From Anthracocystis setariae (taxonomy: Eukaryota; Basidiomycota; Ustilaginomycetes; Ustilaginales; Ustilaginaceae): 64,000 nt of DNA. The notes beneath the pieces are model-generated. The model worked only from the letters and a program-made list of their open reading frames with translations, did not search any database and had not been told where the DNA came from. Positions 1 through 64,000 of the stretch are shown here, one piece after another. How positions within the stretch are numbered: the stretch's first letter is position 1; each line of letters starts with the position of its first letter. Both the position numbers and the translations under genes were made by a program. The DNA lies in the NCBI GenBank assembly GCA_928724745.1, contig CAKMXJ010000032.1, positions 682,001 to 746,000 on the forward strand, given 5' to 3'.

Positions 1-547
1 CCGCACGGGGCTGGGCTTCGGTAGAAGAAGACGCTGGCGGCAGGGACCCAGCCAGGCGAGCAGAACGGCGGGTAGGCTCCGGGGTGTTCTTGATGGTCTT
101 GCGAACAGCCTTAGCGGTAATGGCTACAACGTCGGAGGCAGACAGCTCTGCGGAGCGAGTTACGGGTGGGACAGACTGGAGTTTCGGAGAAGCCGAATGC
201 CGTGATGGCGAAGCTTCGGGGGGCTGTCCATCGGAGAAGGTAGTAGTCGCCGCCGGCGGTACGGATCCAGCCAGGCGAGCAGAACGGCGGGTAGGCTCCG
301 GGGTGTTCTTGATGGTCTCGCGAACAGCCTTATCGGCAAGGACTGCAACGTCAGTGGAAGGCAGCTCTGCAGAGCGAGATACGGGAGGAACCGACTGGAG
401 TCTCGGAGAGGCCGAACGCCGCGAGGGCGAAGCTTCGGGGGCCTGTCCATCGGAGAAGGAAGGAGTCGCAGCTGGCGGCACGGACCCAGACAGGCGAGTA
501 GAACGACGAACGGTTTCTGAGATGTCTCTGACGATCTTGCGGGGCAT
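1..547 (-). CDS. Partial ORF with 73-residue internal repeats, open at the left edge
   Basis: The minus strand is open from an ATG at 547 (peptide begins MPRKIVRDISE) to base 1, 182 codons without a stop, so the 3' part lies outside the window. The protein is rich in Pro, Ser, Ala and Arg. It repeats a unit of 73 residues (219 bp): RRSTRLSGS near residue 14, RRSARLAGS near 87 and again near 160, each followed by VPPAA-type and SRSAEL-type segments. Differences between units are mostly conservative in this frame (S/T/A/P, R/K, V/I/L), which favours it over the plus-strand frame that is also open here. No family is recognised. A basic, disordered retrotransposon Gag-like protein or a nuclear protein are both possible, and a probable LTR lies just beyond its start. 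Confidence 0.45.
   Translation of the reverse strand, partial: MPRKIVRDISETVRRSTRLSGSVPPAATPSFSDGQAPEASPSRRSASPRLQSVPPVSRSAELPSTDVAVLADKAVRETIKNTPEPTRRSARLAGSVPPAATTTFSDGQPPEASPSRHSASPKLQSVPPVTRSAELSASDVVAITAKAVRKTIKNTPEPTRRSARLAGSLPPASSSTEAQPRA
40..520. repeat. Tandem 219-bp repeat, about 2.2 units
   Basis: The segment that includes aacggcgggtaggctccgg occurs at about 64 and again at about 283, exactly 219 bp apart, and a more diverged third start lies near 500. The period is a multiple of three, so both strands stay open across it. Confidence 0.8.
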
Positions 548-691
548 CTCGTCGGCGATACAGAGTTGATTGGTGTGGTGGAGGAGTTGGGGCCGAGGCC
601 TGTCTCAACTGTGTCCAGACTCCGACAGTCACCAGTAAACTCTATGTAGAGTTTAACCCTTGCAGGAGCTCGGGTCTTAGGAGGGGGGTAA

Positions 692-1205
692 TGTCACAGG
701 ACGATGTGGGGTCCACGTTAAGGTGGGGTTATAATTAACCTCACTGACATGCACGATAGCCTCGTGTTAACGTGGATGAGTATCGGGACCCATACTGACG
801 TACGAGTGAGCAAGCGCGGGTGAGCTTGTACACACGGATAACGTACAGTGGGGACACAGGCATTACGAGGAGCTAGCCTCCGATAGAGGAGGAGGACTGG
901 ATGCTCGCGGCCGGGTCGAGAGGTCAGTCTTATGTAAGTACGCGCGGGCCCTTGTACACACGCCGGTCGTTATAGTAGCGGGCTTGCTCATGACGGCAAC
1001 AAGGGTTGAGCCCGTGCTGCCAGGAGGGTATATAGGATCACACTCGTTGACGGGTGGATGAGCTGGAGACTCATCCACTCTACCAAATCTCTTACAGTTA
1101 GTACGTTCTCCGTTCCGCACGTTCGTTGTCTCGGCAAGTAGCAATCACAGTACGGTTGCTACATCTTAGTGTGATTCCGTTCGAGTCGGCGAGCACTACG
1201 TAACA
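692..1205 (+). repeat. Probable LTR of a Ty3/Gypsy-like retrotransposon
   Basis: The segment starts TGTCAC and ends GTAACA, so it has TG...CA ends with near-inverted hexamers. A purine-rich stretch (ggaggggggtaa, about 680-691) directly precedes it, as a polypurine tract precedes a 3' LTR. A TATATA box is at about 1027. The second LTR and any target duplication are outside the window or absent, so the boundaries are inferred. The 548-691 stretch between this LTR and the left-edge ORF has no other recognisable content. Confidence 0.4.
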
Positions 1206-1455
1206 GCAGACCCGCTAGTAACACAGGCCGCAAGCTGTGAGCACTAGCAACACCATCTCGGTTAGAGACTCCGACGAATACCAGCATTCGCGTCGACGTC
1301 TCCCACAACAATTCCCATAACTCGTCATCGACGCTACAACCACTTCAGCAGGTAGACTTGTTCGCCCTCTACCTACTGGAGGTGTCCTCACCGTTTGTTG
1401 TACCGCACGACCTCTGAGTGGGGCGACAACAGCGCTCTGTCGACACTCACGTTAG

Positions 1456-1974
1456 GAGCGACTAACGTGGAACACCCTGAGATCTACGTTAGCCGTGCAT
1501 AAACGTGGATCTTGTTGTCTGGCGCCCGCGCTGACACCGGCCAGCAAGACAGACCCTTTCCGCCAAGGCGCAACGCTCACGGCTCCCTCGGTCCCTCTCA
1601 GCACTTGTGCGGTTACAGCACTCCGGGTCATTTGTCGCAATCGCCGCCCCAAAGAGCCCCTCTTCATCCTTGAAGGAGGCTCGCCCTTCGACCGCAGCAC
1701 CTTCGTGGCTACGCTCCGTCACTGCCTGGCCGCCTGCAACGTCCCGTCGTCCGCATACTCTGGCCATTCCTTCCGACGAGGAGCTGCCACCTGGGCGGCC
1801 TCCAACGGCGTTGATGCGGACACGATCCGGGGCCTTGGACGTTGGCAAAGCGATTGTTTCCGTCGCTACGTCGATAGATCCGCCGCTGACAGAGCCGCCA
1901 CCACCAGGACGGCCCTCTATTCCAACGCCTCAGCCCCCCTCCGCCTTGACATCGTCGCCTGGCGCGACATCTGA
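1456..1974 (+). pseudogene. Tyrosine recombinase remnant (Crypton/DIRS-type catalytic domain)
   Basis: The frame opens after a stop at 1453 and ends with TGA at 1972-1974; no upstream ATG is in frame and the N-terminal part of the enzyme is missing. The C-terminal catalytic block is clear: KTDPFRQGATLT, then SGHSFRRGAATWA (the HxxR box), then LGRWQSDCFRRYVD with the W/H position and the probable nucleophile Tyr. This is the signature of tyrosine recombinases related to phage integrases that basidiomycete YR transposons carry. The fragment sits beside the probable LTR, so the element was probably truncated or broken by later insertion. Whether any protein is made is doubtful. Confidence 0.6.
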
Positions 1975-2070
1975 TGTCTCGTTACCTGTCTCAGTGGGAT
2001 TGTCTCTCGCTGCTCTCCAGCCTTGGCTCACAACCGTCACACCATGCGGTACGCTGCTCGCACACCATGT

Positions 2071-2201
2071 GGCCACGGCTGGGAGCTCGCCAGCGACTCA
2101 CTCGAGTTAGGCAACCTTTTTCTCATTTTATTGTTATCATTCCGTTCCAAGTTATCTCGGCCGTGTGGTTGAGACGTGAGTGCCTCCTGCGACGAGTGAT
2201 G
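2071..2201 (+). repeat. 131-bp direct repeat, copy 1
   Basis: The sequence is base-for-base identical to 2491-2621, exactly 420 bp downstream. It begins ggccacggctgggagctcgc and ends gcgacgagtgatg. No coding function is recognised. Confidence 0.95.
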
Positions 2202-2374
2202 GTGAGCGCTTGGTACATGCGCTGTTTTCACTCGTGCGGGAGAAAGCACTGGAGTCACAACTTAGCACTCCACGTGTCGCAGTTGCTTCTCTCGTCACAA
2301 CCATCACTTCTTCTTCTGCTGATCGTGATCGCACGATTCCAGCATCTTTTTTCACCCGCCCGTCCCGACCCCAG

Positions 2375-2410
2375 TTCTCATGCTTCTCATGCTTCTCATG
2401 CTTCTCATGC
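2375..2410 (+). repeat. Microsatellite, four copies of a 9-bp unit
   Basis: Four perfect copies of TTCTCATGC lie between the two 131-bp direct repeats. The rest of 1975-2706 shows no gene. Confidence 0.95.
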
Positions 2411-2490
2411 TTCATGTTGCAGTCCTTTGTATGGTCTCGCGCTCACTCCGCCTCGCTCCCATGCGACGCTCGACCGCCCGTGCCCCTTAC

Positions 2491-2621
2491 GGCCACGGCT
2501 GGGAGCTCGCCAGCGACTCACTCGAGTTAGGCAACCTTTTTCTCATTTTATTGTTATCATTCCGTTCCAAGTTATCTCGGCCGTGTGGTTGAGACGTGAG
2601 TGCCTCCTGCGACGAGTGATG
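2491..2621 (+). repeat. 131-bp direct repeat, copy 2
   Basis: Identical to 2071-2201. This copy ends 85 bp upstream of the ATG of the deaminase-like gene, so the duplication may have altered that gene's promoter. Confidence 0.95.
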
Positions 2622-2706
2622 CATGGCGCATGCGAGACTCGACTTCGACGCCGTTCTCGTTGCACATCCATAATAGGCCAAGTGCTTTTCTAGGAGTACA
2701 TACACC

Positions 2707-3812
2707 ATGGCAATTGCTGAGCTAAAGCATGCCGATGTCGCGGAAGCTCGACGAGAGGCCTTTGTACGGCGTCTGCCCAAGATTGAGCTCCACGCTCACC
2801 TGAACCGCTCGATCCGGCGTTCTACTCTGCGTGAGCTTGCGTTGGCCAAAGACATTGACCATCAACGTGTTCTGATCATCATGAGGACACCAAAAACCCT
2901 CAGCGAGTGCTTTGACGTCTTTGGGATCATCCATTCGTGCGTCACTACGTTGGAAGATGTGGAGAGGTTGGCCTACGAATTGGGGCAGGACCTAGAGGAA
3001 AATGGTGTCATCTATGCCGAGATCCGTACCACTCCTCGCGCTATGGGCCCTCAAGGAGACGCAGAAGCCGAGCCATACCGTCTGGACGAGTATGTGGAAG
3101 CAATGCTGTCTGGTTTCTCCCGTTACGCCGAAGAAGCAGTCCCGCACCAAACCAAGGTCGTGTTGCGGCTTCTGCTCTCTATCGACCGAGCTAACCACTC
3201 TTCGGTTCAAGCACAGACTATCGTCGACCTGGCACATCGCTACACCCCTCGTGGCGTCGTAGACATCGACCTTTCCGGCGACCCCACCAAGGGCGACTGG
3301 GAAGATCTTGAGCCCGCCCTAACTCGCGCAAGATCACTGGGCCTAAAGCTGAGCTTGCACGCCGGCAAAGTCCGGGACCGAGACGCGGAGATGAGTCAAA
3401 TGCTCGACTTCCACCCAGACAGATTCGGCCACACTGCTGCTTCGTCTCCCCCACCAACCTCGCTCGTCTCGGCACCCAACAAACCCCAATCGAACTCTGC
3501 CTTACCAGCAACCTCCTCTCGAACTCAGTGGCCAACCTTAAAGATGACCATTTCGGCTTACACCACCAAAACCCACCCACCATCTGCTGCATCTCAACCG
3601 ACGACACCGGCGTCTTTGGCAGCCCAACTCTGGAACGAATATGGAATCGTGAACTCTCCGAACAGGACGCCTTCCACCTCGCTAAACGGACCTTCCAAGC
3701 AGTATTCCTCGCGGAAAAAGTTAGAGCTCAACTTCAAGCCCACTTTGACCGCTTTGAAACAAGCTCGGCAATGGCCCAGAAACCCGATCCCACACTCAGC
3801 ACAACTGGATAG
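2707..3812 (+). pseudogene. Adenosine-deaminase-like (N6-methyl-AMP deaminase/ADAL type), frameshifted
   Basis: The N-terminal half is a clear ADA/ADAL metallo-hydrolase: LPKIELHAHLN (metal-binding HxH), EIRTTPR near residue 104, SLHAGKVRDRD and FHPDRFGH. At about 3432-3438 the reading frame changes. The family sequence resumes one frame over as CCFVSPTNLARLGT, PIELCLTSNLLSNSVANL and ISTDDTGVF, and continues to a stop at 3812. One missing base explains this; the original frame runs on to 3855 as non-homologous sequence. Two key positions are also changed: the catalytic Glu of HAGE is Lys, and HLNG is HLNR. Together these suggest a decayed gene, although a base-call error could explain the shift alone. 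It converges on CCT7. Confidence 0.75.
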
Positions 3813-3963
3813 AACAACTCAAACGTCCATGCTTGCAATACACCCCACTTGTTAAGGCTGACGATCTTTTTGACACTACGAATTTGTTGAGGGAGGGGGG
3901 GGAGGGGGGTTGTTAAAACTACATGGCTCTTGACGTTTGTTATCGTGCTAGACTAGACAAGCG

Positions 3964-5646
3964 TTAGCGACGAGGCACACGACCCCTGAGAGCTTTCTGC
4001 ATGGTGCCAGGTGGAGCCTTGGGACCAGGTTGAGCTTTTTCACTCGCCTGGTTCCTAATGGTCTCATCGACGCTTAGAATCAAACAAGTTGCCTCTGTAG
4101 CACTTTGCAAAGCGTTGATGCGGACGAGACTTGGTTCCCATACGAACTTTTGCATCAAATCGGTCGTATCTTCAGCGTCAATGTCGATGCCTTCCCAAAT
4201 GGCGCCTTGGGCATGTTTCATCCTGAGTCTGTTGAGCAGGTCGGTGGCGTCAAAGCCAGCATTGTCGGCAAGTTGACGAGGGATGCATTCCAACGACTTT
4301 GCAAATGCACCGATGATCAGTTGCTGTTTGCCTTGAATCGTCCTTGAGTAGTCCCTCAGGTATTTGCTTAGCTCCATCTCGGTCGCTCCGCCACCGGCCA
4401 CGACGTGCGAGTTCTTGATCGCACGTCGCACGATCATGATCGCATCATGCAAACTCCTCTCCACCTCGGCAATAAACTGTTCCGCCCCCCCACGCAAAAT
4501 CAGCGTACACGTCTTAGCCTGCGGACACTCTTGGAAAATGTTAAACCTCTCACCACCAATCTGGCGCTCTTCAAACTTGCCACAAGTGCCCAGATGCTTG
4601 TCCGGGTTGATATCCGAACAAGTACTCTGCACCGACCCGCCCACCGCCTGCACCACTCGCTTCATATCGTCAGCAGGCACTCGACCCGCACAGAAGATGT
4701 CACGGTCCGCAAAATACTGCGTAGCCAAATCTCCAATCGGCAGCTTCGACAACACCACCTTGGCTCCCGTCTTGACAATCGCTTCGAGCTTGTTAAAGAT
4801 GATCTGCCACTCAGCATCAACCACCGCTTGGTATTCGGAGACCTCGTTGATGCGCACTTCGGCATTGTCCTTTTCGGCCTTGAGTTCGAGTTCGACGTTC
4901 AGGCAGAGAACCTTGGGGTTGGTAAAGCTCTTGGGCTGCTGCTCGAACCCTGCATAGGCAAAGGTCTTCTTGAACGCTACACCGTGAACGAGAAGCGAAT
5001 CCTGCATGCCTCCACCGGGAACCTTTTTCATTCCGATCAAACTCTGGTCAAGATCGTCCTGGTCGAGCGACAGTACGGCATCGACCACCATCTTGCTGAA
5101 AAAGGGACGCTGCGAGACGATGAGCTTGGACGACATCGAGGTACCGGCACACTTGATGAGCAGGTCGTGGAATGCTTGCTTGTCGGACTTGTCGATGGTA
5201 ACAGCCATCTCGTGGATCTTGTCGACGGCGAGCTGGACAGCTTTGCGGTAACCCTTGATGATGATATGTGGTGCTACGCCTTCCTCGATGAACGGCTTGG
5301 CCTCCTTGAGCATCTCGCCGGCAAGCAGGACAACCGAGGTGGTGCCGTCGCCTACTTCGGCGTCTTGGGCGCGTGCGATGTCGACGAGCGTCTTGGCTGC
5401 TGGGTGGACGATGTCGAGCAATTTCAAGATGGTCGCACCGTCGTTCGAGATGGTGGCTTGACCACGTTCGTTGACGATGAGCTTGTCCATTCCGCGCGGG
5501 CCGAGAGTGGAAGCGACGCACGAGACGATCGAGGTGCACGCGCCGATGTTGTGAAGAAGTTGCGAGGTGCCTTGAGAGACATCCGTGTCCTCGCGAAGCA
5601 GGATGATGGGTGCATTCGGCATCATGCCGCCGAGTCTACCCGCCAT
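3964..5646 (-). CDS. CCT7: T-complex protein 1 subunit eta (CCT7)
   Basis: This 560-residue protein has the usual length for a subunit of the cytosolic chaperonin TRiC/CCT, which folds actin, tubulin and other proteins in an ATP-driven double ring. Group II chaperonin motifs are visible: [12 protein letters not shown] (47-58), [10 protein letters not shown] (66-75), the nucleotide-binding [13 protein letters not shown] (99-111) and [13 protein letters not shown] in the C-terminal equatorial part. The N-terminus [18 protein letters not shown] and the MDKLIVN motif fit the eta subunit better than other paralogues. The ATG at 5646 gives the expected N-terminal length; a second Met two codons before PNAPII is possible. 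It is intron-free and lies head-to-tail downstream of FAB1. Confidence 0.92.
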
Positions 5647-6189
5647 TTTGAACGACGGTCGATATCAGCTAGTGCGCTTCCGGACTTGTAGTCTGTGAGC
5701 AGAAGTGGAATTGCAGATGCAGATTCGTCGGAGGAATGAAAGCGACCTTGAATGATAGCGATGACGGACGGTGCGGAAAGAGTCAAGACCGGCAGTTGGG
5801 CGTGTTGGTCTTTGTGCTTCTTTGCCTTCTGCGGGCCTCAGCTTCTTGGCCTCTGATTCTCGCGCGAGCCATACTCTGTGCGTGCGTGCGTGCGTGCCAC
5901 ATTCACGCCCAAAAAGGCTTCGCTTTTTTTTCGGACGCAATTCTTCTTGCAGCTTCCAAGAGCGCGTCCAACCACCTTGATGTGCATTTTGCATTCTTTT
6001 TTCTTCTTCTTCTCGTGTTTGATCGAAGCGTCAATCCGACCGAATCGGCGATTCACCCCCGTCCACTTTGCCAGATCCCTGTTTCCAACGTGGTGGTGGG
6101 TGGTTCACCTCCTCACACTTCACCCTCGAACAAGATATGATCGTCCATTAGCTAAAACAAAGGCGAATGAATGTCTGCATACACTATAT
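5647..6189. other. Intergenic region, CCT7 upstream and FAB1 downstream
   Basis: The stretch holds the CCT7 promoter and the FAB1 3' end. A short TGCG run lies near 5880-5896 and T-rich tracts near 5920-6010. No gene is recognised. Confidence 0.6.
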
Positions 6190-9100
6190 CTACAGAGCCC
6201 AATCTTCAACCCAGTGATCCGGCATGAGCAGCAACGCCTTGTCGATAAAAGTGAGGAACCTCGTCCTATAATCCGGCGGCGTGATGATCGTCGGCTCGCC
6301 CTTGCCCGCCCCACCGAGCAAAGCCGTCTCCTTGACAAAGCTCTCCACCCTCTTGTCCCACGTATACGTCCGCACAAAATCAATGATCCCCACCACCAAC
6401 TGCTTGGTCTGTCGATCTACACCCACCATCAGCGAATAATCCATCACGTTCATGTCCGCCAAGAAGAGCGAATCGTTGTACAGACTCGCGCGCAGCAGCT
6501 TCTTGGAATGCTCGCGGATGAAGATCGGATTCAGTTGGTTCGTCTCGATCAAATTCTCATCCAGCAACACTTCCGAATCCTTGCCCGTCTCCTGCACGTA
6601 TCGGTTGCGCGTCGAGCCCTTGAGATCGTACGAGCGGATGCCGTCCACGCCGTAGAACAGATTCTCCATGACAAAGCAGTCCAGCTTCAGACTCTTGCCC
6701 GTCTGCGGGTTTCGGAACCCAATTCTAAAGCAGCCAAAGATCTTGGCCAGCGCCGTCCGTCGCCCGCGTGATACGCTTTGCGACATGTAGGCAAAGTACT
6801 GCGGTGCAAACTTGGAGAAAGCGTCCATCTCAAAGCGCGACAGCTGCTTGACCACAAACCGATGATCTCGCGTCTTTAGGAAAGCCGATCCCGACTTACC
6901 GCCCGAAGAGTCCCACTTGAAGCATCGCGACAGAGACTCGATCACCGACACGTCGCAGCCACACGTCCTACGCAACGCATCGAATTGCTCAGCAAACAAG
7001 ATCTTGCACCACAGCCGCGTCGAGCCCGACTCGAATTCGCAGCGAAAGTGCCGACCTTCTTTCTTGAGCGTACCTTCCAACTCGTTGCTGTCCATGTCGA
7101 TGATGCCCCAACCGTCGCTTGAGCCGGCCACGCTCGCGTTTCCGGGCATAAACGCCTCGTCCTTCTCTTTGATCCGGATGGGCTCGTTGCGCATCCCCTT
7201 CAATCGCTCCTTGTACTGCGTCGAGCTCAACGTGAATGCAACAATCGACGTCGGCTCGTCCTCTCGGAAGATGATGTCCGAATCGGCAAACACGTGCTCC
7301 GAGTTGAGCATGGGATACTCGAGCGGCACCATCTCGCCTGTGCGGAACGCCCAAAACCCTGACAGCGTCTTCAGGAAGCTCTTCTCCAGGCTTGGCATCG
7401 AGTCTGAGTCAGACGTGAAGCCACCGCGCAGATAAGATGGCAGCGTCAATTGCGTGTTGCTGGTAGTCGCGAGCGAGGAAGCCGCGATCGACTGTGCATC
7501 GGACTCGAGCTCGCTCGCAGGGGCAGGCGGTGAAACGTTGGTGATCCGCCCGGTCTCTTGGCTGGCGATGGTGCAAGCATCGTCCGCAAGCGACGAAGGC
7601 TCTGTCGGTGCTGGCGTTGCCGCAGAGGCCGACGGTTCTGGAGCTGAAACCGCGGCCGAAGCCGTGGTGCCACGCCTTGCCTTGATCGTCGAGTCCCTCT
7701 CGTCGTCTTTGCTTTCCTCATTGGCCATCCGTGCGCCCTTCTTGATCGTATCCCCGGCTGCAGCCTCAGCAAGGGCTGATGAAGCCTTGACCTTGGAGAG
7801 TGACGACCTGCCATTCTGCTTGCCAGATCCCGAACGCTGCAAGCGGTGATTTGAGTCAGACGCGAGACGACCTTTAGCCCCAAAGCTCGTCGAGGCCACT
7901 GGTATATCCTCGTCCGAGTCATCATCCTCATCGTCTTCGTCTTCGTTGTCAGCTGCAGACGCACCATCATCATCCGTGCTCCCGGCTCCAGACTCGGCTT
8001 CGCTTTCGTCATCCCTGACGGCGTCTCGAACGCTGCTGAACACCTCGACCTTGGCTCGCGTCATCGCGACGGGACGTGCACGCTTTGCACGCTGGGCCAG
8101 TAGCATCCGATGTTGGCGTTCTCGCTCACGCTCTGCCTCCTTGCTGATGCGGTCAAAGTGCTTTGCGATCGTTGACACTCGGCTGCGAGTCCCGGGGCCA
8201 TGCTCGCTTCTACGTGCCACCGGCACACGGCTTCCAGATATTGAGCCGTTCATGCGACTTCCGCTCGCACCATCCGACTGATACGCCCCGCTCTGTCGTC
8301 GATGGTCGATCATGTTGCCTGGTCCGGTCGAGACTGCGGCTGACGCCGCTGCAGCCGCAGCCACTGTCGCAGATGCACCAGACCGGCCAATGATGGGCCG
8401 CGGCCCGGCTTTGAGCCCCTCGCCCTTCGGTGGTCGATAGCTGGATGGCGGCGGAAGATGCGCCGGTTTCACTGGTGTCGCTGACCCGCTCCTGCGTCCC
8501 ATGGGAGCGATCGAAGTGGAACTTTCGCTTCGTTTGGCTCTAGGAAGACGGCTGCCTCGGCCAGTTACGGTATCGAGGGCCATCTTTGCGTTCAAGTCAT
8601 GGCTTTCTTCATGCGAAGCTGAAGTCTTCCGACTCCTGGCGGGCTGGGTCGAGATCAATTCTTCGGTCTTCCCACGGCGCAAGTTCGGGCGGCGACTGGT
8701 ACTATTGATCGCGGCGCTGGGCTGTGACGGTCCCGAGCCTGCAACAGGCGTAGCTTGACCAGAGGTGCCCCTTCGCGGACTATCAAATCTGCGGATCAGG
8801 CCATTGATCGAGCCCACAAGCTCGCTCTCCGTGCAAGAGCTCTCGTCCGCTCGCGGAGAGCCGATCGGCTCAAAGGAGCCCTTCGACTTGTTCGAGAAGC
8901 CATAGGTTGGTGAGGTCGGTGCCGTCGCGGGATTGGACATCGTCCGTCGACTGATCATGGGACGCACTTCTACAGGCGAGAGATCTGCCACATCGGTTTC
9001 ATCGTCAAAATTGCCGTCGCGGTACCCAGGATTATCCGCCCTGCCGACCCTGTTGAGCTGCACAGGCACAGTCTTGGATCGTGTCACGGACTCGGCCGCG

Positions 9101-12100
9101 TTGCCAGCATTCTTGGACTTGGCGGCGGCGGCGGCGGCGTCTAGCTGCTCGGGAGCGGTGATGATGGGAGGCAACTCGCTCACAGGCGTTTCCACCGTCT
9201 GGGACACGAGGTCGGATAGCATCGGCATGATGGACAGATCTGCACCTGCCATGGCGAGAGCCTCCACAGCATGAGCGTTGGCATGGTGCGCGGTTGTAGC
9301 GCTGACAGGAGCGATCTTGCCCTGCGCAAGCTTTTCCGAGGCATGGCCGGAAGTTTTGCCTTCGGCAGCATCCGTCGAGCTTTCGTCGATCTCGGCAGCT
9401 GGCGGAAGAGCATTCGAGGCAGCATCAGATCGCGCTGCTTCGGAGCCATCCTTCTCGGAGAAGAGGCGCTTCAGATGGGTGGCCGTGATGCGACGGATGT
9501 CCTTCTCGGATGGGATGCAATTCTTCTCGAACTCGATAAAGTCGACGTCCCATTTGACCACCTTCTCCTGCAGAATTCTACGCGTCTGATTGAGGCAAAG
9601 GACGTCCGTCGCTGGGCTGAACTCGTATAGCTCAGCGATGAGAGCTTCGACTTCGCGGCGGTCAAGCTCGCATCGGCGAATCATGTCCGAAATGATGATT
9701 CGGTTCTTGTCGCGATTGATTCCTGCTGCTTCGGAGCAGGCGTCGTTGCCAAGGGCCCGAATACGTGACATGACACTGTCCCAGTAAGCTTGGTTCTTGC
9801 GTACGAAAGCAGCCGTCTCTTCGTTCTTGATGTTGCACTGGACCGCCGGATCGATGAAGAGCTTGAACTGTGGCATGGTGATCTCGAACAGGTCCTCGAC
9901 TTCTTCGGAATGGAAGCGCACCGCCATGTTCTGATAAGCAAAGTAGCGGACTTGGTCTCGGTAGAAGTCGTGCTCGCAGAGCTGCGTCTTGCAATGGTCG
10001 TGGCGATAGAAATAGAGTTCCAGGTACTTGGCAAAGCTGAAGCTCCACGTCTCTGCGGTGACGAGCGCCACGGGCGTAGCGTTCTCGCATATCTTGCAGT
10101 AACTCCAGCTGAGCAGTCGATTCTCTTCGTTCGGAAGAGGACAGACGAATCGCTCGAGCACCACTTGGATGCGAATGCTGTTGTGTACGAACGTGTTGTA
10201 ATGGAGCACATTGTTCTTGCCGCATGCCTTGGTGGCGCAACCTTTCGCGCTGTTAGCAGCAAGGCGCTCAATATGTTCGCCCAAAGTCTCGTCATGCTCG
10301 CCGTAGAATTCGACCGAGGCGAGATTTGGACCCTCGCAGGGACGGGGCGTCAGTGTGCAGTGGCGGGTGACGATGATCTGGATCCGCTTGTGATTGAAGG
10401 GCGAAACGGATTCTGGTTGGATATCGAGATAAACGCCCCATTCCATCAGCGAAGCCCGGTGTCGCTCGACCGTGATGGCGAATTCGCTCTCCTTGGCGAT
10501 CTGCGAAGGAGCTTTGAGCAACGAGAAGAGATCAAAGCTGGGCAGAGATACGCTCTTGATCGTGTTGAGCAAAGAGCCATTACTCGTAGTCAGCGTTTGT
10601 GTCGATGCTTGGCTGACATGTCCGAAGATGGATCCTGGCCCTGGCGAAGTGGTCCGTGTGGGAACTTCCGAGGCAGGAGCAGAGATGGATTTGCCGATCG
10701 AGACATCGGAGGTCAAGCTGTGCGCAGCCTCGGATGCAGCTGTAGGAGGTGGTATGCTTCCGGCATCTTTCTCTCGAATCTGCACAGGAGATGATGGCCG
10801 AGGCGTGGGCGTGGTGGTATTGGGACCACTGGCCACTGGACTGGGTGTTGCAATCATCACAGTGGCGTCGCTACCATCTCGTCGGATGACCGCGGGACGT
10901 GCGGACTTCTTCGCGGAGTTCGCCTCGACTGTTGTCTCTGCTTCTAACGATGAGGTAGATGCGGACAAAGGCTGCGGTGTAGCCGCACGAGGCGACGAAG
11001 GTCCTGCGTCTGAGCCACTGTCCTCACCTTCCTCAACGATCGTGTCATGAATGCGAGAACCTGCCGCCTCGTAGTTCGTCGGAACGTCACCAGTCGATGG
11101 AGATTCAAGCGGGCTTGCTCCGCGATTTGGCTTGGCCGAAGGAGTCAGCTCCATCTCAGTGGCTAGGGGTGCATTCTCTGCTACCGGAGTCGGTGTACCT
11201 TCGTCTGATGCGACCTCTTGTGGAGGATCGTCGACGATTTCCGTGATGGATGCTGGTGGTGATGCAGGCTTGTCTTGCAACTTGCCTTCGTCCTTCAAGA
11301 TTCTTTGCAACTCTTCTGCCTCTTGCTGTGCAAGCAGCTGCATCAGACGATCACTGACGCATTTAAGCTGGAGAATCGGGAACGGGGCCGGAATCTGGAT
11401 GCAAACCGAAGAGGTGATCAATGTTGTTTCGTAGATGCTGAGTGCCTTCAGGATTCGAGCGCGCGACCTCAATACGAATGTTTTGTCATCGCTCCGACGA
11501 CCGAGCTGGCTCGATGCCTCTTCGCCCAGCTCTATGTCCGTACTATCCAGCAGACGCTTCAGCTCATCGGCAGCGCTATTGGAAGCTCCAGCTTCGACAG
11601 TGCCACAAGGACGTGAGCCGTTGAGCAGGCCGCTGTCAGAGTAGATGGTCTCCATGGCGGCGCCTTCGTCCGCCATGACGTACCCTTCAAGACGAAGATT
11701 ATAAGCAACAAAGATCATCAATGTGAGAATCTTCTTGACTTGGCTGAGCTTGACGTCATCCGCTCCACGCAACACGATTGTACAGCCAAGCTGCTTGGGA
11801 GTGCCTTCGAAGCGCATAAAGCTCTTCCTCCAGCCAGGCCAAGAGGCGTGCTGAAAGGTCTCGACATTGAAGTAACGGCAGCGTCCGATGCGTGGATTGA
11901 GAGCTAGTCGGTCGATCGAGGTGATGATGTCAGCTTGCGTGCATCGACTGATGGCCCGAATCGCATCGGCCTTGACGCTCCAGACAACGACGATGCCCTC
12001 CTTCTCGAGCAGTTCGAGAGCTGTTCGGGAGACGGTCTTTTCCACGACGACGATCTGCGGTCTAAGCGCGATAATTCTGGCGACGAGAATGCGGATGAAC

Positions 12101-14709
12101 TCGTGCTCCTGCGCCATGAGTGGTTCGAGCGACATGAATTCATTAGGACCACGGTGATAGTCGAGCGGGAAGCGAATCACGATGATTCGAGCGTCGGTGA
12201 GCGGGATGAGTGCGGCCATACGCTTGGTTGCGACGTGCTTTGTACAGACGTAACCGTCGACGTATTCCGAGTCATCTGGCTTGCCACCTGGGATGCGCTT
12301 GATCTTGACAAACTCGCGAATGTCACGGCTCTGGTCTTCGCAAGCGTCAGGCTTGACTCGAGAAATGGTGGTCAGTACGAATGGCAGCAGCACATCGGAC
12401 CACTTGCGCACGTTGCGAATGCCAGCTTGTGCGAGCGTTTGCTCGGTCATTCTGCGAAGATGGCCAAGAGCGTGATTGGTGATGGAGGCATTCAGAAGCG
12501 CGGGCGTAATCCCTTGTGAGCAGATGCGCAGCTCGCGGTAGAACTTGGGCGGTTCATTCTGGTCTGTTGCGGCCTCTTGCTCGACCTCGACGAGCTCTGA
12601 AGGTGGTAGAGGCGACTCCGTGCGAGCGTTGCCATGAAAGCGCGAACGGATCAGAGCGCTGGCTTGGGAAGGATCCATAGATGCAATCGTTCGCAACGAG
12701 CGCATTCGCATACGAGTGTGAGGATGCGACGCTTCGCTCACCAGACGGAGACGCGGGTAGTCAAAGGTCGATTGAATGGCTGCGTGAGGCTCTATTTCGG
12801 AAGTCGAGGATGGGAATGCCACGGCGACCTTGTCACTGTTGCTTTTCGCCGTAGAACCGGTTGGTGAAGGTACGGCTGTGGTCGAATGGCCGTTTGCGTT
12901 GCTGATCTGCTGGCGCGGCGTGTGGACGGATGAGGAGATGGCAGAATCAGGTAGACGCGTTGCCTCGTCGTCTTCGGGATCGGGTCTGGCAGGGTCAAGT
13001 TCCTCCTCGTCCTTGTCTTTGCGAAAGGGCGCCACGGGAGCTGTGTCGGGCTTGCGATTGCGTGGTCTGCCTGTCGCTTCCTGGTCGAGCATTTGCTGCA
13101 TACTGCGATGCGTGTCTCCAGCTGCTACTAGGTCAGTGTCGGTGAATGCGAATGAAGCTGACATGCTGGGAGGCAGCCCGTTGCTGAAGCCATTAGGACC
13201 GGCGGAAGCGCTGGCGAAGAGGTGATTGGCGGCAAACTGCGCCTGGGGACTCTTGATTAGGGCCTCGAGCGGTGCCGAGATCATCTCCTTGTCCGGTTGG
13301 ACACGATTTGGGTTCTTGCTGGCTCGTTGCGAGACAAGATTGAGCTTGTGTGGGTGTGGATTCTCGCGCTCGTGTCGGTTGTACTCTTCGAGCATGTGCT
13401 TGCAAAAGTTGCAGACACGGATCATACCTTGGAAGTTGAAGCGTTTTCCCTTGATGATGTGCGCGGCGCATCGACCGCAAAAAATCTGTCCACATATGCG
13501 GCAATGATGCTTGCGACGGAAGGGTGTAAAGACGGATAGACATTCTCGACACTCTTTGGCATTCTCGTCGGCCATCCAGAATTTGCGACTGAGCCCCTCG
13601 CCGGCCATGCGACGTAAGATGGCATCTTTGCTTGTTTGAAGCCCAACCTGTGCGGCGGAACGGGCGGAAAGGTGATCTTCGATGGAGTCGGTTCTGTAGA
13701 GTCGAGTGGAGCTGCTCCTTATTGACTTTGTGTCATCGGCGAGAATGTCTTTGGGGAGAGGGAAGCCTGGGATGGCGGACCAGCCGTGTTTTGCAAGATG
13801 GGAGCGATCGATGGCGCCATCGATGCCGCTGCGCAGCAAAGCGATTGTGTCGCGCGAAGAGTCTGCATCGAGATCAGCGTCGTCGGCAATGACGGACTCG
13901 CGATCATCGGTGTAGCTACCTGCGACGCCTGAAATGTGTGATCGAGCGTGGACAGCTACGGCAGGAGATGTGTAGATGACTGCTGGAGCCGGTGCAACGC
14001 TTCGCAACATGAGCGGAAGACGGCGTGACGATGAAGCTGTTGCTGAAGAGTTGATGACTCCTGAAATGGATCGCAACTTGGATGTGGATGCCGAGCTTTG
14101 AGAAGGACGCAGACCGGTGTAGCGAGCGGCGGCAGTTGACTGCATCCTTGATGTGTCATCTTGGGCTGCCACTGCACGCGTCGGACTAGGTGCGTCGCTT
14201 CGTGATCGTGAGGGACCAGGCTCGGCTGGGGCGGTGCGGCTCAAAGGTGAGGTGGTGCGTTGAGTTGTAGAGCCACTTTCAGGATACTCGTCGATGTTGC
14301 TCAGCCCTCTAGCTGGACGCGCCCTGGACACTTTTCTGTGCTGTGATATGGAAGTGAGGCGATTCGATGTGGACTCGTTGGAGGTTGGGATGCGATAGGA
14401 TGTGGATGCAAGAGATGGGCCAGCACCGGGAGGTGGATGCTGGATTCGAGTGGAAGACCGGTTCGAGTAGGCGCCTGAGCTTTGGCGAGAGGTGGAAGGT
14501 GTATCGACACTGTTGTGACTAGAGGCGTGCGTGGCGTCGTTGTCCACAGAATGGCTGCCGGCGAGGGCAGACTTGACACGATTGAAGAGGCTTCCCAGTG
14601 CAAAAGTGGAGTCTTGCTGGTCTTGAGAGTCGTCGAGGAAGCCGAAAGAGGTGAGACTCTGCTCCGATGTTGTTTGAGGGGACGGAGGACGGCTTGCTGT
14701 TGCAGACAT
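6190..14709 (-). CDS. FAB1: 1-phosphatidylinositol-3-phosphate 5-kinase (Fab1/PIKfyve)
   Basis: A single 2839-residue ORF with the full Fab1 architecture. It phosphorylates PI3P to PI(3,5)P2 on late endosomes and the vacuole, controlling vacuole size and membrane recycling. From the N-terminus: a long Ser/Thr-rich disordered region; a FYVE zinc finger at about 378-438 (WMADENAKECREC, RKHHCRICG, CGRCA); a CCT-like chaperonin domain at about 720-1040; a Cys-rich CCR region ending near 1700; a long Ala/Ser-rich linker with acidic runs (DEDDEDDDSDED); and a C-terminal PIP kinase domain from about 2450 (RFVVKQLSRFEMDAF, MDYSLMVGVD, GIIDFVRTYTWDKRVE). It is longer than the yeast enzyme because the linkers are expanded. 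The kinase residues look intact. No intron is needed. Confidence 0.95.
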   Translation of the reverse strand: MSATASRPPSPQTTSEQSLTSFGFLDDSQDQQDSTFALGSLFNRVKSALAGSHSVDNDATHASSHNSVDTPSTSRQSSGAYSNRSSTRIQHPPPGAGPSLASTSYRIPTSNESTSNRLTSISQHRKVSRARPARGLSNIDEYPESGSTTQRTTSPLSRTAPAEPGPSRSRSDAPSPTRAVAAQDDTSRMQSTAAARYTGLRPSQSSASTSKLRSISGVINSSATASSSRRLPLMLRSVAPAPAVIYTSPAVAVHARSHISGVAGSYTDDRESVIADDADLDADSSRDTIALLRSGIDGAIDRSHLAKHGWSAIPGFPLPKDILADDTKSIRSSSTRLYRTDSIEDHLSARSAAQVGLQTSKDAILRRMAGEGLSRKFWMADENAKECRECLSVFTPFRRKHHCRICGQIFCGRCAAHIIKGKRFNFQGMIRVCNFCKHMLEEYNRHERENPHPHKLNLVSQRASKNPNRVQPDKEMISAPLEALIKSPQAQFAANHLFASASAGPNGFSNGLPPSMSASFAFTDTDLVAAGDTHRSMQQMLDQEATGRPRNRKPDTAPVAPFRKDKDEEELDPARPDPEDDEATRLPDSAISSSVHTPRQQISNANGHSTTAVPSPTGSTAKSNSDKVAVAFPSSTSEIEPHAAIQSTFDYPRLRLVSEASHPHTRMRMRSLRTIASMDPSQASALIRSRFHGNARTESPLPPSELVEVEQEAATDQNEPPKFYRELRICSQGITPALLNASITNHALGHLRRMTEQTLAQAGIRNVRKWSDVLLPFVLTTISRVKPDACEDQSRDIREFVKIKRIPGGKPDDSEYVDGYVCTKHVATKRMAALIPLTDARIIVIRFPLDYHRGPNEFMSLEPLMAQEHEFIRILVARIIALRPQIVVVEKTVSRTALELLEKEGIVVVWSVKADAIRAISRCTQADIITSIDRLALNPRIGRCRYFNVETFQHASWPGWRKSFMRFEGTPKQLGCTIVLRGADDVKLSQVKKILTLMIFVAYNLRLEGYVMADEGAAMETIYSDSGLLNGSRPCGTVEAGASNSAADELKRLLDSTDIELGEEASSQLGRRSDDKTFVLRSRARILKALSIYETTLITSSVCIQIPAPFPILQLKCVSDRLMQLLAQQEAEELQRILKDEGKLQDKPASPPASITEIVDDPPQEVASDEGTPTPVAENAPLATEMELTPSAKPNRGASPLESPSTGDVPTNYEAAGSRIHDTIVEEGEDSGSDAGPSSPRAATPQPLSASTSSLEAETTVEANSAKKSARPAVIRRDGSDATVMIATPSPVASGPNTTTPTPRPSSPVQIREKDAGSIPPPTAASEAAHSLTSDVSIGKSISAPASEVPTRTTSPGPGSIFGHVSQASTQTLTTSNGSLLNTIKSVSLPSFDLFSLLKAPSQIAKESEFAITVERHRASLMEWGVYLDIQPESVSPFNHKRIQIIVTRHCTLTPRPCEGPNLASVEFYGEHDETLGEHIERLAANSAKGCATKACGKNNVLHYNTFVHNSIRIQVVLERFVCPLPNEENRLLSWSYCKICENATPVALVTAETWSFSFAKYLELYFYRHDHCKTQLCEHDFYRDQVRYFAYQNMAVRFHSEEVEDLFEITMPQFKLFIDPAVQCNIKNEETAAFVRKNQAYWDSVMSRIRALGNDACSEAAGINRDKNRIIISDMIRRCELDRREVEALIAELYEFSPATDVLCLNQTRRILQEKVVKWDVDFIEFEKNCIPSEKDIRRITATHLKRLFSEKDGSEAARSDAASNALPPAAEIDESSTDAAEGKTSGHASEKLAQGKIAPVSATTAHHANAHAVEALAMAGADLSIMPMLSDLVSQTVETPVSELPPIITAPEQLDAAAAAAKSKNAGNAAESVTRSKTVPVQLNRVGRADNPGYRDGNFDDETDVADLSPVEVRPMISRRTMSNPATAPTSPTYGFSNKSKGSFEPIGSPRADESSCTESELVGSINGLIRRFDSPRRGTSGQATPVAGSGPSQPSAAINSTSRRPNLRRGKTEELISTQPARSRKTSASHEESHDLNAKMALDTVTGRGSRLPRAKRSESSTSIAPMGRRSGSATPVKPAHLPPPSSYRPPKGEGLKAGPRPIIGRSGASATVAAAAAASAAVSTGPGNMIDHRRQSGAYQSDGASGSRMNGSISGSRVPVARRSEHGPGTRSRVSTIAKHFDRISKEAERERERQHRMLLAQRAKRARPVAMTRAKVEVFSSVRDAVRDDESEAESGAGSTDDDGASAADNEDEDDEDDDSDEDIPVASTSFGAKGRLASDSNHRLQRSGSGKQNGRSSLSKVKASSALAEAAAGDTIKKGARMANEESKDDERDSTIKARRGTTASAAVSAPEPSASAATPAPTEPSSLADDACTIASQETGRITNVSPPAPASELESDAQSIAASSLATTSNTQLTLPSYLRGGFTSDSDSMPSLEKSFLKTLSGFWAFRTGEMVPLEYPMLNSEHVFADSDIIFREDEPTSIVAFTLSSTQYKERLKGMRNEPIRIKEKDEAFMPGNASVAGSSDGWGIIDMDSNELEGTLKKEGRHFRCEFESGSTRLWCKILFAEQFDALRRTCGCDVSVIESLSRCFKWDSSGGKSGSAFLKTRDHRFVVKQLSRFEMDAFSKFAPQYFAYMSQSVSRGRRTALAKIFGCFRIGFRNPQTGKSLKLDCFVMENLFYGVDGIRSYDLKGSTRNRYVQETGKDSEVLLDENLIETNQLNPIFIREHSKKLLRASLYNDSLFLADMNVMDYSLMVGVDRQTKQLVVGIIDFVRTYTWDKRVESFVKETALLGGAGKGEPTIITPPDYRTRFLTFIDKALLLMPDHWVEDWAL

Positions 14710-17700
14710 GGTGGTGCTAGGTTGCTTCTAGGTTGTCGCTTCCAGGTTGCAAGTATGTGATGATGATGATGAGGTGGTTCGGAACTCGACCTGGGATCAG
14801 TCGAGAGAAGTGTTTGCTCAGGGAGCTGAATTCCGAGTCAGCATGGCAGCTGATGGCGACGGCGTAATTCGAGACGTCTCGAGGTGAGCTGGTGGTGATG
14901 CTGAGCGATGCTGATCGATGCTGAGCGATGCTGAGCTGGGTCAAGATGATGCGAAGATCCGAGTTGTAAGCAGGGTCTGGGCGTTGCTGAGGGGTCACAA
15001 AGCGTGTGAACCTTGCATAAAGCCACAGCCCAACTCGCCCATCGACGCGCTGCTGTGCTGTTGTGCTGTTGTGCTGCTGTGCTGCTGTGCTGCTCGAAGC
15101 CACAAACGCAAGAAAAAAGTGGCACCCAAAAAGGTGGAGGAATTCAGAGCTGACTTGGCGTTTGGACCCTGACCGCAAAAAAGTTGGCTGTGAGTGTTAC
15201 TATACAACACTCTCACACTCTTACCTGAAACACCTGGTCCGCCCTCTCTCCTCACTCGAAAAGCATGCATTCTTTGCAGCTGCTGGTCTTCTTGCAGCGC
15301 AAAAAGGTTGCTTGAGCACCTTACTACTTGCTGATCTGAGTGATCCATGTTATCCACTGCATTGACGCCACCAGCCTTTTGGTATACAGCATAGTTTGAA
15401 AAAGATATCCTGGATGAGCCTAAAAGGACCAACAAATGAGGTAATTAAATTAAGGCTTACAGATCACCGATACGCGGTCGACTGAGGCCGATCTGCATCG
15501 ACCAGAGGTTGGCAACAGAAAGAGAAGAGTATCCGCTGAACAGTTTTTGTACGACCACAAGCGCCAGGACTAGGCTAGTCTTGACATCGACCGGCGAGTA
15601 CCTCTACAGCAGGATAGGTCGAGAGGGCACCAAAGACCGAAGGAGTGTGCTTCGCAAGAAGGATACGCGGAACGCGGTGTATTGTAGCAGCAACACATCG
15701 AATGAAACATGGGAGCTTCTATCTGGAGAACACGAAAGTCGAGAGAAGAATTCCTCAGATCAAGGTTTCAGCCCTTGAGTCGCAATACTGTACTGTACAC
15801 ACACTTTCTCTGCCAGGCGAGGTGTATATGATCGGCCATGATATGCTGCACTCTACTGTAGTACTGTATGTCTACACCATCCTCACACGGCACCACGGGA
15901 GGTAGCCATAGTTCCATATGTCACGCGAGCCATAGCCCAATGCGAGCTCTAATCGAAGAAGGATGCAGGGTGATGTACGGAACAAGGTCATGACGGTGCG
16001 GGTGTGATTCGATCTCAGCTTGCCTTGACGCAAAGATGCAATGATCTGCGCGAACAAAGCTGATGTTCCATAAAGAAGCCAACGTGATATGCTCTTGCAC
16101 AAGGTCGGGGTACTGTCCACTGTTCTCTTGCAGGACGGAAGGCCGTCTCAACTCGCACGGTCACGGATCAGGGATCGCCGCGAGGGCCGAGGTCTGACAT
16201 CAACACAACAACACACGATCTCAGTTATTGTTAGCACAGCATCCCACGATTCTGGAGAAAACGATACACAGTCCTGACCTGTGCGAGCTCAGCTTGACAA
16301 GACAGGCTGAAGCATCAACAGCCACAACGGCTTGGTCAAGCAGCACCGCTTTGACCGATCAGCCATCAGCCTGATAGCTAAGCGGGATCCACTCTTACCC
16401 GCCAAAGGCGTGGCGTACGGTACGATAGGACCAGACTGTGTTGTTTTGTTTCGCGGTCCGATCCAGCTCGCGCTGGCACTAGGCTGTCTGCAGAATTGGA
16501 CAACAGTGCGTAAATTTCCATTTTCAAATCGAATTCAAAAATTGGTTGTCAGGATGAAAGTGTCAAACCTCCTGACTATTTAAAATATTGGAGTGTCGTC
16601 AAGCGACACGCACAGAATATATGGAATTCGAAATCTCGACACAAAGGAACAAGACAAATTGTTCTTTTTCCTCAACTTCTCTGCAAGCGAAAGGCGAGCC
16701 GACCCAATTAGCTGCATTGCAGTGCAGCCAATGCAGCATATGTGAGAACATCGGCTTTGCATCCCAGCTATCCTCTCAAAACAGTACACAGCCAGCCATC
16801 ATCATAGTAACACCCCTGGAATACTGTGAAGGCTCCTGCATCTGCAACTGTGAAACACCACAACAAATGCTCCCAGGATACCGCGGTGGTGTGGTGCAAA
16901 AGAGTCTTGGGCATCATGATCGACACGGTTGTCATGAATGCAGATCTAAAGCTGTACTGACCGTGCGTGCTTTGATGAAGCCTTACTTTGCAGCGAAGCC
17001 TATCGCACATCCGCCGGCGAATAGTGCAAGTCAATGACGGTGCTGACTTGATCGAGCAGTGCACGACATCGTCCTTTTCTTGTGTTGATGCCTGGCGATA
17101 GCATCACCGTTGCGATGCTCCCTACGAGTGCGTCAAGGGGGTTGCTATTGGATCGACAGGGTTTATGTCTCAAGAAAACCGAGCCGCAAATTCAAGAAAG
17201 CCATGATAGGTTACAACAAGACTTTACTGTCCTCAAGCCTGGCAGTCGTGTACCGTACGCGAGCTGAGTACGAATCAAAACAAGCGCGTGGATGTTGAGT
17301 TGGCGCAGCTCTTCACTGCTGCGATCATGGTGCGGGTGTTGGTCTCTGCTGTCATCTGCTGCAGCCGGAATTCAAAGTGTGAGCATAGATTTTGACACTC
17401 CGCAGATGGTTTCTTCTTTCCTCGCCTTCTGTGCACTCGATCGAAGCAATCGCGGGCTGTGGCGGCACTCGTTCTGTGTTCCTGCGGAAAGCCCCCTTCA
17501 GTCTCACTGTATGATTTTCGATCAAGCCCGCTCGCTTGTCTTTGCCTTCTCCTCAATACACAATACAGTTGCACAGCACGGTACAGTAGATGGATGGGCT
17601 GGCCGTCTTCTGCAGCCTGCCGTTCGCCTGTGTGCTTTGTTCCTACAGGTTCCTCTACTCGCTCATCTTTTGTGTTACGGGCTGGTCCCCCTCACTCGAC

Positions 17701-18214
17701 CCTCGCCTCCCTTTGCCGATACACGACAGTCTTGCGACAAAGAAAGTGAGCCAGCCAGCTTGACCTTTGTCCTCGTGAGAATGACAGTTCTGCTTTCCTT
17801 CTCCTGCAGCTTGCTGATCCCGTTGCACATGGTGGAACATTGCCTGTGCTCTGGGCGTTCATCCTCGTGCACCTCGACTCCAGCCGCCCCTATCCATAGA
17901 ACGCTCAATAGACTGTGGTCCTCGTTCCCCGTGTTCAACATCCTTCACAGCTGCATCAACTTCATCCTCATCCTCCTCTCTATCTCTCCATCACCATCAC
18001 TCTCCATTCTCACATTCTCATCCCATCTCATCTCATCCCTCTCCCCACCCCCTTCTCAATTGCAACGACTCTACCTTCTTTTTCCCTTCTCTACTCAAAT
18101 AGACTACAACCAGCGCTCCAAAAGCTGTCATCTTGACCAAAAATCTTAGATCACTTGCCCCGCTTCTCTCTCTCTCTCTCTCTCTATCTCTTCCCAACCC
18201 AAACCATCTGCACC
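14710..18214. other. Gene-poor 3.5-kb intergenic region
   Basis: The stretch lies between the divergent starts of FAB1 and the DPBB protein gene. It includes a TGCTG/TGTGCTG-rich simple repeat at about 15050-15095, AT-rich patches near 15430 and 16510, and a pyrimidine-rich zone from about 17940 to 18190 ending in a (CT)n tract just before the next start codon, typical of a fungal core promoter. The ORFs here are short and lack recognisable motifs. No tRNA or conserved RNA was identified by eye. Confidence 0.5.
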
Positions 18215-18683
18215 ATGCCGTCTTTGCTCGGAAACAAGCTGTGCGCAGCACTCCTCTTGACGTCTGCTCTCGTCAGCACTGCCACTGCCAACAACCACGT
18301 TCGCAGTGCCAAGCACGCTCGCCGTAACAACCAACTGACCGAAGCTGGTCCTTCGAGTCTCGCCAAGCGTGGAGAAGTGTTCAGCGGTCGTGCCACCTAC
18401 TTTGATGTCGGTCTTGGTGCTTGCGGAGGCTGGAATACTCCGAACCAGTTTGTTGTCGCCATGAACGAAGGTCAGTATGGTGACATGAGCCAGGTCTCGT
18501 GGTATTGTGGTAAGACGCTTGCCATTACGTACCAAGGAAACACGCAATACGCTACGGTGGTCGACGCTTGCCCCGGTTGTCCTTGGGGTGCTCTTGACAT
18601 GAGCACAGGCTTGTTTGCTGCTCTCGACCCTAACCTCTCCGATGGTGTCTTCCAGATGACCTGGACCCTCGTTGATGGCTCCG

Positions 18684-18754
<71 letters not shown>

Positions 18755-19135
18755 AACAACAACAACAACAACAACAACAATCAGAACACTTGGACGCAAA
18801 ACACTTGGACGCAGAACACCTGGACGCAGAACACCTGGACTGACAACACGTGGACTCAGAACACCTGGACGCAACCTACCACTTCGTGGCAAGCTCCTGC
18901 GCAGACTTCGGCTGCTGCGCCATCTGCTGCCTCGTCGTCGTCGTCCACTTCGTCGGCCACGCCTACACCCACACCCACGCACTCCTCTGCCGCGGCGGCG
19001 AGCAGCACCAGCACCACCTCCTCCTCGGCACCACCCGCTCCTCAACTCCCCAGCAACCTCGAAAACTTTGCGCTCATCAACAAAGGTCTCAACCAATTCG
19101 TCAACGTCGTCGGAAACGGTCCCAACAACCCCTAG
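18215..19135 (+). CDS. Secreted double-psi beta-barrel (barwin/RlpA-like) protein with poly-Asn tract
   Basis: The ATG at 18215 begins a signal peptide (MPSLLGNKLCAALLLTSALV...); the frame opens 20 codons earlier, but this start puts the hydrophobic core in place. A dibasic site (LAKR, residues 49-52) suggests Kex2-type processing. The mature part starts with a DPBB fold: FSGRATYFDVGLGACGGW, then QYATVVDACPGCPWGALDMS with the conserved Asp and paired Cys, as in barwin, expansin N-domains and RlpA. It is followed by 32 consecutive Asn (18686-18781), six NTWT(Q/D) repeats and an Ala/Ser/Thr-rich tail that is probably O-glycosylated. There is no expansin C-domain, so cell-wall or polysaccharide interaction is likely but enzymatic activity is not evident. 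Protein of 306 residues. Confidence 0.8.
18686..18781 (+). repeat. (AAC)n microsatellite encoding 32 Asn
   Basis: Thirty-two AAC/AAT codons in a row, in frame inside the DPBB protein gene. Only two are AAT, so the tract is nearly pure and liable to length change by slippage. Confidence 0.95.
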
Positions 19136-19491
19136 AAATTTGAAAAAAAAAAATACAAGTGTCCCAGGTTGGACCTTCCCCCCCTTTCCCCATCAATCCC
19201 ATTCGCTAGATGACCGCTGCAAAGCTTGTGTAACTAGCTTATCCCCTTCCCCCTTCGGATCCGTTTCGTGTTTCTAACCTCCTTGTCGTCATTTCGCCAT
19301 GATAGTCTGGTTGATCCAGACTAAATCAGTCGAGTTATGGCTCTGTTGTGCAATTTCCATAGTTTGATCCATCCCCCATGCTTGACGAGAGAAAAGTGTG
19401 TGTGTCAAGATTCCGAGTGTGAGGATACAAATACAAAAATGGGAACCTTTCCATACAATCCTTAAGCTAGCAAGGGAGGTTAAGGGGGGTT
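19136..19491. other. Convergent 3' intergenic region with a hairpin
   Basis: Lies between the 3' ends of the DPBB gene and FCP1. A perfect 7-bp inverted repeat, AGTCTGG and CCAGACT around a TTGAT loop, is at 19304-19322. No gene is recognised. Confidence 0.5.
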
Positions 19492-21783
19492 TTACTCGTT
19501 ATCCAGCTGACCATCTAGCTCTTCGGCTAGGTCGTCTAGGAACGAGTCGGCTGCATCATCATCATCGTCATCGTCATCGTCATCGTCCGCATTATCATCC
19601 TGTGTGACATCGGGACGGGACTTCTTGGCCGTTGCGTCGAGACCGAAATCCTTCTCATTTACGTCTTTATCGTCGTCTGACCTCCCGCGCTTTCGACTAC
19701 CGCTTGATACGCCATCCAACGGCTCTACATCTGGCAGATCCACATCATTCGCCCACATGGACGGCGTCGGCGACGACGTATTGCTCGCCGTCGTCGCCGA
19801 ATCCAAATACGCATCCACCTCATCCGCTGCGGCGCCCCAATCCATCTCGTTCAATTCGCTCTCAAACAACCCCTCCCCCTCCCCCTCCCTCTCCCTCTCC
19901 ACCACCTCGACCACCTTGTCTTTCTCCTTCTCCATCTTCTCCTTCTCGCCCGCACTCGCCGCAGCTAATGCATTCTCACCCACCGAAATCCGATACAACC
20001 TTTCATCCTGCCTCTTCCACCGACTCGCCGAGACGTGGAACCAACTCGGCCACACCACCTCCAACCGCGCTTCTGCCTGCTTGTTCTCGCTCGCCAAGCG
20101 CAACGCTTGATGCACTTTCGCCGTCCCCGGTCGCGCGGCGACGACATGCGTTGTGCTTCCTGCGATGATCTCGGCCGCCGGCTTTGCGCCAAACTCACGC
20201 GCCATAGCCCACAACTCCGACCTCTCGGCATCATGCCCAAACGGAATCATGCTCGAAAACACAATCGTACATCCAGCGAGCACCTCGGCCTTCTTGGCCC
20301 CGATCAGCTCAACAACCGACGGTTTCTGAATCGTCGTATCCAAAGCCGCGGCTTGCGCCTGCATGGCATCGTATTTGGCGTACCACGTCGAATGCAGGTC
20401 CGATAGAATCGTGTAGACGCGCTCGAGCTCAGTATCGTCGTCCACCAGCACAGCTCCAGAGCGATGCGGTCCCAGCGCCGGCGGAGGTGGCGGCGGCGGC
20501 GGCGGCGGCGGAGGCAGTGAAGGTGGCCCCGTGGATGGCAAGATCGCTGCGAAAGTGGACTCGGAATCGGCTTGTATCGCTGGTGCAGCGACAGCATCCT
20601 GACTGCTGGATTCGCCAGATGGGATGCCGCTCGCGCTGCTGCTCTCACTGGCTGCTGGCTCTACGTTGCCGTTCGGAGTGGCTGTACCGGAACGTGACGC
20701 GCCATTCCGACCCAACTTGACATCCAGCGCCTCCTGCATCTTTGCCAGAGGTCTCGCTTCGCGTTGCTCGGCCAACTTACTCTGCAACTTCTCTGTCTGC
20801 GCTGCAAAGTGCGCCGCAGCCTCCCTCACCGCCTGCAACTCCTCCTCGGTGGCCCCTGCACTTGCTCCTTCCACATCTTCTACCGCCGTTTCGGCGGTTT
20901 CGGCTGGACTCGCGCTGGTCGCATCAGACGGCGAAGATGACGCGAGGCTCGAGGCGTCATCGAGCTTGGTTGCTGAAGTGGTTGCGACTGTGTCCGAGGG
21001 GATGGCACCGGGCGGTGGCGGCGGTGTAGGCAGAAAGGTGGCGTTGATATCGCCAATTCCGACAAAGAATTCGTACGGCAGGACGGGGAGAAGATTGGGG
21101 CTACGATTCCACACATCCTCCCTATCGTCGATGATGACCACCATGCTGTGATCGACGGGAAACAGCCGGCTGAGACTCTTGCGCACCAGACTGCCGTTCT
21201 CGTCTCTGGACAGAATCCTGTTGCCAAAGATGGACGCGTCCGGGTCGATCAGCTTGCATACGCAGTTGGCATACGAACGAGTGCCCATGGTGTACACATG
21301 CAGCTCGTACTTGTGCGATAGGTCCTTGAGGAACTTGGGCAAACCGGGTCTTGGTTTGACATAGTACCAGCAAGCTCTCGACGCCTTGAGTGCAGCCGCT
21401 GCGTCCTTGGTTGCGTTTTGGTCGTCGTCGTCGTCTTTGATCTCTTCGCCATCGATGCCAAGACGAAACTTGCCGACGGACTTGAGCGCTTCGTAGTTGG
21501 GATTCGACTCGTCCTTCATCCATTCGCCGACGGTGGGGTCGACGGTGGCGTGGATGACGGTCTGGTCGAGATCGACGATGAGCGCGAGTTTGCGCTGCGA
21601 GAGGAGGTGCGAGGTGGATTCCGAGTCAAGACGCTGAGCTTCTTCGGCTGAGACTTTGACGCTGGCGTTGGAGTGCATGAGCGAGAGCGAGGCGTTTTCT
21701 TGGGATTCAGCATCGAGCGGTTTGCCGCACACGGCACACATGCCGAAGAGCTGCACGGGATGCCTGCATTCTTCGTCGGCCAT
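19492..21783 (-). CDS. FCP1: RNA polymerase II CTD phosphatase Fcp1
   Basis: A 763-residue protein that dephosphorylates the C-terminal domain of the largest RNA polymerase II subunit to recycle the enzyme. The N-terminus has the Cys pairs typical of Fcp1 (CRHPVQLFGMCAVCG, 6-20). The FCPH/HAD phosphatase domain starts with LALIVDLDQTVIHATVDP (DLDQT at 71-75) and continues through YYVKPRPGLPKFLKDLS, YTMGTRSYANCV and VVIIDDREDVW. A Pro-rich stretch (PPPPPPPPPP) precedes a BRCT domain at about 510-610 (VLAGCTIVFSSMIPFG ... AGSTTHVVAA ... VVWPSWFHVS). The acidic C-terminus (DDDDDDDDDD run) fits the TFIIF-binding tail. Intron-free; divergent from the GNL1-like gene. Confidence 0.94.
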   Translation of the reverse strand: MADEECRHPVQLFGMCAVCGKPLDAESQENASLSLMHSNASVKVSAEEAQRLDSESTSHLLSQRKLALIVDLDQTVIHATVDPTVGEWMKDESNPNYEALKSVGKFRLGIDGEEIKDDDDDQNATKDAAAALKASRACWYYVKPRPGLPKFLKDLSHKYELHVYTMGTRSYANCVCKLIDPDASIFGNRILSRDENGSLVRKSLSRLFPVDHSMVVIIDDREDVWNRSPNLLPVLPYEFFVGIGDINATFLPTPPPPPGAIPSDTVATTSATKLDDASSLASSSPSDATSASPAETAETAVEDVEGASAGATEEELQAVREAAAHFAAQTEKLQSKLAEQREARPLAKMQEALDVKLGRNGASRSGTATPNGNVEPAASESSSASGIPSGESSSQDAVAAPAIQADSESTFAAILPSTGPPSLPPPPPPPPPPPPALGPHRSGAVLVDDDTELERVYTILSDLHSTWYAKYDAMQAQAAALDTTIQKPSVVELIGAKKAEVLAGCTIVFSSMIPFGHDAERSELWAMAREFGAKPAAEIIAGSTTHVVAARPGTAKVHQALRLASENKQAEARLEVVWPSWFHVSASRWKRQDERLYRISVGENALAAASAGEKEKMEKEKDKVVEVVEREREGEGEGLFESELNEMDWGAAADEVDAYLDSATTASNTSSPTPSMWANDVDLPDVEPLDGVSSGSRKRGRSDDDKDVNEKDFGLDATAKKSRPDVTQDDNADDDDDDDDDDDAADSFLDDLAEELDGQLDNE

Positions 21784-22125
21784 GATTGGATCCGTCTCTT
21801 ACGCGCTTGTCTGGGCGATAGACGCGAAAGAGAGCGTAAATAGGTAATGTGGAAGGCAAATGGATTTACCGGAGGTAGAAAGTGGTAGCCTCGCGGTGGA
21901 AGAATGTCGTTCTTGTCGGATACATCGGGGGGGGGGGTTTCCGTTGACGATGTTGTCGGAGTATACGCGGAGCCGAACGAGCCGAATGCAAAAGGAATCG
22001 AGTGCAAGTTTGATGATGATGGTTTATGGAAGAGAAGAAGCGTGGATGGCGAGCAAGAGACGCTTGACCAGGCTCGATGAGGAAAACCCTGGATGCGGGG
22101 GAATCAACCGAGCGAGCGAGCGAGT

Positions 22126-22164
<39 letters not shown>

Positions 22165-22680
22165 AGAGTGTCTGTGCGCTGCTGTGCCAAAAAATCCGAA
22201 AACGTCGGACAAATAATTTTTTTGGCAGATCTCTCGCTTTGTTTCTTTTTTATTAGTTTTCAAGCGCGTGTCTCGTGTGGAGTAAGGCAGAGGAAAGACG
22301 AGCGAGCGAGTCGTGTGGTGCGGCCCAGCAGAGACGTGTTTTTCATTACAGTATTTTGCGTTTGCCGGAAGAGCCATGCGGATGCGTCCCGAATACGGAC
22401 AGACAGCGGTCGAGCCACTCACACTCCATCCACACCGCCTTTTTCAACTCCAGTGTTTTGTTACATCGAAAACAAGTTTGGAGACGATAAAAAGTAGTCG
22501 AGCTTTGTTCAAGTGGAGGTGTTGGGCTCAGTTTTTTTTTTTTTTTTTACTCATGCTTCGGCTTTTCCATAAAGTCATACCAAGGCACTTCCTAGGCCAA
22601 CAGCTCTGTTTCCAGCAACCTATACAGAACGAAAGGTCTCGCCCGCGTCTCTATCTCGGACTCTTCCCGACGACGTAGCG
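21784..22680. other. Divergent promoter region FCP1 / GNL1-like, with (GA)n and poly-T tracts
   Basis: Nearly 900 bp separate the two start codons. A (GA)n tract is at 22132-22157, flanked by GAGC and AAAGAG runs. A T-rich tract of 18 bases is near 22533-22550, and a G9 run is near 21930. No gene is recognised. Confidence 0.6.
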
Positions 22681-25113
22681 ATGGTCAAGAAGCCCTCCAA
22701 GGCCCAGAAAGCCAAGCTACGCAAAGACGCCGGCGCCGACGACTCCGAATCCTCTCGTGGTGGTCGAGGTGGTCGTGGCCGTGGCAGTGGTCGGGGACGA
22801 GGCGGTGCCTCCACGGGCGGTCGTCTCGGACGATCCGCTCTCCAACCGCCAGATCAACAGGCCGCGTTCGAATCACGCCGTCGTACCGTACAATTGGAAG
22901 AGTCAGCATTCTCAAAGCTCTCCCCTCCTGTCCTCGAGCGTCTCAACATTCTAGCCTCCTACGCCGACCTCACGCGGCCCATTCCGGATCAATTGACAAG
23001 ATTCGACTACTCAAGATTCGGCCGAGCGAGGCATGAAAATCATCAGAGACTTATCGATCACGAGCAGAGTCAGAAGGAGCAGAGCGAGTCGCATCCTCTC
23101 GCGGGTTGGTTGGACTCCAAGGATGCAGATCGGAATCGTGACTCTTCTGACCAAGAGAGTGAACAGGGCGACGGCGGACAGGATCCGGGAGTGACAGGAA
23201 TCGAAGAGATAGGAGAGTTGCGTTTACCGAAACGTCCTAAATGGCGCTCCGATATGGACACCAAGACGGTCCACGCCCAAGAAGTCGAAGTCTTTCGTCA
23301 ATGGCTTCGCAAGACCGATGCTGTGGTCGAACGTGCTTTCTTCACCTCTTCACCCCTCTTTGCCGGTCTCACCTCTCACGCTCGATCCGATGATAAAGCC
23401 GCTTTCGCTCCTTCAAACCCGGTCATGGGCGGTAGCAGGATGGTCTCCTCACTAGCCTCGCAGGACAGCATCACGCAGCTCCTCCATCATCGCCCCTCGC
23501 CTGGCACCTCAGTCATCGGTTCGCTCTACGAACGCAACATCGAAGTCTACCGTCAACTCTGGCGTGTCTGTGAACGTTCCGACCTCGTTTGTGTCCTTGC
23601 AGACGCTCGGTGTCCCCTCCTTCACCTCCCTCCCTCTCTCATCGGATTCCTCGAACGATACATGAGGCTCAAGGTCATCATCGTCCTCACTAAAGCAGAC
23701 ATCGTTCCCAAGAACATCGTCGACGCGTGGAAACACTACCTCAAGCAGCTGTATCCGAGATGGCAAGTGGTCGCGACGGAGAGTTACGCAAAGCTCGAGA
23801 GGATGGAGGGGCAAGGGTCCAGGACGAGGTTTGCGCCTTATCTGTCACCTGGGTCGAGGAGGGACTTGTTCGCCGCGCTGAGGAAGGCGCACGAGGATCT
23901 GATCACGCCGCCCAAGTGGGATCAGGAGGAGGGGAAGAAGCGGGATTGGCTGCCGCCTTGTGCGACCGACACGGACTGGCAAGGCGTCGAGAGAAGGGTG
24001 CAGCTGCATACCGAGGGTTTGGAGGGAGATCATCAGCCGAGTGAGCATATGGATCCTGGGGCTACAACGGAGGATAGCCAACCAACCCCTGTGAAGAGCG
24101 AAAAGAGGGATGGTAAAGAAACACGATCGCATCTGCCGTATCTTACCATTGGGCTCATTGGTCAGCCCAACGTGGGCAAATCTTCGCTTCTGAATGCCCT
24201 CTTCGGATCTAAAGTCGTCCGCGCCTCCAAGACGCCTGGCAAGACCAAGCACTTTCAGACGCACTTCCTCGTCCCGCTTGCGTCTCCCAACTCGTCGCAT
24301 GTTGCTTCGGATTCATCGCAGACCAAGGCGGTGGGTGAAGAAACGCATCGCGGCCAGATTCGGCTGTGCGACTCTCCCGGGCTTGTGTTCCCTTCGCTGA
24401 TTGGGATGGAGATGCAAGTCATGGGTGCGATCCTTGCCATCTCCCAGGTGCAGGCCATCACATCGTGTGTTCGGTTCGTCGCGGAGCATATTGCACTGGA
24501 GAAGGTGTTGCAGCTCGAGTATCCGCCTGATGACGAGGGTGTTGATGGAGCTGGTGCAGGTGAGGAGGGTGAGGGGGGGAGGGTTTGGACGGGGGTCAAG
24601 ATTCTCGAGGCGGTGGCGAGGAGGTATACGTTCAAGACGGCCAAGGCGAACCGGTGGGATGTGAATCGCGCGGGGAATCTTGTCATGCGGGCTGTGGCAG
24701 AGGCAAGGATCAAGTGGGCTTTTCGTCCGCCCACCTCATCTTCCTCCTTCGCGGACGGCAAGACGATGGGTGAAGGGATTTGGATCGCCGAAGCTGCTCA
24801 GGACGAGATGCAAGGCGAACACGCATCGGGCGATCTTCTCACTACACCCAATCCGGATGACGACGACGAGCATGATGAAGAGGATCACAAGCAGAAGAGT
24901 GATAGCGAGATGGACGAAGGTGGGATTGCAAGGAAGGTGCGGTTTGACTTTGGGGCGGTCGAACAGGATGAGGATCAAGATGATGAGGAGGAGAGTGAGG
25001 GTGAGGAGCGGAGCGGTGGGATTGGAGGTGGTACGAGCTCTCTGTTCAGTGCTTTGGCTGTTGAAGATGGCGACGAGGATGAAGAAGAGGAGGAGGAGGA
25101 GGAGGAGGAGTAG
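22681..25113 (+). CDS. Circularly permuted GTPase, GNL1/MMR1-HSR1 family
   Basis: A protein of 810 residues. The Lys-rich start MVKKPSKAQKAKLRK is followed by a Gly/Arg-rich RGG-like stretch. GTPase motifs occur in permuted order: G4 (VLTKADIVPKN, about 333-343), then G1 (LIGQPNVGKSSLLNALFG, about 493-510), a TPGKTKHFQTHFL G2 region and G3 (CDSPGLVFPS, about 563-572). This order defines the YlqF/YawG group; the sequence around the motifs and the N-terminal region fit GNL1 better than Lsg1 or Nog2. Members act in ribosome biogenesis or export, but the precise role of fungal GNL1-like proteins is less certain. The C-terminus is strongly acidic and ends in a Glu run. The ATG at 22681 is the first in frame. 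Confidence 0.85.
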   Translation: MVKKPSKAQKAKLRKDAGADDSESSRGGRGGRGRGSGRGRGGASTGGRLGRSALQPPDQQAAFESRRRTVQLEESAFSKLSPPVLERLNILASYADLTRPIPDQLTRFDYSRFGRARHENHQRLIDHEQSQKEQSESHPLAGWLDSKDADRNRDSSDQESEQGDGGQDPGVTGIEEIGELRLPKRPKWRSDMDTKTVHAQEVEVFRQWLRKTDAVVERAFFTSSPLFAGLTSHARSDDKAAFAPSNPVMGGSRMVSSLASQDSITQLLHHRPSPGTSVIGSLYERNIEVYRQLWRVCERSDLVCVLADARCPLLHLPPSLIGFLERYMRLKVIIVLTKADIVPKNIVDAWKHYLKQLYPRWQVVATESYAKLERMEGQGSRTRFAPYLSPGSRRDLFAALRKAHEDLITPPKWDQEEGKKRDWLPPCATDTDWQGVERRVQLHTEGLEGDHQPSEHMDPGATTEDSQPTPVKSEKRDGKETRSHLPYLTIGLIGQPNVGKSSLLNALFGSKVVRASKTPGKTKHFQTHFLVPLASPNSSHVASDSSQTKAVGEETHRGQIRLCDSPGLVFPSLIGMEMQVMGAILAISQVQAITSCVRFVAEHIALEKVLQLEYPPDDEGVDGAGAGEEGEGGRVWTGVKILEAVARRYTFKTAKANRWDVNRAGNLVMRAVAEARIKWAFRPPTSSSSFADGKTMGEGIWIAEAAQDEMQGEHASGDLLTTPNPDDDDEHDEEDHKQKSDSEMDEGGIARKVRFDFGAVEQDEDQDDEEESEGEERSGGIGGGTSSLFSALAVEDGDEDEEEEEEEEEE

Positions 25114-25366
25114 TGAGACTTAACAAAAGGCACCAATGCACATAAGATACCCTTTAGATTTCAATGCAATCAAGCTTTCCCGTAGAGCTCGTATGTCACG
25201 TCAACTATGAATACGGAGTAGAGTGCAGCTGTGACGTCTGTCTGCGGAGGCTGGCGGTGGCTTTGCTTGATTTTGCTTGGGCTGAAGGCAGTAGAGTAGC
25301 ACGTGCTTCTCAATTATTTGGAAGAAAAAAGATCCAAAATTCAAAATGGCAGACTGCTTGGCTGAC

Positions 25367-25397
<31 letters not shown>

Positions 25398-25557
25398 GCT
25401 GGTTATGGCCCGTTGCCTTTTGTGTAACCTTTGTTCTTTTTGGGAGGTCCTTGGATATGATTCTTGTCGACCATCACATTGGATGCTTCCACGGGTACTT
25501 TCTCCTATTAGATTCATCCGTACATTTCGAAACCGTTGTCGTTGTGCCACAGTCAAC
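25114..25557. other. Intergenic region with a 28-base poly-T tract
   Basis: Lies between the GNL1-like stop and the MTAP start. A pure T tract runs from 25369 to 25396, about 160 bp upstream of the MTAP ATG, where poly-dT could serve as a nucleosome-excluding promoter element. No gene is recognised. Confidence 0.6.
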
Positions 25558-26508
25558 ATGTCTGTTCCCGTGATTACCTCGTGGACTGGACCGGAGATTC
25601 GGATTGGAGTCATTGGTGGGTCGGGTCTTTACAAGCTCGACTCGATCTCGCCCGTTGCTGAGATCAACATCACCACTCCCTGGGGGTCACCTTCGTCGCC
25701 CATCACGATCGCCAAGACCGAAGCTGGAAACCACGTCGCCTTCCTCGCGCGTCACGGTCGTAACCACGCCATCCTCCCCTCCAACGTTCCCAACCTCGCC
25801 AACATTGCAGCGCTCAAGCATCTTGGAGTCAAAGCCATCCTGGCATTCTCGGCAGTGGGGAGTTTGAGGGAAGAAATCGCACCCAAGGACTTTGTCATCC
25901 CTTCACAGATCATCGATCGCACAAAAGGCATCCGACGCTCCTCCTTTTTCGGGTTTGGTGACGAACAAGGCGTCGTAGCACACGCAGGTTTCGGTGACCC
26001 CTTCTCCCTCCCCCTCCTCCCCCTCATCCATTCCACCATCGCCCAAACCCTCGCACAACACAACCCCAACGTCAAAGTGCACAAAGACAAATGCGTAGTC
26101 TGCATGGAAGGCCCCCAATTCTCCACCCGCGCCGAAAGCCTCATGTATCGATCCTGGAACGCCGACATCATCAACATGTCCGTTCTCCCAGAAGCTAAAC
26201 TTGCACGCGAAGCCGAACTCGCCTACATCCTCATCGCCACCGCAACCGACTACGACGCCTGGCGACCCACCTCAGCCGCAGTCAACGTAGCAGAAGTCAT
26301 GCAATGCCTAAAAGCCAACGTCCAGGCTAGCAACAAAATCACAACCACCCTCCTAGACACCGTCTGGCCCCACTTAGACAACCAAGCCCCAGCTGTCAAG
26401 GAAATCAAGGATTCAATGCGGTTCAGCATCATGACCCCCGCAAACGTCATTAGCGATAAGGCCAAACACAACCTCAGATTCATCCATCCCTGGTTCGCAC
26501 AAGAGTAG
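25558..26508 (+). CDS. MEU1: S-methyl-5'-thioadenosine phosphorylase
   Basis: A 316-residue enzyme of the methionine salvage pathway. It splits methylthioadenosine, a by-product of polyamine synthesis, into adenine and methylthioribose-1-phosphate. The purine phosphorylase family-2 motifs are clear: IGVIGGSGLYKLD near the N-terminus, FLARHGRNHAILPSNVPNLA, CVVCMEGPQFSTRAES and NMSVLPEAKLAREAELAY with the substrate-binding MS pair. The frame is open 51 codons further upstream to 25405, but MSVPVITSW at 25558 gives the family-typical N-terminus directly before the glycine-rich phosphate loop, so this start is chosen. The gene converges on the SNF2/RING gene, with about 80 bp of C-rich and A-rich sequence between the stops. 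Confidence 0.93.
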   Translation: MSVPVITSWTGPEIRIGVIGGSGLYKLDSISPVAEINITTPWGSPSSPITIAKTEAGNHVAFLARHGRNHAILPSNVPNLANIAALKHLGVKAILAFSAVGSLREEIAPKDFVIPSQIIDRTKGIRRSSFFGFGDEQGVVAHAGFGDPFSLPLLPLIHSTIAQTLAQHNPNVKVHKDKCVVCMEGPQFSTRAESLMYRSWNADIINMSVLPEAKLAREAELAYILIATATDYDAWRPTSAAVNVAEVMQCLKANVQASNKITTTLLDTVWPHLDNQAPAVKEIKDSMRFSIMTPANVISDKAKHNLRFIHPWFAQE

Positions 26509-26589
26509 ACATCCCCCCCCCCCTTCCCCCCCACACATCCGATGATGATGATAATTTTCTTTTTTTTAAAAAAAAAGAGTAGAATCGAA

Positions 26590-29500
26590 TTAGAGCTCCA
26601 CACCACCATTCGACGTACCAAAGAGAATCTTAAGCTCCTCCCTCCTCTCCTCCCTCCTCGCATGTGCCAGACCCAACCTTGACGTAGACCCAACCTGCCG
26701 CTTACTGCCCACTTTTTCAGCTAGCATCATCTTTCGTTTCTGCAAGCGCAACATGTTCTCCTCGATACTATGGCGCATGATATACTTGGTCGTGATCACC
26801 GGTCGAGTCTGACCCATCCTATGCACACGATCCAACCCCTGATTCTCCACCGCAGGATTCCAGTAGGGATCCATGAGATATGCTCGACATGCCGTCACGA
26901 GGTTCAACCCCGTCCCTCCGGCACGTAGTGAGACTAGGAGTACTTCGATGCTCGGATCGATGCGGAACGTCTCGAGCGCCGCCGACCGATCGCTGCGCTT
27001 CATGGTTCCATCCAAGCGCACCATGCGAATTCCCGACAGCGACAGCGATTTCTGAATCCGGTCCAACATCTTGCTCCACTGCGAAAAGACGACACTCTTG
27101 ACGGGTTCGTACGAGTCGAGCGCGTCCATCGTGTGGTCGAGCTTGCCCAACAATCCGCTTGACGTGATGGCGGGCGGAGGCTTCTGGATGACGACCACGG
27201 CGTCTTCCACTTTGCGAACCTCGGGGTCGTCTGATGTGGACGGGTCGATGTGCACCAATCGAGGCGCAGTGGGATCGAACAGCGCCGAGTGCGGATTGCA
27301 TTTCGAAAACGGCAGCAGATCACTGACAAGCGCGCGGATCTTGGTCGAGAGATCCTTCCTGCCTTCCAGCGTCACGTCGCCGTGCCTGAGTGGAGTATCT
27401 TCGTTTTTAGTCACGTTCTTTCGTGGCGCTTTGGGTCGTGCAGGTCCATCCAACGTCTTTTCATCGCCACTACCCCAGTCGAAATCATCTTCCACTTCGT
27501 CCTTGGCTGCGTTCGTATCGCCTCCGAGATCGTTCCAATCAGGTTGCTCATCCACCACGCGCTCTGCCTGATCATCGTTGAGATCGACAAAGTCGCAAGC
27601 CTCGAGCTCGACTGCATCGATCGCAAGCTGCAGCGAGTAGCTGCACGACGGGCAACGACCAGCGTCCGAGGAAGTGACATTGGGCCATGGACATCCAATC
27701 AAGCGGCGGAAGCAAGGCGAGCAAAACATGTGCTGGCATCTCGTTACCACGGGTCGTACCGCGCCTTCCGCCGGTGTTTCGAGACCGCTCCTCGACGATG
27801 TGGATGCATTGGCGAAAACGCCCATGCCGGGTTCGATCCGAGTTCGCTTGGCCGCCCTCTTGCCACTTCGGTCTCCAGAGGCCGCCACATCCAACGCATC
27901 CATCAGCTCCTGTGCATCGTTGCCTGCAACATCACGCTCAACACCCGCAGATACATCCGCTTGACATTCAAGGCAGTAGGCCATCTCCGAGTCCCTGAAC
28001 AGCACGAAAAGCACCGCCGCCCGCTCGCGACTCAAACCGTCCTGCTTGATAGCCTCGAACAGATCAGCACCTGCTTTCTTGCGCTTTGCATCTTTGCTGG
28101 CATCTACCATCGATGGGTGATCGCATGTCATCCGTAAGTTGAGAATCTCATGCAGGATAGTCGCGTAGTTATTGTTGACGGTATCCTTAGCCATCATCTC
28201 TTCAAAGTCCTCCTTGTAGAGATTGTGAAGAGCCTGGTATCTCGCTTTCTCTGACTCCTCAAAATCGAGATACTCGGTCTTGCTAAGCTTGGGCGGCAGG
28301 GTAAGCAGCTGCTTGCCATCGGCCGTCTTGGTCGTCTTTTGACGCCGAAGTGCAAGGAACTTCATCAGGATCTGGACGTGTCCGAGGTTGGCTGAATCGA
28401 CCAGCTCGTCCTCTTTGCTCTTGGCCTTGAGCTTGTTCGACTCCCTCAGCCCGCAGAATTCGTTCCAAGTAGCGCGATCGGTGAAGGGGTCGAGACGAAG
28501 AAACTTGACCAGGGCAAACAGGTCACTGATTGTGTTCTGAATCGGCGTGCCTGTAAGGCAGAGCCTGCGTTGAGCTGAGAGGTTGCAGACGGCTTTGGAC
28601 TGCCAAGTGCCAGCGCCCTTGATCTGATGCGCTTCGTCCAGCACGACACGGAACCACTCAATCCGCTGCAGAGGATTCAATGCTTCTTTGGCAGGCTTGC
28701 GCTTGCGCTTCTGCCCCTGCCCCTTGCCCCCGTTTGCGGCTTTATCTTCGATAGGGATGCCGTTCCCGTTGACCATGAAGATGTCGTCGTCATCGTCACT
28801 TGCCGGATCCTCGGACGAAGACGCTCGACCTCCTTCCTTGCTGCTGCGCTTGTTGGGATCGCGTGTGTCCTCGGTGACCCAGGTGGACTGATTCGAGAAT
28901 TCCGATCCCAGCGTTGAATAGGTGGTGAGCACGATGTCGTGGTTTGCAATCCACTTGATGTTGGTGGCACGAGAAGGACCGTGATAGATGTAGATGGAAG
29001 GCTGTTTTCGGCTATGCCAATGCTCTTTAAACTGCTCCTCCCAGTTCGAAACGACCGACAATGGACACACGATGAGGGTAGCACGGCTGCGACGCTCTAG
29101 GTGTTGGCGACGGAGAACCTCGGGATCAGCTTTGTTTTTCTTGGATCGGCTCTTACCCTTCGCGTTGCTGGACTTTGCGGCTGGAGGAGCATTGTGGACA
29201 GCCATCGAGACTGGCGGCGTGGCATCCTCATCCGCATCCTCATCCTCGGAGTAGTCATCATCGCCATTCAGCATCTTGTCATCCTCGAACGAGGAGTCGC
29301 TGTTTCGACGCTTGACGTAGGCTGTTGATGTGCCGTTGTTGACACCTTTGATCTTGGCTTTGGTGTCAACTGCTCCAGTACCATTCGAAATGGTTGATGC
29401 CTGCATGGCCACCTTCAGCTCCGCACCAACCTCGCGCTGCACTGGCAACGACCCAAACGACTTGGCTTCTCGCAAAGTGTGTGCGATGAGCGAAAGGGTG

Positions 29501-31419
29501 GTGATGGTCTTTCCGAGGCCCATATCGTCGGCGAGAATGGAACCACGACAGATTCGAGGCTGTGTCATGGTTTCACGGTTGGTGATGAGATTGCGCCAAG
29601 CGCGAATCTGACCGTTGACTCCCTTGCGCACCTTCCAAAGTGAAATCGAGTCCTCATCCGCCTCTCCCTTCGTCTTCGCTTTGCGCTTTGCGCTCGAATC
29701 AACTCGGTTACCGTTGAGAATGACGGGATCCGACTCGGCCTTTGTCTTAGGCTTCTGATCGACAGCGGAGGGGTCTGCGTCTTCCTTCTCGTTCGGCTCT
29801 ATCAGCAGCTCGGTCCAGCGTCGATCCCTTTCGCGATCAAGAAGAAATCCGAGCGCTTGCTTCTGGTGCTGCAACAGCTTGGTCGAGATGAGCTCGACAG
29901 GCTCGACGGCTGCCAGCTCTTCTCCGCTTCTGATGCTGGAGTAGATCGCGTCGACCTGCGCCTTCTTTTCCTTCTCTGTCAATTCGCGGTTCTGAACGAT
30001 TGTCCCCATACCAGCTCCGCGGTAGATGCCATTATAGAGCCCCGACATGTGGTCGTTGCGGAATCCTCCAGCAGGTGGATTGTGAGGATTCGCATATTGT
30101 GGTTCGGTAGGATAGTCTTCTGGATAATATGAGGCAGGATGCTCGAGCTGAATGCTGTGTGCGGCTAACCGCTCTGAAATGAGAGCCAAATCTGGACGAC
30201 GGGCAAAGACGAGGATCTCGAGATAGTGCAGGAAGTTCTGGGCCCGACCGGTTGGCACCATGCGGCAACGGGCCTCGCACCGAATCTTGTTGTTGCGTAG
30301 CAATGGCTCCATGGAAGTGACATACTTTTCAGCGAGCGATCCGAAGACATGAGTCACGATCGGACCTTTGGCGATGGCTTGATCGCGTGGAATTTGGGGA
30401 TGGGCGGCTAGAGGGGGGATTAGGACGCTAACATTGATGTCGGGGCGGGCGGGCGGCATGGCAGTGTAGCTCCAGCCGCCGGGGAGTTGTCTGCTCGCGG
30501 CTGGCAGATTGACCGGGTTGGTAAGGCTCAACATCAAGGGCCTGTAACCTTTCTCGACCCAGAAGCGAGAGGCGGATGGCCAGTTCTCACGACTGAAGTT
30601 TGGATCTTCCGGAGGCTCCTGATTGAGTGTTCCGGCGTACGTCAATGGATGAGGGAGACCGTGCATGCAGAGGACTACAGCGTTGATCAAGCCAGCGCAG
30701 ACGATGGCATTGGACTTGACATGGTCGATCTCGAACTCCTCTTTCTCGGCGCGTTTGTGAGAGACAATGACGGGCTCATCGTCATCGTCATCATCCCCCA
30801 CAGGAACGGCTGCAGAAGTCGAAGTTGAGGATCCTGCTCCACCGCGACCGTTCGATGATCCAGACGCAAGCCTGTCTTTCGAGTCTTCTTCATCGCTGCT
30901 GAGCGTCAAGTCGATGGCTGCATCGACTCGAGATCTTGACAAAGTGGGCTGGATACGGTGCGACTGGCTGGGTATACTGGATGAGACGTTGTCGGGAAAT
31001 GCACCCGGCATTGACGGGCCTGGGGCAACTGTCTGAGCAGCCATGTGCTGTGAAGGTGGCCGTGTGAAGTCACCGTTCTGATCCAAGAATTGAGTTGGGA
31101 CGCGAGCACCACTCCCTCCAATGACGAGGCCAGTCTGTGAGGCGTCGCTCGAAGTTGGCGGTGGTTGCTTGATCTGCGAGTGATGTGAAGGCACCCAGAC
31201 CTTAGACCGCTCGCTTGACGACGCACTACCGAAGCCTGGTGGCAAGTGTCGCTTTGCGTGAGGTGATGAGCCATTGAGCGAAGAGTAAGCGTGAGGATAT
31301 GAGTGCGGCTGGCTTGGAGGAGGCGGAACGAGCGGAAGCGGCTCGAGCGGCTTTGATAGCAGCTCAGAAGGGTCATCGATCTCCTCGAGCGCGTCGGGGG
31401 TTCTGGCTGGGTCTGTCAT
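26590..31419 (-). CDS. Rad5/HLTF-like SNF2 ATPase with embedded RING finger
   Basis: A 1609-residue ORF. The long N-terminus has Ser/Pro-rich and acidic parts, and a region around VKSNAIVCAGLINAVVLC that may be a diverged substrate-binding domain. The SNF2 ATPase follows: ILADDMGLGKTITTLSLIAHTL (Walker A, about 640), LIVCPLSVVSNWEEQ, VVLDEAHQIKG (DEAH, about 931) and CLTGTPIQNTISDLF. A RING-type zinc finger is inserted before the second helicase lobe (RCQHMFCSPCFRRLIGCPWPN ... CPSC, about 1230), as in Rad5, Rad16 and HLTF. The C-terminal lobe has VVFSQWSKMLDRI, LLVSLRAGGTGLNL and VENQGLDRVHRMGQT. The combination fits a ubiquitin-ligase translocase in DNA damage tolerance or repair; which paralogue is uncertain. 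Confidence 0.88.
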   Translation of the reverse strand: MTDPARTPDALEEIDDPSELLSKPLEPLPLVPPPPSQPHSYPHAYSSLNGSSPHAKRHLPPGFGSASSSERSKVWVPSHHSQIKQPPPTSSDASQTGLVIGGSGARVPTQFLDQNGDFTRPPSQHMAAQTVAPGPSMPGAFPDNVSSSIPSQSHRIQPTLSRSRVDAAIDLTLSSDEEDSKDRLASGSSNGRGGAGSSTSTSAAVPVGDDDDDDEPVIVSHKRAEKEEFEIDHVKSNAIVCAGLINAVVLCMHGLPHPLTYAGTLNQEPPEDPNFSRENWPSASRFWVEKGYRPLMLSLTNPVNLPAASRQLPGGWSYTAMPPARPDINVSVLIPPLAAHPQIPRDQAIAKGPIVTHVFGSLAEKYVTSMEPLLRNNKIRCEARCRMVPTGRAQNFLHYLEILVFARRPDLALISERLAAHSIQLEHPASYYPEDYPTEPQYANPHNPPAGGFRNDHMSGLYNGIYRGAGMGTIVQNRELTEKEKKAQVDAIYSSIRSGEELAAVEPVELISTKLLQHQKQALGFLLDRERDRRWTELLIEPNEKEDADPSAVDQKPKTKAESDPVILNGNRVDSSAKRKAKTKGEADEDSISLWKVRKGVNGQIRAWRNLITNRETMTQPRICRGSILADDMGLGKTITTLSLIAHTLREAKSFGSLPVQREVGAELKVAMQASTISNGTGAVDTKAKIKGVNNGTSTAYVKRRNSDSSFEDDKMLNGDDDYSEDEDADEDATPPVSMAVHNAPPAAKSSNAKGKSRSKKNKADPEVLRRQHLERRSRATLIVCPLSVVSNWEEQFKEHWHSRKQPSIYIYHGPSRATNIKWIANHDIVLTTYSTLGSEFSNQSTWVTEDTRDPNKRSSKEGGRASSSEDPASDDDDDIFMVNGNGIPIEDKAANGGKGQGQKRKRKPAKEALNPLQRIEWFRVVLDEAHQIKGAGTWQSKAVCNLSAQRRLCLTGTPIQNTISDLFALVKFLRLDPFTDRATWNEFCGLRESNKLKAKSKEDELVDSANLGHVQILMKFLALRRQKTTKTADGKQLLTLPPKLSKTEYLDFEESEKARYQALHNLYKEDFEEMMAKDTVNNNYATILHEILNLRMTCDHPSMVDASKDAKRKKAGADLFEAIKQDGLSRERAAVLFVLFRDSEMAYCLECQADVSAGVERDVAGNDAQELMDALDVAASGDRSGKRAAKRTRIEPGMGVFANASTSSRSGLETPAEGAVRPVVTRCQHMFCSPCFRRLIGCPWPNVTSSDAGRCPSCSYSLQLAIDAVELEACDFVDLNDDQAERVVDEQPDWNDLGGDTNAAKDEVEDDFDWGSGDEKTLDGPARPKAPRKNVTKNEDTPLRHGDVTLEGRKDLSTKIRALVSDLLPFSKCNPHSALFDPTAPRLVHIDPSTSDDPEVRKVEDAVVVIQKPPPAITSSGLLGKLDHTMDALDSYEPVKSVVFSQWSKMLDRIQKSLSLSGIRMVRLDGTMKRSDRSAALETFRIDPSIEVLLVSLRAGGTGLNLVTACRAYLMDPYWNPAVENQGLDRVHRMGQTRPVITTKYIMRHSIEENMLRLQKRKMMLAEKVGSKRQVGSTSRLGLAHARREERREELKILFGTSNGGVEL

Positions 31420-33006
31420 CGTGTTAGCTGTGTGCCTGCGCTCTCACGTGCACCCTCTGGAAGAGCTCTCACCGCAGCACCAGCCCGTGCTTTGGGAGTC
31501 AGTGGAAACGCGCAATGCTCTGATTGATGGGCAGCTTAGTCAAGGTATGATCAGCTTGATACAGTGACCAAGACAAGTTGCGGAAAGAGGTCCCGAACAG
31601 CCAGATTGAATAGAGCTACGTTTGAGAATTGACCTGCTCGAGTGTGAATTGCATAAGCGAAATGGAGGCGGATGGGAAATGTTGCTCGGCGTTGACGATA
31701 TGAGATGGAAGGTGGCGTCGACAGGATGTGAGGTCGAAGAAGTGGGTTGATTCCGAGGTGAACGGTGGAGATATCTATGGTGATACTCGAAGAACGATTC
31801 CAACGGCGGTTGATGAGGCTTGTTGGACGAGATGAGAGGTAGTTGCGGCGTATCGTCAGGCAGCTCAAAGCTTTCTACGTATTCCAAAAAGGAGAGGGTG
31901 GTGTCTGCTTGGATCGAAACTCCGATCCTTCCTCAAAAATGCTGCCGCATGTCGTGATGGTGTAGGTTCGAGATGAAGAGGCGGACGGAGCGATTGAGCG
32001 AGAGATTCGAGATTTGAGGGGGAGGGGTTGGTGGAGCTGAGCTGAGTCTTTAGGAATGTGGCCGTGATAGGTGTTGGGCTGCAGATCGCTGCGCGTCGAA
32101 AATTGACGCGGCAGGCGGACTGCTTCTTCCTCCTCCACCTCGTGCGGACACACAAAAAGAGCAACAGTGCAGCGCAGCGCCGTGCAGTGAGGCGTTCTCA
32201 GGTCGCGGAAGCCTTCGAAAAAAAAATAAAAGAAAGACGAGCTCGATTTGGACCCTGACGACACCAGTTGCATGACCAAGAAGACCATTCCGTAGCATGG
32301 CGGCTCACTCTCAACACCGTCCTCAAGTACTGTAGGCATCTCTGCCCACCCCGACTTGACGGAAGATGAGGAACGGCGCCATTTTCGAATATCAGTCTGC
32401 TCCCCTGCTTTGCACGTCTGATTTGTCTATACTGCCTTGTTCGCCGACTTTGCGAATCGGCGTCGATACTGAGCGTCGGTTTTGCTGAGTCAGCCCAAAA
32501 AATCCGCTTTGCAAATCGCCAAGATCTTGAATGCTCAGTTCCTTTGCGCGAAAGCATCCACTAACCCTACGAGACAGCCTGGACGCTGTTTCTGACTTCT
32601 CTCGCCGTCAAGAACGGTGACAAGGAAGTCTCTTTTGGCCCTGTCGATTGATGTCAAGCTAGATTCGTCGTCCGCGTCATGTGACCCCTTAACTCCCATG
32701 CCTTCTTGGACGGATAACCATGTTCCGCACTCAGGGTCGATCCCTTGATCACCTCTGTCTCTCTCTCTCTTTCCTTCGTCTTCAACTCGGGTCTCGTGAC
32801 CAAGGGGCCAAGTGTGAGGGTTGGCATGAACAGCGCGACATGCAGGGCCACGAGATGCTCTCTCTGATGGAGCGCTTTTTTTGGACTCTCGAATTCCGTT
32901 TACCAATCACGAGACCCTGCATTTCTGCCTCTGCTGCACAGGCCGCCGCTCCAACCACGCTTTGTCCACATCCATCACACTCACAAATCATCCAAGATGT
33001 AACATT
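31420..33006. other. Intergenic region upstream of the SNF2/RING gene
   Basis: About 1.6 kb with only short ORFs in all frames. A CTCTCTCTCTCTC tract is near 32757-32772 and an A-rich run near 32219. It holds the promoter of the SNF2/RING gene and ends at the left edge of the Harbinger element. No gene is recognised. Confidence 0.5.
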
Positions 33007-33009
33007 ATT

Positions 33010-33022
33010 AGGGAGGTTTTGG
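33010..33022 (+). repeat. Left terminal inverted repeat of the Harbinger element (candidate)
   Basis: AGGGAGGTTTTGG, preceded by ATT. It pairs with 44556-44568 with one mismatch. Confidence 0.5.
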
Positions 33023-33322
33023 CCGTCCGTTGTATAGGTGGATTTGACCTCGCTAACACACATTTATCGAACTCCTCCTGCAATTGTGCATATATCGATT
33101 TCATGCAAAGTGAGGTTACACCTCGTATGGGTTGCTGTTGGCTGAGAGAACAAGGCATACAATGGTTGAGGCAGTTTGCTAGTCACTTTGTCGGTTCCGA
33201 GGAATGCTAGACCTTCCAAAGTGATCCAAGTGTGCGGACATGTGTACGATATTGCCAATGAGCTTGCTATAGCGTGAATGCCACCATCATCTCAAAGCTT
33301 GTAGTCGTCGGCAGCGTCAACC

Positions 33323-33718
33323 ATGGACAACATTGACTCCATTGCAACGATCAATGAGGTCGAAAACATCTCTGTCGCTTGCAATCGTCGTAGACGGCGG
33401 CTTCGAGCTGTCACAGCGGCCTTGCTCCTCCTTCGAGCTCCACCAACCTTCCTCAATCCGCAAGGGTTTGCTTCCATTGCTTCTCTTCTTGACGATGCCC
33501 AGTTCAAGCCAACGTTCGGTTTCACTATCAATCAATTCATTCGTATACACGATGCTTTGTTGTTGCCTGATCCCGTGAGAACGTCGGTCCAAGACTGTGT
33601 TGACAGCAAGACCGCAATGTTGATGCTGCTTGCCTACCTTCGAGGCTCTCAAGTTAGAAGGCTTGAGGGTCAGTTTGGATGGTCTTACAGTCGTGTGAGC
33701 CGCATCGTACGATGTCTT
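33323..33718 (+). pseudogene. Harbinger transposase, 5' part (interrupted)
   Basis: 132 codons from the ATG at 33323 to the Copia insertion point. The part encodes the N-terminal helical region of HARBI1-like nucleases, including a basic CNRRRRRLRAV stretch, and the helix-turn-helix-like FGWSYSRVSRIVRCL at its end. The retrotransposon enters after codon 132. The remaining part at 41985 continues in the same frame when the retroelement and one copy of the 5-bp duplication are disregarded, so the gene was intact before the insertion. Confidence 0.8.
33714..33718 (+). repeat. Target site duplication, left copy (GTCTT)
   Basis: GTCTT directly precedes the left LTR and recurs at 41980-41984 directly after the right LTR. 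Confidence 0.9.
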
Positions 33719-33781
33719 TGTTGGATTCATCGTACGAATCAACTTTTCATCTCGCAATCGGGCACATCACATATCGGCACA

Positions 33782-33803
33782 CAACACTCAGTAATGAGTG
33801 TTG
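33782..33803. repeat. 22-bp palindrome, LTR copy 1
   Basis: Imperfect palindrome with core ACACTCAGTAATGAGTGT; 10 of 11 arm positions pair. Repeated in the right LTR at +7316. Confidence 0.9.
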
Positions 33804-33919
33804 CACATGCGACGGCGAATGTCGAGACACCGGTCTCAATGTTCGCCGGGCGGATTTAGACAATTTTTCCGTACCCACGCGACACCCGACAGTACTCCCA
33901 TTGGTCCGTCAACGGGTCT

Positions 33920-33941
33920 CAACATTCGATACTAAATGTTG
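33920..33941. repeat. 22-bp palindrome, LTR copy 2
   Basis: Core ACATTCGATACTAAATGT. The outer arms extend the pairing to TCTCAACATT / AATGTTGAGA (33917-33944). Confidence 0.85.
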
Positions 33942-34154
33942 AGACTACCCGACGAATCATGAACCTCAATTACGAGCCCACACACTCATCGCCCAATGGC
34001 AAGACCGCATTGGAAGGATGGTAAACCGGTCTGCCCCGAATGGAACCTTCTGCCCAGCATGGAAGAAGAGAGAAGGACGGGCGGACGAGATCCGAACCAA
34101 TCATGACTGAGGTACGAGACCCAGTAGCGGAATGAAGGCACACACGATGAAGAG

Positions 34155-34176
34155 AAACACTCAATAATGAGTGTTG
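34155..34176. repeat. 22-bp palindrome, LTR copy 3
   Basis: Core ACACTCAATAATGAGTGT; same arms as copy 1. Confidence 0.85.
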
Positions 34177-34279
34177 GGGACACAGACAGAGGACAAGATA
34201 ATTACTATGGGAAATGCATAGGACGTATAGCGAAGATGGGGGGGCACCTTCGCCATGCGAGTTAGGACCAAGACATATG

Positions 34280-34286
34280 TATATAA
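34280..34286 (+). promoter_or_regulatory. TATA box of the Copia LTR promoter
   Basis: TATATAA lies in the middle of the LTR, where the U3 promoter of LTR retrotransposons drives genomic RNA. The same sequence is in the right LTR, 7316 bp downstream. Confidence 0.6.
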
Positions 34287-34371
34287 GACTCGGGACCAGA
34301 ACCCGAGAGAGTGAATATAATCATCGAATCACTATCTAACTCATTGACTCATAAGATCTAACGACTAATAT

Positions 34372-34393
34372 CAACATCCGATACTGGATGTTG
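34372..34393. repeat. 22-bp palindrome, LTR copy 4
   Basis: Core ACATCCGATACTGGATGT. Pairing extends to ATCAACATCC / GGATGTTGAT. Confidence 0.85.
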
Positions 34394-34567
34394 ATCTTCC
34401 TCGCTCGAATCCTTCGAAGCTTCTAACCGCTGCGCCCCGTTCAATATCGATATTGTCCTAGCACTACTAAATCACAGACATCAAACTCTGTGATAGTTCG
34501 AGTACGGACTTAACGACTCACGACACTCTCCCAAGATCGCAACTTAGGAAATAAGATATCGGATGTC

Positions 34568-34589
34568 AAACATCCATTACCGAGTGTTG
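34568..34589. repeat. 22-bp palindrome, LTR copy 5 (degenerate)
   Basis: Core ACATCCATTACCGAGTGT; arms partly mismatched. Confidence 0.6.
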
Positions 34590-34663
34590 TAAGTCGTATC
34601 TAACATTGGATAAACTAACGCCGCGATAGTTACTTCGCATCGATTGACTTTTAGAATCTAATA

Positions 34664-34675
34664 GGTTATGAGCCC
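34664..34675 (+). promoter_or_regulatory. Primer-binding site for a half initiator-tRNA-Met
   Basis: GGTTATGAGCCC starts directly after the 5' LTR. It is complementary to GGGCUCAUAACC, the anticodon stem-loop of eukaryotic initiator tRNA-Met, not to a tRNA 3' end. Yeast Ty5 is known to prime from this region of a cleaved tRNA. The gag-pol ATG (34668-34670) lies inside the site. Confidence 0.75.
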
Positions 34676-37600
34676 AAGGCCTGACGGAAACTCTGAAGGT
34701 ACCTACCGAGGAACTCGCTCAAGATCACGTCCCCTCGATTCGATCGCTGAAACTATCAGCAGGGACACACAAGACACCAACGAATTCGACAACTCATTAC
34801 TGAGTGTCGCCAACGTAACCACAAATATCAACACCCCTCGCAACTCGCCGACACCCGGATCTGTGTTCACAATGACGGAATCGAATGCATCGCAAAACCA
34901 CCTGCGACTACCGAAACTCGAACAAGCCAAAGACTACTACACATGGAAAGATAAATGTATCGATGTATTGATGCAAAAAGGAATACGGGTGTACGGAATC
35001 GTCAGAGGGACTTTACCCCGACCATCAGAAGACGACATCACATATGGAGATTGGCTGAACGCAAACCTGACCGCATGCGGCATGCTCAGAAGTAGCTTAT
35101 CGAACGACATCAAGCACACCATCAATGATCTCGAGGACGCTCACCAGATATGGACGACACTCGAGGATCGATTTGCCAAATCCATGAAGTGGCAGCTCGA
35201 AGAGATGGAGACGGAATTCAACAGCCTAAAGCAAGACAGACGAACCATCGACGGCTTCGTCGGTCGCATCAATCAACTCGCAGATCACCTCATGCTTGCT
35301 GGATATACCATTACCTTCCACAAGAAGTACAGTATCCTAATGAAAGGACTACGGAAGGAATACGAGAACATAGCGGCTCAGATCAAAGAAACGTACCGAG
35401 CTCGCCGAGAACAAGGACAGATGATCATACACAGGATTGGGAACGAAAACGAAATGTTCACTGTCGCAAGTCAGACCATCGACGAGAAAGTCGAGCTCGA
35501 CTCCATCGTCACTAGGCTCAGGAGTGAAGAACTACGCTTGGGACTCAACAACCATGGACTGGAAAGCAAACACAAGAACAACTCTTCAGCATACTACGCG
35601 AGTGATGGGAACAAGAAGGGAAAGAAGAACACTCAGCGCCCAATGTCCAAGAGTAAGAAGAAGGTCCCTATCGAACAAATGACTTGTTACAATTGCCAAC
35701 AAAAGGGGCACTTGTCAAGGAACTGCAATAACCCAAAGGTAGACCGGCCAGGGTCAAACATTCAGAACCGAGTCGGAGGATCCAATAATCCAGGGTCAAA
35801 CACTCAGAACCGAGTCCAGGGACCCAATAATGAGAACGCGTACTCAATTACCGACTCAACACATCCCCGAACGACGATGTGGCTCATGGACTCGGGTGCG
35901 AGCAGACACATCTGCTGTAACAAAGATCTCTTCTCGGATCTTCACATTGGCGTCTCAATGAAACCAATCTGGGTTGCAAACGATGTCCCAGTCAAGATCG
36001 AGGGACTCGGTACTGTAGAAATGGAAGTCAACGTAGGGAACGGGTTAACCAATAGGATCATCCTCACCAACGTTGCCTACATACCATCTTTCAGCGTCAA
36101 TTTGCTATCGACTGGAATCATGCGAAGGAAAGTCAGAATTACAACGACTGACAAGCAAACGATCGCCCAAACTAGGAGCGGAAGAGTCACCTGCAGAGGT
36201 GTACATATCGGACCGCTCACATACGTCGACCAAGTCGGTATAGACTTCGCCGGACTTGCCGCTGATCACAGCACCAAGGCCGACGACTGGCACAAACGCC
36301 TCGGACATCCAGGAAAACAACGCCTTGAAGAGATTGCCAAATCAGTCCCCGGAATGACTATCGACACGCGAAAGTCACAATCCAAGTGCGAAACCTGCGA
36401 AGTGGGTAAATCATCCAAGCTGCCTTTCCAACACTCAGTACTGAGTGTTGACACCCCACTTCAGCTTGTACACTCCGACGTCAAGGGTCCGATCCCAGAT
36501 GAGACTCCACAAGGCCATCGGTTCGCAGTCACATTCATCGACGATTGTACCCGATTCACAATGGTTTATCTCATTTCTCGCAAGAGTGAAGTCTTTGGAT
36601 GCCTGCAAGAGTACAAGACAGTCATGGAAAAGCAAACTGGCAATCAGATGAAACGACTCCGTACTGACAATGGAGGGGAGTACACGAGTAACGAGATGGC
36701 AGACTATCTTGGCCGACACGGCATACTGCACGAACGGACATCACCGTTCGCTCCCGAGCAGAATGGTGTCGCGGAGAGAATGAATCGAACACTCTTCAAC
36801 ATAGTACGTTGCATCATGATTCAGTCAAGCGTCCCAGACACCATGTGGGGTGACGCACTCCTGCATGCTGTATACCTCAACAATCGGTTACCAACAAAAG
36901 GAAACGGCATGAAGACACCATACGAAGCGCTATATGGTAGACCTACGGACTTGACTATGGTACGCACCTTCGGATGTGCAGCTTTTGCCCATATTCCCGC
37001 CGAAAAACGAACCACTTTGGACAATCGAGCTGTGCCTTGCGTATACCTCGGTGTGACACCAGGAACCAAGGCTTACAAGCTATACGATAAGGACGAATGT
37101 CAATACCTGACACAGGTTCACTGCACCTTCGACGAGACCTCATTTCCCTTCGCTGGGATTCGCGAATCAGACGCAAGATTACCAACATCCAGTGACGAGT
37201 ACGACAATTCAGTACTGAATGTTGAAGATTCACCCACCGAAACAGGCACCAACAACACAGATGTCGCAACCCTCAATGAGATCCCTGAACGCAACACTTT
37301 ACCTTACCTAACCCCAGAAGAACGCGCGCAAGGGATAGCGACTCCCCCTGGGTCACCGCCGGGATCGCCAAGACTCCAGGCCAACGCGGTACGAGAAATC
37401 GTCGACGAGTTAGAACATTCAGTATCGGATGTTGAAGCCACCGATCCAGTTGGCCAACTCGACGATGAACCTCGCACAATCGCTCAAGCGTATCGAAGAC
37501 CAGATTGGAACTTGTGGAAAGAAGCAATCGATAAAGAACTTCTGTCGCACAAAGACAACAACACATGGACGATGACCAAACCACCATCTGGATCCAACAT

Positions 37601-39083
37601 CATCGGTAGCCGATGGGTCTTCAAGATTAAGAGAAAGTCAGATGGATCGATCGACAAGTACAAAGCAAGACTCGTGGCTCAAGGATTCGCCCAGAAACAC
37701 GGCATCGACTATGATGAAACCTTCGCCCCAGTAGTCAAGATCTCCACTCTAAGACTCTTGATGATCATCAGTTTACAAGTTGGATGGAGCATTTACCAGA
37801 TGGATGTCTCGACCGCATACCTGAATGGCGAGATCGACAAAGACCTCTACATGAGGCCGCCGCCAACACCAGAGCATCCGCGAGGATCACCCGATGGAAC
37901 GGTCTGTAAGCTCAATAAGTCACTCTACGGACTCAAACAAGCTGGGCGGACTTGGTATCACAAGGCGGATTCCACATTACGAGGAATGGGATTCACAAGG
38001 AGCAAGCATGATTCGGCTCTGTACATCAAGCATTCAGTACCAAATGTTGAGACTGGTCGTGTGATCTTGACACTCTACGTTGATGATATCCTCATCTTCG
38101 CTGAGAACAAAGATTCAGCCTCCAGTGTCATGACCGAGCTTCGAAAGCATTTCAAGATGACCGGCGGCGAGCTATTGGATTACATCCTTGGCATACAAGT
38201 CGAACAGACTTCGAAGACGATCCACCTTACGCAGACCAGCTACATCAATCGCCTCCTCACAACATATGGCTTAGACTCCGCAAACATCGTCCATACACCA
38301 CTTAATCCAAGCAGTGACCTCAAAGGAGGGGAACCACTCCCCCCACAAGAACACTCCACGTACAGAAGCATCATCGGCCAGATGCTATACATAGCTACCT
38401 GCACCAGGCCTGACATCGCCTTCGCAATCCAAAAGCTCAGCCGAGAACTTGCACATCCACATGCAAACGCCATGGTCCAAGCGAAACACCTACTCCGTTA
38501 CCTCAAGGGAACCAACACGCACGGACTAATGTACAGACGCATACTCGATTCCCAACATTCAGCATCGAATGTTGACTTTGGAAAATGGTTGCGCACATTC
38601 ACCGATGCAGATCACGCGGGGGACACTGAGACATCGCGATCCACATCTGGAATTGTCAACACTGTCGCTTCAATGCCATACAGCTGGGTATCGAAACTCC
38701 AGTCGATCATCACGGACTCCACCACATACGCTGAATACGTCGCGATGGCAGAGGCCGGTAAAGAGATCATATGGACTCGATGGGTAATGTCTGAACTCGG
38801 CCTGCAAATCAAAACTCCGACAGACCTCATGGTAGACAACAGAGCAGCAATCGAGCTCAGCAAAGAGCCAAAGTTCCATAACAGAACTAAACATTTTAGG
38901 CTCAAGTACCACATCACACGAGAGTACCAGGAATCAGGTGTGCTCTCTGTGAAACCAGTATCGACAAACGATCAATTGGCCGATATCCTGACAAAGGCGC
39001 TCGAGAAAAATAAGATTACGACCAACAGGGACGCACTCGGGATCCAATGTCAAAAACCGACATCGAAACCCAACACTCAGTAA
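34668..39083 (+). CDS. Copia gag-pol polyprotein
   Basis: A single 1471-residue ORF without frameshift between gag and pol. Domains in order: Gag with the UBN2-like region (about 70-300); a CCHC zinc knuckle CYNCQQKGHLSRNC (about 338-351); an aspartic protease WLMDSGASRHI (about 405-415); GAG-pre-integrase DWHKRLGHPGKQRLEEI and CETCEVGKS; the integrase catalytic core with VHSDVKGP, TDNGGEYTS and FAPEQNGVAERMNRT (the D, D, E residues); reverse transcriptase with KARLVAQGFAQKHGIDYDETFAPVV and LYVDDILIF (about 1136-1144); and RNase H with FTDADHAGD and TYAEYVAMAEA. All catalytic motifs are present, so the protein is likely functional. Six copies of the 22-bp palindrome encode short variable loops between the domains. 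The start lies within the primer-binding site. Confidence 0.95.
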   Translation: MSPRPDGNSEGTYRGTRSRSRPLDSIAETISRDTQDTNEFDNSLLSVANVTTNINTPRNSPTPGSVFTMTESNASQNHLRLPKLEQAKDYYTWKDKCIDVLMQKGIRVYGIVRGTLPRPSEDDITYGDWLNANLTACGMLRSSLSNDIKHTINDLEDAHQIWTTLEDRFAKSMKWQLEEMETEFNSLKQDRRTIDGFVGRINQLADHLMLAGYTITFHKKYSILMKGLRKEYENIAAQIKETYRARREQGQMIIHRIGNENEMFTVASQTIDEKVELDSIVTRLRSEELRLGLNNHGLESKHKNNSSAYYASDGNKKGKKNTQRPMSKSKKKVPIEQMTCYNCQQKGHLSRNCNNPKVDRPGSNIQNRVGGSNNPGSNTQNRVQGPNNENAYSITDSTHPRTTMWLMDSGASRHICCNKDLFSDLHIGVSMKPIWVANDVPVKIEGLGTVEMEVNVGNGLTNRIILTNVAYIPSFSVNLLSTGIMRRKVRITTTDKQTIAQTRSGRVTCRGVHIGPLTYVDQVGIDFAGLAADHSTKADDWHKRLGHPGKQRLEEIAKSVPGMTIDTRKSQSKCETCEVGKSSKLPFQHSVLSVDTPLQLVHSDVKGPIPDETPQGHRFAVTFIDDCTRFTMVYLISRKSEVFGCLQEYKTVMEKQTGNQMKRLRTDNGGEYTSNEMADYLGRHGILHERTSPFAPEQNGVAERMNRTLFNIVRCIMIQSSVPDTMWGDALLHAVYLNNRLPTKGNGMKTPYEALYGRPTDLTMVRTFGCAAFAHIPAEKRTTLDNRAVPCVYLGVTPGTKAYKLYDKDECQYLTQVHCTFDETSFPFAGIRESDARLPTSSDEYDNSVLNVEDSPTETGTNNTDVATLNEIPERNTLPYLTPEERAQGIATPPGSPPGSPRLQANAVREIVDELEHSVSDVEATDPVGQLDDEPRTIAQAYRRPDWNLWKEAIDKELLSHKDNNTWTMTKPPSGSNIIGSRWVFKIKRKSDGSIDKYKARLVAQGFAQKHGIDYDETFAPVVKISTLRLLMIISLQVGWSIYQMDVSTAYLNGEIDKDLYMRPPPTPEHPRGSPDGTVCKLNKSLYGLKQAGRTWYHKADSTLRGMGFTRSKHDSALYIKHSVPNVETGRVILTLYVDDILIFAENKDSASSVMTELRKHFKMTGGELLDYILGIQVEQTSKTIHLTQTSYINRLLTTYGLDSANIVHTPLNPSSDLKGGEPLPPQEHSTYRSIIGQMLYIATCTRPDIAFAIQKLSRELAHPHANAMVQAKHLLRYLKGTNTHGLMYRRILDSQHSASNVDFGKWLRTFTDADHAGDTETSRSTSGIVNTVASMPYSWVSKLQSIITDSTTYAEYVAMAEAGKEIIWTRWVMSELGLQIKTPTDLMVDNRAAIELSKEPKFHNRTKHFRLKYHITREYQESGVLSVKPVSTNDQLADILTKALEKNKITTNRDALGIQCQKPTSKPNTQ
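34788..34809. repeat. 22-bp palindrome inside gag (peptide DNSLLSV)
   Basis: Core CAACTCATTACTGAGTGT, starting on a codon boundary. Confidence 0.8.
36429..36450. repeat. 22-bp perfect palindrome inside integrase (peptide QHSVLSV)
   Basis: Core ACACTCAGTACTGAGTGT. All 11 arm positions pair. It lies between the HHCC zinc region and the first catalytic Asp of integrase. Confidence 0.95.
37203..37224. repeat. 22-bp palindrome after integrase (peptide DNSVLNV)
   Basis: Core CAATTCAGTACTGAATGT, same codon phase as the other in-ORF copies. Confidence 0.85.
37413..37434. repeat. 22-bp palindrome before RT (peptide EHSVSDV)
   Basis: Core ACATTCAGTATCGGATGT, same codon phase. Confidence 0.85.
38028..38049. 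repeat. 22-bp palindrome within RT (peptide KHSVPNV)
   Basis: Core GCATTCAGTACCAAATGT. It lies in the loop between SALYI and the LYVDD catalytic strand. Confidence 0.85.
38553..38574. repeat. 22-bp palindrome between RT and RNase H (peptide QHSASNV)
   Basis: Core ACATTCAGCATCGAATGT, same codon phase, just before FTDADHAGD. Confidence 0.85.
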
Positions 39084-39092
39084 TGAATGTTG
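39071..39092. repeat. 22-bp palindrome containing the gag-pol stop codon
   Basis: Core ACACTCAGTAATGAATGT. The TAA at 39081-39083 that ends gag-pol lies at its centre. Confidence 0.9.
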
Positions 39093-39249
39093 GACCCTGC
39101 CTATGTAAATACCCGGCATTACTTGACAGCTTGCCGAAACGCCTCAAGGAAAATCCAAACACGAAACAAAAAATCAGAAAAGGATAAAAAGGGCCCACGA
39201 AGGCCAACCAAAAACAATTATTGGCCCTCCCGAAGCTTACACACCGCCG

Positions 39250-39271
39250 CCACATTCAGTACTGAATGTCG
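39250..39271. repeat. 22-bp palindrome containing the start codon of the second ORF
   Basis: Core ACATTCAGTACTGAATGT is a perfect 18-bp palindrome. The ATG at 39266-39268 lies in its right arm. Confidence 0.9.
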
Positions 39272-40960
39272 GCAATCCGAAACCGAATATCTTCTGCGCA
39301 CTCGCGGCGCATCAACTTCATTAAACGGCTGCGCAGAACAGCATCTACAAACTCTCACACCGCTCAAGTGCCCTCGAAGAAGCGAGTCAGACTTGGAGAA
39401 CGCACTAAAGGAATGTCACCGACTCGACTTGCGGAGAACCGAACAATCAGACAAAGAGAGAAGGCGGAAGAAGACAAAGAGATCCCGAACTCAGCTCCTT
39501 CGCCTTCCCTCTCTTCTCCTTTCTCTCCTTCTTCTCTCTCTCCTTCCTCCTCACCACCACCACCACACTCCTTTCCCCCGTCGCTCAGCATGGCGATGTC
39601 CAAGAAGCAAAGAGAGGCCCAACGCCGGGCCGTACTGGCTGCCGCCGCAAGGCGCGCAGCACAGACGGCCAACGACACCACCACCACCAACGACGTCGTC
39701 ACCACCACGACACCATCGACCTGTCCCCCTGGCCCGGACGCCATGGACATCGACGACAACGAGCCCTCTGCTGCCGATAGCATGGCTACGGAAGGAACCG
39801 TCGGGCCCTCTGTCAACCGCGACATGGCCATTACCACGATCACTCCCCCTCCTGCCTCAACAGGCACGCCTCCTCCACGACTGTCGCCTGCCTTCCACGG
39901 GGATGAGCAGCTCCTTCCGATCTCGCCGATCTCACCGTCCGCCACACGTGGCACGACCTCGCCGCTGCCCGCCTCAACAGGCGCAGCATCTCCACCCCCG
40001 ATCCGAGTGCCACCTTCTCCACCTTCGCCGCCTGCCAATCATGGCTCGCCCTCAACACGGTCCGCCTCAAGAAGTACGGCATCACCTTCGCCCTCTGCCC
40101 GGCGCGGCATGGCGAACGAACTCTCCTCTCCACCCTTCGCTCCCGGGAGCACGGCTCCCACGACGCCTGTATCTGCTCGACCGAGCACGAGCGTCTTGAG
40201 GTTGAGGTCGGCTCGGAATGCCACCTCCCTCTCTCACTCCACTTCCCTGGCTGCGGTTGACCTCCCCCCGCCCAGCCAATCTCTCTTCCGCCACCCTCAG
40301 GACGACGAGGGTGGTCTCACCGACGACGACGCGGAGGATGCAAGTGCCTCCCGCCAGAACGTTCCCAGCGTGGCGCCCGAGCCCGCTGGTGGGTGTACGA
40401 GGTGGCCTCTGCCACCACACCTTGCTTGGTCTGGGCCGATGGACGATGACATCGGCCTAGAGAAGCAACGGAGGTTCGTCGTCCCTGCTGGCGAAGTGCG
40501 CTGCTCCTCTGAGCACTTCCCCAAGTACGGCGACGACCTACACCCTGGATTCCGCGTGGCCGAACCAGCGTGCAGACCTTGCGAGATGCGCAAGATCATC
40601 TGCACGTACGGTGCCGGCGTCAACCACACTGGTCGCGACCGCGCGACGGATAAAGGAGCCTGCGATGCTTGCATCGTCAGCGGCCGGATCTGCCGAGGAA
40701 CGGGCTTCGAAGGGAAGCGCACCCGACGAGTGGTGCTCGCGGGTGAGATTCGAGCAGGACTGGAGGAGCTGCGACAAGCAGCGGAAGCCGGCATCAAGGG
40801 CGACAGGAACGAGAGGGGCGAGAAGAACAAGCCTCGCCTCTGGACTCCGGCCAACGTCATTAGGATCGCTGGAACTCTTCGAAAGATGTTCGACGAGCGT
40901 GAAGCACTCGTCGGACGCAAGACTGGACGTGGAAACACGGACCAGGAACACGAAGAGTAA
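39266..40960 (+). CDS. Extra 3' ORF of the Copia element, Zn2Cys6-like protein
   Basis: A 564-residue ORF between gag-pol and the right LTR, where some retroelements carry env-like genes. The N-terminal part is basic, then a long Ser/Pro/Thr-rich disordered region. A second Met at about 39590 (MAMSKKQREAQRRA) could be the true start. Near the C-terminus are two Cys triplets with Zn2Cys6 spacing: C436-x2-C439-x6-C446 (CRPCEMRKIIC) and C466-x2-C469-x6-C476 (CDACIVSGRIC), separated by 19 residues rather than the usual 5-12. There is no signal peptide or membrane segment, so an envelope role is unlikely; DNA or RNA binding is inferred. High GC content contrasts with the AT-richer gag-pol and suggests separate origin. 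Confidence 0.7.
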   Translation: MSAIRNRISSAHSRRINFIKRLRRTASTNSHTAQVPSKKRVRLGERTKGMSPTRLAENRTIRQREKAEEDKEIPNSAPSPSLSSPFSPSSLSPSSSPPPPHSFPPSLSMAMSKKQREAQRRAVLAAAARRAAQTANDTTTTNDVVTTTTPSTCPPGPDAMDIDDNEPSAADSMATEGTVGPSVNRDMAITTITPPPASTGTPPPRLSPAFHGDEQLLPISPISPSATRGTTSPLPASTGAASPPPIRVPPSPPSPPANHGSPSTRSASRSTASPSPSARRGMANELSSPPFAPGSTAPTTPVSARPSTSVLRLRSARNATSLSHSTSLAAVDLPPPSQSLFRHPQDDEGGLTDDDAEDASASRQNVPSVAPEPAGGCTRWPLPPHLAWSGPMDDDIGLEKQRRFVVPAGEVRCSSEHFPKYGDDLHPGFRVAEPACRPCEMRKIICTYGAGVNHTGRDRATDKGACDACIVSGRICRGTGFEGKRTRRVVLAGEIRAGLEELRQAAEAGIKGDRNERGEKNKPRLWTPANVIRIAGTLRKMFDEREALVGRKTGRGNTDQEHEE

Positions 40961-41025
40961 GAAAAACCAATGTCATGTCTTAAATGCGATGTACTTGTCT
41001 GTGCCGTGTGATGTGAGTGCTCGAT

Positions 41026-41033
41026 GAGGGGGA
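41026..41033 (+). promoter_or_regulatory. Polypurine tract of the Copia element
   Basis: GAGGGGGA ends one base before the right LTR, the site where plus-strand synthesis is primed in LTR retrotransposons. Confidence 0.65.
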
Positions 41034-41034
41034 C

Positions 41035-41979
41035 TGTTGGATTCATCGTACGAATCAACTTTTCATCTCGCAATCGGGCACATCACATATCGGCACACAA
41101 CACTCAGTAATGAGTGTTGCACACGCGACGGCGAATGTCGAGACACCGGTCTCAATGTTCGCCGGGCGGATTTAGACAATTTTTCCGTACCCACGCGACA
41201 CCCGACAGTACTCCCATTGGTCCGTCAACGGGTCTCAACATTCGATACTAAATGTTGAGACTACCCGACGAATCATGAACCTCAATTACGAGCCCACACA
41301 CTCATCGCCCAATGGCAAGACCGCATTGGAAGGATGGTAAACCGGTCTGCCCCGAATGGAACCTTCTGCCCAGCATGGAAGAAGAGAGAAGGACGGGCGG
41401 ACGAGATCCGAACCAATCATGACTGAGGTACGAGACCCAGTAGCGGAATGAAGGCACACACGATGAAGAGAAACACTCAATAATGAGTGTTGGGGACACA
41501 GACAGAGGACAAGATAATTACTATGGGAAATGCATAGGACGTATAGCGAAGATGGGGGGGCACCTTCGCCATGCGAGTTAGGACCAAGACATATGTATAT
41601 AAGACTCGGGACCAGAACCCGAGAGAGTGAATATAATCATCGAATCACTATCTAACTCATTGACTCATAAGATCTAACGACTAATATCAACATCCGATAC
41701 TGGATGTTGATCTTCCTCGCTCGAATCCTTCGAAGCTTCTAACCGCTGCGCCCCGTTCAATATCGATATTGTCCTAGCACTACTAAATCACAGACATCAA
41801 ACTCTGTGATAGTTCGAGTACGGACTTAACGACTCACGACACTCTCCCAAGATCGCAACTTAGGAAATAAGATATCGGATGTCAAACATCCATTACCGAG
41901 TGTTGTAAGTCGTATCTAACATTGGATAAACTAACGCCGCGATAGTTACTTCGCATCGATTGACTTTTAGAATCTAATA
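41035..41979 (+). repeat. 3' LTR of the Copia element
   Basis: 945 bp, identical to 33719-34663 except for one base in the first palindrome's right flank. The five LTR palindromes recur at +7316. Confidence 0.95.
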
Positions 41980-41984
41980 GTCTT
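41980..41984 (+). repeat. Target site duplication, right copy (GTCTT)
   Basis: Matches 33714-33718. Confidence 0.9.
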
Positions 41985-42788
41985 TGTGATAAGATATACA
42001 AACAATGGAGGTACTTACTTGATGTAACAAGCGAGAGACACCAGCTTCTGCAACCGCGGCGTTTGGATGTGCTATCCTCGGCCATCCAGAGGAAGTATCG
42101 ATATCCAAGCTTCTGGGGAGTGGTGGATGGAACGGTTCGGCCGATTGCAATGCCAATGCATGATCAGGAAGAAGCTTATAACGGTCACAAGCGACTGCAT
42201 GCTTTGAAGTATCAGATCATCGCTACACCCGACGGTTTACTGTACTGCTCAGAACCTTTTGTAGGACGTAGGCATGATGCTCACATGGCAAGAGAAACAT
42301 CATTAGTTCAATGGGCGATGCGTAAAGCGGTAGGAGAAGATGGTAGCCCTCGATATCTCTACGGCGACCAGGCTTACGGTGTATCAAGAGCAATCATATC
42401 GCCTTTTGGAGGGAACCTTGTCACACAACAGGAGAGACGCTTCAACCACATCCTCAGCAAGTACCGCACAACAGTGGAATGGGGGATTGGTATGATTTCA
42501 ATGCAATGGCCTCGCTTTAGGGATAAGCAGTACCAACGCACAGCACTAACACCGGTTGGTCAGGAGTTCATGGTTGGTACATTGCTGTGGAATGCTAGAA
42601 CGTGTCTGGTAGGGAACAACATCAGCAAAGCATTGCAAGTCAACCCGCCGAGGATCGAAGATTACTTCTCGTCGTCACGTGTCAGCATGTCAAGTTCCTT
42701 CACAGATGTCTCTATTGATCAGTCGGGTATCAACTCGCAAGAGCTCGCAGACAAAGAAGATCAGTTATCAGTTAGTGCGGTGCTTTGA
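41985..42788 (+). pseudogene. Harbinger transposase, 3' part with the DDE catalytic core
   Basis: 267 codons continue the frame of the 33323-33718 part and end at TGA 42786-42788; the two parts total 399 residues, a usual length for the family. The DDE_Tnp_4 nuclease residues are visible: FWGVVDGTVRP (first Asp), YLYGDQAYGVS (second Asp) and YRTTVEWGIGMI (Glu). An internal ATG at 42063 would give a protein with the whole catalytic core but without the N-terminal DNA-binding region. No other disabling change was seen. Confidence 0.85.
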
Positions 42789-42828
42789 TTACCATGATCA
42801 GATGTATGTACAATGTTGCAATGGATGA

Positions 42829-44193
42829 CTACTGACGAGACATCGAGCGTGTGCTGCGGCGGGTACGTTGTGTTGGTGTTGTTTGCGATGATGAGATCGA
42901 TCCACTTCGCACACCGCGTGGTGTCTGAGGCTCCTCTGGTATCCGAGGTATCTGAGCTCCTGTTGAGAGTGTTACCGAAGACGAGGGATTGAAGTTATGC
43001 TGACGGCTGAGTAGTCCAACGATTGTGGTCATCGACTCTTTCAAGGTCTGGATGTCGGAGGAGATGTTGTTGAGCATGGTCGATCCTAAGCTCAGCAGCT
43101 GTTGTTGAGCTTGTACTGCCTCCCTCTGTATGACCATGCTTTCACGCTTGATGTCAATGTTATCCCGTTGAATGTTGATGTTGTCTCGCCGAATGTTCAT
43201 TCCTTGCCGCTGTATGTCTAACATCTCTTGCCGATACTGATCCTCCGAACTCCTTTGCGCCTCTTTGGTTCGATGAAGCGCTTGGATTGCTTCTCCTGCG
43301 GCATTCCTTGATCGTTTGCGAGGCGTAATGCTGAACAGGTCACCGGAAGTATCGCTTGTGTCGTCGCCGTCCTGAGTTCGATGTTGAAACTGAGCTGATT
43401 GTTGTCGACGATTGCGCTCGCTGATTGACATGGTTGATCGAGTAGCTGGGTCCTCAGTTGGAGAGTCTTCCAACCCTGAAAGTCCTCGACGATGGTCATG
43501 TGCTATTGCTCTCCATCGAGTTGAAGCAGACACCGTCTCTGTGTTGTTAACATCGTCCATCATTCGTTCTGTTGAACTACGATCAAGTATATGACCCGAT
43601 CTTGATGCCTGCCGACGGTCTTGCCTCTTTCGCTCCAAGCTCATATGCTTCCATTTCTCTTTCACCGCCTGTAAAGACCTCTTCCGTTGTTGCCTCTTGG
43701 CAAACACCAGGTTAACCTCATCCACCACACGGCGCCATGCTTGACCCTTGTTCATGTTTGACTTGTGCTTGAATGGATTGTGTTCGTGTACGGCACGAAT
43801 GAGGACCTCAGCCTGTTCCTGAGTCCAATGAGCTCGAGACCCGTTTGTTTCAGACAGCACAGAACGTGGCGTTTGAGATGATACCGATTCTTGAGATTGC
43901 GATGCATCTACTTGAGCGTGCGACTCCTGCAAATACATGTTGAAAGCTTGATAAGGAGAACGAACAGATGCATGACGGGGAGGAGGTGGAAGCGATGCTT
44001 GGTGCGTTGGAGTCTGCGATGAGATATCGAATGGATCGTCTAAGTCGTTTGACGGGGTAGGGGACGTGAGATCAAATGGAGCGTTCATGTCAAAGGTAGG
44101 CATCGGAGGATCGATCTCGTCATCATTTAAGCTGTTGATTGATTGTCTGTACGACTCGTCAGCCTGAGATGGTGTTGTTTGATGCAATGACAT
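42829..44193 (-). CDS. Harbinger-associated Myb/SANT-like protein
   Basis: A 454-residue protein, convergent with the transposase. In PIF/Harbinger elements a second Myb/SANT-like protein binds the transposase and the element ends and brings the transposase to the nucleus. A Myb-like trihelix region lies at about 120-195 (AHWTQEQAEVLIRAVHEHN ... AWRRVVDEVNLVFAKRQQ ... VKEKWKHMSLERKRQ), with basic residues downstream. The C-terminal third has four near-perfect heptads (NIRRDNI, NIQRDNI, DIKRESM, VIQREAV) that predict a coiled coil, then a Ser/Thr/Arg-rich end. The ORF is undamaged, unlike the split transposase. Confidence 0.75.
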   Translation of the reverse strand: MSLHQTTPSQADESYRQSINSLNDDEIDPPMPTFDMNAPFDLTSPTPSNDLDDPFDISSQTPTHQASLPPPPRHASVRSPYQAFNMYLQESHAQVDASQSQESVSSQTPRSVLSETNGSRAHWTQEQAEVLIRAVHEHNPFKHKSNMNKGQAWRRVVDEVNLVFAKRQQRKRSLQAVKEKWKHMSLERKRQDRRQASRSGHILDRSSTERMMDDVNNTETVSASTRWRAIAHDHRRGLSGLEDSPTEDPATRSTMSISERNRRQQSAQFQHRTQDGDDTSDTSGDLFSITPRKRSRNAAGEAIQALHRTKEAQRSSEDQYRQEMLDIQRQGMNIRRDNINIQRDNIDIKRESMVIQREAVQAQQQLLSLGSTMLNNISSDIQTLKESMTTIVGLLSRQHNFNPSSSVTLSTGAQIPRIPEEPQTPRGVRSGSISSSQTTPTQRTRRSTRSMSRQ

Positions 44194-44555
44194 GCTTGAC
44201 GGAGCTAGAGATGCTGAGGAATCGATTGGTGAGGTCAGGAACGTGGGGTAGCAAAGCGACCGTCGTTCTCGGCAATGAACGGAACAAGATGATCACGACG
44301 AGCACTACTAACATCACCGGCAATGTCATGTTGTCGATATCAATCTCACACTTGATCGATCTCACTTGCTTATTCAGCATTACTTTTGATTTCAATCAAT
44401 CACGTGTGGATGGAAAATATTTGATTGTGCGGAACCGTCGTCGTCTCTACCCTCACGACCACCATCATCACCACCAAAACAGCATCGGTCACCGTCGTAT
44501 GGGTTGGCGGAGTTGATGTAAGTATTAACACTCCGACCACCAACACGACGGTGAC

Positions 44556-44568
44556 CCAAAACCTCTCT
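44556..44568 (-). repeat. Right terminal inverted repeat of the Harbinger element (candidate)
   Basis: CCAAAACCTCTCT, followed by ATT. It pairs with 33010-33022. The 44194-44555 stretch inside it holds the promoter of the Myb-like gene and no other gene. Confidence 0.5.
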
Positions 44569-44650
44569 ATTCACGCTCGCCAACATGCATTCAAGGCAAA
44601 GTTGAGCGACCATACAGAAGCAGCGTCAGGAGAAGTTTAGATCCCATCTG

Positions 44651-47179
44651 CTAATTCAGAATTCCTCTCAATAGCAACATGCGATTTTCGCATAGACAAA
44701 CCAGCACTTCCTCCTCTTGCGCAGCGCCTTCACGAGGTAGAACAACGCTACATACGCCAAGCAGTGGCCCACTAGCATCAACTTCCTCCTCGGGTGATCC
44801 TTCATCTACACTTGTGTGACTGTCGAGACCACCCGCACCCAACCGCACCACTCTCGACTTGGCATACTTGGCATCGACAGTGGAGGGCGAGCAGTATATG
44901 AACAAATTCCCTGCTCCCGAAGCCGTATTGCTCTTCCCGCCGCTGCTGCTGCCAGACCCAGTGACTTGAGGCGCACTCTCAAACGCCAGCGCTACATACT
45001 GTTCACCTTGAACACCTTCGTTGAGACTCTGCTGACGGTGGATGTGCACGCGTTGGGCATCGCGCTTGGAAGCCAGCACAAATGCAAGCGCCGGCATCGT
45101 GGCTACATGCTGCCAACCCCCCAGCGACGTCGACGCTCGGAAAATAGCGCCATCAAGGTCGTGTTTGATCGCCAGAACCGCTTCATCCTGACTAGCGCTA
45201 GGCAAGCTCGTGGCGAGCACAGTAGTTTCCATCCCCGTTGAGGCTTGAATCTGCACACCAGTACTGGCTGAGTGGTCGATGGTGGAGACTACGAGGTTGC
45301 GTCCGACGTTGGCATCTTCCTCCTCGAGGCTGTCTTTGAGTAAGCTCGGCTGGTCCATCGACAAACTAGTGCCTCCATTCTGAACCGTACCGCCGGTCGA
45401 GTCGAACCCTGTGCGGTCCAGTCCCAGCTCGGTGGAATCTTCGTCCACCGTATACTTCTGCAGCCCTTCGAGCATCGACACTAGCTCCGACGGATCCAAA
45501 GTCTCGGGCACATCGTCTTCGTGGTCTTCCACACCCTCCTCCTCCTCCTCCTCCTCATCTTGGTGACCATGTCCAGCAACTACACGCGTGAACATCGCCT
45601 TGGCTTGCTGAAAGCTCACTTGCGTCGCACTCCCCTCGCTCTTTGGCTTCTCCCACTTCCTGTCATGCGATCGAGTGCCTGTGCGATCCGCAAATACCTG
45701 CATCCATCGTGTGCCCTCATGCTTCTTCTCCAGATGCAACGTCAACAGACTCACACCCCTCGCCTTTTCCACCGTCCAGAAACTCCCCGTCGGATCGATC
45801 TCGGCCCACGTCGATCTCGACACATACCGACCTGACCCGATCATCCGCGCTGCATTCGTCAAGTCATCGTCATCTTGTCCATCTCCATCAATGGTGGGGG
45901 TGGTGGTGTCATCGACTTCGGCGATCTTTGCTGAAGACGGCGTTCCCAGCAGAGTAAGCGCCTCCTGCGTTAGGGAGAGGCTGAGTGCGCGGAGGGAGAA
46001 GTGAGCGCGGATGTGCGATTTGTGGATCCACGACGGAAGTGCAAAAGCGACCGTGATGGTGTCGCTTGTTTGCGCCCATGAGAAGTGCGGGGCTCGGCGT
46101 CGACCTTGCCTCCCCTGCGCAGTTTGTGGAGTCTCGACTGCACTTGAAGATGGTTCTGCCGGTATCGATGAAAGCTGGGTGCTGCTTCGTCCACCAAAGG
46201 CGATGAATAGGGCTTCAGAGAATAATAGCGTCTGCTGCTCGCCCAGCCGAGCTTGCATGAGAGGCTCGTCACTCTGAACGGTCCAAAGCAGTGTTGCCGA
46301 TCTCGGAGCTTCCTCCTTGTTTTTGTCCATCTCAGCAATATCCTTGTCGGTGATCTCGAAAAGACGCACTTCGAACACCGTCTGACTGCGAGTATTGCGT
46401 TCTGCCGAAGTTTTGATGGGATTCTGTCCGCCCCTTTGGAAGCCCAAACCCTGAATCGACTCCTGATCCTTGGTGGCTTGCTTTATACTCGTTCTGGTGT
46501 TTTGGATCAATACCCTCACCTTGCTACCAAACTTCTTGCATGCTTTGATGCTTCCTGGCACCAGTGATTCGTTGGACGACAATGTCCATCGTGCAGCGAC
46601 TCCCGTCGTCCACCTAACAACGCTATTCTGCCCCAACTGATTCTTCTCGAGCGTAAGCAACACAAGCTCACCAACTCCATCCGATGCGATCCACTGCGTG
46701 GACGAAATTGAAGCTAGGGACGGCAACGTCCGCACACTATGACCATCTGGCGAAGCTTGCATGTGCGAAAATCGGTGTACTGGATGTCCAAGCACTCTAT
46801 CCTTGTTCGCATCGTACGTCAAAGCCACTACAAATCCGTTCGCATCGATGTATGCTGCAAACGGCTCGTCCTGGTGTCTCGTGCCACTTGACGGGATAAG
46901 AACTTGATGCAGCGCTCGCTCTTTAGTCTCCTTGTATCCAAGTGCGGAGAAGGTCGTCCCGCGGTCCTTGGACGGCTGATAGAGGTCCGAAAGTCGAGGT
47001 GGACGACTAGGCAGGCTATATGACTTGACCGTGAACGAAGGCGAGGCGTCATCCTGGACGAGCTTGTAGGCTTCGAAGTTGGAGTTGAGCTTAGCTGGGT
47101 CGATATTGAACGAGGGATTGTAGCGGGAGGCAGAGCTCTCAGAGGGGAGAGGAGTGCGATGCGCTTGTGCATAAGCCAT
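44651..47179 (-). CDS. NudC domain-containing protein 1 (NUDCD1/CML66-like)
   Basis: With the start at 47179 (MAYAQAHRTPLP) the protein has 842 residues; the frame extends 35 codons upstream to 47284, but that extension is unlike the family. The N-terminal half looks like a beta-propeller-type region (FAAYIDANGFVVALTYD ... VLGHPVHRFSHMQ). A CS/p23-type domain follows at about 360-510 (PHFSWAQTSDTITVAFALPSWIHKSHIRAHF ... STWAEIDPTGSFWTVEKARGVSLLTLHLEK ... RWMQVF), then an acidic stretch and a C-terminal region with a second beta-rich part. NudC-family proteins are Hsp90 co-chaperones; NUDCD1 clients in fungi are not established. Intron-free in this reading. Confidence 0.8.
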   Translation of the reverse strand: MAYAQAHRTPLPSESSASRYNPSFNIDPAKLNSNFEAYKLVQDDASPSFTVKSYSLPSRPPRLSDLYQPSKDRGTTFSALGYKETKERALHQVLIPSSGTRHQDEPFAAYIDANGFVVALTYDANKDRVLGHPVHRFSHMQASPDGHSVRTLPSLASISSTQWIASDGVGELVLLTLEKNQLGQNSVVRWTTGVAARWTLSSNESLVPGSIKACKKFGSKVRVLIQNTRTSIKQATKDQESIQGLGFQRGGQNPIKTSAERNTRSQTVFEVRLFEITDKDIAEMDKNKEEAPRSATLLWTVQSDEPLMQARLGEQQTLLFSEALFIAFGGRSSTQLSSIPAEPSSSAVETPQTAQGRQGRRRAPHFSWAQTSDTITVAFALPSWIHKSHIRAHFSLRALSLSLTQEALTLLGTPSSAKIAEVDDTTTPTIDGDGQDDDDLTNAARMIGSGRYVSRSTWAEIDPTGSFWTVEKARGVSLLTLHLEKKHEGTRWMQVFADRTGTRSHDRKWEKPKSEGSATQVSFQQAKAMFTRVVAGHGHQDEEEEEEEGVEDHEDDVPETLDPSELVSMLEGLQKYTVDEDSTELGLDRTGFDSTGGTVQNGGTSLSMDQPSLLKDSLEEEDANVGRNLVVSTIDHSASTGVQIQASTGMETTVLATSLPSASQDEAVLAIKHDLDGAIFRASTSLGGWQHVATMPALAFVLASKRDAQRVHIHRQQSLNEGVQGEQYVALAFESAPQVTGSGSSSGGKSNTASGAGNLFIYCSPSTVDAKYAKSRVVRLGAGGLDSHTSVDEGSPEEEVDASGPLLGVCSVVLPREGAAQEEEVLVCLCENRMLLLRGILN

Positions 47180-47524
47180 GCTGTCTCCTACTCGATCAAT
47201 AGTGACGTTCTGAGATGAAGTCTGGAGGAGAGAACAACACTTGTAAGCGGAAGGAAGAAAGCTCGAAAAGAAAATAAAAGGCACAGCTCATGCCTCCACA
47301 CCATCACTTTCTAACATTCTAAATCGCGATTTTATTGATGCATAAGCATGCCACTTTGCAGTCCATTCATCATCGCGGTTCTCTGGACTCAACCACACAT
47401 ACAAACGAAAGCTTTCACAGAACGGAAAAATGGAGATGTTGCAAGGGTATATTGCTAGTCCCTAGTCCCTAGGGTTTACAAAGGTGGAAGCGACAAAGAG
47501 GATGAAGAATACCAATGCACTGTT

Positions 47525-48277
47525 TTACTTGCCGGTAGCGTTCTGGACGGCACCCTTGGCCTGAGCAGCGGCATCGCTGAGAGCCTGGCTGGCCTTCTCG
47601 CCTGCATTCTGACCGGCAGCCTGAGCCTCACCAGCCTTCTGGGCGGCAGCATCACCCGCATCGCTGGCCAACTTGCTAGCCTCGTTGGAAGCGTTGCTAG
47701 CCTTCTTGCTGGCCTCGTCGGCGACCTCATCAGCCTTGTTCTGACCAACAGCGATCACATGGGCGACCTGGTCAACAACGTTGGCAGCGGTGGCGCGAAC
47801 CGAGTTGACAAGACCTTGGGCGTTGTCCTCGGCGGGCTTGATGTACTGGTTGGCCGAGTCGAGGGTGTGTGAAGCGAGGTCACGAGCCTGGTTAGTGAGA
47901 CCGATGAGGGTCTGCTTGGCCTCTTCGGCCGACTTCTCGCCGTCCTTGGCAGCCTGGTCAGTGGTCTTGGAAGCCTCGTTGGCGGCGTCGTCAGCAGCAG
48001 CCTTGGTCTTGTCAGCAGCGTTCTGAGCGTGTTCCTTGCCCTGACCAAGGAGACTGCCGGCAGTCTGCTGGACGTAGGCGAGCGTGTTGGAAGCAAGGTC
48101 GGTGGCCTGCTTGATGAGCGAATCGCCTTGCTGCTGAGCCTCGCTGGAGAGCTCGCTGGCCTTTTTCGAAACGTCGTTACCGAGCTGCTGAGCCTGCTTG
48201 GAGACGTCGTTGGCAAGGTTCTGAGCGTCCTTGGAGACGTCGTCGGTGGTCTTGTTGGTACCGGGAATCTGCGACAT
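47525..48277 (-). CDS. LEA-like amphipathic helical stress protein
   Basis: A 250-residue protein made almost wholly of Ala, Lys, Asp, Glu, Gln, Ser and Asn in an 11-mer-like pattern (DVSKQAQQLGNDVSKKASEL, AADKTKAAADDAANEASK, KASNASNEASKLASDAGDAA). It has no Cys or Trp and no signal peptide. This is the composition of group-3 LEA and related apolipoprotein-like proteins, which are disordered in solution and fold into amphipathic helices on drying or at membranes. A role in desiccation or stress tolerance is inferred. Strong bias to AAG, GCC and GAC codons suggests high expression. The start MSQIPGTNK is the first Met in frame. Confidence 0.7.
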   Translation of the reverse strand: MSQIPGTNKTTDDVSKDAQNLANDVSKQAQQLGNDVSKKASELSSEAQQQGDSLIKQATDLASNTLAYVQQTAGSLLGQGKEHAQNAADKTKAAADDAANEASKTTDQAAKDGEKSAEEAKQTLIGLTNQARDLASHTLDSANQYIKPAEDNAQGLVNSVRATAANVVDQVAHVIAVGQNKADEVADEASKKASNASNEASKLASDAGDAAAQKAGEAQAAGQNAGEKASQALSDAAAQAKGAVQNATGK

Positions 48278-49524
48278 TTTGGATATGTTGAGAGTGAATA
48301 TACGGAAAAGATGTGTGGAATGGCACTTGTGGATGAACGGGAACAGGTAGTTGTGAACAAGAAGGGATATATGTATGCTTTCCGTTCCAGGTGGCTGGCT
48401 GACGGATTGGCCGATAGGAGGAAGCTTTCAACTACCGCTGTCACATTTGCGGCGGAATGGGCCGAACGTTGCTCCCCACAGCACATCACTGCTCAGTACA
48501 TCATAGCACAGCATTGCACTGCACAGCGCTGTAACTTGACTGAGCATCGATTTCATTCTCTCATCAGGTGGAAGCAGAGGGCAAGAGCGCCAACGTCCGT
48601 GCCCTCTCTCTGCGGAGCGCAAGCATGATGATTTCACACGCCTCCGAATTTCAGCTGATGGCCGCACTGATATGACGCAATCACGCGTTGATTCCAAAAC
48701 TGCCTCCGAATGCTGTAGGCTTTTCCGAACTTCCAACCTCGTTCTCACACATCCTACTGCAGAACACTACAGCGGAGTGCGGCCGCAAGTCATTGCAAAG
48801 CACCTTATCCAACGCTGCTTTCCTTGTCTACAGATCAGCCACCGCCACAATGACTGGACTTCTCTTGGTGTCTCAAGTGACCCGGAAAGCTGACAACTGT
48901 GCTCGACACCGGCCAAATCGAGCGTTACGATGCCGCTGTTCAGACTCGATTTCGTATTCTAGGATGCCGCCGCAGACACCTGAGCGGCAGGCGTGTGAAA
49001 ACTCGGCTTGTTCGGCGACTCATCATCATCCTCGTGGCCCGAATTATGGCTGTGTGTGTGTCTCGGTCGTTTGGAAGGTTCGAATGTGATTTGAGCCTCG
49101 CTTGGCAGCTTCGTCTCTTCGCTGCATGTGAAAAGAAGAGGCTCAAATTGCTGTCAGTCAGTCACTCACTCACCATTGCAGCACCATTCACATTTTGTTT
49201 TTATGTTGACGGCGATTGCCAGGAATAGAAACATCTTCTCCGTTCTTCTGGCTTCCGAAGGTTGTGGCCACAACCTTGCCGTGTCAACATGTCAAAGCAA
49301 TGCGAGGTGCACTCTGAGAACGTCAACATGCGCTGGAACCTACTCCCAGCCAATCTCGGCTGTGACACCGAACATCAAGGTCAACCTTCTCACTGATCTG
49401 CACTCGGCATCTGTTTCGCTTGTCTCGACATCTTCTTCATTGCCGTGTGATGGCACTAAACATAGCCAAATCTGTCTTATGGAAACCCCCAACCTAGCCA
49501 GATGCCCTCGTCTACGAAGAATGT
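48278..49524. other. Intergenic region
   Basis: About 1.25 kb upstream of the LEA-like gene and downstream of the DHX29-like gene. A GTGTGTGTGT run is near 49050 and GTCAGTCAGTCACTCACTC near 49154. No gene is recognised. Confidence 0.5.
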
Positions 49525-52500
49525 TTACTGCACGAGGGCTAGATCCTTTTCATTCGCGCCGACGCCCAGCACCTTGCACGCCAACCCGAACAGCTTCTGC
49601 TGACCCTCGCTCCATTCCTTACCCGGATTTCTAAAACTTGCCTTCATCAACTTCCCCAGCCCCTCCCTGAGCGTCTTGAGTGCCACCAGAGTCTTCGGAT
49701 CCGCGCTAGCGATCCTCACCCTCTGCCTATCAATATACAAACTATTCGACGCCAACCTGAACTCTCCCTCCCCACAAAACATGTACACCGCTTTGTCATC
49801 CATCAACCCAGTCTCCCAAGCATACAGCTTCTTGGACTGCATCATGGTATAGTACAGCATATAGCTGCCCGAACTTCTGACGAGCTCCGACATCTTCATC
49901 CTGAAATTCACCGACGACGGGTGGATCGATGTCGGCTGCCCATTCCCAACCGTCTTGAGCTGCAACGTCTTGCTATCGATCTGCAGCAGCTTTGGATACA
50001 ACCCCGCCGCGAGCGTCGCATGGATCATAGCCAAGCTCGAAGAGTTGCTGTCCAGCTCAGATGGGATCGACATGAATCTCGGCTTGGCAAAGTTGTTCCC
50101 GCCGCGGTACCGCAGTTTGTTAAGCTCCTGGCGGGCGGCGTCGTCGACGGTGACAAAGCCAGCATCGATGAGGTAGCTGAAATACTGCTGGCGGAGCTCT
50201 TCGATCTGAAGCAAGTTTTGAAGCGAGAGGAAGTTGCGATTGCAGAACACTCTGTGGTGGTTGTTGGCCGTGGAGCGACGGAAGGCGTTGAACGCGTTGG
50301 CGATGGTGAGGAAGTCGGAATCGCCGAGTTTGAAGCTCTGCTTGGCTCTATCCGCCTCGAGCTCCTTTCCAAACGGCGTGATGAACGGCGACTTGGAGTT
50401 CAACGCCGCCGCGATGGTCAACGCCGGATCGAGACATTTGAACAACGTCGCCACCAGCAGGAACTTGCCCATATGCACATCCAGTGGCATCTTGCTCAAG
50501 TGTCGACCTAGATGCGTGATCTCCTCGGTCGCCGTCAACGCCTTCACCTCCACCAGCGCCGCAATCGCCCGTTGCACGTTGGCCGCACTCGGCGGATCCA
50601 GTGCCTGACTCAACGCATTCTCGATACTGCTGCCGATCTTGATCTTCATGATTTTGAGCTTGAGCGCTAGATCCTGCAGCGACAACCTGAGCATCTCCGG
50701 CAACGGATGCTCGTCGAGGTACGAGTCGTGACGATACTTGGTGAACAGGTGGAAGCAAATCCCCTCCTGGACACGCCCTGCTCGACCGCGACGCTGCTTG
50801 GCATTGCTCCTGGCAATGAAGCATTCCACGAGACGCGAGATCTGGCGCTTCTCATCGTAGCGCATCTCGCGATGCTTTCCAGAATCGATCACGCACGTGA
50901 TGTCCGGGATCGTGATACCCGTTTCGGCAATGTTGGTGGCGATAACAATCTTGCGAACGCCTGGAGGCGGGACGTTGAAGACTGCGCCCTGGTTCTCCGA
51001 TGAGATGGTAGAGTGAAGCGGGAATAGCTGGAAGCCAGCTCCGCCAAACGTTGGGTGGTCCACGAGCATATCGTGGCATTTGCGAATTTCGGCCAGACCG
51101 GGCATGAAGATCAGCGTGGCCGCACTGTAAGGTTGCAGGTCGGGCTCGAGGCAGACTCGCTCGAGAATCTTGATGATGAGATCGTGGTTGATGACGTACT
51201 CGTTCATGCGGCCCAGCGTTTCGATGGTCTTGCTTCGGTAGGCTTTGCCCAAACTGCCCGTACTGGAGCCTTGACCGTGAGGATCTTCGTCGTCGTCATC
51301 GAGCAGCGCTGGATCCTCTTCCTCCTCTTCGGGAGGTGCCTGGGCGAGAATTTGCAATTTGCTCTTGTTGCCCGGCACGTTCTGTTTGCGAGCGTTGCCT
51401 TCACGATAACCTCGCTTAGGACGGGAGGCGTACGGTGAGTCGTCTTCGACGATGTAATCGCTCATCTCGACAGCATCTTCGAGGTAGTGGACCTTGACGG
51501 GGAAAGTTCGACCTGGAACAGCGATAGTAGGGCAGCCGCCACAGTATTTGCTGATGCGCTCAGCGTCTACGGTAGCCGACATGAGAATCACCTTGAGATC
51601 CTTGCGATGTGCGATGAGTGTTTTGAGGATAATGAGCAGGAAGTCGGACTCGATCGAGCGCTCATGAACTTCATCAATGATGACGTGGGTGATCTCGTTG
51701 AACGCGGTTCCTTCGAGCATTCGAAGCACGATACCAGTAGTAGCATAGACGAGGCGGGCATTTTTACCGATGTTGCTCTCGAGCCTAATCGCGTAGCCCA
51801 CCAAGCTGTCATTGCTGCCAACGCTCTTGCGAGGCTCGCCCAGCTCCTCGCTGACACGCTCTGCCAGCGAAATTGCCGAGATACGCCTTGGCTCGGTGAC
51901 GTAGATCTTGCAATTGCGACCTTGCGACATGCAATGTTCCAGGATGTATGCCGGTACTTGGGTCGATTTACCACATCCCGTCTCACCGCTGAGCACAAAG
52001 ATCTGGTTGTTCTCAACGAGATCCAAGATCTCTTGACGATGGTTGGCGATGGGCAACCCTTGGCGGCCAGGGAGCATCTTCTGGTAGGAAGCGGATGCGA
52101 TGCGATTGGCAAAGTATTCTTGGATCTCTTTGGCTCTCGCTTCAGACGGCTGAGGTGCCGAGGCGGCTGATAATTCGCCAAGCTCCGTCTGCTCTGCTCC
52201 TCCTGCAGCAGTGGAAGCCGCGATCTTGGGCTTGGTCTTCTTGGCGGCAGCGGCTTCGTCCATGCGGACGCGAACTACGTCTCGAACGCGCTGGAAGCGA
52301 GTCCTACTCTTGCGGTCTCGCTCTTCCTTCTGAAGACCTGTGAGCTCCTCCCACCATTCGCGGTAGCCAGGAGGCAAGGCGCGCTGGACAGACTTGTCGC
52401 GGTCGATGCAGAAGAGGGCGACCGTCGCCACAAAGTCGTCGCTTTGGAGTTGAGAAGCACAGCCGACAGTGGTGAGGGTGTACTCGTCAACGTAGGTGGG

Positions 52501-54555
52501 AGCGCCAGCTGTGACTGGGTTCTTGTTTGGGACAACTTTGCCACCGTTCCAGCGAATGGTGAGCTTGCTGCGGTGAAGACGACCTCCGGAGGGGATGACG
52601 GTAAACTTGTAGGTCGAGTAAGGGTCTGCCCGCTTGAGAGCGTCCGAGAGCATCACACGAGGCGTCTTACCTCCACCTCCGCTCTTGGCACGAGCAGGAA
52701 GGTCACGCATGGTGACAATGGTGCCAGTCTCGGTATCCTTGTCCTCGATGGGACCTTCGTTGAGGAGGTCGCCGAAGAAGCCTCCCTCGTCATCAGAGTC
52801 AGCCTCAGTTTTGTTGGCAGTATCTTTGTCACCAGCTGCCTCCTTGTCCTCTTTGCTTTCTTCGTTGACCTCTGCTGCTGGACCCGAAGCTTTGTCGTCA
52901 GTCTTCGCCTCGGCGGGCACAGCTTCTTCGGTGGACGACGAGGACTGAATTCCTGCGGCAACCTCGATCTCGCGACGCCGCTGCTGACGCTTCTTCTCCT
53001 CTTCCTCCTCGGCCGCCTTGAGCTGCTTTTCGATCTCTTCCCGTTGACGTAGAACCTGACGGAATCCATCCGTGGCCGTCTTCTGATCGAAATAGGCACC
53101 TCGCTCGCACTCGCGCATGAAGTCCTTGGTGCGGCCAAGCACACGCTCGAGCCTTGCTTCCTCTTGCTTCATGTGGTGATCGGCATCTTTGCCAAGCTCT
53201 TTCTTCCACTTGGCCTTCTCTTGGTCGACACGAATCTGCATCGCTCGCAAAAGTGACCAAGTAGCTGTAGGCTTTTCGAGCGTGTCGATCTGGTCGGATT
53301 CGAGGTCATCGCTGAGATGAAGCACGAGACGCTCGCATGCCCTTTTGAGAACGTCCACCTTGTCTTTGTCGACGTTGATCTTGGCAGTCGGTTTGGAGCC
53401 TGGCGCGGATGTTGGCGTAGCTTTGTCCACTGTTGGACCCGAACCGGGCACCGGTTTTGTAGAAGCAGCTACCTCTGTACGAGCATAGTCGTTCTTGCCA
53501 AGCGCTTCGGAGCGGGTGAACTCGTAACCTTGGTAGACTGGTGGTCTACTGTCATCGTAGTCATCGTCATCGTCCTCCTCATCCTTGCTGTCCGCACCGT
53601 TGAGGGAGGTGAAGTCCTTCTTGTTCGACTCCTTTCCACGACGGTTCTTGGCGGCTTTGCCCTCTCCAGCGCGGATTGCATCTTCGAGAGAATCCTCATC
53701 GAGTGTGAGGTAGAGATAGTTGAGGCACTCTTCAACATCTGGTGAAGGAGAATGAGCGAGTGCCTCTTCGGCCTGTGCTGGAGTGAAACCGAGCTTGAGG
53801 AGTAGAGTGAAGCTCGTCAATGCTCTCGCCATGACCTTGTCTTCGGTCTCTGCCCACGCTGAGCTGGAAGAGGAGCCCGACGAAGCTGATGAGGCATTGT
53901 TGACGGATAGCTTCTGCAAGTCCTTGGTGAGGGTAGCCATAGCGAGGGAAGTGTGAGACGAGCCAATACTTATAGGTGTTGCACTGCCCGAGACTGTGGT
54001 AGTGCCAGAAGCTGAAGTGGTCGCTGGTGTCGCAGATGAATTTGACGAGTTACCGAGATTGTTTAGTGATGCCTCTGAACTGTCTCCAGCAACGATGGTA
54101 GCAGTTGTTGATGCTGTCGATGCCTTGTTGAGCTCAGCAGCTACTTCGAGAACTTGATCACGGAGATCCGGCTCCATCTCAAAGTTTGGCAGCGTCTTGG
54201 AGAATCTCCTATCATATTCAATAGCCTTGTGTTGTCGAGACACTTCCTTCTCGACCCTGTCTTGGAGCTTGTCGACGAGATTCTGGAGTGCTTGCTCCTC
54301 TTCCTTCTCTGGGTCGAAGGCGTCAGTATGGGTACTCTTGCCGTCTGCGCCAGTTGGGTTTGATGCAGCAAGGTTGTCTGCCAAGCTCTCATCGTTGATC
54401 TTTTCATAGTCGACGGCGGCCGATGAAGAGGTCTTTGCCGCGGGCTTTTTGGCTGCTGCTGCGGCAGGAGGTGGATCTGGTACTTTCTTCGGTGTTGAAG
54501 TGGTAGCATATCCGCGCTGAACGGTGCCCTTGAGCGTGGGCCGCTTCTTCCCCAT
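49525..54555 (-). CDS. DEAH-box RNA helicase, DHX29/DHX57/Ucp12 group
   Basis: A 1676-residue protein. The N-terminal third is disordered with Ala/Ser-rich and acidic parts and a UBA-like domain at about 247-285 (LLKLGFTPAQAEEALAHSP...VEECLNYL). A coiled-coil region rich in Glu/Lys and an RWD-like region follow. The helicase core has FVLSGETGCGKSTQVPAYIL (Walker A, about 857), VTEPRRISAISLAERV, VIIDEVHERSIESDFLLIIL (DEVH, about 958), LMSATVDAERIS, VIATNIAETGITIPDI and QRRGRAGRVQEG, then the HA2 and OB-fold regions. The DEVHERS..SDFLLIIL segment is closest to DHX29, which helps 40S subunits pass structured 5' UTRs; the UBA is shared with S. pombe Ucp12 and DHX57. Assignment among these is uncertain. 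Intron-free. Confidence 0.88.
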   Translation of the reverse strand: MGKKRPTLKGTVQRGYATTSTPKKVPDPPPAAAAAKKPAAKTSSSAAVDYEKINDESLADNLAASNPTGADGKSTHTDAFDPEKEEEQALQNLVDKLQDRVEKEVSRQHKAIEYDRRFSKTLPNFEMEPDLRDQVLEVAAELNKASTASTTATIVAGDSSEASLNNLGNSSNSSATPATTSASGTTTVSGSATPISIGSSHTSLAMATLTKDLQKLSVNNASSASSGSSSSSAWAETEDKVMARALTSFTLLLKLGFTPAQAEEALAHSPSPDVEECLNYLYLTLDEDSLEDAIRAGEGKAAKNRRGKESNKKDFTSLNGADSKDEEDDDDDYDDSRPPVYQGYEFTRSEALGKNDYARTEVAASTKPVPGSGPTVDKATPTSAPGSKPTAKINVDKDKVDVLKRACERLVLHLSDDLESDQIDTLEKPTATWSLLRAMQIRVDQEKAKWKKELGKDADHHMKQEEARLERVLGRTKDFMRECERGAYFDQKTATDGFRQVLRQREEIEKQLKAAEEEEEKKRQQRRREIEVAAGIQSSSSTEEAVPAEAKTDDKASGPAAEVNEESKEDKEAAGDKDTANKTEADSDDEGGFFGDLLNEGPIEDKDTETGTIVTMRDLPARAKSGGGGKTPRVMLSDALKRADPYSTYKFTVIPSGGRLHRSKLTIRWNGGKVVPNKNPVTAGAPTYVDEYTLTTVGCASQLQSDDFVATVALFCIDRDKSVQRALPPGYREWWEELTGLQKEERDRKSRTRFQRVRDVVRVRMDEAAAAKKTKPKIAASTAAGGAEQTELGELSAASAPQPSEARAKEIQEYFANRIASASYQKMLPGRQGLPIANHRQEILDLVENNQIFVLSGETGCGKSTQVPAYILEHCMSQGRNCKIYVTEPRRISAISLAERVSEELGEPRKSVGSNDSLVGYAIRLESNIGKNARLVYATTGIVLRMLEGTAFNEITHVIIDEVHERSIESDFLLIILKTLIAHRKDLKVILMSATVDAERISKYCGGCPTIAVPGRTFPVKVHYLEDAVEMSDYIVEDDSPYASRPKRGYREGNARKQNVPGNKSKLQILAQAPPEEEEEDPALLDDDDEDPHGQGSSTGSLGKAYRSKTIETLGRMNEYVINHDLIIKILERVCLEPDLQPYSAATLIFMPGLAEIRKCHDMLVDHPTFGGAGFQLFPLHSTISSENQGAVFNVPPPGVRKIVIATNIAETGITIPDITCVIDSGKHREMRYDEKRQISRLVECFIARSNAKQRRGRAGRVQEGICFHLFTKYRHDSYLDEHPLPEMLRLSLQDLALKLKIMKIKIGSSIENALSQALDPPSAANVQRAIAALVEVKALTATEEITHLGRHLSKMPLDVHMGKFLLVATLFKCLDPALTIAAALNSKSPFITPFGKELEADRAKQSFKLGDSDFLTIANAFNAFRRSTANNHHRVFCNRNFLSLQNLLQIEELRQQYFSYLIDAGFVTVDDAARQELNKLRYRGGNNFAKPRFMSIPSELDSNSSSLAMIHATLAAGLYPKLLQIDSKTLQLKTVGNGQPTSIHPSSVNFRMKMSELVRSSGSYMLYYTMMQSKKLYAWETGLMDDKAVYMFCGEGEFRLASNSLYIDRQRVRIASADPKTLVALKTLREGLGKLMKASFRNPGKEWSEGQQKLFGLACKVLGVGANEKDLALVQ

Positions 54556-54926
54556 CGTGACCGCAGTAGCTCTAGGCGAGACTTAAGGAGGTCAATAATG
54601 AAAGGGAGGTGATCTGATGGTATGGAAGCAAGCAAGTGAGCGACACAATTGAAGGTCACACGATGTGCTGCATCAGAAAAGGGCGTTGTGCACTGTGCAT
54701 TTCTTCTAAAAAAACAACGCCGTCCAATGCTCCACATTCGATTTTTCCTTTTACGCTGTTACATCGTCGTGTTTGTGCCCTCCAACATCCGATATCCGAG
54801 TTCAACAGACCTTCGAAGCGCGAAAACCGCACAGTCCAATATCTTTGGCTGCAACCCTACCTCTTCCCATCATCAACACTACCGTGCCCCACCCAGTCAC
54901 TCTACCGGTAGGGTAGCCTATACATC
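54556..54926. other. Divergent promoter region, helicase / Ies1-like gene
   Basis: 371 bp between the two start codons. No specific element is recognised. Confidence 0.5.
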
Positions 54927-57464
54927 ATGGCGTCACCACCACCAGACGTCGAAGCTGCCCCCAAGTCGGCGCCTGTCCTGGCGATCGTCCGATCCAATGC
55001 ATTCAACCTTCCACGCAACCTCCCTGTCAAGCGATACGACGGTGACCCGCTCGTTCGTTTGGATGTCCAACACGCCCTCTTGTGCCACCTCTTCTCCGAC
55101 ACAAGACGAGTCTTCACAAACCCACGGCCAGGTGACCGAGCGCATGCTGCTACAGCGAGTGGCTCCGGTGGTGCTGGGTCTGCAGGTGTACCCGCCCCCG
55201 TCTATCCGTATGGTATGTCAGCAGGCTGCACAAGACGTAGCGACGAGACCGAAGAAGAGTACAAGGATTGGCAGGAAACACGACAACGTTATCTTCGATG
55301 GAAGAAGCGCATGGAACGCAAAGAGAGGCTCGAGAAGAAAGCGGCTGCTGCTGCTGCTGCTGCTGCCGAGGCAGGGACATCTGAAGCCAACGCGGATGCA
55401 GACGGCACCAACGAGGAGAAGGATGAGCTTGCTGAAGGTGGCGATGCAGATCAAGCCGATGAAGCCAAAGCCGGCGATGTGGAAGATGACGAAGATCTTG
55501 ATGACGACAACGAGCCTCTAGATGAAAACGAGTTCCCCAAGCCAGGATCAGCCAAACTCACGTTCAAAGAACTCTACATTGAGGCGCTTCTCAACAGCAG
55601 CAAATGCACCAAGTCGATGCGCGACAAGATCATCGCCGATGAAGAGTACGCCGAAGATTTTGCCAAGGTCTGCCTTCTCGTCAATGTCGGTAGGATCAAT
55701 ACTACGCTTGCCTTCTACCCAGAGATGAAGACCGTTCTTCGATCGTATCATCCACTGCCGTCCATGCAGAACAACGAAAATACGAGGCGAAACATGCAAG
55801 ACGCACCCAGAATGAAGTCGCTCCTCAAAGGCGTGCTCATCGACACAGAGCGTCCTGCGCCCCCGACCGCAGGTCCATCAGCAGGGCAACCATACAAGGT
55901 GGCCAAGCCCAACGCACTTAGCGAAGAGGCGCCCTCGGACTTTAAAGAGGTCATCAAACGTTTTCGCGCCGGCACTGTGCCACCGACCAGCGTCGTCACG
56001 CTCATCTTCCTCTTCTCTCTGCATGCTGACGAGGTGACCGACATGCACATTCCCAAACCGCACGACTCTCACTCGCTCTTCTATCCGCACGCCGACCATC
56101 CGCTCCCCTCAAAGCAACGGGCGAATGCATTCCTCTGGCTGCTGTACCACTACCTCGAGGGTCCCGCGACCAAGCCGCCCGGCGAAGAATCCAATCCCTT
56201 TGACGACGACACTTCGCTCAACGCTGCCAGAGACGCGGCAGAAGCATATGCGAAGTTGAGCGACGAGGACAAGAAAAAGCGCGAAAATCAGCCATGGAAA
56301 GGCATTGTCAATCCGGAGTGGATCAAGTGGAAGAAGGTGCAGGAACAGGCAAATGCTGACGGTGCGGGAGCGAAGAAGGAGAACAGTGAGGGGGTGAAAA
56401 AGGAGGGGGAGAGGGACGAGGACGAGCCTATGGCGGAAGATGGGGAGGGAGCGGGCAAGAAGGAAGTGGCGAAAGAGCCGGCATCCCATCTTTACCGCCT
56501 GCTGGTTCCAACATTGCAGACGATCACACATGAGGAAGCAGCGAAGGAGAATGTCGATACCGAAGAGGAGATTCGATGGGGCAAGCAGATGCAGTCTGAA
56601 CGCGCGGCGTTTCTGTCCAAGTTCCAGGAAGAGGAGGCTGCCAAGAATGCTGCGTCGGCTGCGTCGCCTGCGCCCTCTTCGGGTATTGGTGTTGGGAAGG
56701 GCCGTCGCATTGGGGGTGCTGCTAGTGCTAGCATGGACAAGGGGACGCCTGCTGATGCTGATGGAGTGCGGGGGAAGCGAAAAGGGGGCGCGGCGGCGGG
56801 AGATGTATCGAAGCGATCGCGTCTGGCCAGTCCGATCGACTTTGACGATTCATCCTCGGATGCTGATCCTTCCGGAATCACCGGTGTGGGTGCAGCTTCG
56901 TCGGCGAACCCACTCACGAGCGATCCATATCTCAACCCGAACGTCGCGATCTCTGACCGTATCCGACCATCTCTCTGGGAACTTGACCTCAACGTACCTC
57001 GTCAACTCGAGACTTCGCAGTCTTTGCCACAGCTGGCTTGGGCGCGTATTTTGGAGCGCGCACAGCGCGGCGTGGGCGATGCATGCTACGAAAGCGACGA
57101 GGACGAGTTTGCTGAAGAGGAGGCGACGGAGCCGGAACGCAGTCGCGTAGAGGTCTGCCGCATTCTCACCGGTCTCAGGGGCGTGGTGAGGCATGATATT
57201 TTCGAGCGCGAGAATCACGAGGTGCGGGTGAAGTATGGCGGGTATGAACCGAGGGAGGTTGAGGATGAAGAGTACAGGAGGGAGGAGGGGAGGGATAGGC
57301 ATAGGTTGGATTTGTATTCGAGCAGTACGCCCAAACGAGCAACGGCGTATGAGGAGGAGGAGGAGGGGAAGGGGAGAGGCAGAGAGGTCGACGATCTGGA
57401 AGAGGCGCTTTTGGGTGAGGATGGTGGCGATAGGAGACGGAGTGTTGGTAGGAATGGGTACTGA
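54927..57464 (+). CDS. INO80 chromatin-remodelling complex subunit Ies1-like
   Basis: An 845-residue protein. The N-terminus has LPVKRYDGDPLVRLDVQHALLCHLFSDTRRVFTNPRP. A long insert with an eight-Ala run and acidic stretch precedes the most conserved block, LTFKELYIEALLNSSKCTK ... FAKVCLLVNVGRINTTLAFYPEMKTVLRSYHPLPS ... DAPRMKSLLKGVLI, and later PPTSVVTLIFLF. These blocks match the fungal Ino eighty subunit 1 family, part of the INO80 nucleosome remodeller. The remainder is low complexity, with Lys/Glu-rich linkers, a basic RGKRKGG stretch and an acidic C-terminal part. The assignment rests on recognised motifs rather than a database search. Divergent from the helicase gene. Confidence 0.7.
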   Translation: MASPPPDVEAAPKSAPVLAIVRSNAFNLPRNLPVKRYDGDPLVRLDVQHALLCHLFSDTRRVFTNPRPGDRAHAATASGSGGAGSAGVPAPVYPYGMSAGCTRRSDETEEEYKDWQETRQRYLRWKKRMERKERLEKKAAAAAAAAAEAGTSEANADADGTNEEKDELAEGGDADQADEAKAGDVEDDEDLDDDNEPLDENEFPKPGSAKLTFKELYIEALLNSSKCTKSMRDKIIADEEYAEDFAKVCLLVNVGRINTTLAFYPEMKTVLRSYHPLPSMQNNENTRRNMQDAPRMKSLLKGVLIDTERPAPPTAGPSAGQPYKVAKPNALSEEAPSDFKEVIKRFRAGTVPPTSVVTLIFLFSLHADEVTDMHIPKPHDSHSLFYPHADHPLPSKQRANAFLWLLYHYLEGPATKPPGEESNPFDDDTSLNAARDAAEAYAKLSDEDKKKRENQPWKGIVNPEWIKWKKVQEQANADGAGAKKENSEGVKKEGERDEDEPMAEDGEGAGKKEVAKEPASHLYRLLVPTLQTITHEEAAKENVDTEEEIRWGKQMQSERAAFLSKFQEEEAAKNAASAASPAPSSGIGVGKGRRIGGAASASMDKGTPADADGVRGKRKGGAAAGDVSKRSRLASPIDFDDSSSDADPSGITGVGAASSANPLTSDPYLNPNVAISDRIRPSLWELDLNVPRQLETSQSLPQLAWARILERAQRGVGDACYESDEDEFAEEEATEPERSRVEVCRILTGLRGVVRHDIFERENHEVRVKYGGYEPREVEDEEYRREEGRDRHRLDLYSSSTPKRATAYEEEEEGKGRGREVDDLEEALLGEDGGDRRRSVGRNGY

Positions 57465-57590
57465 GCACACGTTCGTAGTAACCAAAGATTTATGATTTCT
57501 AAGCTCCAAGTGAGTGTGAAGGTATGCGAATGATATGAGGGTTCGTACAAATACAATGAATGGTCATGATGAATGAATGGGGATGGCGCT

Positions 57591-58268
57591 TCACTTTGAA
57601 GACTTTTTCTTCTTCTTCTTTGCAGGTGAGCTTGCAGCACTATCTGTCTCCTTCCCCGCCGGCGGAGTGGTCTTAGGAGTCTTAGGCTTGTCGTAACCTT
57701 CGAAAGGATCCATCGCCGGCCTCTTCTTCCTCCCACTCGACGGTGCACTCTGCGACTCTGCGTCCGTCTTCTTGCTTGATGTCTTATTCGGCGTAGAGGT
57801 ATCATCCTCGAACTTAGTATGCTTCCCAGGCGTACTTCCCGGTTCACCCGCCAACGCCGCCCTGATGAACCTCCCAGCCGCACTCTTATCCACCCTGCTA
57901 TTGCTCTTCTTATCCGCTTCGGGTTCCTGCTCGTTCTCCTGGACGCGTTTGATCTTGCCAAAGTAGCTCTTGACTCTCTCGAGCTCCTGCATTACCGGAT
58001 GGTTGGTGGTGTCGACGCCTTTGGTTTTGAGGAGGATCCAGACGAGGTCGAGGAGGACGTAGGCGACGGAGACGTGCATTCGGGCTGCATCGAGACGGCC
58101 GTGGAGTTCATCGGAGGTGTCGGATGGGGTGGAGCTGTTGGCTTGAAGGGCGGCGTTGAGGTGGTCATAGTTGTGGCCGAGGAGTGGCTGGAGGATGGTG
58201 GTGAGGTCTGTGAGGGATGACGAGAGGGCTTGTAGTGTTGGGAGGGGTGATTGGCGTAATGACGACAT
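57591..58268 (-). CDS. c1d1: C1D family exosome cofactor (Lrp1/Rrp47-like), b-locus flanking gene c1d1
   Basis: With the start at 58268 (MSSLRQSPLPTLQAL) the protein has 225 residues; the frame extends 90 codons further but that part has no C1D similarity. The N-terminal half is the helical Sas10/C1D domain (LTDLTTILQPLLGHNYDHL ... DAARMHVSVAYVLLDLVWILLKTKGVDTTNHPVMQELERVKSYFGKIKRV). The C-terminus is Lys/Ser-rich and ends in KKKKKKSSK, an RNA-binding tail typical of Lrp1/Rrp47, which assists the nuclear exosome and Rrp6. In U. maydis the gene next to bE is c1d1, so position and content agree. Its stop is about 125 bp from that of the Ies1-like gene. Confidence 0.88.
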   Translation of the reverse strand: MSSLRQSPLPTLQALSSSLTDLTTILQPLLGHNYDHLNAALQANSSTPSDTSDELHGRLDAARMHVSVAYVLLDLVWILLKTKGVDTTNHPVMQELERVKSYFGKIKRVQENEQEPEADKKSNSRVDKSAAGRFIRAALAGEPGSTPGKHTKFEDDTSTPNKTSSKKTDAESQSAPSSGRKKRPAMDPFEGYDKPKTPKTTPPAGKETDSAASSPAKKKKKKSSK

Positions 58269-58547
58269 TGTCAAAGAGTGTATTTGTAGAGAGGTCAGGG
58301 ATGTACAGGTGAAAAGAAGGTTGTGGTGAGGATGGTGGAGGAAATTTTGGAAGCCCAACCTAAAAAAGTAGCCCGAATGCCGAGCTATGGGAAACGGTTG
58401 AAAAGGTCTCGTCCGAGAAGAGTAAGGGTTTGGTGGCGCTTCTGCGTGTGTCTTACTCCGACGCAAATCGCTGCAGCCGAAGCTGTCACACTCTAATCCA
58501 ATTCTGCAAAGCGCAACTTTACTGCACTCTTTCCGCACCCGCCCTGT

Positions 58548-58556
58548 CCCCTTTGT
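58548..58556 (-). promoter_or_regulatory. PRE-like site (8 of 9)
   Basis: Minus strand reads ACAAAGGGG, one base from the Prf1 pheromone response element ACAAAGGGA. Confidence 0.35.
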
Positions 58557-58679
58557 TCGCGTCAGTTGACGAAGGTTGGCTCTTTCATATCACAATCCAT
58601 CTCAACGGATAGCGTGTTGAACTTAGATGAAGATGCGGCTATGTGGGGTGGAACAGTGTTCTCACGGTGAAAGGGAAGA

Positions 58680-58688
58680 ACAAAGGGA
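58680..58688 (+). promoter_or_regulatory. Pheromone response element, exact match
   Basis: ACAAAGGGA, the binding sequence of the HMG protein Prf1 in U. maydis, about 410 bp upstream of the c1d1 ATG and downstream of bE. Confidence 0.5.
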
Positions 58689-58740
58689 GAGCGTGCGGAG
58701 CTTTTGTTGCGGAAGGGGTCCGAGCGGGAGGACGTGAGAT

Positions 58741-58749
58741 GCCCTTTGT
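58741..58749 (-). promoter_or_regulatory. PRE-like site (8 of 9)
   Basis: Minus strand reads ACAAAGGGC, one base from the element; 61 bp from the exact copy. Confidence 0.35.
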
Positions 58750-59111
58750 TCCCGTTTCAGAGCAGCGGCAACTCGCAGAAGCAATTGTAAGCCACTGGAT
58801 CGGTCAACAGTCGTCCCTGGCCGCTCATCGCTGATAAACCCTTCGCTTTATTGAGCGCAGCCCATGCAAGGCTCGTCATCGCAGTGGAACAAAGCATTGT
58901 TCTTTGCGGTTGCAGCAATTCGAAGCGGAAGCGGCCCGAGCTTGACCCGCTCGCTTCTATTTGTTTCTCCCGCACAATGGTGGAAGGTCTACCTCTCGAA
59001 ATTCCCTTCTCTCGCCGCAAGTTATGCTACACACGTATCAGAGAAAGGTAGAGGACAGGCGGTGATACATTCCCAGAAACAAAGCAAGAACAAAGTGCGC
59101 AAAGGCCAATC

Positions 59112-60526
59112 TCAACCAAAAGCTGCAGAGAGGCTGTTAGAGGAAAGACTTTCCCTCCTCTGCGGAGCCTGTCGAAGCGCGTCGTGAGGCAACAAAATGT
59201 TTCCAACAAAGGCGTTGGTCTGATCCCTGGAGACAAACGTGTGCGGCTGTTCACCAGGCACAAGCTCGCCGCACGTGCCATTGAAGCTTTGAAAGGCTTG
59301 ATCTAGTCGGTTCCGGTGAAAGGAAAGTGATTCAAAGTCAGTGATCGGGACTGACGACGAGAAAGAGAGAGAGTGAACTTACCAGTGTAGAGGGACTCCT
59401 TATTGAAAAGCCTCTTGGGCAACGCTCGGACTTTGCGCCCAGGAGCCGCATTGAGTGTAGGACTTTGAAGTACTTGGTCTTGTCGCTGGAGTGGATCATA
59501 GTGGGGAATCGAGAAGTTGCTGGTCGTGGAGCTGAATGAAGTATCCGCCGTGGAACACATGCTGAGCTCGGGAGTGGACTCATGTCCTGTTGTCGCCTCG
59601 CTCGAAGTGGAAGGAGTCTTGCTGGCTCTCTGTTTTGCCACCTTGGGCTTGGTAGCTTTAGTCTTTCTAACTGGAGTGCGCTTGGCTGCTGTAGTGACCG
59701 CCCTCTGTTGCCCTCCCTTTGAGGGACTGTTCTTGTTAGCAGCAACGAGATCATATACCCACTGTCCGACCTTCTCCTTGACGCCGTATTTGATCCAGCT
59801 GATCATACTGTTCCAATCGTCTTCGAACTCCTTCTTGTCTGCAGCAGTGAGTGGTCTGTCGAGATTCTCTTGCAGTAGTTGATCTATCTTGAATCGTTTT
59901 GCTTCGGGCAGGGGTCCAGGTCTAATGGGAAGACCGCAGGCAATCATTTTGACTTGGACAAGCAGCTTCATTCGCACACGATCGCCGCATGCAAACTTCT
60001 TCATGATGTCCGACCATCCCGAGCGGCGGCGCGCATTGATAAACCAAAGTGTGAGCTGGCTCATCTTGAGGGGTGTGGTGGTCCTGCAGGACTCGTTTGT
60101 GACCTTGATCAGGTCATCTTTGTCGTCTTGAGTCGGATAAGGGTCATCCAAAGACGCCAGAAAATGCTTGCGCATGTGGTATGAAGGTAGGGCATCGGAC
60201 ATATCTTGAGGAGAAGTGGGCTGCTCAGCAAAGTGGCTGCTAAGTGCTGAGCGAGTATCTTGAAGCACCGTGGCTCTAAGGCGCTCATTCACCTCTTCTA
60301 ATTGCATTCTTGTTTCGGCGATGGCCTTCATTCTTCCACTAGTCTGATGTAATTGGAGTAGAGTTTCTTGACTAAGGTCGCCATCCGCATCAATCAGTCC
60401 CGTCTTTGCTCTCGCGTGCAGAACCTGCAGAGAATCCAAGACATCCCCAAATTCGTTTTTCTTGGCCTGGAGCACTTTGCTTTCGATTTCTTGAAGCGAG
60501 ATGAGCAGATCTTTGAGCGATATCAT
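59112..60526 (-). CDS. bE: b mating-type homeodomain protein bE (HD1, TALE class)
   Basis: Spliced as complement(59112-59302, 59383-60526), giving 444 residues; U. maydis bE has 473. The start at 60526 (MISLKDLLISLQEIESK) gives the family N-terminus; the open frame extends 89 codons upstream without similarity. Residues 1-110 form the allele-variable region for self/non-self dimer choice. The homeodomain (about 110-172) has DDPYPTQDDK, the three-residue TALE extension, and WFINARRRSGW in the recognition helix. A Lys-rich basic stretch follows (KTKATKPKVAKQRASK). An 80-bp intron near the 3' end begins GTAAGT, has CTGAC as branch candidate and ends TAG; without it the protein would stop 16 residues past the donor. 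A 3' intron is also known in U. maydis bE. Divergent from bW. Confidence 0.9.
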
Positions 60527-60643
60527 GATGGTGTACACGAGTTCGATGCCAGATAAGAAGCAATGTCGTCGAAAGAGAGATGAAGAGAGGAAAAGAAGAA
60601 TGTCATCCACGACTGAGACCAGAGCGCGCGAAGAGGTCCGAAA

Positions 60644-60652
60644 TCCCTTTGT
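60644..60652 (-). promoter_or_regulatory. Pheromone response element in the bE/bW promoter
   Basis: The minus strand reads ACAAAGGGA, exactly the Prf1 site. It lies 118 bp from the bE ATG and 109 bp from the bW ATG, in the middle of the 234-bp shared promoter. This fits pheromone induction of b transcription, as in U. maydis. Confidence 0.8.
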
Positions 60653-60760
60653 GCTCTCAAAAATTGGTCCTTGTCTTTTGAAGACGTCACAGACGCAAGC
60701 CTCTGCTTTTCTTTCCCCTTCCATCCTCAAGTCAACCAAAGGAGGTCCTCTGACACAAAA

Positions 60761-62902
60761 ATGCTCGACCACATCACTCTCGTCACGATACAAGAGCTTG
60801 CTTCAAAGCTCCTTCTTTCTCTTCCAGAGGGCTCAAAGACACCCTTAATCAATTCACAGCCCAAGATAGATGATCATTTGGCGCTCGACTCTCCTAATGT
60901 GGAGCACCTCATGGCAGATCTTACACCATATCATCTAAATGAAGATTGTTCACAGCTTCTGCTCGTGATGTACGAGGAGAAGATCAGTCGCCTCCGTCAA
61001 GTATTTGCCAACGTGTATTACGAGGTGTGCAACGACATCCATCGACACCAGCTTGACAACAACAGATTCCTCAATGGTTTTCGACAATCCCTCTCTGACC
61101 TGTTCTTGCGTCAGTCCTGTAAGATCTGGCAGGCCGTTCTTCAGCAGCTGGATTCCAGCTGCGATCGGATGGAAGAAACACGCCGTGCGATCGATTCCTC
61201 GACACGCCCTTACGATCGCTCCTCCAACGGAGGTCGAGGGCACAACACCGACGCTGTGCGAATCCTGGAACAAGCCTTTCAGCACACTCCTAACATCACT
61301 CAAGCTGAAAAATATCGACTAGCTGAGGTCACTGGACTCCAGCCTAAGCAAGTCACCATCTGGGTAAGTATCCCTTTTTTCGCATCGCACCGTTCTATTC
61401 GAAACGACTTTCGCACAATCTTTGATGCCAATACTCCACGTCTTCGTGCTGAGAGGATCCGCTAAGAAGAAGGAGTCCATTTTCTGACCCTTAGCGATTC
61501 AAAACAGGATCGAACAACAAACTTCTGAGCTTCTTGCTGCAAGGGTCATCGAAGACTTCATGTATGAGAAAGTATTGACCACCATATTCTGTTGCATTCC
61601 CGTGTCGCCACACAGTTTCAGAATCGCCGTAATCGCAAAGCCAAGAAGACTACCAAGAATTTAGCCACGACTCCACCTCCGGCCAATCACTCGCCTCTTC
61701 ACTCGCTGTCAACTCCCGCCTCTCCCACCATCCCTTTCACTTCTGGTGAGAAGAAACGCAAATCCTACGGCTCAATCTCTCTCTCGTCTACGCCCAATTT
61801 CCCATCCACTCCCTCTTCTGCGTACGACGAACGTGGTTTCCTCAAGAAAGCTCGTCCCCTTCGCTCGACCTCCGACAACAGCGATACTTCGGGAACCTCG
61901 GTGTCTTCCCTTGAATTGACTTCCTCCTTCACTTACTGGTCTTCTCCCTCCTCGCGCTCCACTTCGTCGTCTTCAGCAAGTTCAAGTCCGGACAAATGCT
62001 TCGACAACCTTGGCTCAGCACAGAATCTGTTCCGATGGATGGAACCATCGAACAGAGAAAATGTGGTGATGCCTTCAGTGACAATTCCGCCGGCTGCCAA
62101 CGATCAGCTCTTTGGACAGGAGCAGAGATCGCCCTTCACTTGCGACAATGCGATGGGTCTTACCGGCCAGTTCAACTTCAGCCAGCTACAATCGGGAATG
62201 GACAAGCTGACGACTGACCTGAGGGAAAGTATTCACCGGGCAATCGAGCTCCACGGTCCTCCGCAAGGTCAAAGCAGTGGCGGCTCGTGGGGGAGTCAGC
62301 AGAAGGCGATGGATGACGACGCTGAATGGGTCGACGAGGACGATTCACTCGCTACAACTGCTACCAACTCGAATCTGTCCTTCAATCCTCAAGTCTTTGG
62401 GTCCCAGAATGGACAGGTGACGATACCAGCCTTGAGTGCTGGTAATCCACCGCTGCCACCTCCTCAACAGCCAATCAGCTGGCCTCTTCATCCCTTGCAG
62501 ACCCTCAGCTGCGACTCTAGCTTCGAAGCATCCTCTTCCTACACTAATGATACGGACAACTTCGACATCAACCAATTCATCGCCAACTCTTCCCAGTCTT
62601 CTTCGCAAAGTTGTCTCCAGTCCGCCCCGCAACCGCTACCCCCACAAGATATCTCGAACCCGTTCATGCCTCTGCAGCAAACTCAGGCTCCAGGATCGTC
62701 TCAGATCTCAAACGACATCGAGATGGACTTGGACGTAGCCGATTTGGTCGGGTTTCAAGAATTATACGCACTGTTTTCAGCAAGTCAATCGTCAGGGGCT
62801 GGAGAGGATCTTGTGGTTAACGGGGGAGAAGGTGGGCAGGGAGGGTTTCCTCAGCTTCGTTTCAACTTTGATGAAAGTTCAAACATGTTTACCCTCGCCT
62901 GA
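60761..62902 (+). CDS. bW: b mating-type homeodomain protein bW (HD2 class)
   Basis: Spliced as 60761-61363 and 61616-62902, giving 629 residues (U. maydis bW: 644). The ATG at 60761 (MLDHITLVTIQELASKLL) matches the family N-terminus. The first 140 residues are the variable dimerisation region. The homeodomain (about 145-215) is of the typical 60-residue class: LEQAFQHTPNITQAEKYRLAE, GLQPKQVTIW, then FQNRRNRKAKK. A 252-bp intron (GTAAGTA ... CACAG) splits the recognition helix exactly between W201 and F202. The position is the same as the intron known from U. maydis bW. The long C-terminal part is Ser/Pro-rich with an acidic Asp/Glu region and acts as the regulatory region. It pairs with bE from another allele. 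Confidence 0.9.
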
Positions 62903-63202
62903 TGGGTTTAGCATCCGATAACGCTGACCTCTCGAATCATTGGTGTCGTCACTACTCTTCCCACCTCTATACCTGATGTGTATCTTCTCCGTTAGTGTTA
63001 TCCCTGTTTCATCGTATGGTTTGGATGCCCGATTATTTGTCTCGTAGTGCTCCGTATCTGATCCGCAATGCAGTTTACCCAATCACTTTTTCTGTGTGCC
63101 CTCAAACAATTCGACTTTTGAATGTGGGATTCTACAAGATAAGCATTGCTAGTGAGGATATGATAAAATGTGTACATGAGTAGAATTGTTCCATCCCTTC
63201 GT
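62903..63202. other. Convergent 3' region bW / nat1
   Basis: 300 bp between the two stop codons. AT-richer than the flanking genes; nothing else recognised. Confidence 0.5.
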
Positions 63203-64000
63203 CTACAGCAATGGCTCATGCTTGGTCTCTCCATTGACCTCTTCCTTGTCCTGCTCAACACCCTTTGCCCACTTGGCCCTGTTCTCCTCTCTCACCTTCT
63301 TCTCCTCGTCGAGCTCAACTGCGATTTTGAACGCGTTTGCAAGGGGGAACACTTTCTTCGCTCTCACATCGAACTCTGTCGTCGAGCAAGGCGAGATCGA
63401 AGCGAGAAGAGTACGAGCCTCGACAGCTATTTTAAGCGCCTTGATGCTTTCTCTGGGTTTCGTCGAGGGGGTGGCTGCGAGTGTGGGCGGGAGCGAGAGG
63501 AGGAGCGAGATAGCTTCGTCCTTTCGATCCAATGCAATGGCCGTTTTTGCATTGCCAAGAACGTGTGCGGGGGTGAAAGCGAAAGGGGTTTGCAGCGATT
63601 CCGTAAAGTACGTCGGCAGAGGCTTATCCGCCGGGATGATGCGCGAAAGCGTATTGCTGATCACATCGCCGATCGGTTTAGGTGCCGCCTTGAGATCCGG
63701 CAACCTGATTTTCAACCTCACCACCATCTCGGTCACATCCGCATCCTGCACATCGAGCTTGTTCAAATGCGCAACAGCCCTTGTAGCGAGCAACCAATTC
63801 TTCTCCCTGAGAGCGACCTCAAAGACAGCCCTCCAGGTTTCCGTCCTTTCTGGTGCGTGCGCCTGGAGAAAGCGCAACCATTTGGCAGCTGGTGCCAGCG
63901 GGGCCTCTTTAACCGAGGCGAAAAGCTCAAGACCTTTGGGATCCAAATCCGGTTTAGGCCCGTCATCGTCGACAGCCTCGCCATTGGCAGCAGCCTCTTC
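63203..64000 (-). CDS. nat1: N-terminal acetyltransferase A auxiliary subunit (Nat1/NAA15), C-terminal part
   Basis: 266 codons to the stop at 63203, open to the right edge, so the N-terminal TPR part is outside the window. The visible part contains LDPKGLELFASVKEAPLAPAAKWLRFLQAHAPERTETWRAVFEVALREKNWLLATRAVAHLNKLD, helical repeats like those at the end of NAA15, and a Lys/Glu-rich C-terminus. NAA15 anchors the NatA acetyltransferase to ribosomes. In U. maydis nat1 is the gene flanking bW, so synteny supports the call. The frame passes through acidic EEAAANGEAVDDDG just before the edge. Confidence 0.85.
   Translation of the reverse strand, partial: EEAAANGEAVDDDGPKPDLDPKGLELFASVKEAPLAPAAKWLRFLQAHAPERTETWRAVFEVALREKNWLLATRAVAHLNKLDVQDADVTEMVVRLKIRLPDLKAAPKPIGDVISNTLSRIIPADKPLPTYFTESLQTPFAFTPAHVLGNAKTAIALDRKDEAISLLLSLPPTLAATPSTKPRESIKALKIAVEARTLLASISPCSTTEFDVRAKKVFPLANAFKIAVELDEEKKVREENRAKWAKGVEQDKEEVNGETKHEPLL

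Follow-up and report, generated by a model that had tools for sequence, protein, structure and literature searches.

Rickettsia palindromic elements are palindromes inside protein-coding genes, often in a single phase. Sequence-specific self-recognition is, to our knowledge, described from Arabidopsis DNA transposons alone. In that system, anti-silencing VANC proteins are encoded by the VANDALs, which are Mutator-like DNA transposons, and both motif binding and demethylation have been demonstrated (PMC5735166). The VANC21 motif, YAGTATTAY, lies in non-coding regions, often in tandem repeats, and the word "palindrome" is absent from the main text of that article (PMC5735166). Among fungal regulators, zinc-cluster homodimers typically bind pairs of CGG, which are everted in the case of Leu3 (PMC5559640). 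LTR retrotransposons with additional ORFs are also documented, and the parts of these reports consulted here mention no matching private set of DNA sites (PMC7264820, PMC5408684). The main text of a paper on smut LTR elements contains neither "palindrom" nor "zinc" (PMC9603552), and a literature search by titles and abstract openings returned no retrotransposon with private palindromes, which does not prove their absence.

The element analyzed here lies in a window of 64,000 nucleotides (the whole stretch of DNA studied) and resembles the VANC system in having an accessory ORF, and thus an extra element-encoded protein, together with a short repeated, family-specific motif; the motifs of related families differ and appear to evolve with the protein (PMC5735166). 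In contrast to the Mutator-like carriers with motifs in non-coding repeats, it is a Copia LTR retrotransposon, and its sites are palindromic, mostly single, and found also in pol at shared positions.

A Copia element with a second ORF

The window element, which we refer to as family A, is bounded by two directly repeated LTRs of 945 bp on the forward strand (33719..34663 and 41035..41979), which differ by one mismatch in 945, at 33808, outside all five palindromes. A 5-bp target-site duplication, GTCTT, flanks their outer ends. ORF1 (34668..39083, forward strand, 1471 aa), which was scanned as three pieces, encodes a gag-pol protein with the Pfam domains Retrotran_gag_2, zinc knuckle, gag_pre-integrs, rve integrase, and RVT_2. 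The paired LTRs with their target-site duplication, and rve preceding RVT_2 within a single gag-pol ORF, are the features of a Ty1/Copia LTR retrotransposon. Downstream of gag-pol, ORF2 (39266..40960, forward strand, 564 aa) has a conserved C-terminal part with a six-cysteine cluster; this conserved region (40385..40957, forward strand) served as search query and is the proposed DNA-binding domain. Among relatives of the reverse transcriptase (RT), the top match with a named source came from Ustilago esculenta, at 52%, which points to a smut-like host.

Palindromes dispersed through LTRs and coding sequence

All palindrome copies named in the sequence-only reading were recovered at their positions. 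A looser motif finds five in the 5' LTR that was scanned, in agreement with the earlier count of five per LTR: 33782..33803 (CAACACTCAGTAATGAGTGTTG; 3' copy at 41098), 33920..33941 (CAACATTCGATACTAAATGTTG; 41236), 34155..34176 (41471), 34372..34393 (41688), and a degenerate fifth at 34568..34589 (41884). The LTR alignment holds 22 of 30 fetched LTR loci, drawn from 41 LTR matches. Across these 22 copies the outer arms of the first palindrome are unchanged, and the second takes the perfect form CAACATTCAGTACTGAATGTTG in two. Variable columns number 24 of 110 within the sites and 250 of 841 elsewhere, an excess of conservation that is not significant (P 0.15, with site 5 placed one base off in this test; the variant table uses the corrected position).

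Six copies in gag-pol share codon phase 0 and encode similar peptides, as had been noticed before. They comprise an imperfect palindrome near the gag start (34788..34809, NSLLSV), a copy before the integrase core that is indeed perfect over 22 bp (36429..36450, HSVLSV), one in the linker between integrase (IN) and RT (37203..37224, NSVLNV), one before RT (37413..37434, HSVSDV), and two in loops, ahead of YVDD (38028..38049, HSVPNV) and ahead of the RNase H region (38553..38574, HSASNV). The copy at 39071..39092 contains the TAA stop of ORF1 and differs from these six in codon phase, and another, at 39250..39271, lies past ORF1 and ahead of the conserved ORF2 region. The zinc-knuckle region holds additional degenerate copies that were overlooked earlier, with 18-mers starting at 35629, 35758, and 35800, the latter two in a short tandem repeat at 35756..35819.

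Within the window, 11 matches with at most three mismatches to ACATTCAGTACTGAATGT were found, all inside the element as originally claimed, while 100 dinucleotide shuffles of the window average 0.01 matches. The family A palindrome is confirmed as real and far above chance.

Sister families carry private palindromes

Family A shares its genome with sister Copia families, whose RT–RNase H identity to A is 78–79% in B, 75–76% in C, 61% in D, 47% in E, and 44% in G. The palindrome is CAACAYTCAGTACTGARTGTTG in A, CAACACGCAACGTTGCGTGTTG in B, AACCCGACGTCGGGTT in C, and TTACCGACGTCGGTAA in D. In one representative each (those of B and C had neither gag nor 5' LTR, those of D and E no 5' part, and F was not represented), own-family motifs numbered 16 in A, 13 in B, 10 in C, and 5 in D, and every off-diagonal cell of the motif-by-element matrix was 0 at up to three mismatches, or four for B; mismatch limits vary by family both here and in the synonymous-codon shuffle scans below. 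An unbiased palindrome scan gave, for the best 16-mer family, 9 sites in A, 12 in B, 11 in C, and 5 in D, as compared to maxima of 3, 2, 4, and 3 in 60 shuffles. The same scan found 2 sites in family E, equal to its maximum of 2 in 60 shuffles, and 2 and 2 in two control stretches with shuffle maxima of 3 and 3. When gaps were allowed, 17, 15, 13, and 19 sites were found in A to D, with maxima of 5, 5, 6, and 4 in 12 shuffles. Each of the families A to D therefore carries a private dispersed palindrome that is absent from the other three representatives.

Five palindrome sites per LTR are present in B as in A. The motifs of C and D contain CCG-N4-CGG, which resembles the everted CGG of Leu3-type sites (PMC5559640), and the D sites are degenerate. 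No palindrome was found in E or in G (scanned over 3.5 kb of its 3' part), despite the presence of ORF2 in both; E has a dispersed motif that is non-palindromic.

Palindromes at shared pol positions

In a pol alignment of 18 of the 30 loci L035–L064 (5 of 12 from A, 7 of 8 from B, and 6 of 10 from C), three sites, at 36429, 37413, and 38028, coincide in alignment column and codon phase among A, B, and C, with one extra residue in C just before the palindrome at 36429. At 38553 the B palindrome is in the same column and that of C is 20 columns away in another phase; at 37203 the C palindrome is likewise 20 columns away and in another phase, and B has a weak gapped match nearby. Identical column and phase are thus shared by four of five A sites with B, three of five A sites with C, and three of four B sites with C. 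None of 100,000 random placements matched the observed overlap, using hand-listed pol sites (5 in A, 4 in B with a weak fifth near 833 left out, and 5 in C). The correspondence continues downstream, where B and C have palindromes directly after their ORF1 stops, the A stop being within the 39071 copy, as well as sites in the ORF1–ORF2 interval like that of A at 39250. Because different palindromes stand in identical columns and phase in the three families, we interpret them as rewritten in place.

The single phase and similar peptides of the six A copies could also mean that the Pol protein needs a repeated peptide motif, with the DNA palindrome as a by-product. This is scarcely credible, and we rejected it: copies are also present in the LTR and in the ORF1–ORF2 gap, two C copies are in another phase, peptides vary among families, and synonymous shuffles encoding the same protein lose sites. 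In 200 such shuffles, the counts stayed below those observed in pol, with maxima of 4 against 5 in A, 5 against 7 in B, 4 against 5 in C, and 3 against 12 in D; the margin in A and C is one site.

The sequence-only reading had proposed that a miniature palindromic unit spread within the element by repeated insertion, like the Rickettsia palindromic elements. The family A element does share with these palindromes inside genes and a single phase, the sites lie in variable loops, and A is longer than D and E by 3 residues at 38028, than D by 2 and E by 9 at 38553, and than B by 5 at 37203. However, at shared alignment columns A, B, and C each hold a palindrome of their own, which leaves such spread unsupported as a general account, and the length differences vary, with a single one close to 22 bp. 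The absence of a gap in relatives lacking the palindrome had been named as grounds for abandoning the idea. This is what was found at 36429, the best-aligned site, where A shows no gap relative to the palindrome-free family E, and it nearly holds at 38028, where 3 residues are not a unit-length insertion. Elsewhere the comparison is less clear, with a difference at 38553 of 9 residues to E but 2 to D, and no confident alignment to E of the linker that carries the 37203 and 37413 copies. Unlike the Rickettsia case, the sequence is moreover private to each family. We regard a mobile unit as very improbable.

Alternatively, the palindromes might act in RNA, either through intermolecular pairing of genomic RNAs (dimerization and family-specific co-packaging) or as hairpins that Gag recognizes. 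Being private, the palindromes would then keep families apart, and self-complementarity of the motifs extends across their centre. Supporting evidence comes from family B, in which site halves match beyond the consensus when compared to shuffled halves (P 0.0019), G.T mismatches exceed A.C by 6 to 3 in representative sites, and the coding site at 38028 has been rewritten and is still palindromic (L052 versus L047). No such half-matching is seen in A, C, or D (P 0.19, 0.56, and 0.21; sites tested, 13 of 16 in A, 12 of 13 in B, 10 of 10 in C, and 14 of 19 in D). Pooled representative sites of A to D have 36 A.C and 21 G.T mismatches, and since A.C is at least as frequent as G.T, this argues against RNA pairing. 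Distinct instances, which are summed over pairs and non-independent, give G.T to A.C counts of 61:101 in A, 15:26 in B, and 12:32 in C, and no Rfam match was found in 33700–42000. An RNA hairpin is thus weakly supported except in B, where the data hint that self-complementarity may matter, and overall we judge action in RNA to be unlikely.

ORF2 encodes a six-cysteine protein

An ORF2 with a six-cysteine cluster is present in all six families examined (A, B, C, D, E, and G). The family A cluster reads C-x2-C-x6-C-x19-C-x2-C-x6-C, and its six cysteines are invariant over A to D. Family E has the same two C-x2-C-x6-C groups, and G deviates by an x11 spacing in its first group. The middle spacer exceeds the usual length in fungal Zn2Cys6 clusters, at 19 residues for A to C, 16 for D, and 15 for E. 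ORF2 domain identity to A is 47–48% in B and 40–43% in C, below the RT–RNase H values given above, so that ORF2 evolves faster than RT where compared.

The arrangement C-x2-C-x6-C...C-x2-C-x6-C is that of fungal Zn2Cys6 proteins of the Gal4 type, such as Leu3 and AlcR (PMC5559640, PMC4360782), from which ORF2 differs by its longer spacer, its encoding by a retrotransposon, and its score. None of the ORF2 proteins of A, C, D, E, and G reached the Pfam cut-off for Zn_clus (PF00172): compared with a cut-off of 21 bits, C scored 14.5 (E 0.04) and D 9.2 (E 1.7), while A had no Pfam match at E 1 and E and G no Zn_clus match at E 10. A profile search of the PDB with the ORF2 region of A to D returned no zinc-cluster chain, the sole match being ribosomal eL37 (E 0.35). 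Neither this match nor those of the D region to ADAMTS5 (E 0.065) and PfEMP1 (2.8) or of the E region to an antibody chain (1.3) and AlcR (4.9) were considered convincing. The AlphaFold model of ORF2 is poor (mean pLDDT 44.5), and among 8000 candidates scored from a large protein set, no homologue of A ORF2 was found at E 0.001.

A proposed self-recognition system

The palindromes had also been suggested to be binding sites for a dimeric protein, with the second-ORF product among the possible readers. This stands as the best interpretation, because the palindromes are family-private and are replaced together, and because every family examined carries a six-cysteine ORF2. We consider it somewhat probable that a dimer of ORF2 reads co-evolving private palindromes and thereby marks "self" for activation or anti-silencing. 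According to this model, the zinc-cluster-like protein encoded downstream of gag-pol would bind, as a dimer, the palindrome of its own family in A to D. With several sites per LTR and further ones through pol and the ORF1–ORF2 gap, the element body would be tagged. Drift in ORF2 specificity would lead to replacement of all sites as a set and in place, codons of pol loops included. As with VANC, the system would presumably activate transcription of a family's own copies or counter their silencing; we prefer this outcome over self-repression and over a part played in packaging or in integration.

Several observations count against the proposal: E and G keep ORF2 with no palindrome found, Zn_clus scores are below cut-off, the AlphaFold model is poor, conservation of LTR sites is not significant, and family B shows the self-complementarity signal. 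More tentatively, and with a probability somewhat below even, LTR retrotransposons may carry a private and self-encoded DNA code, in which a zinc-cluster ORF2 dimer and a matching palindrome in LTRs and pol, rewritten set-wise at family splits, restrict control, by activation or de-silencing, to own copies. If true, sequence-specific self-recognition would extend to fungal LTR retrotransposons, and regulatory sites would be rewritten in place within enzyme-coding sequence. Four families with four codes in one genome would then represent a natural experiment on a DNA-binding protein and its dispersed sites changing together, and would allow a direct test of cross-activation avoidance between element families. 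The unannotated second ORF would gain a function accessible to simple binding assays.

Genome-wide distribution of the palindrome

Zinc-cluster factors are numerous in fungi, and LTRs in general commonly contain sites for host factors, so the palindromes could be sites of a host repressor or activator, with each family tracking or escaping a different host factor. Nevertheless, a shared host factor does not predict different palindromes at shared positions in three families, and a family escaping its factor would be expected to lose the sites, not to form new palindromes at the same positions. The genomic distribution bears on this question as well. The exact 18-mer of family A occurs at 14 places genome-wide, and its degenerate form has 155 forward and 140 reverse matches, as compared to 0 for the reversed pattern. 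The 100 listed of these 295 matches fall into 13 clusters, 12 of which coincide with LTR or element copies. Among these 100 matches, no isolated copy, which would be a potential host target, and none in unrelated genes or otherwise outside element clusters was found, which speaks against host sites and, in a further difference from the Rickettsia elements, against a mobile unit. A host factor is therefore disfavoured as the reader, and we think it improbable. The 13th cluster, at C8:46474-47078, has LTR-like spacing at a place without an LTR match, and four single B-type sites are present in the genome.

Palindromes of the window element

The Copia LTR retrotransposon at window 33719-41979 (element A) carries gag, integrase and reverse transcriptase (RT) in Copia order in its gag-pol frame, ORF1, followed downstream by a second frame, ORF2, of 564 aa. 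Since its two 945-bp LTRs differ at a single position and the 5-bp flanking duplication (GTCTT) is intact, the insertion is very young. The palindrome copies described in a sequence-only reading, five per LTR and others at 34788, 36429, 37203, 37413, 38028, 38553, 39071 and 39250, were recovered at those positions, and its claim that none lies elsewhere in the window held, with 11/11 matches (up to 3 mismatches) inside A and 0.01 expected. The gag-pol copies indeed share one phase and encode like peptides (six phase-0 copies: NSLLSV, HSVLSV, NSVLNV, HSVSDV, HSVPNV and HSASNV), and the TAA stop of ORF1 falls within the copy at 39071.

In the genome of the same fungus (21.5 Mb, 36 contigs), there are 14 exact occurrences of the 18-mer, and a degenerate form gave 155 forward and 140 reverse matches, with 0 for the reversed pattern. 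The 100 of these 295 matches that were listed form 13 clusters, of which 12 coincide with LTR (41 LTR matches compared) or element copies. The remaining listed cluster, C8:46474-47078, has four A-type palindromes at LTR-like spacing, lacks an LTR match, and is perhaps a diverged sister LTR. Among 22 copies of the LTR of A, conservation of the site columns was not significant (P 0.15).

Private palindromes at shared places

With the RT-RNase H of A as query, we found 85 matches in the genome. Families were lettered and grouped by identity to A, from matches covering most of the query and with some fragments unplaced: A (98-100%), B (78-79%), C (75-76%), D (60-61%), E (46-47%), F (45%) and G (43-44%). 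The best RT match with a named source outside this genome, at 52%, was from Ustilago esculenta, which makes a smut-like host probable.

In an alignment of 18 pol pieces drawn from A, B and C, homologous positions in B and C carried palindromes of other sequence than in A (A, CAACACTCAGTACTGAGTGTTG; B, e.g., GAACATGCAACGTTGCGTGTTG; C, AACCCGACGTCGGGTT). Sites start at columns 468, 1242, 1467, 2082 and 2607 in A, at 468, 1467, 2082 and 2607 in B (leaving out a weak fifth site near 833), and at 468, 1222, 1467, 2082 and 2587 in C. Thus three columns are identical across the three families and a fourth is common to A and B; none of 100,000 random placements matched as well for any family pair. In C, the sites at 1222 and 2587 differ in codon phase, so each probably had a separate origin within the same linker or loop. 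Outside pol, both B and C carry further sites near the stop of ORF1, ahead of the part of ORF2 that is conserved, and in the 3' LTR region, where the C representative has three. Five sites at 4892 to 5620 of the B representative are in its LTR, because the outer two recur 6906 bases away. Single B-type palindromes away from the inspected B elements, at C2:1611160, C15:563259, C36:2811 and C36:471471, may be strays or belong to solo LTRs.

When A to E and two window controls were scanned without bias for repeated palindromic 16-mers (60 shuffles), the best one had 9 sites in A against a shuffle maximum of 3, 12 against 2 in B, 11 against 4 in C and 5 against 3 in D, while both controls gave 2 against 3. 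Gapped palindromes (arms of 7, free gap, 12 shuffles) numbered 17 against 5 in A, 15 against 5 in B, 13 against 6 in C and 19 against 4 in D. No palindrome was found in E by either scan (2 against 2; 3 against 4), nor in the 3' part of G (3.5 kb) by the gapped scan (3 against 4). Among the five representatives, A to E, none of the A, B, C and D motifs occurs in any but its own family (for each, 20 shuffles with means no higher than 0.2). The sites of D are degenerate, and the comparison of positions covered A, B and C.

Unexpectedly, the palindrome of each sister family has been rewritten where it stood, to a sequence peculiar to that family, which strengthens the earlier proposal of binding sites for a dimeric protein. 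The other earlier proposal, a mobile palindromic unit, fails as a general reading, as repeated insertion would leave unit gaps. Pointing the other way, two loops of A are longer than in some palindrome-free relatives: that at 37203 by 5 residues over B, and that at 38553 by 9 over E but 2 over D. One factor binding the palindromes of all families is disfavoured, since it would keep one motif and the families differ.

The coding copies depend on codon choice, beyond the peptide alone, because synonymous-codon shuffles that kept the protein never reached the observed count of pol-piece sites (0/200). The margin is small in A (5 against a maximum of 4) and C (5 against 4) and large in D (12 against 3); B had 7 against 5. 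Selection for self-complementarity is possible: in B the halves of a site match beyond the consensus (P 0.0019), with G.T over A.C at 6 to 3. However, no such half-matching was seen in A, C or D (P 0.19, 0.56 and 0.21), and the excess of G.U over A.C that RNA pairing would favour is not seen overall.

ORF2 as a candidate reader

A C-terminal region with six cysteines is common to ORF2 of A, B (525 aa) and C (552 aa), and the cysteine group recurs in frames at the same place in D (417 aa), E (308 aa) and G (484 aa), lengths other than that of A being stop to stop. Its identity to A is 47-48% in B and 40-43% in C, so that, judged by sequence, this region diverges faster than RT (78-79% and 75-76%). 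Membership of the zinc-cluster class is a resemblance in cysteine pattern, because Pfam Zn_clus was only approached (E-value 0.04 for C, 1.7 for D), the AlphaFold model of ORF2 was poor, and PDB sequence searches with the region gave no solid match. The palindromes of C and D contain CCG-N4-CGG, and at the same offsets, by eye, A has TCA-N4-TGA and B has GCA-N4-TGC. According to PMC5559640, which cites the everted Leu3 structure, homodimers of zinc-cluster proteins typically recognise paired CGG triplets, which may be inverted, direct or everted.

The simplest account would be that ORF2 reads the palindrome of its own family, and that reader and palindrome change together. ORF2 is kept in E and G, where no palindrome was found, which counts against this account, as does the lack of significant conservation at the LTR site columns. 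We lean towards putative ORF2 binding activating or anti-silencing the element's own copies, by analogy with VANC, the anti-silencing proteins of Arabidopsis VANDAL transposons, in which related proteins have different motifs in different families (PMC5735166; PMC10398659). Putative sites within pol would be superfluous for a promoter and would suit a protein that coats the element body. Other possible roles are self-repression, packaging and integration.

Family E instead has a dispersed non-palindromic 9-mer, CGAAGTCGC, with 19 copies within one mismatch on both strands (L068:348-4786). Its density is 3.65 per kb in E (5.2 kb) against 0 to 1.14 in 15 other sequences; the best 9-mer of five E shuffles reached 8 to 9, and the E pol piece has 11 copies, where 200 synonymous shuffles gave no more than 8. 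The evidence is weaker than for the palindromes, because the commonest 9-mer in ordinary 6-kb window stretches reaches 11 to 17 (two simple-repeat stretches set aside). AlcR and TerR bind as monomers (PMC4360782), so such a motif is within the known range of zinc-cluster proteins.

Setting of the window element

Adjoining the 3' end of A, window 42063-42785 matches the transposase DDE_Tnp_4 (E-value 3e-19), which we take to be Harbinger/PIF-like, and A may have inserted into this gene; the other flank, 33323-33718, had no Pfam match. The gag start codon of A overlaps GGTTATGAGCCC (34664-34680), which is presumably similar to the half-tRNA-iMet primer site in Drosophila copia. The zinc-knuckle region at 35756-35819 is a short tandem repeat with two degenerate palindrome copies, and a C-family motif at C10:392760 lies at a roughly matching place.
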